This document shows positions 1-64,000 of a stretch of 64,000 nt of DNA, in pieces. Each line of letters starts with the position of its first letter. Within the stretch, counting starts at the first letter, position 1. Below the pieces are notes generated by a model, which saw nothing but the letters and a program-made list of their open reading frames with translations, was not told the origin of the DNA and did not search any database. Both the position numbers and the translations under genes were made by a program. Source of the stretch: Chaetoderma sp. LZ-2023a (taxonomy: Eukaryota > Mollusca > Caudofoveata > Chaetodermatida > Chaetodermatidae); contig CM067372.1 of assembly GCA_034401795.1 (NCBI GenBank), forward strand, positions 14,022,940 to 14,086,939, written 5' to 3'.

Positions 1-1064
1 AAACATTTAACTGTCAATGATCAGTTGAACTGCAAATGGCTTCATCTTTCATACAAACATTTAACTGTCAATGATCAGATGAACCGCAAATGGCTTCATC
101 CTTCATACAAACATTTAACTGTCAATGATCAGATGAACCGCAAATAGCTTAATCCTTCATACAAACATTTAACTGTCAATGATCAGATGAACCGCAAATG
201 GCTGCATCATCCTTCATACAAACATTTAACTGTCAATGATCAGTTGAACTGCAAATGGCTTCATCTTTCATACAAACATTTAACTGTCAATGATCAGATG
301 AACCGCAAATGGCTTTATCCTTCATACAAACATTTAACTGTCAATGATCAGATGAACCGCAAATGGCTTCATCATCCGTCATACAAACATTTCACTGTCA
401 ATGATCAGATGAACCGCAAATGGCTTCATCCTTCATACAAACATTTCACTGTCAATGATCAGATGAACCGCAAATGGCTTCATCATCCTTCATACAAACA
501 TTTAACTGTCAATGATCAGATGAACCGCAAATGGCTTCATCATCCTTCATACAAACATTTCACTGTCAGTGATCAGATGAACCGCAAATGGCTTCATCCT
601 TCATACAAACATTTAACTGTCAATGATCAGATGAACCGCAAATGGCTTCATCCTTCATACAAACATTTCACTGTCAATGATCAGATGACCCGCAAATGGC
701 TTCATCATCCTTCAAACATTTAACTGTCAATGATCGATGAACCGCAAATGGCTTCATCCTTCATACAAACATTTCACTGTCATTGATCAGATGAACCGCA
801 AATGGCTTCATCCTTCATACAAACATTTAACTGTCAATGATCAGATGAACCGCAAATGGCTTCATCATCCTTCAAACATTTCACTGTCAATGATCGATGA
901 ACCGCAAATGGCTTCATCCTTCATACAAACATTTCACTGCCATTGATCAGATGAACCGCAAATGGCTTCATCCTTCATACAAACATTTAACTGTCAATGA
1001 TCAGATGAACCGCAAATGGCGTCATACAAACATTTCACTGTCAATGATCAGATGAACCAAATGG
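1..1064. repeat. 54-bp tandem array (minisatellite)
   Basis: About 20 head-to-tail units of 54 bp, some 57 bp with an extra CAT triplet, each containing GTCAATGATCAGATGAACCG. The array starts before the window and decays at about 1064. Because 54 and 57 are multiples of three, the plus strand stays open for up to 178 codons (187-723) as an 18-residue repeat. However, one unit carries an in-frame TAG near 146 and shorter units near 733 and 893 break the frame. I read this as noncoding satellite DNA. Confidence 0.95.
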
Positions 1065-2303
1065 CCTGAAGCATTGTAAAACAAATGAATATACCACTAT
1101 CTATAATTTCATAAAATCAAGAAATATGAATTGATCTTAAGTCTTACTACCGACAAATTGTAGGAAATGAAAATAAATTGTTAAATTATTGCACACTAAT
1201 TAATATGTCCAGGAATGTATCAAGTGTGTGCGTGCGTGTGTGTGCCTGCGTGCATGTGTGTGTATTCATGTCTTCAAAGGATTTCTGCCAACAATTGCTA
1301 TATACTAGTAGTATTCACTTCACTGCATTTATATTTGACTAAATTTAACTAACTGGTTAAATATTAACAATTTTATAACGCAATAGTTTTCAATCCATTT
1401 ACTCCTCACGAATAAATCCAAACTTTAATTAGCTACGCATCACGTGGTCCGCATGACGTCATTGTAGAGGAAGCGAAATTTGCCATTACCAGCTGATTAC
1501 AGCTGACAAGTTGACATTTGCTAACTTTCCTACCTTTTCTGCCCGTGTCTGCCTTATCGTTCTACAGAAAGGCAATGTCTGACGAAGAGTTTGTTACTTA
1601 TATCACACCATAGGATCAGTTAAACCCATAATAGACCCGATATTGACGTGAAAAGCGATGACGAGGCGGATTCAGAGGAGGATCTTTAAGACAGCAACAT
1701 CTTCCAGCAAATTTGTTGAAAAATAAACACCACTTAATCATTTAATTTAACTTAAAAATTTTGACAGAGTGGTAAGGGTTAAAGGGTCAATGCATCTCAT
1801 TTGCTATTGTCAATACTTATGTGGGCCAAATGGTGTTGGTTAATTAACATGCTTAAGTCAGATGGTTGCATGGTCCTCCTATGACCCAGTCTTGCATGAC
1901 ACGGTTAGTGTGGCATCAATTATTGTCAATAGTAAGTGTTCAACACTTCAGAACTTGTATAAAAGATTTTGACTGTTTGAATTTTTTGGGTGCCCATCTG
2001 GGATTTTTATGAAAAATGTAAATTCGTTTAAAATGCTACTCCTCATTAACTGCTGAGGTGAAAATCTATTCAGAATTTTGTTAGGTCAATGTTTTTCTGA
2101 AAACTTTCCGGACCCATTTAAAAACGGTACTCCTTAATCAATGGTCTGCTTTCAACAAAACTTGGGTAGAGTGATCCTATGAGGCTTCAACATATCAAAC
2201 GAGAATATTGATTATCATTGGTCTATTTTTGTGGCAATATGAGTTGATTGAAAGTTGTTAAGCCGTGCAATCTACACTCAAGTTACATGCATTTTCATAC
2301 TTA
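1065..2303. other. No gene seen; AT-rich spacer with TG microsatellite
   Basis: A degenerate (TG)n tract lies at about 1225-1263. Positions 1575-1689 hold a short acidic-looking reading (ATG, then MSDEEFVTYITP and a stop, then an acidic D/E/S-rich stretch ending in TAA at about 1689). This could be a relic of a transposase N-terminus, but it is too short to assign. Otherwise I see nothing coding. Confidence 0.5.
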
Positions 2304-2420
2304 TTAACCCTTTAACCCTCGAATTTGCTCAAGAAAACTTCAATTTTCTCATTAAAAATGTTGATTTGCATACCAAGAGAAGACTATTAGTGGTAAATTT
2401 TCAAAAAGGGTCATCTGAAT
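2304..2420. mobile_element. Partial TTAA-ended palindromic MITE (family 1)
   Basis: Begins TTAACCCTTTAACCCTCGA and contains the family-1 internal motifs (TTGCATACCAAGAGAAGACT, then GTGGTAAATTTTCAAAAA). Only one arm plus the centre remains; compare the complete copy at 35484-35725. Boundaries are approximate. Confidence 0.6.
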
Positions 2421-2549
2421 CTGGCCACTAAATTGACAATGTATTATGAAATTTCTTTAAAATTTAACTCATTTTAACCCAATATATGTATTAATTAGTG
2501 TATTGTTCTCATTGCCTCGTGATGAATAAATATACAAGATGCTGGTCAA

Positions 2550-2759
2550 ACAACCTTTCCATCATTAGCACTTCTGCAGTGGGCCTGATAAATGTCCATT
2601 TACAAATCAACAGAAGACTAATTTTGAAAATTTCCCACTGGAATGACTGGTTGGGTTACAAAACCAGTCACTCCAGTGGTACATTGAAAAAAATTCTCTT
2701 GGCGTCTTGGTCAGCAAATGAACGAACCGGTACATTGTTTAAAGCTCAGTTTGCTCACC

Positions 2760-2760
<1 letters not shown>
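2550..2760. mobile_element. Palindromic MITE, family 1
   Basis: Two inverted arms meet in a loop near 2660. The left arm carries AATTTCCCACTGGAATGACT and the right arm CAGTCACTCCAGTGGTACAT. The outer parts show the family motifs for 'AATGTCCATTTGCAGACCAA', diverged. It is followed directly by an AT microsatellite, a common site of MITE-end decay. Confidence 0.65.

Positions 2761-2763
<3 letters not shown>

Positions 2764-2802
<39 letters not shown>
2764..2802. repeat. (AT)n microsatellite
   Basis: About 19 uninterrupted TA dinucleotides lie between two family-1 palindromes that share the flanking word GCTCACCCCAATATAT. Confidence 0.95.
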
Positions 2803-2805
<3 letters not shown>

Positions 2806-3012
2806 GCCTTCTCTCATGTCTGTAGTTGTCTTTATAATGTCCATTTGCAGACCAACTAAAGACTATTTAAAAAAATTTACCATTGGAATGACAGGTTAGA
2901 TTACCAAACTAGTCGTTCCAGTGGTAAATTTTCAAACAATATTCTTTTGGAGTCTTTGTCAGAAAATGGACATAACGATACACTGTTTAAAGCTCAGTTC
3001 GCTCACCCCAAT
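2803..3012. mobile_element. Palindromic MITE, family 1 (second of a pair)
   Basis: Contains AATGTCCATTTGCAGACCAA at about 2837, then the inverted arms TTTACCATTGGAATGACAGG and CGTTCCAGTGGTAAATTTTC. It ends in the same GTTTAAAGCTCAGTT...GCTCACCCC word as the preceding copy, so the pair probably arose by local duplication. Confidence 0.65.
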
Positions 3013-3055
3013 ATATATTGTTCTCAATGGTGTGAATAAATTGTATAAAAAGATA

Positions 3056-3320
3056 TTACAATAACAATAATAATGATGGTGACAATGAAGGTGATGATGA
3101 GAGTAAAGCTCTGTCAAGTGGGTGGCAATGATGATGATAAGAACGATGGCAGTGACAATGATTGTGATGACCGTATCTTACTAGGATGATGACTGACAAT
3201 GATGGTGATGACAGTACCAATGACAAGTGACATGATGAGAGTAACAATTATGGCGCTTACAATGTTGATTGTGACTGATAATGATGGCAGTAAAAATTCT
3301 GGATGAGATAATGGTGGGAG
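3056..3320. repeat. GAT/GACAAT-rich low-complexity tract
   Basis: Imperfect triplet and hexanucleotide repeats (GATGAT, GTGACAATGATGGTGATGAC). Open frames of 63-70 codons on the minus strand are composition artefacts rich in Ser, His and Leu. Confidence 0.85.
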
Positions 3321-3404
3321 TACCAATAATAGAGGGATACATTTCTAGCCTGTGTTGGAATCGATTGAACCCTGAATTCCCAGAATACCATTATCAAGGT
3401 AACC

Positions 3405-3640
3405 TGATGAATATTTAGAAACTAATTTGACAGAGTGCTGTTGTTGCCATAGTCAAATTAGTTTCAAAATTTTCAATCGAATCGTCAGAATGATTATTAA
3501 GTAGTACATCCATCAAAGACACAATTTGTACACTTGACAGACTATTCCAGTTTCATGGCGGAGAATTTCTCTCAATTATGGATGTGACATCAGCCTACAT
3601 GTGATGTCTGATGTAGTTAATTATGACACCATATACTTGA
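3405..3640. mobile_element. Palindromic dispersed element, family 2
   Basis: An inverted pair, GAAACTAATTTGAC and GTCAAATTAGTTTC, surrounds a short loop. The downstream ~150 bp (AGTAGTACATCC, GTGACATCAGCCTACATGTG) is also found after the family-2 copy near 35010-35150. The dispersed unit is therefore longer than the palindrome itself. Confidence 0.65.
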
Positions 3641-3654
3641 GCGACAGATCAGTC

Positions 3655-3870
3655 ATCCCCAATAATGGTGATAATGATGGCACTAACAATGGTGACAGTG
3701 ACAATCATGGCGATCATGATGACAGTAATAATGTTATGGTGACCATGATTGCAGTAACATTGATAAAACTAGCAAAGATGGCAGACAATGATAGCAATAA
3801 TGATGGTGATTACGATGGTTACAAATTTATGCTGACCATGATGACAGCAACAATGATGATGCAGACCCTA
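3655..3870. repeat. GAT-rich low-complexity tract
   Basis: Imperfect AATGATGGTGAT-type repeats. A 96-codon open frame across it (3601-3891) is rich in Asp and Asn purely from composition. Confidence 0.8.
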
Positions 3871-3889
3871 AAATTAGACAAATTTGGGT

Positions 3890-4165
3890 AGCCTAAAAAA
3901 TAGGTTACCATATTTTCAGCCCAGATAATCTATTCCTCTGGGTCACTTCAGAGGCCATCTTGGCCCGGACTGGAGTAGATTATCGCTTCAACGACATCAC
4001 TACATGTATTGCAATCTTAGGTCAATCATGCAGGCAAACTGTTGAATATTTTGAAAATAGTTTGACTGGAAGTCATTGCTGTGTAAGGCAGCAATGATTT
4101 CCAGTCAAATTATTTTCAACTTTTTCAACAGAATATAATTTGAGATATTATGCATCAGAAAAATT
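3890..4165. mobile_element. Dispersed element, family 2 (long copy)
   Basis: The core 4038-4134 is a palindrome: CTGTTGAATATTTTGAAAAT on the left, ATTATTTTCAACTTTTTCAA on the right, with TTTGACTGGAA and TTCCAGTCAAA facing. Sequence on both sides (GGGTAGCCT...GGTCAATCATGCAGG before; ATTATGCATCAGAAA after) recurs around the copy at 39720-39970, giving a unit of about 250-280 bp. Confidence 0.7.
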
Positions 4166-5097
4166 CTTATATCTGGTATGTAGGCCTACGTGTTAATGTA
4201 GATTGTAGTTTTATTATCAGTATTATCAGCATGGTAACAAATATAAAGAAACAAGATGACACAATCCACCGAGGCAATAACAAGTCAATGTCTTACTTAC
4301 GCCTCGTCGATGATGATAATGATAATTTATTTTATATGGCATGGTTTCTTTGTCCGTTTTAGCCACGAAAATCGTCGGGATAGCATCTTGTCTTGAACCT
4401 GCGTATGGCTCCAGTATATCTATATTTCAGTAATCGTAGTTAGACAAATGTGTAGCGACTTCTCAGGTCATGTTCGGACTAAGTTTCGAGCTTTCTCTTT
4501 GTAAACAACAGAAATTACCTCCCCTAATATGCTGTAATCCACACTCTGTACAGATTCGTCCGTTAGAAAACAAAATAAGCAAATGGCTGACTGAACCTTT
4601 CAATCTGTTTAAGCATCCATATGCAGCAGAGTATGCCACTAACCATTCATATTTCAACAAAACTGATTAAGGAAATAGTTATTTATAAATTCATAAACAA
4701 CACCGACCATTTCACGTACGAAATCTGCCTCTACTATGACATCACTGCCGGAAATTAACGAGAATTAACGCAAAATATGCATATTTAAAACGGTATGGCG
4801 TATCACAAAATAACCAAGAAATATTTAATATTACGAACATTTTTATCAATGATGATGTATTTTTTCTTTATAAATAGTTTAAATAAATATAAGGAGCCAC
4901 TAACACAAGGGATAGCAGCTTGTTGGCAGAAATCCTTAAAAAATATATTAATTACTATTAGATTCTCTATAAAATTAACAAAATATACATTAACAAAATG
5001 ATAAAGATGATGATTTGGTGAGAAAAGATATTTACACCATCAATACACCTCAGAAATACTAGCTTAAAATTGTCCAAAGATAAATGAAATGTACTAT
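4166..5097. other. No gene assigned
   Basis: Open frames of 65-70 codons exist on both strands (4463-4670, 4795-5001) but show no recognisable domain, codon bias or splice context. 4366-4560 is less AT-rich and contains several CpGs. I cannot support a function. Confidence 0.4.
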
Positions 5098-5185
5098 TTA
5101 ATATTTTGAACATTAATGGATTGGAACACATTGCTGAGTAAGGCAACACTGTCTTCCAATCCAATTATGTTCAAAATATTCAAGA
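5098..5185. mobile_element. Palindromic dispersed element, family 2
   Basis: AATATTTTGAACATTAATGG on the left pairs with a diverged ATTATGTTCAAAATATT on the right around a loop with AACACATTGCTGAG. Same core layout as 4038-4134. Confidence 0.6.
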
Positions 5186-5262
5186 GGATTTCTTAATAAC
5201 TAAATGTTTCTGTTGTTGTTTTGGAAACATTTTTTAGCTGTTCTGTAATACTAAGAGGTTAT

Positions 5263-5605
5263 GTTAACCTTTAATGGCTAAATTTGGTCAACGAAAGCAA
5301 AATATTTGCTCATTGAATGTCCGTTTTCAGGCCGAGACTATTTTTGAAAATTTACTACTGGAATGCCTGGCTCAGTTATCAAGCCAGCCAAAAAAGGCTT
5401 CTGCAGTGGTCTTGAGAAATTCCCATTTGCAGACCAAGACTATTTTCAAAAAATTACCACAGGAAATTGCCGCTGGCTCGATAACAGAGCCAGTCATTCC
5501 AGTGGTAAATTTTCAAAAAAGGTCTCATGGTCAGCGAATGCAGTTTTTTATGAGAAAATTGAATCTTTTAAAACAAATTCGAGGGTCTCATTGTTTAATT
5601 ACATG
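5263..5605. mobile_element. Family-1 MITE, nested or duplicated
   Basis: Starts at GTTAACCTTTAATGGCTAAA and contains two successive family-1 centres: TTTACTACTGGAATGCCTGG near 5355, and CATTCCAGTGGTAAATTTTC near 5497. Between them are the inner arm words AAGGCTTCTGCAGTGGTC and CCATTTGCAGACCAAGACTA. This looks like one copy inserted into, or duplicated within, another. The 116-137-codon open frames over it are incidental. Confidence 0.6.
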
Positions 5606-5759
5606 GTTAAAGGCATTTTATCACAACCAATCTCATCTGAACAACATTTATGGCACATATATTACACAAATACAATTTGGAACATAATTATAGATTTACA
5701 GGAATGCCAATAAAGGATAAACAGTCAAATTAACACTATATGGCATGATGTAATACTGT

Positions 5760-6818
5760 TGCTGGGTTCTCTCAGCTGATAGGGAGCGTTCTCTCAGCTG
5801 ATAGGAAGCGTTCTCTCAGCTGATAGGGAGCATTCTCTCAGCTGATAGGGTGTGTTCTCTCAGCTGATAGGGAGCGTTCTCTCAGCTGATAGGGAGCATT
5901 CTCTCAGCTGATAGGGAGAATTCTCTCAGCTGATAGGGTGTTCTCTCAGCTGATAGGGAGCGTTCTCTCAGCTGATAGGGTGTGTTCTCTCAGCTGATAG
6001 GGAGCATTCTCTCAGCTGATAGGGTGTGTTCTCTCAGCTGATAGGGAGCATTCTCTCAGCTGATAGGGAGCATTCTCTCAGCTGATAGGGAGAATTCTCT
6101 CAGCTGATAGGGTGTTCTCTCGGCTGATAGGGAGCGTTCTCTCAGCTGATAGGGTGTGTTCTCTCAGCTGATAGGGAGCATTCTCTCAGCTGATAGGGTG
6201 TGTTTTCTCAGCTGATAGGGAGCGTTCTCTCAGCTGATAGGGTGTGTTCTCTCAGCTGATAGGGAGAATTCTCTCAGCTGATAGGGTGTGTTCTCTCGCT
6301 AATAGGGAGCGTTCTCAGCTAATATGGAGTTCTCTCAGCCTAATAGGGAGCATTCTTTCAGCTGATAGGGAGCGTTCTTTCAGCTGATAGGGAGAGTTCT
6401 CTCGGCTAATAGGGAGCATTCTCTCAGTTAATAGGGAGTGTTCTTTCAGCTAACAGGAGCGTTCTCTCAGCTAATAAGGAGTGTTCTTTCAGCTGATAGG
6501 GCACATTCTCTCAGCTGATAAGGAGCATTCTTTCAGCTGATAGGAAGCGTTCTTTCAGCTGATAGGGGTGAGTTCTCTCAGCTAATAGAGAGCATTCTTT
6601 CAGCTGATAGGGCACGTTCTCTCAGCTAATAGAGAGCATTCTCTCAGCTAATAGGGAGCGTTCTCTCAGCTAATAGGGAGCGTTCTCTCAGCTAATAGGG
6701 AGCATTCTCAGCTAATAGGGCACATTTTTCCAGCTAATAGGAGCGTTCTCTCAGCTAATAGGGAGTGTTCTTTCAGCTGATAGGGAGTGTTCTTTCAGCT
6801 GATAGGGAGTGTTCTTTC
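5760..6818. repeat. 22-bp tandem array
   Basis: About 48 units of roughly 22 bp, each with the word TTCTCTCAGCTGATAGGG followed by a variable four bases (AGCG, AGCA, TGTG, AGAA). The left two-thirds is homogeneous. From about 6300 the units diverge to CAGCTAATAGGG and indels accumulate, as expected for the older edge of a minisatellite. Confidence 0.95.
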
Positions 6819-7244
6819 ATTCAAGATGGTTCTTTGGGCCGAGTGCAAGCTCCCACTCAAGTTTCCTGACGATTCCACAACTATAACCGACAAGTTATGG
6901 TGTTGTGCGCACACACACACACACGGTTATTAAACAATCACAAATGTCAGCATTTCATAATGACAGATAATCAGTTTATGCAAATGATATCTTGTGGAAA
7001 TGACAGCAGACAGACAACTAACTGCCTTCCATCTAGAATACATAGTACAGCATTGATCATCATACCACAACCTGATCCAGAGACCACCTACCATTTGGGG
7101 CAAAAACACCTGTGCTGTGCTGTAAGGTGTCTGACTGGAAAGACCACCCGTCTTCGAGAGCCTGTATCTTCTGCTCACATAAAACATTACATGTCAGCTG
7201 ACCCCACATCAATTATTTATGTCAGATGACGTCACATCGATTAT
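6819..7244. other. No gene seen; short CA microsatellite
   Basis: A (CA)n tract at about 6906-6922. Overlapping 85- and 110-codon open frames on opposite strands (6897-7229) have no recognisable domain. Confidence 0.45.
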
Positions 7245-7480
7245 TTAATCATCAAATTTGTTCAAGAACATTTAAATTTCCCGTTACATGTCGTAGAAAA
7301 TGTTCAAGACAAGATTAATCTTTAAAAATTTAACACTGGAACGACTGGCTCAGTTATCCAGCCAGTCATTGCAGTCGTAAACTTAAAAAAATTGTCTTAT
7401 TCTGAAAATGTACATTTCTCCAGATCAGTGCAGAGGCTGTTTTTGCTGGCTTGAATGTTAAAGGATTAAGGCATCCATGT
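7245..7480. mobile_element. Palindromic MITE, family 1
   Basis: The left flank TCAAATTTGTTCAAGAACAT matches the inner edge of the family-1 end. The centre has TTTAACACTGGAACGACTGG facing CCAGTCATTGCAGTCGTAAA. The right end finishes near GTTAAAGGATTAA. The arms have diverged, so the copy is old. Confidence 0.6.
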
Positions 7481-8024
7481 GTATTTAGTGAGTCGTCTGA
7501 GTCTACACCAGGTGGTGACATAACACATGTGTGTGAGGGTAATCACAACTTCATGACACATATTCTATAGGTCAATCACTTTTCACATGAATCTCTGACT
7601 TACACACATTTCTACCTGTTCTACAGAGCTGAGTATTATCATGATGTTTCTTTATGGCTAGTGTCAGACCGATTGTTTTAATAAAATGTTACTGAAGTTT
7701 ATTGTTGCCTAATAAACAGTGTGTTCTGTATTCGTGCTATTTCATGGGTAGATCCAGTGTTTTAACTTGATTGACAAAAGGGCTGGGTCAAGAGGTAGCT
7801 TAAGACATCTGGGATGTTTTGATGTAAAATTAGGGCATTTGTCATCAAAATTAAATAAAATGAGTTTTAGGGCAGGGTGGAGCACCCTTATGTTAACCTT
7901 CAATGGCTAAATTTGGTCAAGAAAAGCAAAAAGCATCACGGTAAAACACTAGATCTCCATGAAAAGCCAGGCTTTTAATGTGCTAGTGTACAAATCAATG
8001 AGTTATAACATAATCATTATCATC
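7481..8024. other. No gene seen; family-1 fragment
   Basis: 7892-7935 (GTTAACCTTCAATGGCTAAA onward) is an end fragment of family 1, closely matching 5264-5300. The rest shows nothing recognisable. Confidence 0.5.
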
Positions 8025-8673
8025 ACTATTATGATAATTAGTGACTGCTGATGTGACATGCCTGGTCACAAAACACAGTTATAAACACTATTATGATAAT
8101 TAGTGACTGCTGATGTGACATGCCTGGTCACAAAACATGGTTATAAACACTATTTATGATAATTAGTGACTGCTGATGTGACATGCCTGGTCACAAAACA
8201 TGGTTATAAACCCTATTATGAAAAAAACCGGTTATAAACACTATTATGATAATTAGTGACTGCTGATGTGACATGCCTGGTCACAAAACATGGTTATAAA
8301 CACTATTATGACAATTAGTGACTGCTGATGTGACATGCCTGGTCACAAAACATGGTTATAAACACTATTATGATAATTAGTGACTGCTGATGTGACATGC
8401 CTGGTCACAAAACATGGTTATAAACACTATTATGATAATTAGTGACTGCTGATGTGACATGCCTGGTCACAAAACATGGTTATAAACACTATTATGATAA
8501 TTAGTGACTGCTGATGTGACATGCCTGGTCACAAAACATGGTTATAAACACTATTATGACAATTAGTGACTGCTGATGTGACATGCCTGGTCACAAAACA
8601 TGGTTATAAACACTATTATGATAATTAGTGACTGCTGATGTGACATGCCTGGTCACAAAACATGGTTATAAAC
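8025..8673. repeat. 62-bp tandem array
   Basis: About ten units of 62 bp containing GTGACTGCTGATGTGACATG and CCTGGTCACAAAACATGG. Most units are near-identical. One short aberrant unit sits at about 8210-8240. No open reading frame spans it. Confidence 0.95.
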
Positions 8674-8744
8674 AATATCACATCTATTAATCCTTTAGTC
8701 CATGAAATTCCAGGGGCTCAATTTCAAGACAGCTATATATGGAA

Positions 8745-8842
8745 GCTGTTGAATATTTTGAAACTAATGTGACTGGAACCTGTTGCTGCCATAGGCACGA
8801 GCAGCTCCCAGTTAAATTAGTTTCAAATTATTACACAGGATA
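8745..8842. mobile_element. Palindromic dispersed element, family 2
   Basis: CTGTTGAATATTTTGAAACT and ACTGGAACCTGTTGCTGCC are followed by the inverted CCCAGTTAAATTAGTTTC. Same orientation and spacing as the other family-2 cores. Confidence 0.7.
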
Positions 8843-8944
8843 TACACCACATCATAAAGCAATTGTCATCTCTGCTCTATAAGGGTTAGTGTGACAGTAT
8901 TATTGTAAGGAATGACTCAGTAAGTAGCGACGTACTCAATAGTT

Positions 8945-9140
8945 ATGGGTGTCCGTAACAATTTAAATATGTGCTTATTGAATGACTTTTGCAGACCAAG
9001 AGAAAACTATTTTTGAAAATTTACCGTGGTCATTCCATGGGTAAATTGTCAAAAAGTCTTCACTTGTCCTGCAAATGGACATTCGTCAAGACCAAAGCAG
9101 AGGCTTGTTTTGGGCGAACTTAGCAGTAACATGATTAATT
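8945..9140. mobile_element. Diverged MITE, family 1
   Basis: TTTGCAGACCAAGAGAAAAC, then TTTTTGAAAATTTACC facing GGTAAATTGTCAAAAAG. The outer right arm reads CTGCAAATGGACATTCGTCA. The centre is shortened compared with 35484-35725. Confidence 0.6.
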
Positions 9141-9189
9141 GAAGACCAAGGTGTATATGTAGAGTAAAATCTGTGTTAAGTGACCACCT

Positions 9190-9275
9190 TATGGAGCACA
9201 AGTAGTCACTAGAGACAGCTGGTCAATATAGACAGGTGGTCACTATAGACAGGTGGTCAGTATAGGCAGGTGCTC
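9190..9275. repeat. Short tandem repeat GACAGGTGGTCACTATA
   Basis: Three to four imperfect 17-bp units (GGTCACTATAGACAGGT). No function inferred. Confidence 0.8.
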
Positions 9276-9797
9276 TCATTACACAGGTGACTTGCTCTCA
9301 TGGGATGATTTAAAGCCAGAATTTGACAGGTGGTGCTTTAAGTATATGTCTTACTGAACCACCCACATCTGCCTCCAAAAGGCAGGCATTGCCTAGCAGG
9401 TCTGACTAGCTGATTACATAAATACTGAGGTCTGTATCGCTATAGTCATGTTTTAGGCGTGCCACAAGTGTAATCAAGGTGTTTATCTAAATTTAACTAC
9501 AGGAAAATGATACATTACATTTTAAACATGTGACATGTTTTATTACGTTATTGTATAACAGTACTGGGCTTATAAACAATGGCTTCATTGTGTTGGGTCA
9601 CATAATCAATCCCTTCCAAAGTCTATACCAGTCTGTAACAACATGATCTTCATTGTATGGTCAGGTCTAAATGCTGATTTTCTCACAAATGAAATGTTCG
9701 CAGAAATTTAGTCACAGACGCCGTTCCTGGCTATGTGGCAGCAGCCTGTAATAATATCATTATGACATAGGCTTGTATTTGTCGTAGCAACATTGTC
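9276..9797. other. No gene seen downstream of GGA
   Basis: Lies 3' of the GGA polyadenylation candidate. No repeat family or open frame of note. TTTATT occurs again near 9538, a possible alternative minus-strand polyadenylation signal. Confidence 0.4.
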
Positions 9798-9803
9798 TTT
9801 ATT
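9798..9803 (-). promoter_or_regulatory. Candidate polyadenylation signal of GGA
   Basis: Reads AATAAA on the minus strand, about 165 nt past the GGA stop codon at 9969-9971. The position suits a short 3'UTR. A second candidate lies near 9538. Confidence 0.5.
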
Positions 9804-9968
9804 GTACATTCAGGTATCCGCGACATCAGCACATATCCACGACACAGGTACGGCCGCGTCTCTGATCACAAACTATTGCGTTGTATCTCGGAGACGATTC
9901 CGTTCTGTACTGACCACTGTTAACGCGATACAATCACGCCTAGCTTTCTCACTCTTCTCTGTAAGTGT

Positions 9969-10061
9969 TCACAAATCCGGGAAATTAAACACCTCACCGA
10001 CATCTGTACAACTTTCCTCATCCAGTGTGTAACTGATTCTAAACTTCAAACAAATCTTCTC
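9969..10061 (-). CDS. GGA: GGA terminal exon (last GAE strands and stop)
   Basis: Minus-strand acceptor TTCTTTATTCCCAG, then 30 codons and TGA. The peptide begins EKICLKFRISYTLDEE and ends GEVFNFPDL. This matches the last beta strands of GGA ears, which typically read EKVRLRYKLTF then an MGDVDQFPP-like tail; the typical form is from memory. The exon starts in phase 0, as required by the exon ending at 34367. It has only about 93 coding bases and sits 24 kb from the preceding exon, which is why open-frame scans miss it. The polyadenylation candidate at 9798-9803 follows. Confidence 0.85.
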   Translation of the reverse strand, partial: EKICLKFRISYTLDEESCTDVGEVFNFPDL

Positions 10062-10292
10062 CTGGGAATAAAGAACAATTGACAGTCTATTAGGGCTTAG
10101 TCAGTATTCAACACGTTGTTCATGTAAACCTGTGCTAGCATTATTAGGCTGTGTTCTCACTAGAGTTAATAGGGAAGTATGGTGTTAATTTCAGTGATGC
10201 GTTATTCCTGATTAATATCTCTAGTGCGAACACGGCCCTAGTCTGTTAATAATAATAATAACAGGAATACAGGATACAATGGTATAAATAAC

Positions 10293-10514
10293 TTAAACCT
10301 TCAATAGTCAAGCCGCCCAAAAATGCTCCCCGCAATCATCTAGAGGAATGTCCATTTGCAGGACGGAAGAGAAATATTTTTGAAATTTTACCACTGGAAT
10401 GACTGGCTCGATCATTGAACCAGTCAGTCCACTCCCCTCTCTTGGCACATAAATGAACGTTCATTAAGCAAATATGTTAATTTTCTAGACAAATTTTGAC
10501 CATTAAAGAGTTAA
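10293..10514. mobile_element. Palindromic MITE, family 1, in the last GGA intron
   Basis: Bounded by TTAA at 10293-10296 and 10511-10514. Internal words are AATGTCCATTTGCAGGACGG and TTTACCACTGGAATGACTGG, then a shortened facing arm. A further TTAACCCTTTCACCC word, the consensus end, sits at 10547, so another family-1 end may abut it. Confidence 0.65.
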
Positions 10515-10853
10515 ACTAACTAGATTTTAGACAAAGTTTCACACATTAACCCTTTCACCCAGCAAAAGTATATGACTGGTAGCCATTGATGTAATTATTC
10601 AAATGTTTTCTTGTATATGGTTGCTTTGAAAATGATTTATAGGGAATTCGTTAGTGAAAAGCTTAATTTGTCTACTGGAAGAGATTTAGTCTAAAAACAT
10701 ACATCCCATATACACGCATATACATGTATGTATACAAATACAAATTTATTTAATCCAATTTAATAATTATTATACATTCATCATCATCATCTAGTTAGCC
10801 AAAGTCGTGTTGAGTCATTGGAATCTTCCTGTCCACGCAGACTATGTTTATAA
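10515..10853. other. Intronic spacer, no feature beyond one TTAACCCTTTCACCC end
   Basis: AT-rich sequence with a short CATCATCATC run at about 10781. No coding signal. Confidence 0.4.
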
Positions 10854-11559
10854 GTTGTTAAAGCTGAAGGGTCATTATGAAATTAAGAAATATTTGTAGT
10901 AAAATAAATAGTAAGAAAATTAATTATTCATGTTTGCAATTTGTATCAGTTAAGCAGCCGCCATATTGCTTTGCGGTGGACATTTTCTTATCCCCACACC
11001 TCTGACATAATAAGTGAGTTCGTCAAATCTAAATCCGACCCCATACACTTTTTGATTCCTCCCTTGTCAGATGTCTAGCAAGCACCACGATATCAAAGTT
11101 TCTTCACGTAAAATACAGAGAAATCACGAACTGAGGACGGAAATGAATATGTTTATAATTACGTTCTATCCCATCCAGCGTAATCATCCAATCAAAATCG
11201 AATATAAATGTGTAGTTATTCTCTCTCAGACGAGGTAGTCCACCTTGCACGAACACCAAGACATTGTGGAAATATCAATAACGCGGACGTCATTGATCTG
11301 TGTAGATCAACTCAATTCAATCCAATTAGTTTATTTGCATATCAAAGCGAATGAGCCCTAAAGAATATAATCATAGAAAGACTGCCTCTAAAATGTGTGT
11401 ATATCTTATACGACGGCGATAGGATGCATGATTTTACGTTTTTACACTGAGCCACTGATAAGAATTCACACTAGTATAGGGGAAATTGGGGTAATATGTA
11501 CATATACATTATATTTGGCAATGGCCGATTTTGGTAAAATGCAAAATGATGTGGGATCG

Positions 11560-11770
11560 AGCTATCAATACCAATACCACTACGGCTACCAATATCGCTC
11601 CACTACCACCAACTCTGCCACCACCACCAAGAGCACCCTACTCCCCGATTAGACCCCCCGGCAGTACTACTACTACTACTACTATGATGATGATGACGAC
11701 TGCTGCTACTAGTACTACCTCGGTACCACGATCGTAACCATGACCACTGCCACGACAATGACGATGATGT
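11560..11770. repeat. Triplet-rich low-complexity tract inside the foldback
   Basis: Runs of CCA/ACC, TAC and GAT triplets. Open frames of 68-85 codons here are composition artefacts. Confidence 0.85.
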
Positions 11771-12242
11771 TAATGACGACGGCGATAACCAGAGGTCTAT
11801 CCAGGAGTTCGGAAGTCTTTATGGCAACTTCATGCGATGTGTTAAGATTTTTGTCAAATCGAGTAGTTTTTAGATATTTTCCGAAATATGCATTTGTGAT
11901 TGGCTAACTGACTAAGATGGCTGTCTGTCTGTCAGAACCATTTGGTAGAATTCAACCAAATTTGCTATGTGAGCTACCCATATGATTGCAGATTAGATGA
12001 GAACATTTATATTCAGCTCTGGCTCCTATGGTCAGGGGCGTGGTCAACAGTTTACTTATAAACATCTCGTTCGTTGCGATATCTCGACCAAAATTGTTCA
12101 GTGAAATTCAACCGAATTTGTTATATGAGGTATCCATAGCATTATCTAAGAGATGAGGGAAGGGTGGGCTGGTAGGGGGCAGGGGTGGGGAGAAATTTGA
12201 CACATCAAAAACAGGGTGCGGATTTCCGATGAGGCAATTTAA

Positions 12243-12545
12243 TTTTTCTTGTTGCAGTGGTTGGTGGTGATGGTGGATGTGGTGGTGGTTATGGTAGTGG
12301 TGGTTTGTGCTGATGGTGCTTCTTGCAGTAGTGGTGGTGTTTGCTATTGTAGGTGTTCTATTGGCATTTGTGCTGGTTGAAATTGTTATTGTGATGGTGG
12401 TGGTTCTGAGTATCGTTTACAACAGCGCCACGACTGGTCATAGCTGTTACTATTGGTGTTTATGTCGTTATTGACAGCAGCATCAGTGGCTGCGGTGTCA
12501 GCAGCGATGGTGGCAGCGGCAATGGTGTGTGCAGGCGTGTGCGTA
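12243..12545. repeat. GGT/GTG-rich low-complexity tract inside the foldback
   Basis: GGTGGTGATGGTGGATGTGG and similar, then GCAGCG-type triplets and a GTGTGCGTACGTGC stretch. The 61- and 77-codon frames here are incidental. Confidence 0.8.
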
Positions 12546-13275
12546 CGTGCATGCACGTGTGTGTATGACGACGGATGGGGCATAGAGTTGCTTATTAGTT
12601 CCCTCTCACCAAACCACAATATCCTTTTTAATGTTTAAAAAATCATGCATAGTATATGAAAATGCTTACACATTGCCCTACGCTCCCCTATTATATTAGG
12701 AATTCCAGTCTGTGGTATTTATAAAATTTCGATGCAGATTATAAAGGCGCTTAGCAGACTAGATCTTACTATTTGGCTAGTATGCATATCTTTGATATGC
12801 AAATAAACTAATTGAATTGATCTACACACAGATCGATGACGTCGGCATTGTTGGCATTTTCAAAATGTCCTGGTGTTGGTGCACGGTGGAATAGCTGGTC
12901 TGCGAGAGACTAACTACCCAATTTATATCAGATTTTGAATGGCTATTTATCCTGGATGGGATAGAAGATAATTATCAACATATTTATTTCATTTTTGTGT
13001 CCTCAGTTCGTGATTTCTCTGTATTTTATTTGAAGAAACATTGATATTGGGTCTCTCCTTAGATGCGTTACACACAAGGCATCAAAAAGTGAATGGGACG
13101 GATTTAGATTTGACGAGCTCTTATTAGGCTGGAGGTGTGGGGAAAAGAAAATGGCCGCCGCAAAACAATATAGCGGACGATTACTTGATACAAATTGCAA
13201 ACATGAATAATTAATTCACTTACTATTTTTTTTATTAAAAGACTCTTATTTTCATGACCTTTCAGCTTTAACAAC

Positions 13276-13535
13276 TGCCTACATCCGTCATCATTATAAC
13301 ACTTTGTATAGCAAATTTGGATGTGGGTCATAACTAAGTTGAGCACTCAATCCCTATTGTTACTTTGAAGAATAAAATTCTGTTTAAATCAAATACATCT
13401 CACCCTTACATGGAACAATAGATCTCAAAGCATCTGCAACAATTCAATTAAAATTACAAATAGTTACTAAAATTAAGGAATTCTAATTAAAACTATGATA
13501 AGCAGAACAGACAGAGATGCTTGACTCGTAAAGTT
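13276..13535. other. Intronic spacer between the foldback and the satellite
   Basis: AT-rich sequence without recognisable genes or repeats. Confidence 0.4.
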
Positions 13536-14793
13536 AGTGTCAGAGTAGATCCTAACCACAGAAATGTCCCACACTATGTCAGACTAGACCCTTGTAATGT
13601 CCCACACTGTCAGAATAGATCTTAACACACAGCTTCATAAATGTCACACACTATGTCAGACTAGATCCTAACACACAGCTTCGTAAATGTCCCACACTGT
13701 CAGAATAGATCTTAACACACAGCTTCATAAATGTCCCACACTATGTCAGACTAGATCCTAACACACAGCTTCATAAATGTCCCTCGCTATGTCAGACTAG
13801 ATTCTAACACACAGCGTCAGAAATATTCCATACTGTCAGACTAGATCCTAACACGCAGCTTCATAAATATCCCACACTATGTCAGAGTAGATCCTAACAC
13901 ACAGCTTCATAAATGTCCCATACTACATCAGACTAGATCCTAACACACAGATTCATAAATGTCTCTCACTATGTCAGAGTAGATCCTAACACACAGCTTC
14001 ATAAATGTCCCACACTATGTCAGAATAGATCTTAACACACAGCTTCATAAATGTCCCTCGCTATGTCAGACTAGATCCTAACACACAGCTTCAGACATAT
14101 TCCACACCATGTTAGACTAGATCCTAACACGCGACTTCATAAATGTCCCACACTATGTCAGACTAGATCCTAACACACAGCTTCATAAATGTCCCACACT
14201 ATGTCAGACTAGATCCTAACACACAGCTTCATAAATGTCCCACACTATTTCAGACTAGATCCTAACACACAGCTTCAGAAATGTCCCACACTATTTCAGA
14301 CTAGATCCTAACACACAGCTTCGTAAATGTCCCACACTGTCAGAATAGATCTTAACACACAGCTTCATAAATGTCCCTCGCTATGTCACACTAGATTCTA
14401 ACACACAGCGTCAGAAATATTCCATACTGTCAGACTAGATCCTAACACGCAGCTTCATAAATGTCCCACACTATGTCAGAGTAGATCCTAACACACAGCT
14501 TCATAAATGTCCCATACTACATCAGACTAGGTCCTAACACACAGCTTCAGAAATGTCCCACACTATGTCAGACTAGATCCTAACACACAAATTCATAAAT
14601 GTCCCTCACTATGTCAGAGTAGATGCTAACACACAGCTTCATAAATGTCCTACACTATGTCAGACTAGATCCTAACACACAGATTCATAAATGTCCCTCA
14701 CTATTTCAGAGTAGATCCTAACACGCAGCTTCATAAATGTCCCACACTATGTCAGACTAGATCCTAACACACAGCTTCATAAATGTCCCACAC

Positions 14794-16352
14794 TAGGGTT
14801 GCACGATTATTCACTTTTCATAATCGCGATCATTTAAAAAAAAAAATCGCGATCATACGATTAATCATGAACTATATTAACTACATCAATGCTGCTTTGA
14901 GGACGTTATTATGCTACTGCAGATTGTAAGATTATGGGTTAGGCATTTGGGTATACATAAATGGACAGAATACGCCAGTTGCTGATTGCAAACAAAGGAA
15001 TGTATCAAGACTTTTTTAGACGGAAAACGGAAGTTACCGTATTTCGCTTAATTGTAGCCTATGCTCTAATAGAAGCCCACCCCATAACTTTGACATATGA
15101 GCTCGAATGATTTCTTAGCAGTTTCAAAATGGCAAGACTCTGTATTAGAAGCCCACCCCCTAACTCAGCAGATTGTATAGGAAATTTTTTTTTAAAAGCA
15201 GATTTGTAAGAATAGCATGTATAATAATAACAATCGTGTCACTGGGTGTGTCTACTTCTGACAGATCTCTGCCCTGATACATTTCCGGCCCCTCTAGAAG
15301 TCAATACAGGCCTCGGATTGTAAATCTCGCCCACCCATTAGATTAATACCAATAGTAGGCCACGTATGTTCAAGATATAATAAGGTTTATTCCACACTTT
15401 TGTAGTCAAAATGCACTTAAAACACTCCTGGCATGATTAAATACCTTCCTTATAAATATAGTTTAAGACCAAATTTATGTACCAAACAAGTACGGGAGAA
15501 AATGTGCATCAATTTTGTAACGCCGATCAACATTAAATGATCCAAATTGAATTATTACGAATGACAATATAGCCAGCTTCTTAAGTTGGTGAGCCAGTGG
15601 CTCTTTTGCGATGGGAGGAGGCGTGTTCTCGCGAGATATTATACGCTAACAGGAGTTTATCAAACGGGTACCCGTTATTTAGATCAGTATAATACTCAGT
15701 TCCTATCGCGCAATGATAATATATAGAAATTCCCGAGTTCCGAGTCTCTGGTTCCAGAATATTTATATCCGAGTACTCGCTCTAAAATAAACTCTTCAAT
15801 TGGAAGCGAATCACGTGATTTGCATTTTTTCGCGACGCCATTTTATATCAAATTGTGGATTAATTTTGATGTAATAAACGACCTTTATTAAAGGATACGC
15901 AATATTTAGGCGCTCAAATCAAATAATTTTACTTCCCGGGGATGTTTTGAGGTATACATTAAACATAGGCATAGGCGGTGAGAATTTTTACGGGAGAAAA
16001 TGCTTGAATTTCCGTGGTATAAGTTTTAGAGAATGGGGAATGCGGGATAAGCGTGTGTGATTACAACAGCAATGACAAATAGCGACCAAGTGAACAATCT
16101 TTATTCATCTAAAACTAATCGTGAGTCAATACAAACAAATCAGTTATTTATTTAGTTTATTTAATCATTCACACATTCGGCTGATAGCCGGATGTTTGTT
16201 TCCATGATTGGTAACGCGAGCAGAGTTTCACTAGCGTAAAAGTGTCTTGACAAAAATTCAACATGGCGATTACACGATTATTTCATTTTATAATCGTCCA
16301 CGATCATTTTGAATTATATAATCGCAATTAATCGAAAAATCGTGCAACCCTA
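14794..16352. mobile_element. Non-autonomous hAT element, copy 1
   Basis: Terminal inverted repeats are TAGGGTTGCACGATT and its complement AATCGTGCAACCCTA. A perfect 8-bp target-site duplication TCCCACAC lies at 14786-14793 and 16353-16360, a word belonging to the 46-bp monomer. The 8-bp duplication and T/CAGGG ends are hallmarks of the hAT superfamily. Subterminal regions are rich in ATAATCG/CGATCAT words and hold a TCGCGATCAT hairpin around an A11 run. There is no transposase frame. At 1559 bp this is the most divergent copy (3-bp ATA deletion near 15225; private variants such as CCCATAACTTTG and TCTCGCCCACC). Confidence 0.93.
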
Positions 16353-17734
16353 TCCCACACTATGTCAGACTAGATCCTAACACACAGCTTCAGAAATGTC
16401 CCACACTATGTCAGACTAGATCCTAACACACAGCTTCAGAAATGTCCCACACTATGTCAGACTAGATCCTAACACACAGATTCATAAATGTCCCTCACTA
16501 TGTCAGAGTAGATGCTAACACACAGCTTCATAAATGTCCTACACTATGTCAGACTAGATCCTAACACACAGATTCATAAATGTCCCTCACTATTTCAGAG
16601 TAGATCCTAACACGCAGCTTCATAAATGTCCCACACTATGTCAGAATAGATCTTAACACACAGCTTCATAAATGTCCCTCGCTATGTCAGACTAGATCCT
16701 AACACACAGCTTCAGACATATTCCACACCATGTCAGACTAGATCCTAACACGCGACTTCATAAATGTCCCACACTATGTCAGACTAGATCCTAACACACA
16801 GCTTCATAAATGTCCCACACTGTCAGACTAGACCCTAACACACAGCTTCATAAATGTCCCACACTATGTCAGACTAGATCCTAACACGCGACTTCATTAA
16901 ATGTCCCACACTATGTCAGACTAGATCCTAACACAGCTTCATAAATGTCCCACACTATTTCAGACTAGATCCTAACACACAGCTTCATAAATTTCCCACA
17001 CTATGTCAGACTAGATCCTAACACACAGCTTCAGAAATGTCCCACACTATTTCAGACTAGATCCTAGCACACAGCTTCAGAAATGTCCCACACTATGTCA
17101 GACTAGATCCTAACACACAGCTTCATAAATGTCCCACACTATGTCAGACTAGATCCTAACACACAGCTTCATAAATGTCCCACACTATGTCAGACTAGAT
17201 CCTAACACAGCTTCAGAAATGTCCCACACTGTGTCAGACTAGATCCTAACACACAGCTTCAGAAATGTCCCACACTGTGTCAGACTAGATCCTAACACAC
17301 AGCTTCATAAAATGTCCCACACTATGTCAGACTAGATCCTAACACACAGCTTCAGCAATGTCCCACACTATGTCAGACGAGATCCTAACACAGCTTCATA
17401 AATGTGCCACACTATGTCAGACTAGATCCTAACACACAGCTTCATAAATGTCCCACGCTATTTCAGACTAGATCCTAACACACAGTTTCAGCAATGTCCC
17501 ACACTATGTCAGACTAGATCCTAACACACAGTTTCAGCAATGTCCCAAATTGTGTCAGACTAGATCCTATCACACAGCTTTATAAATGTCCCACACTATG
17601 TCAGACTAGATCCTAACACACAGATTCATAAATGTCCCTCACTATTTCAGAGTAGATCCTAACACGCAGCTTCATAAATGTCCCACACTATGTCAGACTA
17701 GATCCTAACACACAGCTTCATAAATGTCCCACAC

Positions 17735-19296
17735 TAGGGTTGCACGATTATTCACTTTTCATAATCGCGATCATTTAAAAAAAAAAATCGCGATCATACG
17801 ATTAATCATGAACTATATTAACTACATCAATGCTGCTTTGAGGACGTTATTATGCTACTGCAGATTGTAAGATTATGGGTTAGGCATTTGGGTATACATA
17901 AATGGACAGAATACGCCAGTTGCTGATTGCAAACAAAGGAATGTATCAAGACTTTTTTAGACGGAAAACGGAAGTTACCGTATTTCGCTTAATTGTAGCC
18001 TATGCTCTAATAGAAGCCCACCCCCTAACTTTGACATATGAGCTCGAATGATTTCTTAGCAGTTTCAAAATGGCAAGACTCTGTATTAGAAGCCCACCCC
18101 CTAACTCAGCAGATTGTATATGAAATTTTTTTTTAAAAGCAGATTTGTAAGAATAGCATGTATAATAATAATAACAATCGTGTCACTGGGTGTGTCTACT
18201 TCTGACAGATCTCTGCCCTGATACATTTCCGGCCCCTCTAGAAGTCAATACAGGCCTCGGATTGTAAATCTCGACCACCCATTAGATTAATACCAATAGT
18301 AGGCCACGTATGTTCAAGATATAATAAGGTTTATTCCACACTTTTGTAGTCAAAATGCACTTAAAACAGTCCTGGCATGATTAAATACCTTCCTTATAAA
18401 TATATTTTAAGACCAAATTTATGTACCAAACAAGTACGGGAGAAAATGTGCATCAATTTTGTAACGCCGATCAACATTAAATGATCCAAATTGAATTATT
18501 ACGAACGACAATATAGCCAGCTTCTTAAGTTGGTGAGCCAGTGGCTCTTTTGCGATGGGAGGAGGCGTGTTCTCGCGAGATATTATACGCTAACAGGAGT
18601 TTATCAAACGGGTACCCGTTATTTAGATCAGTATAATACTCAGTTCCGATCGCGCAATGATAATATATAGAAATTCCCGAGTTCCGAGTCCCTGGTTCCA
18701 GAATATTTATATCCGAGTACTCGCTCTAAAATAAACTCTTCAATTGGAAGCGAATCACGTGATTTGCATTTTTTCGCGACGCCATTTTATATCAAATTGT
18801 GGATTAATTTTGATGTAATAAACGACCTTTATTAAAGGATACGCAATATTTAGGCGCTCAAATCAAATAATTTTACTTCCCGGGGATGTTTTGAGGTATA
18901 CATTAAACATAGGCATAGGCGGTGAGAATTTTTACGGGAGAAAATGCTTGAATTTCCGTGGTATAAGTTTTAGAGAATGGGGAATGCGGGATAAGCATGT
19001 GTGATTACAACAGCAATGACAAATAGCGACCAAGTGAACAATCTTTATTCATCTAAAACTAATCGTGAGTCAATACAAACAAATCAGTTATTTATTTAGT
19101 TTATTTAATCATTCACACATTCGGCTGATAGCCGGATGTTTGTTTCCATGATTGGTAACGCGAGCAGAGTTTCACTAGCGTAAAAGTGTCTTGACAAAAA
19201 TTCAACATGGCGATTACACGATTATTTCATTTTATAATCGTCCACGATCATTTTGAATTATATAATCGCAATTAATCGAAAAATCGTGCAACCCTA
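17735..19296. mobile_element. Non-autonomous hAT element, copy 2
   Basis: 1562 bp, same ends and TCCCACAC flanks as copy 1. Shares two variants only with copy 5: GTATATGAAATT near 18121 and AAGCATGTGTG near 18994. Confidence 0.93.
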
Positions 19297-20724
19297 TCCC
19301 ACACTATGTCAGACTAGATCCTAACACACAGCTTCAGAAATGTCCCACACTATGTCAGACTAGATCCTAACACACAGCTTCAGAAATGTCCCACACTATG
19401 TCAGACTAGATCCTAACACACAGATTCATAAATGTCCCTCACTATGTCAGAGTAGATGCTAACACACAGCTTCATAAATGTCCTACACTATGTCAGACTA
19501 GATCCTAACACACAGATTCATAAATGTCCCTCACTATTTCAGAGTAGATCCTAACACGCAGCTTCATAAATGTCCCACACTATGTCAGAATAGATCTTAA
19601 CACACAGCTTCATAAATGTCCCTTGCTATGTCAGACTAGATCCTAACACACAGCTTCAGACATATTCCACACCATGTCAGACTAGATCCTAACACGCGAC
19701 TTCATAAATGTCCCACACTATGTCAGACTAGATCCTAACACACAGCTTCATAAATGTCCCACACTGTCAGACTAGACCCTAACACACAGCTTCATAAATG
19801 TCCCACACTATGTCAGACTAGATCCTAACACGCGACTTCATTAAATGTCCCACACTATGTCAGACTAGATCCTAACACAGCTTCATAAATGTCCCACACT
19901 ATTTCAGACTAGATCCTAACACACAGCTTCATAAATTTCCCACACTATGTCAGACTAGATCCTAACACACAGCTTCAGAAATGTCCCACATTATTTCAGA
20001 CTAGATCCTAGCACACAGCTTCAGAAATGTCCCACACTATGTCAGACTAGATCCTAACACACAGCTTCATAAATGTCCCACACTATGTCAGACTAGATCC
20101 TAACACACAGCTTCAGAAATGTCCCACACTATGTCAGACTAGATCCTAACACAGCTTCAGAAATGTCCCACACTGTGTCAGACTAGATCCTAACACACAG
20201 CTTCAGAAATGTCCCACACTGTGTCAGACTAGATCCTAACACACAGCTTCAGAAATGTCCCACACTGTGTCAGACTAGATCCTAACACACAGCTTCATAA
20301 AATGTCCCACACTATGTCAGACTAGATCCTAACACACAGCTTCAGCAATGTCCCACACTATGTCAGACTAGATCCTAACACAGCTTCATAAATGTGCCAC
20401 ACTATGTCAGACTAGATCCTAACACACAGCTTCATAAATGTCCCACACTATTTCAGACTAGATCCTAACACACAGTTTCAGCAATGTCCCACACTATGTC
20501 AGACTAGATCCTAACACACAGTTTCAGCAATGTCCCAAATTGTGTCAGACTAGATCCTATCACACAGCTTTATAAATGTCCCACACTATGTCAGACTAGA
20601 TCCTAACACACAGATTCATAAATGTCCCTCACTATTTCAGAGTAGATCCTAACACGCAGCTTCATAAATGTCCCACACTATGTCAGACTAGATCCTAACA
20701 CACAGCTTCATAAATGTCCCACAC

Positions 20725-22286
20725 TAGGGTTGCACGATTATTCACTTTTCATAATCGCGATCATTTAAAAAAAAAAATCGCGATCATACGATTAATCATG
20801 AACTATATTAACTACATCAATGCTGCTTTGAGGACGTTATTATGCTACTGCAGATTGTAAGATTATGGGTTAGGCATTTGGGTATACATAAATGGACAGA
20901 ATACGCCAGTTGCTGATTGCAAACAAAGGAATGTATCAAGACTTTTTTAGACGGAAAACGGAAGTTACTGTATTTCGCTTAATTGTAGCCTATGCTCTAA
21001 TAGAAGCCCACCCCCTAACTTTGACATATGAGCTCGAATGATTTCTTAGCAGTTTCAAAATGGCAAGACTCTGTATTAGAAGCCCACCCCCTAACTCAGC
21101 AGATTGTATAGGAAATTTTTTTTTAAAAGCAGATTTGTAAGAATAGCATGTATAATAATAATAACAATCGTGTCACTGGGTGTGTCTACTTCTGACAGAT
21201 CTCTGCCCTGATACATTTCCGGCCCCTCTAGAAGTCAATACAGGCCTCGGATTGTAAATCTCGACCACCCATTAGATTAATACCAATAGTAGGCCACGTA
21301 TGTTCAAGATATAATAAGGTTTATTCCACACTTTTGTAGTCAAAATGCACTTAAAACAGTCCTGGCATGATTAAATACCTTCCTTATAAATATATTTTAA
21401 GACCAAATTTATGTACCAAACAAGTACGGGAGAAAATGTGCATCAATTTTGTAACGCCGATCAACATTAAATGATCCAAATTGAATTATTACGAACGACA
21501 ATATAGCCAGCTTCTTAAGTTGGTGAGCCAGTGGCTCTTTTGCGATGGGAGGAGGCGTGTTCTCGCGAGATATTATACGCTAACAGGAGTTTATCAAACG
21601 GGTACCCGTTATTTAGATCAGTATAATACTCAGTTCCGATCGCGCAATGATAATATATAGAAATTCCCGAGTTCCGAGTCCCTGGTTCCAGAATATTTAT
21701 ATCCGAGTACTCGCTCTAAAATAAACTCTTCAATTGGAAGCGAATCACGTGATTTGCATTTTTTCGCGACGCCATTTTATATCAAATTGTGGATTAATTT
21801 TGATGTAATAAACGACCTTTATTAAAGGATACGCAATATTTAGGCGCTCAAATCAAATAATTTTACTTCCCGGGGATGTTTTGAGGTATACATTAAACAT
21901 AGGCATAGGCGGTGAGAATTTTTACGGGAGAAAATGCTTGAATTTCCGTGGTATAAGTTTTAGAGAATGGGGAATGCGGGATAAGCGTGTGTGATTACAA
22001 CAGCAATGACAAATAGCGACCAAGTGAACAATCTTTATTCATCTAAAACTAATCGTGAGTCAATACAAACAAATCAGTTATTTATTTAGTTTATTTAATC
22101 ATTCACACATTCGGCTGATAGCCGGATGTTTGTTTCCATGATTGGTAACGCGAGCAGAGTTTCACTAGCGTAAAAGTGTCTTGACAAAAATTCAACATGG
22201 CGATTACACGATTATTTCATTTTATAATCGTCCACGATCATTTTGAATTATATAATCGCAATTAATCGAAAAATCGTGCAACCCTA
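20725..22286. mobile_element. Non-autonomous hAT element, copy 3
   Basis: 1562 bp, same ends and flanks. Shares TTACTGTATTTC (near 20967) only with copy 6. Confidence 0.93.
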
Positions 22287-23668
22287 TCCCACACTATGTC
22301 AGACTAGATCCTAACACACAGCTTCAGAAATGTCCCACACTATGTCAGACTAGATCCTAACACACAGCTTCAGAAATGTCCCACACTATGTCAGACTAGA
22401 TCCTAACACACAGATTCATAAATGTCCCTCACTATGTCAGAGTAGATGCTAACACACAGCTTCATAAATGTCCTACACTATGTCAGACTAGATCCTAACA
22501 CACAGATTCATAAATGTCCCTCACTATTTCAGAGTAGATCCTAACACGCAGCTTCATAAATGTCCCACACTATGTCAGAATAGATCTTAACACACAGCTT
22601 CATAAATGTCCCTCGCTATGTCAGACTAGATCCTAACACACAGCTTCAGACATATTCCACACCATGTCAGACTAGATCCTAACACGCGACTTCATAAATG
22701 TCCCACACTATGTCAGACTAGATCCTAACACACAGCTTCATAAATGTCCCACACTGTCAGACTAGACCCTAACACACAGCTTCATAAATGTCCCACACTA
22801 TGTCAGACTAGATCCTAACACGCGACTTCATTAAATGTCCCACACTATGTCAGACTAGATCCTAACACAGCTTCATAAATGTCCCACACTATTTCAGACT
22901 AGATCCTAACACACAGCTTCATAAATTTCCCACACTATGTCAGACTAGATCCTAACACACAGCTTCAGAAATGTCCCACACTATTTCAGACTAGATCCTA
23001 GCACACAGCTTCAGAAATGTCCCACACTATGTCAGACTAGATCCTAACACACAGCTTCATAAATGTCCCACACTATGTCAGACTAGATCCTAACACACAG
23101 CTTCAGAAATGTCCCACACTATGTCAGACTAGATCCTAACACAGCTTCAGAAATGTCCCACACTGTGTCAGACTAGATCCTAACACACAGCTTCAGAAAT
23201 GTCCCACACTGTGTCAGACTAGATCCTAACACACAGCTTCATAAAATGTCCCACACTATGTCAGACTAGATCCTAACACACAGCTTCAGCAATGTCCCAC
23301 ACTATGTCAGACGAGATCCTAACACAGCTTCATAAATGTGCCACACTATGTCAGACTAGATCCTAACACACAGCTTCATAAATGTCCCACGCTATTTCAG
23401 ACTAGATCCTAACACACAGTTTCAGCAATGTCCCACACTATGTCAGACTAGATCCTAACACACAGTTTCAGCAATGTCCCAAATTGTGTCAGACTAGATC
23501 CTATCACACAGCTTTATAAATGTCCCACACTATGTCAGACTAGATCCTAACACACAGATTCATAAATGTCCCTCACTATTTCAGAGTAGATCCTAACACG
23601 CAGCTTCATAAATGTCCCACACTATGTCAGACTAGATCCTAACACACAGCTTCATAAATGTCCCACAC

Positions 23669-25230
23669 TAGGGTTGCACGATTATTCACTTTTCATAATC
23701 GCGATCATTTAAAAAAAAAAATCGCGATCATACGATTAATCATGAACTATATTAACTACATCAATGCTGCTTTGAGGACGTTATTATGCTACTGCAGATT
23801 GTAAGATTATGGGTTAGGCATTTGGGTATACATAAATGGACAGAATACGCCAGTTGCTGATTGCAAACAAAGGAATGTATCAAGACTTTTTTAGACGGAA
23901 AACGGAAGTTACCGTATTTCGCTTAATTGTAGCCTATGCTCTAATAGAAGCCCACCCCCTAACTTTGACATATGAGCTCGAATGATTTCTTAGCAGTTTC
24001 AAAATGGCAAGACTCTGTATTAGAAGCCCACCCCCTAACTCAGCAGATTGTATAGGAAATTTTTTTTTAAAAGCAGATTTGTAAGAATAGCATGTATAAT
24101 AATAATAACAATCGTGTCACTGGGTGTGTCTACTTCTGACAGATCTCTGCCCTGATACATTTCCGGCCCCTCTAGAAGTCAATACAGGCCTCGGATTGTA
24201 AATCTCGACCACCCATTAGATTAATACCAATAGTAGGCCACGTATGTTCAAGATATAATAAGGTTTATTCCACACTTTTGTAGTCAAAATGCACTTAAAA
24301 CAGTCCTGGCATGATTAAATACCTTCCTTATAAATATATTTTAAGACCAAATTTATGTACCAAACAAGTACGGGAGAAAATGTGCATCAATTTTGTAACG
24401 CCGATCAACATTAAATGATCCAAATTGAATTATTACGAACGACAATATAGCCAGCTTCTTAAGTTGGTGAGCCAGTGGCTCTTTTGCGATGGGAGGAGGC
24501 GTGTTCTCGCGAGATATTATACGCTAACAGGAGTTTATCAAACGGGTACCCGTTATTTAGATCAGTATAATACTCAGTTCCGATCGCGCAATGATAATAT
24601 ATAGAAATTCCCGAGTTCCGAGTCCCTGGTTCCAGAATATTTATATCCGAGTACTCGCTCTAAAATAAACTCTTCAATTGGAAGCGAATCACGTGATTTG
24701 CATTTTTTCGCGACGCCATTTTATATCAAATTGTGGATTAATTTTGATGTAATAAACGACCTTTATTAAAGGATACGCAATATTTAGGCGCTCAAATCAA
24801 ATAATTTTACTTCCCGGGGATGTTTTGAGGTATACATTAAACATAGGCATAGGCGGTGAGAATTTTTACGGGAGAAAATGCTTGAATTTCCGTGGTATAA
24901 GTTTTAGAGAATGGGGAATGCGGGATAAGCGTGTGTGATTACAACAGCAATGACAAATAGCGACCAAGTGAACAATCTTTATTCATCTAAAACTAATCGT
25001 GAGTCAATACAAACAAATCAGTTATTTATTTAGTTTATTTAATCATTCACACATTCGGCTGATAGCCGGATGTTTGTTTCCATGATTGGTAACGCGAGCA
25101 GAGTTTCACTAGCGTAAAAGTGTCTTGACAAAAATTCAACATGGCGATTACACGATTATTTCATTTTATAATCGTCCACGATCATTTTGAATTATATAAT
25201 CGCAATTAATCGAAAAATCGTGCAACCCTA
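23669..25230. mobile_element. Non-autonomous hAT element, copy 4
   Basis: 1562 bp, same ends and flanks. Carries none of the pairwise variants that mark copies 2/5, 3/6 or 6/7, so it is close to the family consensus. Confidence 0.93.
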
Positions 25231-26612
25231 TCCCACACTATGTCAGACTAGATCCTAACACACAGCTTCAGAAATGTCCCACACTATGTCAGACTAGATC
25301 CTAACACACAGCTTCAGAAATGTCCCACACTATGTCAGACTAGATCCTAACACACAGATTCATAAATGTCCCTCACTATGTCAGAGTAGATGCTAACACA
25401 CAGCTTCATAAATGTCCTACACTATGTCAGACTAGATCCTAACACACAGATTCATAAATGTCCCTCACTATTTCAGAGTAGATCCTAACACGCAGCTTCA
25501 TAAATGTCCCACACTATGTCAGAATAGATCTTAACACACAGCTTCATAAATGTCCCTCGCTATGTCAGACTAGATCCTAACACACAGCTTCAGACATATT
25601 CCACACCATGTCAGACTAGATCCTAACACGCGACTTCATAAATGTCCCACACTATGTCAGACTAGATCCTAACACACAGCTTCATAAATGTCCCACACTG
25701 TCAGACTAGACCCTAACACACAGCTTCATAAATGTCCCACACTATGTCAGACTAGATCCTAACACGCGACTTCATTAAATGTCCCACACTATGTCAGACT
25801 AGATCCTAACACAGCTTCATAAATGTCCCACACTATTTCAGACTAGATCCTAACACACAGCTTCATAAATTTCCCACACTATGTCAGACTAGATCCTAAC
25901 ACACAGCTTCAGAAATGTCCCACACTATTTCAGACTAGATCCTAGCACACAGCTTCAGAAATGTCCCACACTATGTCAGACTAGATCCTAACACACAGCT
26001 TCATAAATGTCCCACACTATGTCAGACTAGATCCTAACACACAGCTTCAGAAATGTCCCACACTATGTCAGACTAGATCCTAACACAGCTTCAGAAATGT
26101 CCCACACTGTGTCAGACTAGATCCTAACACACAGCTTCAGAAATGTCCCACACTGTGTCAGACTAGATCCTAACACACAGCTTCATAAAATGTCCCACAC
26201 TATGTCAGACTAGATCCTAACACACAGCTTCAGCAATGTCCCACACTATGTCAGACGAGATCCTAACACAGCTTCATAAATGTGCCACACTATGTCAGAC
26301 TAGATCCTAACACACAGCTTCATAAATGTCCCACGCTATTTCAGACTAGATCCTAACACACAGTTTCAGCAATGTCCCACACTATGTCAGACTAGATCCT
26401 AACACACAGTTTCAGCAATGTCCCAAATTGTGTCAGACTAGATCCTATCACACAGCTTTATAAATGTCCCACACTATGTCAGACTAGATCCTAACACACA
26501 GATTCATAAATGTCCCTCACTATTTCAGAGTAGATCCTAACACGCAGCTTCATAAATGTCCCACACTATGTCAGACTAGATCCTAACACACAGCTTCATA
26601 AATGTCCCACAC

Positions 26613-28174
26613 TAGGGTTGCACGATTATTCACTTTTCATAATCGCGATCATTTAAAAAAAAAAATCGCGATCATACGATTAATCATGAACTATATTAAC
26701 TACATCAATGCTGCTTTGAGGACGTTATTATGCTACTGCAGATTGTAAGATTATGGGTTAGGCATTTGGGTATACATAAATGGACAGAATACGCCAGTTG
26801 CTGATTGCAAACAAAGGAATGTATCAAGACTTTTTTAGACGGAAAACGGAAGTTACCGTATTTCGCTTAATTGTAGCCTATGCTCTAATAGAAGCCCACC
26901 CCCTAACTTTGACATATGAGCTCGAATGATTTCTTAGCAGTTTCAAAATGGCAAGACTCTGTATTAGAAGCCCACCCCCTAACTCAGCAGATTGTATATG
27001 AAATTTTTTTTTAAAAGCAGATTTGTAAGAATAGCATGTATAATAATAATAACAATCGTGTCACTGGGTGTGTCTACTTCTGACAGATCTCTGCCCTGAT
27101 ACATTTCCGGCCCCTCTAGAAGTCAATACAGGCCTCGGATTGTAAATCTCGACCACCCATTAGATTAATACCAATAGTAGGCCACGTATGTTCAAGATAT
27201 AATAAGGTTTATTCCACACTTTTGTAGTCAAAATGCACTTAAAACAGTCCTGGCATGATTAAATACCTTCCTTATAAATATATTTTAAGACCAAATTTAT
27301 GTACCAAACAAGTACGGGAGAAAATGTGCATCAATTTTGTAACGCCGATCAACATTAAATGATCCAAATTGAATTATTACGAACGACAATATAGCCAGCT
27401 TCTTAAGTTGGTGAGCCAGTGGCTCTTTTGCGATGGGAGGAGGCGTGTTCTCGCGAGATATTATACGCTAACAGGAGTTTATCAAACGGGTACCCGTTAT
27501 TTAGATCAGTATAATACTCAGTTCCGATCGCGCAATGATAATATATAGAAATTCCCGAGTTCCGAGTCCCTGGTTCCAGAATATTTATATCCGAGTACTC
27601 GCTCTAAAATAAACTCTTCAATTGGAAGCGAATCACGTGATTTGCATTTTTTCGCGACGCCATTTTATATCAAATTGTGGATTAATTTTGATGTAATAAA
27701 CGACCTTTATTAAAGGATACGCAATATTTAGGCGCTCAAATCAAATAATTTTACTTCCCGGGGATGTTTTGAGGTATACATTAAACATAGGCATAGGCGG
27801 TGAGAATTTTTACGGGAGAAAATGCTTGAATTTCCGTGGTATAAGTTTTAGAGAATGGGGAATGCGGGATAAGCATGTGTGATTACAACAGCAATGACAA
27901 ATAGCGACCAAGTGAACAATCTTTATTCATCTAAAACTAATCGTGAGTCAATACAAACAAATCAGTTATTTATTTAGTTTATTTAATCATTCACACATTC
28001 GGCTGATAGCCGGATGTTTGTTTCCATGATTGGTAACGCGAGCAGAGTTTCACTAGCGTAAAAGTGTCTTGACAAAAATTCAACATGGCGATTACACGAT
28101 TATTTCATTTTATAATCGTCCACGATCATTTTGAATTATATAATCGCAATTAATCGAAAAATCGTGCAACCCTA
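26613..28174. mobile_element. Non-autonomous hAT element, copy 5
   Basis: 1562 bp, same ends and flanks. Shares the GTATATGAAATT and AAGCATGTGTG variants with copy 2. Confidence 0.93.
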
Positions 28175-29556
28175 TCCCACACTATGTCAGACTAGATCCT
28201 AACACACAGCTTCAGAAATGTCCCACACTATGTCAGACTAGATCCTAACACACAGCTTCAGAAATGTCCCACACTATGTCAGACTAGATCCTAACACACA
28301 GATTCATAAATGTCCCTCACTATGTCAGAGTAGATGCTAACACACAGCTTCATAAATGTCCTACACTATGTCAGACTAGATCCTAACACACAGATTCATA
28401 AATGTCCCTCACTATTTCAGAGTAGATCCTAACACGCAGCTTCATAAATGTCCCACACTATGTCAGAATAGATCTTAACACACAGCTTCATAAATGTCCC
28501 TCGCTATGTCAGACTAGATCCTAACACACAGCTTCAGACATATTCCACACCATGTCAGACTAGATCCTAACACGCGACTTCATAAATGTCCCACACTATG
28601 TCAGACTAGATCCTAACACACAGCTTCATAAATGTCCCACACTGTCAGACTAGACCCTAACACACAGCTTCATAAATGTCCCACACTATGTCAGACTAGA
28701 TCCTAACACGCGACTTCATTAAATGTCCCACACTATGTCAGACTAGATCCTAACACAGCTTCATAAATGTCCCACACTATTTCAGACTAGATCCTAACAC
28801 ACAGCTTCATAAATTTCCCACACTATGTCAGACTAGATCCTAACACACAGCTTCAGAAATGTCCCACACTATTTCAGACTAGATCCTAGCACACAGCTTC
28901 AGAAATGTCCCACACTATGTCAGACTAGATCCTAACACACAGCTTCATAAATGTCCCACACTATGTCAGACTAGATCCTAACACACAGCTTCAGAAATGT
29001 CCCACACTATGTCAGACTAGATCCTAACACAGCTTCAGAAATGTCCCACACTGTGTCAGACTAGATCCTAACACACAGCTTCAGAAATGTCCCACACTGT
29101 GTCAGACTAGATCCTAACACACAGCTTCATAAAATGTCCCACACTATGTCAGACTAGATCCTAACACACAGCTTCAGCAATGTCCCACACTATGTCAGAC
29201 GAGATCCTAACACAGCTTCATAAATGTGCCACACTATGTCAGACTAGATCCTAACACACAGCTTCATAAATGTCCCACGCTATTTCAGACTAGATCCTAA
29301 CACACAGTTTCAGCAATGTCCCACACTATGTCAGACTAGATCCTAACACACAGTTTCAGCAATGTCCCAAATTGTGTCAGACTAGATCCTATCACACAGC
29401 TTTATAAATGTCCCACACTATGTCAGACTAGATCCTAACACACAGATTCATAAATGTCCCTCACTATTTCAGAGTAGATCCTAACACGCAGCTTCATAAA
29501 TGTCCCACACTATGTCAGACTAGATCCTAACACACAGCTTCATAAATGTCCCACAC

Positions 29557-31118
29557 TAGGGTTGCACGATTATTCACTTTTCATAATCGCGATCATTTAA
29601 AAAAAAAAATCGCGATCATACGATTAATCATGAACTATATTAACTACATCAATGCTGCTTTGAGGACGTTATTATGCTACTGCAGATTGTAAGATTATGG
29701 GTTAGGCATTTGGGTATACATAAATGGACAGAATACGCCAGTTGCTGATTGCAAACAAAGGAATGTATCAAGACTTTTTTAGACGGAAAACGGAAGTTAC
29801 TGTATTTCGCTTAATTGTAGCCTATGCTCTAATAGAAGCCCACCCCCTAACTTTGACATATGAGCTCGAATGATTTCTTAGCAGTTTCAAAATGGCAAGA
29901 CTCTGTATTAGAAGCCCACCCCCTAACTCAGCAGATTGTATAGGAAATTTTTTTTTAAAAGCAGATTTGTAAGAATAGCATGTATAATAATAATAACAAT
30001 CGTGTCACTGGGTGTGTCTACTTCTGACAGATCTCTGCCCTGATACATTTCCGGCCCCTCTAGAAGTCAATACAGGCCTCGGATTGTAAATCTCGACCAC
30101 CCATTAGATTAATACCAATAGTAGGCCACGTATGTTCAAGATATAATAAGGTTTATTCCACACTTTTGTAGTCAAAATGCACTTAAAACAGTCCTGGCAT
30201 GATTAAATACCTTCCTTATAAATATATTTTAAGACCAAATTTATGTACCAAACAAGTACGGGAGAAAATGTGCATCAATTTTGTAACGCCGATCAACATT
30301 AAATGATCCAAATTGAATTATTACGAACGACAATATAGCCAGCTTCTTAAGTTGGTGAGCCAGTGGCTCTTTTGCGATGGGAGGAGGCGTGTTCTCGCGA
30401 GATATTATACGCTAACAGGAGTTTATCAAACGGGTACCCGTTATTTAGATCAGTATAATACTCAGTTCCTATCGCGCAATGATAATATATAGAAATTCCC
30501 GAGTTCCGAGTCCCTGGTTCCAGAATATTTATATCCGAGTACTCGCTCTAAAATAAACTCTTCAATTGGAAGCGAATCACGTGATTTGCATTTTTTCGCG
30601 ACGCCATTTTATATCAAATTGTGGATTAATTTTGATGTAATAAACGACCTTTATTAAAGGATACGCAATATTTAGGCGCTCAAATCAAATAATTTTACTT
30701 CCTGGGGATGTTTTGAGGTATACATTAAACATAGGCATAGGCGGTGAGAATTTTTACGGGAGAAAATGCTTGAATTTCCGTGGTATAAGTTTTAGAGAAT
30801 GGGGAATGCGGGATAAGCGTGTGTGATTACAACAGCAATGACAAATAGCGACCAAGTGAACAATCTTTATTCATCTAAAACTAATCGTGAGTCAATACAA
30901 ACAAATCAGTTATTTATTTAGTTTATTTAATCATTCACACATTCGGCTGATAGCCGGATGTTTGTTTCCATGATTGGTAACGCGAGCAGAGTTTCACTAG
31001 CGTAAAAGTGTCTTGACAAAAATTCAACGTGGCGATTACACGATTATTTCATTTTATAATCGTCCACGATCATTTTGAATTATATAATCGCAATTAATCG
31101 AAAAATCGTGCAACCCTA
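29557..31118. mobile_element. Non-autonomous hAT element, copy 6
   Basis: 1562 bp, same ends and flanks. Shares TTACTGTATTTC with copy 3, CAACGTGGCG with copy 7, and CAGTTCCTATCG with copies 1 and 7. Private variant TTCCTGGGGATG near 30709. Confidence 0.93.
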
Positions 31119-32454
31119 TCCCACACTATGTCAGACTAGATCCTAACACACAGCTTCAGAAATGTCCCACACTATGTCAGACTAGATCCTAACACACAGC
31201 TTCAGAAATGTCCCACACTATGTCAGACTAGATCCTAACACACAGATTCATAAATGTCCCTCACTATGTCAGAGTAGATGCTAACACACAGCTTCATAAA
31301 TGTCCTACACTATGTCAGACTAGATCCTAACACACAGATTCATAAATGTCCCTCACTATTTCAGAGTAGATCCTAACACGCAGCTTCATAAATGTCCCAC
31401 ACTATGTCAGAATAGATCTTAACACACAGCTTCATAAATGTCCCTCGCTATGTCAGACTAGATCCTAACACACAGCTTCAGACATATTCCACACCATGTC
31501 AGACTAGATCCTAACACGCGACTTCATAAATGTCCCACACTATGTCAGACTAGATCCTAACACAGAGCTTCATAAATGTCCCACACTGTCAGACTAGACC
31601 CTAACACACAGCTTCATAAATGTCCCACACTATGTCAGACTAGATCCTAACACGCGACTTCATTAAATGTCCCACACTATGTCAGACTAGATCCTAACAC
31701 AGCTTCATAAATGTCCCACACTATTTCAGACTAGATCCTAACACACAGCTTCATAAATTTCCCACACTATGTCAGACTAGATCCTAACACACAGCTTCAG
31801 AAATGTCCCACACTATTTCAGACTAGATCCTAGCACACAGCTTCAGAAATGTCCCACACTATGTCAGACTAGATCCTAACACACAGCTTCATAAATGTCC
31901 CACACTATGTCAGACTAGATCCTAACACACAGCTTCAGAAATGTCCCACACTATGTCAGACTAGATCCTAACACAGCTTCAGAAATGTCCCACACTGTGT
32001 CAGACTAGATCCTAACACACAGCTTCAGAAATGTCCCACACTGTGTCAGACTAGATCCTAACACACAGCTTCAGAAATGTCCCACACTGTGTCAGACTAG
32101 ATCCTAACACACAGCTTCATAAAATGTCCCACACTATGTCAGACTAGATCCTAACACACAGCTTCAGCAATGTCCCACACTATGTCAGACTAGATCCTAA
32201 CACAGCTTCATAAATGTGCCACACTATGTCAGACTAGATCCTAACACACAGCTTCATAAATGTCCCACACTATTTCAGACTAGATCCTAACACACAGTTT
32301 CAGCAATGTCCCACACTATGTCAGACTAGATCCTAACACACAGTTTCAGCAATGTCCCAAATTGTGTCAGACTAGATCCTATCACACAGCTTTATAAATG
32401 TCCCACACTATGTCAGACTAGATCCTAACACACAGCTTCATAAATGTCCCACAC

Positions 32455-34016
32455 TAGGGTTGCACGATTATTCACTTTTCATAATCGCGATCATTTAAAA
32501 AAAAAAATCGCGATCATACGATTAATCATGAACTATATTAACTACATCAATGCTGCTTTGAGGACGTTATTATGCTACTGCAGATTGTAAGATTATGGGT
32601 TAGGCATTTGGGTATACATAAATGGACAGAATACGCCAGTTGCTGATTGCAAACAAAGGAATGTATCAAGACTTTTTTAGACGGAAAACGGAAGTTACCG
32701 TATTTCGCTTAATTGTAGCCTATGCTCTAATAGAAGCCCACCCCCTAACTTTGACATATGAGCTCGAATGATTTCTTAGCAGTTTCAAAATGGCAAGACT
32801 CTGTATTAGAAGCCCACCCCCTAACTCAGCAGATTGTATAGGAAATTTTTTTTTAAAAGCAGATTTGTAAGAATAGCATGTATAATAATAATAACAATCG
32901 TGTCACTGGGTGTGTCTACTTCTGACAGATCTCTGCCCTGATACATTTCCGGCCCCTCTAGAAGTCAATACAGGCCTCGGATTGTAAATCTCGACCACCC
33001 ATTAGATTAATACCAATAGTAGGCCACGTATGTTCAAGATATAATAAGGTTTATTCCACACTTTTGTAGTCAAAATGCACTTAAAACAGTCCTGGCATGA
33101 TTAAATACCTTCCTTATAAATATATTTTAAGACCAAATTTATGTACCAAACAAGTACGGGAGAAAATGTGCATCAATTTTGTAACGCCGATCAACATTAA
33201 ATGATCCAAATTGAATTATTACGAACGACAATATAGCCAGCTTCTTAAGTTGGTGAGCCAGTGGCTCTTTTGCGATGGGAGGAGGCGTGTTCTCGCGAGA
33301 TATTATACGCTAACAGGAGTTTATCAAACGGGTACCCGTTATTTAGATCAGTATAATACTCAGTTCCTATCGCGCAATGATAATATATAGAAATTCCCGA
33401 GTTCCGAGTCCCTGGTTCCAGAATATTTATATCCGAGTACTCGCTCTAAAATAAACTCTTCAATTGGAAGCGAATCACGTGATTTGCATTTTTTCGCGAC
33501 GCCATTTTATATCAAATTGTGGATTAATTTTGATGTAATAAACAACCTTTATTAAAGGATACGCAATATTTAGGCGCTCAAATCAAATAATTTTACTTCC
33601 CGGGGATGTTTTGAGGTATACATTAAACATAGGCATAGGCGGTGAGAATTTTTACGGGAGAAAATGCTTGAATTTCCGTGGTATAAGTTTTAGAGAATGG
33701 GGAATGCGGGATAAGCGTGTGTGATTACAACAGCAATGACAAATAGCGACCAAGTGAACAATCTTTATTCATCTAAAACTAATCGTGAGTCAATACAAAC
33801 AAATCAGTTATTTATTTAGTTTATTTAATCATTCACACATTCGGCTGATAGCCGGATGTTTGTTTCCATGATTGGTAACGCGAGCAGAGTTTCACTAGCG
33901 TAACAGTGTCTTGACAAAAATTCAACGTGGCGATTACCCGATTATTTCATTTTATAATCGTCCACGATCATTTTGAATTATATAATCGCAATTAATCGAA
34001 AAATCGTGCAACCCTA
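32455..34016. mobile_element. Non-autonomous hAT element, copy 7
   Basis: 1562 bp, same ends and flanks. Shares CAACGTGGCG with copy 6. Private changes are AATAAACAACC near 33540, GTAACAGTG near 33901 and GATTACCCGATT near 33933. This is the copy nearest the upstream GGA exon. Confidence 0.93.
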
Positions 34017-34366
34017 TCCCACACTATGTCAGACTAGATCCTAACACACAGCTTCAGAAATGTCCCACACTATGTCAGACTAGATCCTAACACACAGCTT
34101 CAGAAATGTCCCACACTATGTCAGACTAGATCCTAACACACAGCTTCATAAATGTCCCACACTATGTCAGACTAGATCCTAACACACAGCTTCAGAAATG
34201 TCCCACACTATGTCAGACTAGATCCTAACACATAGCTTCAGAAATGTCCCACACTATGTCAGACTAGATCCTAACACACAGCTTCAGAAATGTCCCACAC
34301 TATGTCAGACTAGATCCTAACACACAGCTTCAGAAATGTCCCACACTATGTTAGATATTTACTTAC

Positions 34367-34477
34367 ATCTTTTGGATGGGCAATTAGCAGCACCTGTGTA
34401 ATAGCAGATGTCGGGAAGATAGGATTATACACGGGTAGATCCATCGAGGATGGAGGCTGTAACTTCACCTTCATCAT
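34367..34477 (-). CDS. GGA: GGA penultimate exon (central GAE)
   Basis: Minus-strand acceptor TTTCCATACTAG, 37 codons in phase 0, donor GAT/GTAAGT. The peptide contains MMKVKLQPPSSMDLP and, at its end, TSAITQVLLIAHPKD. These are the most conserved GAE strands; KVKLQPPSGTELP and AITQVLLLANP are the usual forms, from memory. The upstream exon ends in ...VPK in phase 0 and the downstream one starts EKI in phase 0. The donor lies about 17 bp from the last satellite monomers, so the array begins essentially at the splice site. Confidence 0.93.
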
Positions 34478-34984
34478 CTAGTATGGAAATACATAGAAAG
34501 CTAGGATTATATACAGGTAGCTTCATAGATGAGGCCAGGTGTATCTTCCTCTTCATAGTGTGAAAATACACAAAGTTAGGATAACAGAACAGCTCATAAA
34601 TAAGTTAAAATGTTTCCAAAACAAAATCAGAAACATTGAATAGAAAATGTCAATTTGCAGATCAAGAGAAGACTATTTTTGATAATTTACCACTGGAATG
34701 CCAGACTCCCAGTGCTGAAATCAGTTTTGGCTGATATGAGTGCTAAACGGTCAACCCCGTTTGCCACAGTCCAGCTATGTATAATCTGATTCAATATATG
34801 ACATGTTGAACAATTAGAAATTGAATTAACATAGAGCTGTTCCTGCCTAATTAATCCAACAGATTCCAGTATAATCAGTTTCAAAATATACAGTTGCTTA
34901 CCAGTACATATGATTACTTGGAAATTGAGATAGATTTCAAGCAAAATTGTAATGCGCTCAGAAACATTGATGATGCATTTGGCA
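34478..34984. other. GGA intron segment with a family-1 MITE fragment
   Basis: 34647-34755 carries ATTTGCAGATCAAGAGAAGA, TTTACCACTGGAATGCCAGA and GTTTTGGCTGATATGAGTG, a rearranged half of family 1. The 101-codon minus frame over 34687-34992 shows no domain. Confidence 0.55.
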
Positions 34985-35165
34985 TATGCCAAGTCAAATT
35001 AGTTGCAAAATATTCATCAGAATGTTGATTAAGTAGTAGACGTAGAATTTGTACGCTTGACAGAGTGACTATTCAATGTTCCTGATGGACATAGCTTTGC
35101 CATTCATTACGCATTATGACTGTGACGTCAGCCTACATGTGACGTAATAGATGATGATGTCGTAC
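34985..35165. mobile_element. Family-2 dispersed element, right part
   Basis: AGTCAAATTAGTTGCAAAAT is followed by ATTAAGTAGTAGACG and GTGACGTCAGCCTACATGTG, matching the right part of the copy at 3405-3640. The left arm is decayed. Confidence 0.6.
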
Positions 35166-35168
35166 TCA

Positions 35169-35463
35169 AGGGAGCTATCCATTGTATAACAGGGAGCTAT
35201 CCATTGTATAACAGGGAGCTATCCATTGTATAACAGGGAGCTATCCATTGTATAACAGGGAGCTATCCATTATATAACAGGGAGCTATCCATTATATAAC
35301 AGGGAGCTATCCATTGTATAACAGGGAGCTATCCATTGTATAACAGGGAGCTATCCATTGTATAACAGGGAGCTATCCATTGTATAACAGGGAGCTATCC
35401 ATTATATAACAGGGAGCTATCCATTATATAACAGGGAGCTATCCATTATATAACAGGGAGCTA
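35169..35463. repeat. 22-bp tandem array, 13 units
   Basis: Units read AGGGAGCTATCCATTGTATA then AC; five units have ATTATATA instead. The sequence is unrelated to the 22-bp array at 5760-6818 despite the same period. Lies in a GGA intron. Confidence 0.95.
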
Positions 35464-35483
35464 AAATTACACAAATTCTATAG

Positions 35484-35725
35484 TTAACCCTTTAACACTC
35501 ATATCAGCCAAAAACGGCTTCTGCAGTGGTCATGGAAAATGTCCATTTGCAGACCAAGAGAAGCATATTTTTGAAAATTTACCACTGGAATGACTGGCTC
35601 GGTTATCGAGCCTGTCATTCCAGTGGTAAATTTTCAAAAATAGGCTTCTCTTGGTCTGCAAATGGACATTTTTTTATGAGAAAATTTAAATTTTCTTGAA
35701 CAAATTTCAAGGGTGAAAGGGTTAA
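35484..35725. mobile_element. Complete palindromic MITE, family 1 (type copy)
   Basis: Bounded by TTAA on both sides, with ends TTAACCCTTTAACACTC and GGGTGAAAGGGTTAA. The 242 bp is almost a single hairpin: CATTTGCAGACCAAGAGAAG pairs with CTTCTCTTGGTCTGCAAATG, and TTTACCACTGGAATGACTGG with its complement, around a five-base loop. TTAA target sites with CCCTTT ends are typical of piggyBac-mobilised MITEs; the superfamily call is inference. Confidence 0.85.
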
Positions 35726-36124
35726 CTGACAGGTCAGATCTATCTATTAGGTTGTACCTGTGGTGCTTGTTTTAAATTCTGTCACTGTTAGTACTATTCT
35801 GCTTAGATAGGAACAGATCTTCATACAGTCAGCCAACTTGCGGATAATGCACGGCAGAAATATTTCTGGACAACTAAATGTCAATGTAGACATATGGTAG
35901 TCGCTTTGAATTGTGAAAAATGACAAGCCTCACCAATTACTGGCAAACTATATCCCAAGATTGACTAATAAGATGCATAGTGTGACAGGTTGTAGAAGGA
36001 CAAATGGAACAATATGAAAATATTTGTCTAGTACAATCAGTGAATAAAACATGGACATGCGAGCACATACAATTTCACATGTGCACGCACACATACACAT
36101 TAAACTTCTAGCATTTTGTCTCAC

Positions 36125-36288
36125 CTTAGGAACCATTGCTTGAAACATGAAGTTTGATATGGGTGCTGTACATGTACTGGTCACAGACACAGCCATCACC
36201 TGCACATCCTCCCGGGGATGATCTTGTCCAAAGTGTAAGACAATCTTTAACTTGTTCTTTTCATAAATACACAGAGCTTCTTCCATTC
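36125..36288 (-). CDS. GGA: GGA exon (start of GAE domain)
   Basis: Acceptor CATACTGTTTCAG/GAATGG, donor CCTAAG/GTGAGA on the minus strand. The exon is 164 bp: two bases completing a Gly codon, then 54 codons ending ...VPK. The peptide includes NKLKIVLHFGQDHPREDVQV and SNFMFQAMVPK, the first GAE strands. From IKP of the upstream exon to the conserved tyrosine there are nine residues, the same as in my recollection of human GGA1, which supports this exact acceptor. The first 27 nt of the exon and ~23 nt of intron before it are the same sequence, with one mismatch, as the unit of the adjoining tandem array. Confidence 0.92.
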
Positions 36289-39200
36289 CTGAAACAGTAT
36301 GAATGAGGAGACATAAATACACAGAGATTCTGCCTTTCCTGAAACAGTATGAATGAGGAGACATAAATACAGAGCTTCTGCCATTCCTGAAACAGTATGA
36401 ATGAGGAGACATAAATACGCAGAGCTTCTGCCATTCCTGAAACAGTATGAATGAGGAGACATAAATACAGAGCTTCTGCCATTCCTGAAACAGTATGAAT
36501 AAGGAGACATAAATACAGAGCTTCTGCCTTTCCTGAAACAGTATGAATGAGGAGACATAAATACAGAGCGTCTGCCATTCCTGAAACAGTATGAATAAGG
36601 AGACATAAATACACAGAGCTTCTGCCATTCCTGAAACAGTATGAATGAGGAGACATAAATACAGAGCTTCTGCCATTCCTGAAACAGTATGAATAAGGAG
36701 ACATAAATACAGAGCTTCTGCCTTTCCTGAAACAGTATGAATGAGGAGACATAAATACACAGAGCTTTACTGCCATTCCTGAAACAGTATAAATGAGGAG
36801 ACATAAATACGCAGTACTTCTGCCATTCCTGAAACAGTATGAATGAGGAGACATAAATACAGAGCTTCTGCCATTCCTGAAACAGTATGAATAAGGAGAC
36901 ATAAATACAGAGCTTCTGCCTTTCCTGAAACAGTATGAATGAGGAGACATAAATACACAGAGCTTTACTGCCTTTCCTGAAACAGTATGAATGAGGAGAC
37001 ATAAATACGCAGAGCTTTACTGCCATTCCTGAAACAGTATGAATGAGGAGACATAAATACACAGAGCTTTACTGCCATTCCTGAAACAGTATAAATGAGG
37101 AGACATAAATACGCAGTACTTCTGCCATTCCTGAAACAGTATGAATGAGGAGACATAAATACAGAGCTTCTGCCATTCCTGAAACAGTATGAATAAGGAG
37201 ACATAAATACAGAGCTTCTGCCTTTCCTGAAACAGTATGAATGAGGAGACATAAATACACAGAGCTTTACTGCCTTTCCTGAAACAGTATGAATGAGGAG
37301 ACATAAATACGCAGAGCTTTACTGCCATTCCTGAAACAGTATGAATGAGGAGACATAAATACGCAGAGCTTCTGCCATTCCTGAAACAGTATGAATGAGG
37401 AGACATAAATATGCAGAGCTTCTGCCATTCCTGAAACAGTATGAATGAGGAAACATAAATACAGAGCTTCTGCCTTTCCTGAAACAGTATGAATGAGGAG
37501 ACATAAATACGCAGAGCTTCTGCCATTCCTGAAACAGTATGAATGAGGAGACATAAATACAGAGCTTCTGCCATTCCTGAAACAGTATGAATGAGGAGAC
37601 ATAAATACACAGAGCTTTACTGCCATTCCTGAAACAGTATGAATGAGGAGACATAAATACGCAGAGCTTCTGCCATTCCTGAAACAGTATGAATGAGACA
37701 TAAATACAGAGCTTCTGCCATTCCTGAAACAGTATGAATAAGGAGACATAAATACAGAGCTTCTGCCTTTCCTGAAACAGTATGAATGAGGAGACATAAA
37801 TACACAGAGCTTTACTGCCTTTCCTGAAACAGTATGAATGAGGAGACATAAATACGCAGAGCTTTACTGCCATTCCTGAAACAGTATGAATGAGGAGACA
37901 TAAATACGCAGAGCTTTACTGACATTCCTGAAACAGTATGAATGAGGAGACATAAATACGCAGAGCTTCTGCCTTTCCTGAAACAGTATGAATGAGGATA
38001 AATAAATACACAGAGCCTCTGCCATTCCTGAAACAGTATGAATGAGGATACATAAATACACAGAGCTTTTGCCTTTCCTGAAACAGTATGAATGAGGAGA
38101 CATAAATACACAGAGCTTTTGCCTTTCCTGAAACAGTATGAATGAGGAGACATAAATACACAGAGCTTCTGCCTTTCCTGAAACAGTATGAATGAGGAGA
38201 CATAAATACACAGAGCTTCTGCCTTTCCTGAAACAGTATGAATGAGGAGACATAAATACACAGAGCTTCTGCCATTCCTGAAACAGTATGAATGAGGAGA
38301 CATAAATACACAGAGCTTTTGCCATTCCTGAAACAGTATGAATGAGGAGACATAAATACACACAACTTCTGCCATTCCTGAAACAGTATGAATGAGGAGA
38401 CATAAATACACAGAGCTTCTGCCTTTCCTGAAACAGTATAAATGAGGAGACATAAATACACAGAGCTTCTGCTATTCCTGAAACAGTATGAATGAGGAGA
38501 CATAAATACACAGAGCTTTTGCCATTCCTGAAACAGTATGAATGAGGAGACATAAATACACAGAACTTCTGCCATTCCTGAAACAGTATGAATGAGGAGA
38601 CATAAATACAAAGCTTCTGCCATTCCTGAAACAGTATGAATGAGGAGACATAAATACGCAGAGCTTCTGCCATTCCTGACAGTATGAATGAGGAGACATA
38701 AATACGCAGAGCTTCTGCCATTCCTGAAACAGTATGAATGAGGAGACATAAATACGCAGAGCTTCTGCCATTCCTGAAACAGTATGAATGAGGAGACATA
38801 AATACACAGAGCTTTTGCCATTCCTGAAACAGTATGAATGAGGAGACATAAATACAGAGCTTCTGCCATTCCTGAAACAGTATGAATGAGGAGACATAAA
38901 TACACAGAGCTTTTGCCATTCCTGAAACAGTATGAATGAGGAGACAAAAATACACAGAGCTTTTCTGCCTTTCCTGAAACAGTATGAATGAGGAGACATA
39001 AATACACAGAGCTTCTGCCATTCCTGAAACAGTATGAATGAGGAGACATAAATACACAGAGCTTTTGCCATTCCTGAAACAGTATGAATGAGGAGACATA
39101 AATACACAGAGCTTCTGCCATTCCTGAAACAGTATGAATGAGGAGACATAAATATGCAGAGCTTCTGCCATTCCTGAAACAGTATGAATGAGGAGACATA

Positions 39201-39651
39201 AATACACAGACCTTCTGCCATTCCTGAAACAGTATGAATGAGGAGACGAAAGCATGCAGAGCTTCTGCCATTCCTGAAACAGTATGAATGAGGAGACAAA
39301 AATACACAGAGCTTCTGCCATTCCTGAAACAGTATGAATGAGGAGACAAAAATACACAGAGCTTCTGCCATTCCTGAAACAGTATGAATGAGGAGACATA
39401 AATACACAGAGCTTCTGCCATTCCTGAAACAATATAAATGAGGAGACATAAACATGCAGAGCTTCTGCCATTCCTGAAACAGTATGAATGAGGAGACATA
39501 AATACACAGAGCTTCTGCCTTTCCTGAAACAGTATAAATGAGGAGACATAAATACGCAGAGCTTCTGCCATTCCTGAAACAGTATGAATGAGGAGACATA
39601 AATACACAGAGCTTCTGCCTTTCCTGAAACGGTATGAATGAGGAGACATAA
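36289..39651. repeat. ~50-bp tandem array made of a GGA intron-exon junction
   Basis: About 68 units, 48-52 bp. On the minus strand each contains CTGTTTCAG/GAATGGCAGAAG (or GGAAAGG) followed by CTCTGTGTATTTATGTCTCC. The first ~27 nt after CAG match the start of the GGA exon at 36288, and the rest matches the polypyrimidine end of the intron. The standard 50-bp unit has no stop codon in any minus frame. This explains minus-strand open frames up to 577 codons. Units with AGTAAAGC introduce stops in the proximal half. A 302-bp (six-unit) sub-period is visible between 36755 and 37320. Confidence 0.95.
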
Positions 39652-40403
39652 AATGATGGACGACAGGAAAAAGTCAGAAATACTGTATTTCCTTACTTAG
39701 AATATGCCACACACGTGATAAAATATGGGTAACCTAAAACTAGCCCAGGTGACTCTTCACAGAATATAGTATTGCTTCAGTTCATCAACAAAATCGCTAC
39801 ATGTTTTAGGGCAATCATACAGGAAAGCTGTTGAATATTTTGAAAATAATTTGGAACACATTGCAATGGCTTCCAGTCAAATCATTTTCAAAATATACAC
39901 CAGAGTATAATAGTTATTATGCATGAGAAAGGTTTCTTGTATCTGGTCAGTAGCTGTGAAACTGTTAATTAGTTTGATTACATGTTGGCTTGATTGTTTT
40001 TGGGTTAGCTGCTTAGACTCAGTGTTATGACAAAGGAAAAATCATTCATGGTGATTTCAACTCGGGTAACCAGCACGGAAATGATCGTTTTGTTCACCTA
40101 AAATTTTATTTTATGTCCTGACTAATCTGTCATAAACGTTTAGGACACAACAATTTAGAATTAATTACAGAGCATATATAGCAGCTTCTTTAAGATTTAC
40201 TAAATAATTTGTTGAACATTTTGAAATTAATTTGACTGGAAGGCCTAGAGCAGCAATATATTCTGGTCAAATTATTTTCAAATTATTTACCAGTTTCCTG
40301 TATGGCTCGACTAAGATGTAAATACTGGTATTGTAGAGTTAATATCATAATATGCACAATATCTGAATATGCAACATCAACATGAGTGTTGTCCTAGACC
40401 GAC
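39652..40403. other. GGA intron with two family-2 elements
   Basis: 39720-39970 is a long family-2 copy (core 39826-39908: CTGTTGAATATTTTGAAAAT facing ATCATTTTCAAAATATACAC) collinear with 3890-4165. 40209-40294 is a second core (GTTGAACATTTTGAAATTAA facing TGGTCAAATTATTTTCAAAT). No coding signal. Confidence 0.65.
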
Positions 40404-40699
40404 CTGGCTTTATGCTGTCTAGCGGTACAAACACATCTGTTAGCGGTGGCACCGGGTGAGCGTGCTTTGGCGTACCAGAGGGTGTCGAGGATGCTGATGA
40501 CGGCTGGTTTGTTGGTGCTCTAGTGGATACATTTGGAGTACCTGTGCTCTCTTGTGAAGACGGTGTGACATTGTTAGATAGTTTTTCTGTTAGCGTCTGT
40601 TCTGTGACATTATTCTGTGATTTGTTTTCCATCTGCGAGGATGAAGAGTCAATGAGCACCTGCTCTGAGAGAGATGATGACGAGGACTTGCCGGGAGAA
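40404..40699 (-). CDS. GGA: GGA exon (hinge, Ser/Thr/Pro-rich)
   Basis: Acceptor TTTTTTCTCACCAG, donor AAGCCAG/GTCGGT on the minus strand; 296 bp (1 + 98 codons + 1). The first base completes a Ser codon with the AG that ends the upstream exon, and the last G completes Gly with GA of the next exon. The peptide is low-complexity Ser/Thr/Pro/Asn-rich, as expected of the unstructured GGA hinge, and ends LTDVFVPLDSIKP. This is the conserved pre-ear motif, usually VPLESIKPS in vertebrates (from memory). The donor GTCGGT is weaker than the others. Confidence 0.88.
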
Positions 40700-41055
40700 C
40701 TGGTGAGAAAAAACCCACAAATTTATATTTAGACTTTCCAAATAACACACTGGATATACTCCATCAATGGCTAGTAAGGTCCAACAATACCTGCTACCCA
40801 AACATCCTGACCGTATCAAAATAAACACATGCAACCCCACCACCATTAGCATTCCCTCAACACCTACCTGATGAAATATCATCATTTTGGCCATTATCAA
40901 CCATTTGATATTCATTCAAACTGGCTATAATTCCATTGCATGCTACAGAAACCTGCCACTCCCAACCCGAAAGAAAACAATCCCATGAAATAAATAAATA
41001 ACCTAGCTACTACGCACCATCATGGCCTACAACACCTACAAAATACGACCCCAAT
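40700..41055. other. GGA intron, no feature
   Basis: Unique-looking AT-rich sequence between the exon and the 61-bp array. The 88-codon minus frame overlapping it has no domain. Confidence 0.45.
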
Positions 41056-43095
41056 ATGCAGTGCAAGCGACAATGTGACCATGCTGCTCTCCATATACCA
41101 CCAGCTACAAACCCTGGTCATGTGCCTCCATCTGCTGTTCCATGCTGCTCTCCATACACCACCAGCTACAAACCCTCCATGTGCCGCTATCGGCTGTTCC
41201 ATGCTGCTCTCCATACACCACCAGCAACAAACCCTGATCATGTGCCGCTATCTGCTGTCCCATGCTGCTCTCCATACACCACCATCTACAAACCCTGGTC
41301 ATGTGCCACTATCTGCTGTCCCATGCTGCTCTCCATACACCACCAGCTACAAACCCTGGTCATGTGCCACTATCTGCTGTCCCATGCTGCTCTCCATATA
41401 CCACCAGCTACAAACCCTGATCATGTGCCGCTATCTGCTGTCCCATGCTGCTCTCCATACACCACCAGCTACAAACCCATGTCATGTGCCACTATCTGCT
41501 GCCCCATGCTGCTCTCCATACACCACCAGCTACAAACCCTGATCATGTGCCACTATCTGCTGTCCCATGCTGCTCGCCATACACCACCAGCTACAAACCC
41601 TGGTCATGTGCCACTATCTGCTGTCCCATGCTGCTCTCCATACACCACCAGCTACAAACCCTGATCATGTGCCGCTATCTGCTGTCCCATGCTGCTCTCC
41701 ATACACCACCAGCTACAAACCCATGTCATGTGCCACTATCTGCTGCCCCATGCTGCTCTCCATACACCACCAGCTACAAACCCTGATCATGTGCCGCTAT
41801 CTGCTGTCCCATGCTGCTCGCCATACACCACCAGCTACAAACCCTGGTCATGTGCCACTATCTGCTGTCCCATGCTGCTCTCCATACACCACCAGCTACA
41901 AACCCTGATCATGTGCCGCTATCTGCTGTCCCATGCTGCTCTCCATACACCACCAGCTACAAACCCTCCATGTGCCGCTATCGGCTGTTCCATGCTGCTC
42001 TCCATACACCACCAGCAACAAACCCTGATCATGTGCCGCTATCTGCTGTCCCATGCTGCTCTCCATACACCACCATCTACAAACCCTGGTCATGTGCCAC
42101 TATCTGCTGTCCCATGCTGCTCTCCATACACCACCAGCTACAAACCCTGGTCATGTGCCACTATCTGCTGTCCCATGCTGCTCTCCATACACTACCAGCT
42201 ACAAACCCTGATCATGTGCCGCTATCTGCTGTCCCATGCTGCTCTCCATACACCACCAGCTACAAACCCATGTCATGTGCCACTATCTGCTGCCCCATGC
42301 TGCTCTCCATACACCACCAGCTACAAACCCTGATCATGTGCCACTATCTGCTGTCCCATGCTGCTCGCCATACACCACCAGCTACAAACCCTGGTCATGT
42401 GCCACTATCTGCTGTCCCATGCTGCTCTCCATACACCACCAGCTACAAACCCTGATCATGTGCCGCTATCTGCTGTCCCATGCTGCTCTCCATACACCAC
42501 CAGCTACAAACCCATGTCATGTGCCACTATCTGCTGCCCCATGCTGCTCTCCATACACCACCAGCTACAAATCCTGATCATGTGCCGCTATCTGCTGTCC
42601 CATGCTGCTCGCCATACACCACCAGCTACAAACCCTGGTCATGTGCCACTATCTGCTGTCCCATGCTGCTCTCCATACACCACCAGCTACAAACCCATGT
42701 CATGTGCCACTATCTGCTGCCCCATGCTGCTCTCCATACACCACCAGCTACAAACCCTGATCATGTGCCACTATCTGCTGCCCCATGCTGCTCTCCATAC
42801 ACCACCAGCTACAAACCCTGATCATGTGCCGCTATCTGCTGTCCCATGCTGCTCTTCAAACACCACCAGCTACAAGCCCTGATCATGTGCCGCTAACTGC
42901 TGTCCCATGCTGCTCTCCATACACCACCAGTTACAAACCCTGATCATGTGCCACTATCTGCTGTCCCATGCTGCTCTTCAAACACCACCAGCTACAAGCC
43001 CTGATCATGTGCCGCTAACTGCTGTCCCATGCTGCTCTCCATACACCACCAGTTACAAACCCTGATCATGTGCCGCTATCTGCTGTCCCATAACC
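41056..43095. repeat. 61-bp tandem array in a GGA intron
   Basis: About 33 units of 61 bp with the words CATGCTGCTCTCCATACACC and ACCAGCTACAAACCCTG, then ATGTGCCGCTATCTGCTGTC. Four-unit (244-bp) sub-blocks recur. A segment with CCTCCATGTGCCGCTATCGG occurs at about 41168 and again at about 41960, a ~791-bp duplication. Overlapping plus-strand frames of 113-214 codons are repeat artefacts. Confidence 0.95.
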
Positions 43096-43608
43096 ATGGA
43101 TGTAGTTGATTATGACGACATAGACTGACTGAGAAACTGAAATCCTCTATTTCATAGATGTTTCAGTAGATCAGTGATTCAACATAACCTAAGAAAAGCT
43201 CAGGGGAAATTTGTTCTTGAAGATTTACTATAGTTCATTATAAAGTGGATGTCATTTATACTTGTCTGTTCTATATCGTATTAGTCTAACGCAACACGTT
43301 ACTGCAGTCAAGGGAGGTAATTATTATTAACAGAGAACTATCTACAGTTGAATAGAATAAAACAAAATGAGAGATAAATATTCAAAATCACCCAATCACC
43401 GAGTCAGGTAAGTTAAGTTTAAGCAATGTCCATGCTCCACTGTATGTACATAACTGATGAATAGGTTTACACAGCCTTAGTTTCTAAATAGATATTTCCT
43501 TCTGCATCCCCAAAACACTATTGTTCAGTTTCTATTTTTAATTGGTGGGTGTTTTGAAAGCGCTCGAAGACGCAGATTATTATTAACCACAATCTACCAA
43601 TCCCTCAC
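43096..43608. other. GGA intron, no feature
   Basis: AT-rich spacer. The first ~60 bp after the array (ATGGATGTAGTTGATTATGA) resembles the tail of the family-2 dispersed element. Confidence 0.45.
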
Positions 43609-43731
43609 CTGCTTGTTGTGGTGGCCCCAGTCTGACTGAATAACTCCTTGCCTAGAATATCCAGATCATCTAGTGCTGAAGGTTGCGGAGAGACCGGTGC
43701 TGCAGGGCTCCGGCATGGTTTGTGTGTCGGA
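43609..43731 (-). CDS. GGA: GGA exon (hinge with DDLDILGK motif)
   Basis: The donor is AGCAG/GTGAGG on the minus strand. The exon ends two bases into a Ser codon that the exon at 40699 completes. The peptide carries SALDDLDILGKELFSQT, the conserved GGA hinge motif (LDDLDLLGKTLL in vertebrates, from memory). The 5' border is uncertain. Acceptor TTTTTTCTGGTACCAG would start it at 43731. The frame is also open through an alternative acceptor TATATTCACCAG, starting at 43768. No further upstream GGA exon was recognised. Confidence 0.82.
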
Positions 43732-43768
43732 CTGGTACCAGAAAAAATTCCGCTACCAGAAAGCATAC

Positions 43769-45186
43769 CTGGTGAATATATACACTGGTTTGAAAACTAT
43801 AAACAGTGATCATTATAGTGTTGACAGAGTAGCTGTTGTCAGTCCACTCACATGCTGTATAAAATTACCAACCCATATTGGACCTTTCAAGTTTATCCAT
43901 CCATCATATGATGTCATAATCAACTCCATGACATGTAGGATGAAGTCATAATCAATGACGTCATGAATGACATAGGGAAGTTTGCCATCAATGCATAATT
44001 GATGATGGACTAAGCGTTGTTTTACGAATTATATGTCTTTACTATTTAATTAAAATGCTGCTGAATATTTTAAAACTAATTTGACTGGCGCTGTGGCTGC
44101 CATAAGCAGCAACAGCACCCAGTCAAATTAGTTACAAAACAATCAATAGTTTACCTGTATATGTCTCTGGAAATAGAGATTCAAAGAATACAGGGATCAA
44201 TCAATCCCAATGCGGGCAAAATGTGGGTGGAGGTTAGCTAGAGATTGGGGTGTGTAGCTAAAACAGGAGTCCTCCATTAATCTGGAATTAATACTTGAAC
44301 CCTCACAGCTCAGAAACGACATGTTCTTATTGATGTTAATCTGATTAATAGTTTGAAACTAATTTGAGTGGTTCCAGTCAATTTCCTTTCAAAATAGACA
44401 ACAGCTTTCCTGAATAGGTGTTTAGAAATTGAGACTTTGGGAGTCCAACGGTTAATAAATTAAACTAGTATTATAATCTGTAATAACTTAAATATCTTTT
44501 TTTAAATTGAATTGAATTCCCAATGGTGTAGGGGCTAGACATTCTGATTCCTAAATTACAATTATTTTCATACTACAACATCTGATGTCTTCTGAATCAA
44601 GGTTACTGTAAAACATTTACTCTGTTGGTAAGAGGTTTCAGTAACATTGTTCCCAAAATGTGATCAAATAACTTTGTTCTATTGGTGTGATAAACGTTAA
44701 CAATGTTTATTGGAAGACACATCGTTGAAAAGTAGTGATTGGAATTACATACACACAATTGTCTCCAATTTCATCTCATCTTCACTATACCTCGACACTT
44801 TGATTTCTGCTACTCTTACACAGCTCTATCCTGTCGCATTAATTACCCACTAACTCCACCCATTCCCCATTAGCTTAGAGACTTTAAACTTACATTTATT
44901 TTCTCAGTCATTTCCCTTAAACAATGTGTAAACCATTTCTGCTTTATAAAATATACATTCGAATAGTGATGTAATAAATGGCTCAAAGGGCCATAGTTCT
45001 CAATTAACAGATGAGGAACTGTAAACATGTGTACATTAATTAATGCACAACAAGCACTATTGGGACATTAGGCAAGCATAACTGTTGCCATAGACAAATA
45101 GTGGCAATGCTCCGTATCATTATTGATGAATGAGGCAATCATCCTTAGCACTAAGACAAAAATCTTTGTATCCTTGACACTATTGA
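43769..45186. other. Probable GGA intron or upstream region with family-2 elements
   Basis: 44056-44148 is a family-2 core (TTTAAAACTAATTTGACTGG facing CCCAGTCAAATTAGTTAC). A shorter, decayed one is at 44340-44410. I looked for GAT-domain exons on the minus strand here and found none. Confidence 0.5.
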
Positions 45187-45386
45187 CCCGCGGACGAAGA
45201 TGGATATGCAGGGCCTCATCGTGGCTCCGGGGTGAAACACCTAGTGGCTAACCACAGCATAACGCTCCATCACAACGTGACTACATCACATTATGCATAT
45301 CAAGATGGTGCTCGTCCTTTGGTATACCAGGGAGGGAGGGAGGGTGCCGGCCCTATGGCCAAGCGCTAACATCAACATCAAAGCCA

Positions 45387-46190
45387 CTTAAAATATGCCA
45401 GTGGAATGCTGAAGGAGTAAGGAAGAAGGAAACAGAACTACAACAAAGGCTTAAAGAAGAGGATATAGATGTGGCATGTATCCAAGAGTCGCACCTCCAT
45501 CCTGATCAGTGCTTCTTTATTCGAGGGTACCAAATCTTTCGACATGACCGCAAACCAAGAAGCAAAGGGGGAGTGATGACATTAGTACAAATTAACATTC
45601 CAGCCATAGAGACTGGAGAAGAAGAGGAAGTCCTGCAGGTGAATGTTTCCCTCGAAAATATATCTATCCAAATTTTGAACTTCTATTGCCCGCAAGATAA
45701 AAACCTTTCGCTTGATAATATCTCTGCATTGGAGGAAACCTAGCTGATAGCTGAAGATTTTAAGTCATTCCCCAAGCTGGGGTTATCAAGAGATCGACAA
45801 CCATGGTGAAGAAGTTGAAAACTGGCAGGACGAGAACAGACTGATACTGATAAACAAACCTGATGACCCTACTACCTTCTACTCTAGGATATGGCATTCA
45901 ACAACAACACCAGATCTAGCATTCTCAACAGACGATTTGCACAGAGTTGCGCAATGTGAAGTCGGCAATCAGCTTGGAGGCAGTGACCACAGACCTGTTA
46001 ACATCACACTGGATGTAGACAGACAACCTCCACTCAGCAAGCCTGTGCCACAGTGCAATTACAAGAAAGCAAACTGGTCACGTTTCCAAGAGCTATCGGA
46101 TGAGTTTTCACATAGTGTTCAGACTGAAAATAACATAAACAAGCACTCTGTAAGTATTGCTTTGCAACGCATGTCCCCTACCTGGTGATA
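45387..46190 (+). pseudogene. LINE apurinic endonuclease domain, broken
   Basis: Reads LKICQWNAEGVRKKETEL, then VACIQESHLHP (the catalytic Glu motif), GYQIFRHDRKPRSKGG, and near the end GGSDHRPV, the catalytic SDH motif. The middle GDFN motif is altered to EDFK, losing the Asn. A TAG stop at about 45741 and a frame change follow. APE-type endonucleases nick target DNA for target-primed reverse transcription. This copy is inactive. Confidence 0.8.
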
Positions 46191-47370
46191 TAAATCTTTA
46201 GAGATTGAGTCAAAAATTTCATTAAAAATTGTTTAAAGCAGCTGAAACTTGAACTTGATCTGTAACTTCTCATAACATAGCAATAAACCAAGTCTCAGTT
46301 ATATATGGTGAAGGAGAAGGAAAAAGTCTTGAAAGCTGATATGTTTGTATTTCATGAGTCGAAAGGGGACATAACGCCATCAAAAAATTACGTAAACGCC
46401 TGAAACTCGAACTTGGTCTGTAATTTCTCATAATAAAGTAATATACCAATTCTTAGTTGAATATCTTGAAATACTGCGAGAAAAAGGGCGGAAAACTAAT
46501 ATGTTTTGTATTTCATAGGTAGAAAGGGGGTATAACTCCATAAGAAATTTACGCATATGCCTGAAACTCGAACTTGGTCTGTAACTTCTCATAACAAAGC
46601 AATGTAGCAATTCTCAGTAAAATATTTTGAGAGACTGTGAAAAAAAGTGCGGAAAACTAATATTTTTTGTATTGCATAAGTCGAAAGGGGGCATAACTCT
46701 ATGAAAAATTGACGAAAATATCTGAAACTCGAATGTGCTCTGTAACTCCTTATACTAAAGCGATGCACTGATTTTCGCTTAAATATCTTGAAGGCGTGCG
46801 AAAAAAGTGCGGAAAGCTGATATTTTTCATATTTCTTAAGTCAAAAGGGGGCATAACTCCATAAAAAATTTACGCATATGCCTGAAACTCCAACTTCGTC
46901 TGTAACTTCTCATAACAAAGCAATGTAGCAGTTCTCAGTATAATATCTTGAAAGATTGTGAAAAAGTGTGGAAAACTAATATATTTTGTATTTCATAAGT
47001 GGAAAGGGGGCATAACTCCATGAAAAATTGACGAAAATGTCTGAAACACTTGCTCTGTAACCCCTTATACTAAAGCGATGTACTGATTTTTCCTTCAATA
47101 TCTTGAAGGATTGCGAAAAAGTGTGGAAAGCTGATATTTTTCACATTTCCTAAGTCGAAAGGGGGCATAACTCCATCAAATATTTACGCATATATGCCTG
47201 AAACTCGAACTTGATCTGTAACTTCTCATAACAAAGCAATATACCGATTCTCAGTTGAATACCTTGAAGGACTGTGAAAAAGTGCGGAAAACCAACTGCG
47301 ACAGACAGACAGACAGATGGAGTGCAAACCTATAGTACCCGCGGTTTTAGCGGTAAGGGACTAATAAAGT
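46190..47370. repeat. ~160-bp tandem repeat block inserted in the LINE
   Basis: The word CATAACTCCATNAAAAATT recurs at about 46371, 46532, 46693, 46853, 47012 and 47167, giving periods of 155-161 bp. Each unit also has CTGAAACTCGAACTTG and CTGTAACTTCTCATAA. The block ends CAGACAGACAGACAGATGGA, then GTGCAAACCTATAGTACCCG. I recall similar end words from many bivalve sequences. It separates the endonuclease from the RT coding part, so it inserted after the LINE. Confidence 0.8.
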
Positions 47371-48860
47371 AGTTGACGGCCTCAACAATGCCATCAGTCT
47401 GGCTGCCAAAAACAGCATCCCCAGAGGGGCCAAGAAACCGTACAAACCATACTGGATTTCCGATCTACAATCCCTTCACAGTAAACTGGAAGAAGCTAGA
47501 GTTAATGCAGCAAGGAGCCCTGGTGAAGAAAACAACACAGCCCTTAACCGTGCTAAAGCAAAATTTACCAAAGCAAAACTGCAAGCTACTAGGAAAAGCT
47601 GGCACGAGAAAACAGAAGGCCTCAATATGGACAAAGATGGTAAGAAACTGTGGAAGCTGACTCGCCAGTTAAATGATGGAAAAGCACCAACATCACAGAT
47701 TAGTCTTGAAAGTAACGGTACAACACATACTGGAAAACATGCAGCTAATATGATACTAGATTATTTACTGTTGTAGAACTAGCCATAAGACCCAAGTGGA
47801 GAAAGCAAGTGAGGGCAGAGTTTAAACATTTCCTGGAGAACAGACTGTACAGATGGCTGAATGAACATCCCATTCTCAGAATCAGAACTAGAAGCAGCAC
47901 TCAAGACACTGAAGAAGAAGAAATCACATGGCCCAGATAACATTACAAATGAAATGCTGCTGCACCTGGGCACTGACACCAAGCGGATGCTACTGGATGT
48001 ATACAACATAAGTTGACGCACAGGTGATGTACCACAGATCTGGAAAGACGCCATAGTATGCCCAATACTGAAGAAAGGAAAGAACAAGACTAAGCCTGAT
48101 AGTTACCATCCCATCAGCTTATTAAGCCGTGTGGGAAAGCGTATGGAAAGAATGGCGAACTCCCGACTGATGTGGTACCATGAAGAGAACATCATTGCCA
48201 AAGAACAGGCAGGCTTTCGCAGATGCAGGTCGACAGAAGATTAGGTTGCCTATATCGCCAAAGGACATTGAGGATGCTCTTCAGGAGAAAAAACATGTGT
48301 TAGCAGTCTGGGTAAATCTTAAAAATGCCTACGACAACATGTGGAAGGACGGACTGCTTTTGAAGTTAAAAAGATACATCAGCAATAGCATGCTCAAGTG
48401 GACACAACATTTACTCCATAACAGAACAGCACAAGTACACACCGATGGCTTCAAAAGTAAGAAAAAAATTTAAAATGGTGTTCCCCAAGGTGGAGTACTA
48501 TCACCAACACTTTTCCTCCTCTTCATAAATGATATGATTAAGATTCTTCCAAGAAATGTCAATGCTGCCCTGTATGTAGATGATCTGGTCTTCTGGTGTA
48601 AAGAGGAATACACTGGCAAAGCACAAGTCAGAATCCAAGAGGCTCTTGACAAACTTGAGGCATGGACAACAGAATGGGCGGTAGAAGTGAATAAGAACAA
48701 GCCGGTCCACTCAAAGTTTATCCTATCTACCAAAGCAAAGGCAGCCAATCTGACCTTTAAATGAGAATCTCTCCCAGAAGAAATACCAACATACCTGGGA
48801 GTCACTTTAGACAAGAAAGTAACATGGAGAAATCAAAATAAACAATGTTGCATCAAACGC
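47371..48860 (+). pseudogene. LINE reverse transcriptase, broken
   Basis: Pre-RT segment SLAAKNSIPRGAKKPYKPYW, then RT motifs: KPDSYHPISLLS, KEQAGFRRCRSTED, NGVPQGGVLSPTLFLLFIND and ALYVDDLVFW. The YVDD catalytic box is at 48573-48584. The reading crosses at least four frame changes or stops: after 47760, near 48242, TAA at about 48472, and TGA near 48764. The RT would copy the LINE RNA from the nicked target. Confidence 0.85.
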
Positions 48861-50240
48861 CCGACAACCATTAGCTCTCATGAAAAAGTTAGCTGGTACG
48901 AACTGGGGAGCAGATGAGACAACCCTGAAGAAAGTCTACACAGGCAGTGTTCGCCCTGTTCCGGAATATGGTGCATCAGCCTGGTCAACTGCAGCCAAGT
49001 CCAATCTCAGCAAGCTCTCCAAAATACAAAATCAAGCTATTCGTATCATCACAGGTGCTATGCGATCGACACCAATTGCTGAAATGGAAAAAGGTCACAG
49101 GTTTCCAACCTCTTAGGACAGACGAAATGTCAAAGTGATTATACAAGCCGAGACGTTTAAACGACTTGGTGACCACCCAATGTATGAGAGAATGTAGAAC
49201 AATAAAAAAGAAGACTCAAACGTCAAAGTCTCACAAGCCTTTCTAGAGACCTAACAAAGAGATTGCCCTCTATCCAGAATATTTAACCCTCACCACTCTG
49301 TACTCATAACCCAATGCCACCACAACCGACTCAACAAAGCTATCATCAGACTCCATATATGGCATTTCTAACAAGAGCTCACACTCCAGTATGGAACTAA
49401 GAACCCCAATCACTGGAAGTCTTAAATGAAAAGTATCAACAAAATCAATGGGTACATGCCTTCACTGATGGATCAGCAACAGAATCAGTTACAAATGGTC
49501 GTGGAGGTATTTTCATCAACTATCCATGTGGCAGTCACGCATAAATTGCCATCGCAACAGTCCATATCCGCTCCAACTACAAAGCAGAATGTAAAGCACT
49601 TAAAAAGGCCGCTGATGTATTAACAACAGACGAACGATCACAGGGTGCAGATAGTCTTCCTCACTGATGCACTCTCTGTATTACAAGCTCTCAACTCCCA
49701 AAGCTTGGAATTAACTGATTTGACTAACAAGTTACAGCAATTGCCACTCAATGCCGGAACTGTTATCCTCCAATGGATCCCATCTAATTGTAATATCTCA
49801 GGAAATGAGAGCCGATGTTCTAGCAAAAGCAGGGTCAACTAAAGAACAGCACCATGGTCGCTGAACACTCAGCGGTCAAGACGGTGATCAATCAAGCATT
49901 AAAGGTAAAAGGAGAAATGAGAATCCAGAACATGAATCAGCAGCCATCAATAATCAGCCGTCCAGAAGAGAACAAGTGATAATCTTTCATCTCCGGTCAG
50001 GTCACTGCAGGCTGCGTGCTCACATGTACAACAAACTGAAGATAGGCACATCTGCAATGTGCCCCTGTGGCACTAGTCAAGAAACAGTTACACACATCTT
50101 ACAGGATTGGCCACGTTTCAATCAGCAGCGGCACAGCTACTGGCCATCAACAACGTCCCTCAATGACAAGCTGTACGGGGATACAGACAACCTGGCTATC
50201 ACAGCCAGCTTCATCCAGATGTGCAACATTCAAATGTAGT
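48861..50240 (+). pseudogene. LINE C-terminal region with RNase H, broken
   Basis: 48880-49116 continues the thumb/connection (VYTGSVRPVPEYGASAWST). RNase H starts near 49453 with VHAFTDGSAT and continues with YKAECKALKKAADV and VFLTDALSVLQALNS, whose acidic residues fit the D-E-D set. Then IPSNCNISGNE, and a Cys/His tail AMCPCGTSQETVTHILQDW near 50058. Frame changes occur between these segments. Confidence 0.78.
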
Positions 50241-50259
50241 CAAATATGAATGCAAGAAG

Positions 50260-51297
50260 TAGGGCTGCGCGATATACCGATACCATATTTAAAACCGATA
50301 TCCTGCACTGACGGTTTCATAACCGATTATACAAAATAAATATCGAAAAACATATTTTCGGTATCAGGATTGTTAAAAATAAAAGATACTAACGCGCATG
50401 AAAAGCGTAATGAATAATGTCCATACATTCCAGTAAGCTACGTTCGGGGCAACTAATAATTGAACGTGGCCACAATTGCGCATATTGTGTAACTCCATGT
50501 AACTCGCTGTGCGCCGAGAGAAATCAAGCAGCGAATTAATTAAATAAATATCCACCCGTCTTTTCTCTGGTAGTCTCAGATAAATTTGCAATATAAAACA
50601 CAATACTTAGGCTGGAATTTGTCATTGAAATTTGTATCGGAGAAAACGTTTCTAAACAACGGCATCCATTTTATTTATGTCACCGGCTAATTAACATAAT
50701 GCAAAGTCGTTCCAAAACTAAATCGCCCGAATGCAAAAAAATCTCGCCAATAAATATAATGCTGAATACATTTTGCTGATTAGGATATAATTTTAAATAG
50801 AATTATTACTCAAACAGTTTTTAAAACATTATCTTCTATACACAATATCATATTAACTTATGAAATTCGCGTTCGCAATATTACAGTTAATATTTTCTTC
50901 AAGGCATGATTACGTCCTCGGGTCGAATTGGAAACGAAAGAAGAAAGGGAGATAATTACATCATAATTAATTACAGTCACGTGATTTACGTCTTTTCGCA
51001 ACCTGTTTTGCTGATTTTTGATTAATTTTGACAAAATAAACGATGTTTATTTAACTGTGCGTAATAAGGTCTAATTAATAATTTCACTCCCGCGATGATG
51101 GATATTATAAGGTATATTAAGCTTTAAAGGCGTAAATCGTTACGAATGTATCAGGGCGTGAAAATACGTTTTGTTTTCGTGCTATTTTTATCATTTAAAT
51201 GTTTTGTTTCATGTCCATAAAACCGATATTCGGTTAAAACCGATATGAAAAGTCATATCGAAACCGATATGGCTGCAAGCTAAACCGCGCAGCCCTA
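50260..51297. mobile_element. 1.04-kb non-autonomous hAT element in the LINE 3' end
   Basis: Ends TAGGGCTGCGCGAT and CGCGCAGCCCTA. A perfect 8-bp target duplication GCAAGAAG lies at 50252-50259 and 51298-51305. Subterminal AACCGATAT/ATATCGG repeats are typical of hAT ends. There is no transposase. An internal stretch (GTCACGTGATTTACGTCTTT, AATTTTGACAAAATAAACGA at about 50980-51050) matches the interior of the 1.56-kb elements in the satellite (CACGTGATTTGCATTTTTTC, AATTTTGATGTAATAAACGA). The two are therefore related families. Confidence 0.9.
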
Positions 51298-52218
51298 GCA
51301 AGAAGCCACTATTGACCAATGGGAAAAGTACCATTGATCAATGGGGCAGCCATCCCTGACACCAATTGTCAAATGATTAAAGGACAATTCCGGAATGATA
51401 GTGTGCTTTATTTGAAAGATTATTACATTTTAAATGTCATTATGCCAGAATAATAGCCTGATAGACATGATAGAATAAACGAAATCATGGATTTCTTTTT
51501 TCACGAGAGTAGTTATACTTACCTCCCTAACACTATATTTCCTAAATATCGACCGTCACTCAATAACCCCAGATTAAAAAAGAAAGGTGCCCTTACTGGG
51601 CAGGTAGACAGTCTGTCGGATGGCGGCCCCGATCTCGCGCATGCGCAGACTGACACTGCCTCAGCTGGACTATTGGCCGAAACATGCTACTTAAAAGCCT
51701 GATGACAGAGCCTCTGTGGGACGGAGCGGCCGGGTCCGTGTTAGGGAGGTAAGTATAACTACTCTCTCATGAAAAAAGAAACCCGTGATTTCATTTATTT
51801 CACTTCACGAGATATACTTACCTCCCTAACACTCTTGATATTGCCAGAATTCTTAAGTGAATTCGGCGCGAGGGAGGCGAGGTCAAAAGACCAGCTCATC
51901 CTTTGCGCATGAAGCACTAACATCTGAAATTGTGTGACACACACAATCAGGCAATGATTTGAACATTGGATAAGACAACCGATGGTCAGAGTAATGACAA
52001 AGGCCGTACTGACCTTATGCATTAAGCTGTATCCATCCAGTCCACTTCAGTGGAAGAAAAATTATACACAATTATGCGGTTGTTTCAACAATTAAAATGT
52101 GCTGTCTGAAGACACCAAGTGCAACTTATCTACAATATATACTCCTGATCATCTTTTGAATATCGATAAGGCAAGAGGATTAGTGGTGCCACGGAGGTAA
52201 TGGTCGGTAAAACTTGAC

Positions 52219-53150
52219 TCACAGTGCCACTGAGCTACCGATAATGTAATTCACCGGCACCCCGTTAAACAGGGTGGTGGACATCACTATGCTACGGACA
52301 CTGTGAGCCTTGACTAAGTGAACTTGTTTACCAGTGGCGGATTTGTGGCAAAATTTAATACATTCCACAATCCACCTAGATATAGCGTCTTTTGATGCCC
52401 TGCCATGGGGTTCAATATAAGACAACCATAACGAGGATGAATCCGTCCGCCATTCCTGTGTACGTTGTTTGTACCTGTTCAATGCGCGGACTGGACACCA
52501 TGCTTTTGAATTAGGATCAAACCTAGTCAAAGCTGGTAAAATAATTGGTTGACCTGGATATTTCAGACTGATTCTTAGCCATGAAATTAATCCTAGGTAG
52601 AAGCCTAAGGCCTTCCCCTGTAACCACATAACGGTCTGCCTCGGCGGATAAAGCATGAATTTCACTTCTCCGTCTTGCAGAGGTCACAACAATTAAAAAT
52701 AGTTTTAAGTGACAACATTTTCATAGAAATGGCACTTAGTGGTTCAAAGGGTTTGTCAGCTAGAACTTGAAGCACTAGAGATAAACTCCAAGACAGAATC
52801 GCTGGTGGATTTCTCAGTCTTAGATTACCCATGCCTTTTATTAGTTTTCAATGAACAGACTTCGTCACTTCCCCTATCAGCCAAGCAAGGGATAACTGAC
52901 ATTAAAGCCGACTTGTAGCCAGCAATAGTTAGGCTCGAGTCTATAGGCATCATACAGGTGACAGACAAAATCGGCTACTACCTGAATAGATGCATCCATT
53001 GGATTAACATCTCTTGTTTGAGCACCATTCTGCAAATCTATTGATTTTATAGTTATATGCTCTGGAGATTGACCCCCTTCGGGCTTTTGCCATAAACATG
53101 GCTACATGCTCAGAAAAGCCCTCCTTAACTTTAGATTCCTTGACAACATC
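52219..53150 (-). pseudogene. Tyrosine recombinase of DIRS-like element A, broken
   Basis: The N-terminal part (VDVVKESKVKEGFSEH, RAYNYKINRFAEWCS) ends at a stop near 53004. The central part, 52680-53000, is frame-shifted. The C-terminal 148 codons (52219-52665) include AHSVRSIVMSTTLFNGVPV with the His-x-x-Arg pair, then stop before the catalytic Tyr. These enzymes integrate circular DIRS DNA by site-specific recombination. Confidence 0.8.
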
Positions 53151-53545
53151 CACGCAGTCAATTGGAACATTGACGGGTTGTTGTGAAGGGACTTGCCCTG
53201 GAAAATATTTTTGTCCATTAGAGGCAGAGGAACTGGATTGCAGATCAGAAGGTACAACAGATCCGTAAACCATGATCGGCGTGGCCAATTTGGAGCGATC
53301 AGAAGCACTTGGCAATCCTCCTGCCTTATTTTCTGAAGAACTTTTGGAATCAGGATTGCTGGTGGGAATGCGTATGCATATATTCCCTCCCACCTAATAG
53401 CTAGCGCATCTGTTGCGTAAGCGCTTGGATATGGAATCGGAGAGATGTATGTCATCATCTTCACATTCTTGTTCGTTGCGAACAAATCTATGTTGGGTTT
53501 CCCCCAGTGGTCGAACAGATGATCAGCCATACATTGATTTAGACA
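53102..53545 (-). pseudogene. C-terminal RNase H-linked region of DIRS-like element A
   Basis: Reads ADHLFDHWGKPNIDLFATNK and PPAILIPKVLQKIRQEDCQV, collinear with 60640-61090 of element C. The RNase H catalytic core and RT upstream of this point are absent. The reading passes directly into a gag fragment at about 53541-53546. Confidence 0.8.
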
Positions 53546-54000
53546 CCACCTCCCAGGGGGCCTTCACAAGCCATCCATTAAGCTTAATGGATGTCTCTGC
53601 CGCCGTGAACATATCAACTATATGTTCTGCTAACGGCAGAGATGACATAGCAGTAACTGCCGGCTTTCCAGCCAACCACAGATGCTGGTCCCGCTGGCTT
53701 ACCGACTGTTCCACACAGAGCTTTGGCCTAACACATACCACCCATTGGCACACATCAGACCAGTCCTCCTCTGTGGTCACCTGTGAGGGCTCAACAAGGC
53801 ATGGGCCTTCGTCATCCTCTACAGCACTCGCAGGTGTAAATGTGGCTAGAGCCGTGGATACCCCTGGAGGGTCATGGAAAACATGCAGGCCCGAGAGAGC
53901 ATAAAGCCAGGAAACGGCGCCATGGAAGCGTGTGGGGTGTCACCACACCATGGCCCGGACCAGCTACCGTCATATCATTTTCCTAACATTTTATAGGGAA
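53541..54000 (-). pseudogene. gag-like fragment of DIRS-like element A
   Basis: EEDWSDVCQWVVCVRPKLCV, then LPLAEHIVDMFTAAETSIK, closely matching the gag-like protein of element C (EEDWSDACQWLVSVRPDLPV). It is joined to the RNase H tail by a deletion that removed the rest of gag, the whole RT and the RNase H core. Confidence 0.75.
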
Positions 54001-54525
54001 ATAGCGGAGACAAACGCTCTTAGATGTTTACAAACCTTACAGGAACCTCTGGACACGAGCATAGAGAGATTAACATTTTACGGTACCAAATAATAAAATT
54101 ATCAGTTTTCTGGGTGCCTATGATGTCTATACCACGTCACGAAAGTAGGTGACACTGCATAATTAAGAGGTAATTAAGACATAATTGTACTAGAGTTCAC
54201 CTGATAAATCGGTCCTGAAGTGGCCTCAGACGTATTATGATGGTCAGACATGACAACAAACACTGTAGAACAACTTTTGATAGATAATTGAGCAAAAACG
54301 TAGCCAGTAGTAGAAAAACACAAGCATGTGGTTCAGGCCAATAGTCAAGAAAGAGGCAGTGTCAGTCTGCGCATGCGCGAGGGTGGGGCCGGCATCCGGC
54401 AGACTGTCACCTGTCTATCTGCCCAGTAAGGGCACCTTTCTTTTTACGCTTGGGTTTTTGAGTGAAGGTCGATATTTAGGAAATATCATAGAGCTAGGGA
54501 GACAAGTACATCTCTTGAAGTGAAA

Positions 54526-54964
54526 ATAGCTAAACCAATTATCACGAAAGTCAGTAAAATTGACCATTTTTCTCACATCGGGGCACTCCCATTTTATCGC
54601 GTCTAGTGATGTCAGCGCCGCACCGCCGCTAGGGATGACTTGAGGGGTGAGGCCTATATATGCGGGTACATATTTTAAGTATCTGTAAGTGATAATAGCA
54701 ATGGAATCGCTGAAGTGATTTCAACGATACCTGAACCTCAAAATAGGTGCCGACTTCGGGATTAATAGGATATGATTGATTTTAAAATTGGACACAGCAT
54801 TCAAAAATGCTGGAATATATAAATATTGGTCATCTAAGATACGATCTGATAATATTGTATCCTTTTTTTTATATAAAATTCAGCATGAGGTTTTGTCTCG
54901 CAGTTCTATCTTTGGAAATACTCCGCGCATCGGCATAAAATTGCAGTGTGGTTATAGCTGAAAG
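54526..54964. other. Spacer between DIRS-like elements A and B
   Basis: AT-rich sequence with no recognised features. The 61-codon frame here is not supported. Confidence 0.4.
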
Positions 54965-55807
54965 AACCCCCCAACAGACCCCCCTTTAGTGGGTTGGTCT
55001 GTAGTTTTATTAACCACTATAAAACATACTTATCATTCAATCACCACTTGCTAAATCAACTACTCTGAATTTAGCCACCAGAATAAGATTTTTATGCTTG
55101 CTTACAAACCCCCATATGCCTATTCCATTTCTATGTATACTCTCAACCAGGCTACTGGTACGGTACACCCCCAGCATATGACCTGATATAGACTGGCACC
55201 AATCTGTACTCACTCCTTGGTGACACCTGTCACTAAGCATGCTCGCACATGCGCATAGGAGTCCAAATAGGAAACAGATTCACTTTTCTAAATTTAAGTA
55301 CCAAATATTACAAACAGATTCTCAAATCATTCTCATGCGGGGTGGTTGAGGCCAGGTCGTAGTGATTGAACGATAAGTATATTTTATAGTGGGTAATAAA
55401 ACTACAGACCAACCCACTAAAGGGGGGTCTGTTGTGGGTTGTTATTACACCACAAAAACATCTATAGCATTCAATCACTACTTGCTAAACCCGTAGATTT
55501 GGTCAGTGCCCCACTTAAAAACCTTTGGTGGGTGGTGATTTGAGAATTGCTAAACAAGGAGAAAAAACTCATATCCCAATGTTAATAAATTAACATAATA
55601 GTGCATCCATAACAAATCACACAGTGATTATCAAACAAGGAAAATTGTCAACTCAATGAAATAAACAAAACAAGAGAATATTCTCACCATATCTGACAGA
55701 CATACAGACTAACGAAATTGGTGAGATGTGCTTGGTAAATGGTCCTGGTCTTGTTTTGCTAAAAACGTTATATTTCTAAAAAAAGGAGGCCGCTGGGCTT
55801 TGATCCT

Positions 55808-56460
55808 TTAAATAGAGGTAAAAGTCGATTCAGATTTCCAACCTGCGACTTGCATGACGTCGTCCAATGATGAGCCGGCGAAAACAGCAAAGGAGGAAGC
55901 CATACCCCGAAGATCGAGAGCCTTGACATGGGCTAAATTGATCTCACCTGGGGAGGCAATCTCATAGCATAATTTTATGGTCTCACAGATCCATCTGGCA
56001 ACTGTGGCCTTAGAAATTGGTCTAGCCACCTCCTCCGCATACGGAACCCATAAGTGCAAAGAATCAGATCTTTTAAAAATTGGTATGATGTTTATATAGT
56101 TTTAAGGCCCTGACAGGAAACCAGAATCTGTCCGATCGCGAAAAGGATAATAAAGATTTAAGAATAATAGGTTTGGCAGAATAACGGTTAGACTGGGTCT
56201 TCAATAAAAAATCCCTTCTGGGATATAAAACTAGACCGTCCCCAGAATCGATAAATCTGTCTTTTTCTGCAGAGAGCATGAATTTCGGATCTTCTCCTAA
56301 ATGAAGTGGCAGCAACAAGGAAAACAGCCATAAGAGTCAATAGTTTGAGACTGATAGATCCAATTGGCTCAAAATGGTGACCTGCCAAAACTTGAAGAAT
56401 CAAGGCCAAATTTCAGGAAGACAAAGGCTTAGCCACTGGAGGACGAATATTGCCCAATCT
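55808..56460 (-). pseudogene. Tyrosine recombinase of DIRS-like element B, broken
   Basis: Pieces in different frames align in order with the intact recombinase of element C. LVAATSFRRRSEIHALC carries the first catalytic Arg. Then RFWFPVRALKLYKHHT, and ISKATVARWICETIKLCYEI followed by VKALDLRGMASS, where the His of the H-x-x-R motif is replaced. A stop follows FTSI, where the catalytic Tyr should be. Confidence 0.75.
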
Positions 56461-57518
56461 TCTAATAAAACCATTGAGAATCCTTAATATCAGCATTCAT
56501 AAGACAAGGAAGAGAAGAAGCCAAAGAAATCTATAGCCCCTAATGGTGATAGCTGATAAATGAAATGAATTGAATAGCTATGATTAAAGAGCTAACACCT
56601 AGGAAATAGAAACTGAATCAGGCAAGAAACCATGTTTTAAACACCATTCTCCAAAGATTTAACAGTTGACCTTTGTACAAATTCGACAGATTGACTCCCT
56701 CCTGAAAGAGACAATGATTTCCTTCTCCAAACACACAGGATGAAGAATTCTTGATTGGATGAAGATGTAAGCCTCTTACTTGAGCGAGATCTGATGATAC
56801 TGGGAGAAGGCTAGCAAAATCTTACCAGAAGATCGAGAAAGGCTACCAATCAGAACCTCTTTGACCAAAAGGGTGCTGTTAGAAGAAATTCTTTAAACTG
56901 GTCCATGACTATCTTCAGAGCCATTAGAATCAGGAATATTGGAAGGAACATAAAATCAAACAATCCTGTCCTGAACTGAGACAGTGCGATCATCGCTCAA
57001 ACCTGACTGTCCGAAAAGGGAGACATGAAAGATGAGATCAGGGCAATCAGACATGTCGCAAAAAGATCTACATGGGGAAGACCCACAAGCTTGAAAATGC
57101 TTTTGGCAACCAACCTTCTAAACTGCCATTCAGAGAGTGAGAACTTGCTAGGATTGAACTACTGGTCCGCAAGAAATATCCGACTGACTGGAACATGACT
57201 GGGAACTAGACATCCCAAGAAAAGGATCTAAAATCCGCATATAAAGAAGAAAAACACCTCGTTCCTCTGTTTGAAAATGAAAGAAAACCCTGTGGCATTG
57301 ACTGATCGAGTCGAGATCTTGGTGCCTATCCCTCGATCCGACCAAAAGTGGAGAGGCTTCTTGACAAGTCACAACTCCACTAAATTGATGTGAGAAAATG
57401 AGACCAAAGACTGGCAAAATCAGGGAGTCCCAAACTGCTCCCCACCCCGCCTGTGAAAAAACCATGAAATAATCACCTGAGGGCAGGTCTTGACTAATGG
57501 AACGCCCATCAGAGGGAA

Positions 57519-57719
57519 CTAGAATGTACTGACTGCTTCTAGAAGATCAGGAACATTAGAAAGTCTTCTCATCAATGTCACCCTGGGAATGACATTCTCG
57601 ACGCTGATCATCAAGCCTAGAATCCTAAGGAAAAATCTTGCCCTGCCATAGAAAGAGGATGACAGGGTGACCACTGTCAACAAGATTGCCTCTACCCTTG
57701 TCTCTGAATGAAAAAACAC
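57519..57719 (-). pseudogene. RT/connection fragment of DIRS-like element B
   Basis: LRILGLMISVENVIPRVTLM corresponds to LRMLGLMVSLEPVIPQAALR of element C. The flanking sequence is frame-shifted. The YxDD box could not be read with confidence upstream. Confidence 0.65.
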
Positions 57720-58430
57720 TACCCTGAAAACACCTCGAGGGAGATGTCTAGATGGGAGAAACTTGAGAAGGAACTAGGCTCGACTTATTGAAAAATAAAA
57801 TTCAACCTAGGCTGCAAGGCGAACTGCAAATATTTGGAATAAATGGTAAAAGAATTGAGAAAGACCTAGCTTTTATTAACCGAACGTCTATAAAGACTGA
57901 AGAAGAATAAAATGATGGCGCAAGACACCTGTCACGGTTGAGACCAGACGTGTGAAAAGAAAGGAGCCAAGGTCAGATCGAAGGGCATGGCTCAAACTGC
58001 CATACCCTATCCTTGAAAGCAAAACTCATATACCTTCGGAAGGAAAGGTAAAAAAAGGCACATGAAATAGGCATCCTAACGATCGATAGCAAAGGATCAC
58101 ATGCCTGAAAAATAGACTTGCGATAGGTGAGGACTCCATCCTGAATCTAGGAGATAAACAAAGAAGAGATAACTTCTTCAGGAAAATAAAAGGACGCCAG
58201 CCTTATAAGAATTGAAAACTATGAAGATCATTTAACAGAAGCCTGGGTCTACTTTCCAAGGTAGAGCCTCTTCTATAAACTCCTTGACAATCATAGAAAA
58301 CCAACAACTCCTCTAATGCTAATAGCTTCTGATTGGATGGAACAGAAGACCATTTGGGAGAAGAAACTGCAGAGAAGGGGCCTAGATCCAAGAACATCTG
58401 GCCCTTTTGATAAGGGCTGCCCTTAAAGAA

Positions 58431-58787
58431 GGGGCAAACTTACTATATGCTAAAGAGGACTGTTCATAGAAACACATAGTTTACATATGCCATGATGCTC
58501 CAACCATAAAATCCTGCGCTATATCCTTATTCTTAGCCATCACTAAGGGAAATTTAATTTTGATGACGTCATCGCGATTCTATGAATTGAATGCATGATA
58601 TGGCCTGATAAGTGAACTATGGCATTACTTTGACTGACTTGGAGACTGGCATAACCATAGAAAATTATCCTCATTTTGAAAAGTATTTCACAAAACGCAG
58701 AAACTTTACAAAACTCAAGATAAGTGCACACACATTACACATTGAGGAAGATAGGTACAAAACACCACTAATACCAGCGCATTAAAC
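58431..58787. other. Spacer between DIRS-like elements B and C
   Basis: No gene or repeat recognised. Confidence 0.4.
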
Positions 58788-59172
58788 GAAATCTAGGATT
58801 TCTTTTTTCACGAGAGAGTTGATACTTACCTCCCTAATACTTTTGATATTGCTAAATATTGGCTTTCACTCAATAAAACACTCAGATTAAAAACAGTTAG
58901 GTGCCCCTACTGGGCAGGTAGTCAGAGGTAGTCCGGCGGATGCCAGCCCCACCACCGCGCATGTGCCAACTACTACTTCCTCTGACTAATTTATTGGCTA
59001 ACACATGCAACTGCCAAGAGCCTGAAGACCGAGCCTCTGTGGGGTGGAGAGGCCGGGTCCGTATCTAGGGAGGTAAGTATCAACTCTCTCGTGAAAAAAG
59101 AAATCCTAGATTTCGTTTATTTCACATCAAGAGTATACTTACCTCCCTAATACTTTTGATATTGCCAGAATT
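58788..59172. repeat. DIRS-like terminal/internal complementary repeat set of element C
   Basis: The forward copy 58788-58840, reverse copy 59061-59114 and forward copy 59119-59172 share TACTTACCTCCCTA. The segment between the first two includes the inverted-terminal-repeat words of element A. In DIRS elements, complementary end sequences next to the recombinase gene template repair of the termini. The match to that model is inference. Confidence 0.7.
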
Positions 59173-59700
59173 CGAAAGTGAATCTGGCGGGAGGGAGGCG
59201 AGGTCAAAAGACCAGCTCTTCCCTATACGCTTTCACGCGTTTAAGGCACTTATGACGTCTGAAATGTGTGAGAACACATTCAGGATTTGACAAACCATCG
59301 GATAACACAACCGATGCATGAGAGATGACCGAATGTCATATGCGCTCCCCCCCCCCCCCCCTCCTGGGAGGAAGACTAGATGACCTCAATGTCCTATACG
59401 CTCTCCACGTACTAGTGCCAAGTACTATAGGACTGAGACGAAAAGACTCCATTTTCGTATACTCTCTATGATGAACCACCTCCCACATAAACCATCACCA
59501 TATTAATAATAATGGGTAACGTGACAATACAAGTAACAATGAACAACACATGAACAAGACTGACCTTGTTGAACTTGGAAGCTGTCATCATGATCCCAGT
59601 AGAGAAGCCTGATGCAGTCCCGACAAGTGGTTGTTACCATCGCTAAATTGCGAAGTATATAAGCAATGCGGAAGCACTCCTCACAAAATTAAAAAAACGA
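59173..59700. other. 3' untranslated part of element C, with C-tract
   Basis: Contains CCAGAATTCG...GGGAGGGAGGCGAGGTCAAAAG, shared with 51850-51890 of element A, and a C16-18 run at about 59346-59361. No coding signal. Confidence 0.6.
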
Positions 59701-60714
59701 TTAATGTTTTAAAATCGACAAGGCGAGAGGGTTAGAGGTGTCACGGAGGTAATGGTCTGTAAAACTTGACTCACAGTGCCACTGAGCCACGGACATAATG
59801 TCATCCACAGGGACCCCACTAAACAGGGCAGTGGATGCCACGACACCGCGGACACTGTGAGCCTTGGCCACATCAACCTGTCTCCCGGTGGCGGATTTGT
59901 GACAAAACTGAATACATTCTACCATCCACCTGGAAATGGTGTCCTTAGACGCCCTGCCATGGGGTTCAATATATGACAACCATAACGCTGACTGGTCGGT
60001 ACGCCACTCCGAAGTACGCTGTTTGTACCGGAGCAGCGCCCGTACGGGGCACCATACTTTAGAATTAGGATCATATCTAGTTAAAGATGGCAAAAAAATA
60101 GGTTGACCTGGATATTTCAATGACTGATTCTTAGCCAAGAAATTAATCCTAGGTAGAAGCTTAAGGCCTTCCCCTGTAACCACAAAACGGTCATCCTCGG
60201 CTGATAAGGCGTGAATCTCACTCCTACGCCTTGCCGAGGCCGCAGCAATTAAAAATACAGTTTTAAGCGTTAACATTTTCATAGAAATGGAACTAAGTGG
60301 TTCAAAAGGCTTATCTCCTAGTACCTGAAGCACCAGGGATAAACTCCAGACTGGAATCAGTGGTGGATTCCTTGGTCTTAGATTGCCCATGCCTTTAATT
60401 AATACATTTAATGTACTTACTTCATCACTCCCCCTATTAGCCAAGCAAGGAATAACAGTCATTAATGCTGATTTGTAACCAGCAATAGAGTTAGGCTTGA
60501 GGCTATGGGCATCATATAGGTGACAGAGGAAATCAGCCACTACCTGAATAGATGAGTCCATTGGATCAATACATCTTTTTGAGCACCACTCTGCAAATCT
60601 GTTGATTTTATAATTATATGCTCTGGAGGTTGACCCCCTCCTGGCTTTGGCCATAAATATGGCCGCTTGCTCAGAAAAGCCCTCCTTAATTCTAGATTCC
60701 TTGACAACATCCAC
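59701..60714 (-). CDS. DIRS-like tyrosine recombinase, element C
   Basis: A 337-codon open frame. Site-specific recombinase of the phage-integrase family, used by DIRS elements in place of a DDE integrase to insert circular DNA. Visible motifs: ASARRRSEIHAL (catalytic Arg, about residue 164), AHSVRG (His286-x-x-Arg289), QWHCESSFTDHYLRD (Trp/His at 312-313, nucleophile Tyr322). The N-terminal half contains the helical DNA-binding region (SRAYNYKINRFAEWC). All catalytic residues are present, so it may be functional. The start is uncertain: the frame begins at a GTG and probably continues upstream, overlapping the RNase H frame by ~175 bp, as is usual in DIRS elements. Confidence 0.9.
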   Translation of the reverse strand: MDVVKESRIKEGFSEQAAIFMAKARRGSTSRAYNYKINRFAEWCSKRCIDPMDSSIQVVADFLCHLYDAHSLKPNSIAGYKSALMTVIPCLANRGSDEVSTLNVLIKGMGNLRPRNPPLIPVWSLSLVLQVLGDKPFEPLSSISMKMLTLKTVFLIAAASARRRSEIHALSAEDDRFVVTGEGLKLLPRINFLAKNQSLKYPGQPIFLPSLTRYDPNSKVWCPVRALLRYKQRTSEWRTDQSALWLSYIEPHGRASKDTISRWMVECIQFCHKSATGRQVDVAKAHSVRGVVASTALFSGVPVDDIMSVAQWHCESSFTDHYLRDTSNPLALSILKH

Positions 60715-61520
60715 GCAGTCAATCGGAACATTGACGGATTGTCGTGAAGGACCTTGCCCTGGAAGATAAGGTCATCCATCAGAGGCAGCGGAACCGGATT
60801 GCAGACCAGAAGGTCCAGCAGATCCGTATACCACGATCGGCTTGGCCAATCCGGGGCGATCAGAAGCACTTGGCACTCCTGCTGCCTGATTTTCTGAAGC
60901 ACCTTTGGAATCAGGATTGCTGGAGGGAATGCGTATGCATACATTCCCGCCCAGCTGATAGCTAACGCATCTGTTGCGAAAGCGCTTGGGTCTGGAATCG
61001 GAGAGACGTACGTCGTCATCTTCGCATTCTTCTTCGTTGCGAACAAATCGATGTTGGGTTTCCCCCAATGGTCGAACAGACGATCCGCTACACATTGATT
61101 TAGTTGCCATTCCGTGGGTAAAACACTCATCCTTCGGCTCAATGAGTCTGCTAGCAGATTTATCCTTCCCGGAATATGAACTGCCTTCAAGGTGATCCCA
61201 TGATCTAGGCACCAACAAAGCAGTTTCCATGTCATCATACAGAGACTGGGCGACTTCGTTCCGCCCTGGCAGTTTATGTAAGTCACTACTGTTGAGTTGT
61301 CTGAACGAATTAGAACAATCTTGCCCTGAACTTTCTGTAAGAAATGTTCCAGGCCCAGGACTACTGCTCTTAGCTCTAGTAGATTGATATGTTCCTTGGA
61401 CTGATCCAGATCACAAAGCCCTGATATTGTGGACTCTTCCAGACAAGCTCCCCACCCCTCCATCGATGCATCTGTATACACAGTCACCTGAGGGTGGGGA
61501 GGGGTTAGCAAAACCCCGGC
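60540..61520 (-). CDS. DIRS-like RNase H and C-terminal region, element C
   Basis: Functional part of a longer open frame (60540-62597). The earlier section is out of frame with the RT and not meaningful. RNase H motifs: VYTDASMEGWGA (Asp376 of the long frame), INLLELRAV (Glu408), IRSDNSTVVTY (Asp433), LLADSLSRR (Asp484). All four acidic residues are present. The C-terminal extension (FDHWGKPNIDLFAT, WPSRSWYTDLLDLL) is the domain seen after RNase H in DIRS RTs. It degrades RNA of the RNA/DNA hybrid. A one-base shift near 61518-61525 separates it from the RT frame. Confidence 0.88.
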   Translation of the reverse strand, partial: AGVLLTPPHPQVTVYTDASMEGWGACLEESTISGLCDLDQSKEHINLLELRAVVLGLEHFLQKVQGKIVLIRSDNSTVVTYINCQGGTKSPSLCMMTWKLLCWCLDHGITLKAVHIPGRINLLADSLSRRMSVLPTEWQLNQCVADRLFDHWGKPNIDLFATKKNAKMTTYVSPIPDPSAFATDALAISWAGMYAYAFPPAILIPKVLQKIRQQECQVLLIAPDWPSRSWYTDLLDLLVCNPVPLPLMDDLIFQGKVLHDNPSMFRLTAWMLSRNLELRRAFLSKRPYLWPKPGGGQPPEHIIIKSTDLQSGAQKDVLIQWTHLFR

Positions 61521-62929
61521 AAGAGATTCTCTGTATTCAACCACCATTGCAGGTGGTGAATCAGAGGCGCCAACACCGATACATTCGAGTCCAGCGAACC
61601 TGAACTCTGGGTCCACTGTGTCATGAGAAACAACTGGATCGGGCGCCTGCGCAAGGCGGCCTGCGGAATGACTGGTTCCAATGAAACCATCAACCCCAGC
61701 ATTCTCAAGTAAACCCGTGCCAGGACATGACGACTGTCGCACACCGACTGTATTACTGAGATGAGTCTTTGAACCCTCTCCTGAGTTGGATAAACATATC
61801 CCGACTCGAGATCGAAGAACATGCCCAGGTAAACAAACTTCTGGGATGGAGTTAGCTCTGATTTTTGGAAATTGACTATCCAGCCCAAGTCCGTGAGAGT
61901 TTTCAAAACAATCTCCAGATTGGCCGATAACCTTTCCCGGGTGTGTGCTTTCAACAGCCAGTCGTCTATGTACGTGTGGACTGCTATGCTTCTCCTGCGG
62001 AGGTATGCAGTGATCGCGAGAACCACACGGGTGAAGACCCGAGGAGCCGTGGAAATCCCGATGGGTAATACCCTGAATTTCCACTGTCTGCCCTGGAATG
62101 CAAATCTCAGGAAGCGACGGAAACTCCTCTCTATGGGAATGTGGAAATAAGCATCCTTCAAATCTATTGACGCTGTCCACATTCCTTGCTCTAACCCCGC
62201 CAACACCGAGCGCACAGTCTCCATCTTGAAACTGGGCGTCTCTATGAACTTGTTCAATGGCTTGAGGTTGAGAATCGGCCTCCACCCTCCGGTGTTTTTC
62301 GTTACTAAGAACAGGGTTGAATAGAAGCCCGGGCACCTCTGCGCCGGCTGAATGGCTTCCTTTTGTATGAGGGAATTTATTTCCTCCTCTATACACAACC
62401 TTTGATCTGGATCCCTTGGAATCGGGGTCCAGATCGGCACGAGAGACAGTCTCGATGGCGGGCCTGTTATCCAATCGGGACGATACCCGACTGAAAGCCA
62501 TCGCAAGACTAAACGGTCCTGAGTCAACCGCTTCCACTCTGTCAAGTGGCCGACCAACCGGCCGCCCACCGGTCCACCTAGGGAGAGAGGTGGACATAAG
62601 GAGTGAGAGAGTGGCACTGTCTTCTCGGCCTGAAACACCGGAGTGGTTCCCACTACGGTAACCGGGCCATCAGGCCCGATTACCGCGACCAGATCCCCGC
62701 GCGCCCCGCCCAGCACCGCGCGCACCACGGTGCGTGGGTTGCTGCCTGGCTGGCTGCGCCTGGGGAGCCTGCGCCCCCCTCGCTGCTGGCCGAATCGCAC
62801 GCGGCCTAGGCCGGCGCTGCGATGGTGTCTGGCCTCTGACCTGGCCAGCGCCACCTCGAGCCTGCAGGGGACGATACGCAGGGGGTGCTGCGCGAACGCG
62901 CTCCCGCCGGAGCACCTCAAACTGCTCAC
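61505..62929 (-). CDS. DIRS-like reverse transcriptase, element C
   Basis: A 474-codon frame. Residues before about 80 overlap the gag-like frame and are probably not translated in this frame. RT begins around GGRLVGHLTEWKRLTQ. Motifs: EEEINSLIQKEAIQPA, GGWRPILNLKPLNKFI, SIDLKDAYFHIPI (first catalytic Asp, ~256), VLPIGISTAPRVFT, and TYIDDWLL with YIDD at residues 320-323. Then FVYLGMFFDLESG and LRMLGLMVSLEPVIP of the connection. It ends at TAA just where RNase H should continue (NTENLLPGFC, stop). The catalytic core is intact. Confidence 0.9.
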   Translation of the reverse strand: MSSLRCSGGSAFAQHPLRIVPCRLEVALARSEARHHRSAGLGRVRFGQQRGGRRLPRRSQPGSNPRTVVRAVLGGARGDLVAVIGPDGPVTVVGTTPVFQAEKTVPLSHSLCPPLSLGGPVGGRLVGHLTEWKRLTQDRLVLRWLSVGYRPDWITGPPSRLSLVPIWTPIPRDPDQRLCIEEEINSLIQKEAIQPAQRCPGFYSTLFLVTKNTGGWRPILNLKPLNKFIETPSFKMETVRSVLAGLEQGMWTASIDLKDAYFHIPIERSFRRFLRFAFQGRQWKFRVLPIGISTAPRVFTRVVLAITAYLRRRSIAVHTYIDDWLLKAHTRERLSANLEIVLKTLTDLGWIVNFQKSELTPSQKFVYLGMFFDLESGYVYPTQERVQRLISVIQSVCDSRHVLARVYLRMLGLMVSLEPVIPQAALRRRPIQLFLMTQWTQSSGSLDSNVSVLAPLIHHLQWWLNTENLLPGFC

Positions 62930-63992
62930 GCAGCGCCCTCTGGTTGTTGACCAGAGTCACCGTCTCCTGGAGGTGCCTACATCCCTCACCTCCAAAGAGA
63001 CCAGGACCTGTCATAGGCGTTCGCAGTAGCCTATTATACAGGTCCTGGGACGGGCACAGATTGTCAAGGGCAAACGTGCGCCTCGCCCGGACACTCCTGG
63101 TCACCGCCCGCGTCAAACAGTCCAGAGCCAGGTTGATACCATCCTGGATGGCTCTCTGGACTGTTACCGGGCTTGGCTGACGTGAAGCGGATGCTGTTAC
63201 CACCCCCTGTAACAGCTGGGAGACGTGGGACAGAGCAGCAATCGAAGCTCTCCCACTCTCCTCCGCATCACGTAGCGCGGTATTCGCTGAACGCAACGCG
63301 TTCGAGCACAGGACACCCGTGTCAGAACGGGAACCTGGCCGCGCATCTTCGCCCAAAGCCGCGCGATCATCCACGCTAGGCTTAGGCACCACACCGTACC
63401 GCTGGTAATCCAGGGGCACGATGCGGCAACGTCTAGCCACCTCGCGAGGGGCCTTCGCGAGACGCCCATTCGTCTTAATGGACGTCTCCGCCGCCTCGAA
63501 CATGTCCACGACATGCTCAGCCAGCGGCAGAGATGGCATAGCGGTGGCAGTCGGCCTACCAGCTAACCACGGCCTATGGTCACGCTGGATTGCCGACTGC
63601 TCCACGGGCAGATCTGGTCGAACGCTTACCAGCCATTGGCAAGCGTCCGACCAATCCTCCTCCGTGGCTAACTGCGAGCGCTCTACTAGACGAGGGCCTT
63701 CGTCTTCCTCCTGAGCGCAGGCAGTTGAACTCGACGGCGGATATGCTGATACCCCTGGCAAGCCAGGGAAAGCATGCGGGCCCGAAAGAACAGGCATGCT
63801 AAACTCCCTGGCTTGACCAGGAGCAGGCGCCGTGGTAGAGCGCGGGGCAGACACCGCCACACCACGGCCCTGGCCAGCACCAGCGATACTCTCGGCAAGC
63901 CGAGGTATGCGGTAACCGTGGCCATCAGCACCACCCAGGGTCACCTTCTGGACCGTGAATTCTACTCCTGCGTGAGTAGAACCATGGAACAC
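62670..63992 (-). CDS. DIRS-like gag-type protein, element C
   Basis: A 440-codon frame, possibly extending past the right edge. No zinc knuckle. The centre has EEDWSDACQWLVSVRPDLPV and LPLAEHVVDMFEAAETSIK, shared with element A, and a helical stretch (ALREQFEVLRRERVRA). The C-terminus is Arg/Gly/Gln-rich (GARGAGRGARGSGRGNRA), likely RNA-binding. It sits 5' of the RT in a different, overlapping frame, the normal position of the first DIRS ORF. This segment is markedly GC-richer than the rest of the window. The start residue at 63992 is a convenience, not a supported initiation site. Confidence 0.75.
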   Translation of the reverse strand: MFHGSTHAGVEFTVQKVTLGGADGHGYRIPRLAESIAGAGQGRGVAVSAPRSTTAPAPGQAREFSMPVLSGPHAFPGLPGVSAYPPSSSTACAQEEDEGPRLVERSQLATEEDWSDACQWLVSVRPDLPVEQSAIQRDHRPWLAGRPTATAMPSLPLAEHVVDMFEAAETSIKTNGRLAKAPREVARRCRIVPLDYQRYGVVPKPSVDDRAALGEDARPGSRSDTGVLCSNALRSANTALRDAEESGRASIAALSHVSQLLQGVVTASASRQPSPVTVQRAIQDGINLALDCLTRAVTRSVRARRTFALDNLCPSQDLYNRLLRTPMTGPGLFGGEGCRHLQETVTLVNNQRALREQFEVLRRERVRAAPPAYRPLQARGGAGQVRGQTPSQRRPRPRAIRPAARGAQAPQAQPARQQPTHRGARGAGRGARGSGRGNRA

Positions 63993-64000
63993 GTCGCCTG

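Follow-up and report, generated by a model that had tools for sequence, protein, structure and literature searches.

Which acceptor would a spliceosome choose when the end of an intron and the start of the following exon have been copied dozens of times in front of the authentic site? This question is raised by a gene of the mollusk Chaetoderma sp. LZ-2023a, analyzed here within a stretch of 64,000 nucleotides (the window; contig CM067372.1, positions 14,022,940 to 14,086,939 of the forward strand).

An amplified intron-exon junction in a GGA gene

The 3′ end of a GGA gene lies on the minus strand of the window, where four exons, A to D, were placed by sequence and protein match (Table 1). The joined A-B-C-D protein matches the structure of human GGA1 (1na8; E = 7e-36, query residues 79 to 218) and Pfam family PF02883 (E = 4.6e-22) and thus contains a gamma-adaptin-ear-like C-terminal (GAE) domain. 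The alignment with GGA1 passes through the A/B junction with no gap (SIKP/GMEEAL versus SIKP/SNILPV), and therefore the junction of 40404 with 36288 is the one that yields the normal protein. The upstream VHS and GAT domains may lie beyond the window; neither family was found in 20 selected minus-strand open reading frames (ORFs) between 43.6 and 57.8 kb or in 8 further ORFs, and a VHS-GAT fragment used as a query gave a best match no better than E = 1.2. In searches bearing on the host, a protein search with one candidate found no relative, and Rfam gave no match at its gathering score.

Table 1. Positions of the GGA exons, the junction array, and associated features in the window
Feature	Position	Strand	Details	Basis
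GGA exon A, hinge end	40404..40699	minus	Ends ...PLTDVFVPLDSIKP (...VPLDSIKP); donor CAG/GTCGGT at 40403	Protein match
GGA exon B, functional GAE exon	36125..36288	minus	164 nt; MEEALCIYEKNKLKIVLHF...VPK	Protein match
Exon B splice sites			Acceptor TACTGTTTCAG/GAATGG; donor AAG/GTGAGA	
GGA exon C, next GAE exon	34367..34477	minus	MMKVKLQPPSS...HPKD	Protein match
GGA exon D, last GAE exon with stop codon	9969..10061	minus	24.3 kb downstream of exon C	Protein match
Tandem array	36262..39652	minus	67 junction copies plus the real one; units of 45 to 52 bp	TRF, acceptor positions
TTTATG, exon-side duplication edge	36262..36267	minus	Within exon B	Sequence
TTTATG, intron-side duplication edge	39647..39652	minus		Sequence
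Only array acceptors leaving the GGA frame open	36630..36726	minus	36630, 36678, 36726	Frame analysis
Decayed second copy of exon C acceptor boundary	34498..34582	minus	72% over 92 aligned nt	

The array sits in the intron between exons A and B, upstream of the functional exon B acceptor, and was read from one haplotype of assembled sequence. TRF, run on the window, reported it with a period of 50, 68.1 copies, and 93% matches, and 68 acceptors of the form [CT]AG/GAA[TA] are found on the minus strand from 39623 to 36288, in agreement with the approximately 68 copies of a preliminary description of this locus. The consensus unit joins 23 nt of intron end (GAATGGCAGAAGCTCTGTGTATTTATG) to 27 nt of exon start (TCTCCTCATTCATACTGTTTCAG) and thus spans the exon-intron boundary, which bears out the earlier statement that the junction itself was amplified. 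Successive acceptors are spaced by 50 bp (39 cases), 48 bp (16 cases), 52 bp (11 cases), or 45 bp (1 case); because no gap exceeds 60 bp, every unit has an acceptor, and the AG is intact in 68/68. A search of exon B against the window returned 49 matches (best E, 3.6e-7), which excludes a chance origin.

The copies are less uniform than had been described. Exon position +4 is T in 48/67 copies and A in 19/67, and +5 and +6 are each altered once, so that GAATGG, previously said to be present in every unit, holds only for a majority of them. At +7, C is present in 67/67 copies and A solely in the real exon at 36288; this is the one mismatch that had been noted against the first 27 nt of exon B, a count that is correct for the consensus, but a single ungapped mismatch is found in just 5/67 individual copies. 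The consensus unit is indeed free of stops in the three minus-strand frames, but 10/11 of the 52-bp units carry CAGTAAAG, which contains TAA. Stop-free minus-strand stretches reach 610 aa, and the exon frame, reported as open upstream to ∼36769, was found open up to 36766. In total, 32 distinct types can be told apart among the 67 units, and runs of unit types recur identically in the exon-proximal half.

The array is real, and it is a large minisatellite of the mirage kind that covers an acceptor-side boundary. In the available text of PMC3087553, the mirages of amphioxus are minisatellite-like tandem duplications of exon/intron boundaries, with splice signals in many, though not all, copies, which could act as cryptic sites. 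The GGA array has the same structural features, namely, a boundary-spanning unit, copies of the splice signals, and an intact authentic boundary and coding sequence.

Strength of the copied acceptors and predicted outcome of their use

Locally, the copies equal the real acceptor. With weight matrices in place of a trained model, the real site scores 7.37 and the copies 4.51 to 7.99. Weak unit acceptors, named in the preliminary description as evidence that would count against its reading, are not what is seen, as 61/67 score at least as high as the real site. Identity to the real acceptor extends from −25 to +3 in 49/67 copies and from −25 to +6 in 32/67 but from −40 to +6 in 0/67. By the same matrices, the acceptors of GGA exons A, C, and D reach 8.7, 3.9, and 11.7, respectively; a score of 7.37 is reached by 8/1,541 AGs outside the array in the three introns, the real acceptors of B and D among them, and by 0/145 other AGs within the array. 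The branch-point-like motifs TTTAT, CTCAT, and TTCAT stand 26, 16, and 12 nt upstream, alike in the 3 acceptors inspected of the 68. A reading in which several unit acceptors are used, inserting a repeat-encoded peptide between hinge and GAE domain or shifting the frame, gains from this local strength and from the lower variability of the splice half of the units (see below).

The predicted outcome of such use argues against it. The 67 array acceptors are spread over the three phases (23, 22, and 22), and only three of them leave the GGA frame open, adding 114, 130, and 146 residues, respectively. The remaining 64/67 lead to a stop, which lies within the insert in 55 cases and within exon B in 9, and the six copies nearest to exon B all cause a frameshift that ends in a stop. 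The shortest in-frame insert (122 residues including flanks) matches no Pfam family at the cutoff. In addition, regular splicing was reported as undisturbed in published mirages, as far as the available parts of PMC3087553 and PMC3902484 extend. Because so few choices keep the frame and the nearest six copies destroy it, a graded peptide device, as originally proposed for this array, is unlikely, and misuse of the copies would yield noise or a rheostat instead. We regard splicing to multiple acceptors as a very improbable account of the array.

Each of the 64 premature stops is separated from the last junction by more than 50 nt on its upstream side. This is compatible with a splicing rheostat, in which minor, length-dependent use of upstream acceptors would lead to a stop and to degradation, such that allele length would tune GGA output; the length instability of mirages, which is published and also somatic (PMC3087553, available text), points the same way. 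The mirages covered in the available parts of PMC3087553 and PMC3902484 are nonetheless said to leave splicing undisturbed, and we consider a rheostat unlikely here.

Two further uses of the units were considered and rejected. Against recursive or serial splicing within the array, CAG is followed by GAA in place of GT, and the donors of the array are weak by the weight matrix; the same absence of donors speaks against the units as microexons. No usable 5′ splice site was found in the array units, whose 250 GTs reach top scores of only 5.2 and 4.5, at one site each (weight matrix). The donor of exon B scores 10.5 by this matrix and is the best of the three GGA donors (A, 6.7; C, 7.6), a difference from the array maximum that supports exon definition at 36288, which we infer to operate as follows. 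Exon B is 164 nt long and has a good donor, which would favor its nearest acceptor, 36288, and the upstream acceptors would be disfavored because just 27 nt of exon sequence, with no good donor, follow each of them. Rare use of an upstream copy would then nearly always create a premature stop and expose the mRNA to decay.

From the sequence, it is thus most likely that splicing ignores the array apart from its last copy. Growth of the array would be silent as long as the spliceosome pairs 40404 with 36288, since all new copies lie on the intron side and leave the last junction and the exon intact. Taken together, the array is probably a mirage-type minisatellite that expanded from a TTTATG-bounded junction duplication and grew silently, with 36288 as the presumed splice choice. 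Several observations sit uneasily with this explanation. The local quality of the copies matches that of the real site, and the splice half of each unit is poor in substitutions, which would not be expected if unused copies simply decayed neutrally. The cryptic sites and the intron gain suggested for mirages (PMC3087553) and a PGBD5 gene model with an exon made of repeat copies (see below) also speak against it.

Origin, growth, and substitution pattern

The motif TTTATG opens the leftmost copy, on the intron side, and closes the exon-derived part of the unit. This 6-nt direct repeat bounds the array and makes slippage or a microhomology-mediated duplication its likely origin. A single junction lying between two TTTATG motifs 50 nt apart would have been duplicated in this way, and the duplicated 50-bp segment would then have expanded to 67 extra copies by unequal exchange or slippage. 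The recurring unit types and the +7 base indicate homogenization inside the array with the edge unit excluded: the A confined to the real exon places that unit outside the homogenized block. Identical pairs of units six apart make up a share of 0.29 in the exon-proximal half versus 0.07 in the far half, and the blocks close to the exon are thus probably the younger copies; a shift scan of the near half for a block period gave nothing above the cutoff. The recurrence of identical runs of unit types in that half could also signal an assembly artifact that affects the copy number or a portion of the array, and one mirage does appear aberrantly assembled in a draft genome (PMC3087553, available text). 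Against this stand the 32 distinct types among the 67 units and the trace of the same process at another exon of the gene, and we hold an artifact to be exceedingly improbable.

That trace, a second and decayed boundary duplication at exon C, also favors the explanation by silent mirage growth. The acceptor boundary of exon C was duplicated once (34416 to 34507 versus 34498 to 34582; E = 2.4e-7), with an alignment score of 59 versus a maximum of 30 in 500 shuffles. A short direct repeat, ATCCTANCTT, bounds the duplication at all three edges, and a 5-nt deletion has removed the AG of the decayed copy. No BLAST match elsewhere in the window was obtained with exons A and D and their flanks.

The other arrays of the window were considered as further mirages and rejected: in BLAST searches with exon B alone and with the other three exons and their flanks, only the acceptor boundaries of B and C were duplicated, and among 15 arrays in the window, the exon B array is the 1 that spans a boundary of exons A to D. 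The intron between exons C and D (24 kb) holds, at 13596 to 34355, a 46-bp minisatellite in several similar blocks that start ∼2.94 to 2.99 kb apart from 16353 onward; a scan for a single common period of these 2.9-kb blocks gave nothing above the cutoff, and the last block (34017 to 34355) ends 12 nt short of the exon C donor and does not span it. A 61-bp minisatellite of 33 copies (41079 to 43091), whose plus-strand open frames reach 222 aa, lies in the intron preceding exon A. A dispersed repeat, at most ∼60 bp long, occurs at 34640 to 34700 and in 12 other places (2.3 to 10.4 kb and 35.5 to 35.7 kb), in both orientations and 74 to 94% identical. Overlapping minus-strand ORFs at 59701 to 62956 match a reverse transcriptase (PF00078, E = 4.4e-23), with RNase H and phage-integrase SAM-like matches below the cutoffs; this element resembles a DIRS-type retrotransposon.

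Distinct substitutions among the 67 units are distributed unevenly: the 27 exon-like sites have 19 of them and the 23 splice-side sites 5 (P = 0.0099 by a binomial test and 0.006 by permutation of sites), in a comparison that was conceived after viewing the alignment and in which the units are not independent. The bias persisted when events were moved only among same-base sites (P = 0.003) and with two CpG columns removed (P = 0.006). Every one of the five changes on the splice side affects a C, and four are C-to-T transitions. When the array was scanned for its least variable block, that block fell at the splice signal (P = 0.0076). A strong reading is weakened by score-based tests, which gave only 0.04 and 0.06, and by the absence of lost AGs being unremarkable by itself (P = 0.37). 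A similar bias was seen in 0/5 control arrays of the window with units of 61, 46, 46, 54, and 22 bp (0.998, 0.60, 0.53, 0.82, and 0.61, respectively), the two 46-bp arrays belonging to one family. The bias tests cover substitutions alone. Insertions and deletions occur on both sides: on the exon side, 11 units have gained 2 nt and 16 have lost 2 nt, and on the splice side, two units have one deletion each.

The deficit of substitutions in the splice half is a suggestive lead, for which constraint, growth from the functional end, context-dependent mutation, and chance are candidate explanations. If new units are born beside the functional acceptor, such terminal growth could by itself generate the bias, which should then fade away from the exon. 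Against this prediction, the exon-like and splice-side counts are 15 versus 3 in the far half and 8 versus 3 in the near half, the latter having no significance alone (P = 0.17), and these numbers are small. Under constraint, the 67 acceptors would be kept working through being bound or used, whether they serve as decoys, as a splicing timer, or as a rheostat that depends on length, and the mirage would have become a functional multi-acceptor element; we judge this distinctly unlikely.

Relation to known splice site arrays

Competing acceptors that lie close together are known from NAGNAG tandem acceptors. The GGA copies differ in that they are 45 to 52 nt apart and each unit repeats the pyrimidine-rich stretch. 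The closest parallels are the amphioxus mirages of the globins BflGb6 and BflGb9, Adh3, TnC, and PGBD5, which, as described in the available parts of PMC3087553 and PMC3902484, share with the GGA array boundary repeats, copies of splice signals, and a retained authentic boundary. The BflGb6 mirage is likewise on the acceptor side (PMC3087553, in part). Its units measure 150 to 160 bp in 3 or 6 copies, those of Adh3 10 to 72 bp, and those of PGBD5 60 and 108 bp in 2 to 7 copies, compared with 50 bp and 68 copies in the GGA array (mirage values from the same partial sources). Adh3 data and globin RT-PCR suggest regular splicing, including that of the acceptor-side mirage, and an origin of introns from mirages has been proposed (PMC3087553, available text). 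According to the available text of PMC3902484, no aberrant mRNAs arise from the Adh and TnC mirages, and in one gene model of lancelet PGBD5, copies of the repeat are annotated as an exon that would contribute 57 additional residues, for which no EST or mRNA support exists.

Many near-alike splice sites at an exon edge also occur in intron 7 of human F7, a variable array of 37-bp repeats in which, according to the available part of PMC6627357, only the most upstream, exon-adjacent donor is normally used, a choice explained by oriented scanning. (The available part of PMC3778950 holds nothing on the F7 repeats.) The F7 sites are donors and the GGA sites acceptors, and the exon-adjacent site is accordingly the first in the transcript in F7 but the last in GGA; 5′-to-3′ oriented scanning of the F7 type would favor the wrong end of the GGA array. 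If the exon-adjacent site is used in both genes, then scanning direction cannot be the common rule, whereas exon definition can.

Boundary duplication itself is thus of an already known kind, the mirage, and what is new is the size of the array, together with the suggestive substitution bias. No title among the literature matches listed concerned a boundary array in a GGA gene, which does not prove its absence. The assembled copy number is far above the 2 to 7 stated for mirages in the available sources. Arrays of this type are also a trap for annotation, as tandem repeats create spurious spliced alignments (PMC10632439, in part). The array is a mutational record of the fate of copied splice sites, and because a single natural gene here presents 68 near-identical acceptors within 3.3 kb, it is a test of models of splice site choice: 5′-to-3′ scanning, or a rule by which the first site transcribed is the first used, predicts 39623, and exon definition predicts 36288.
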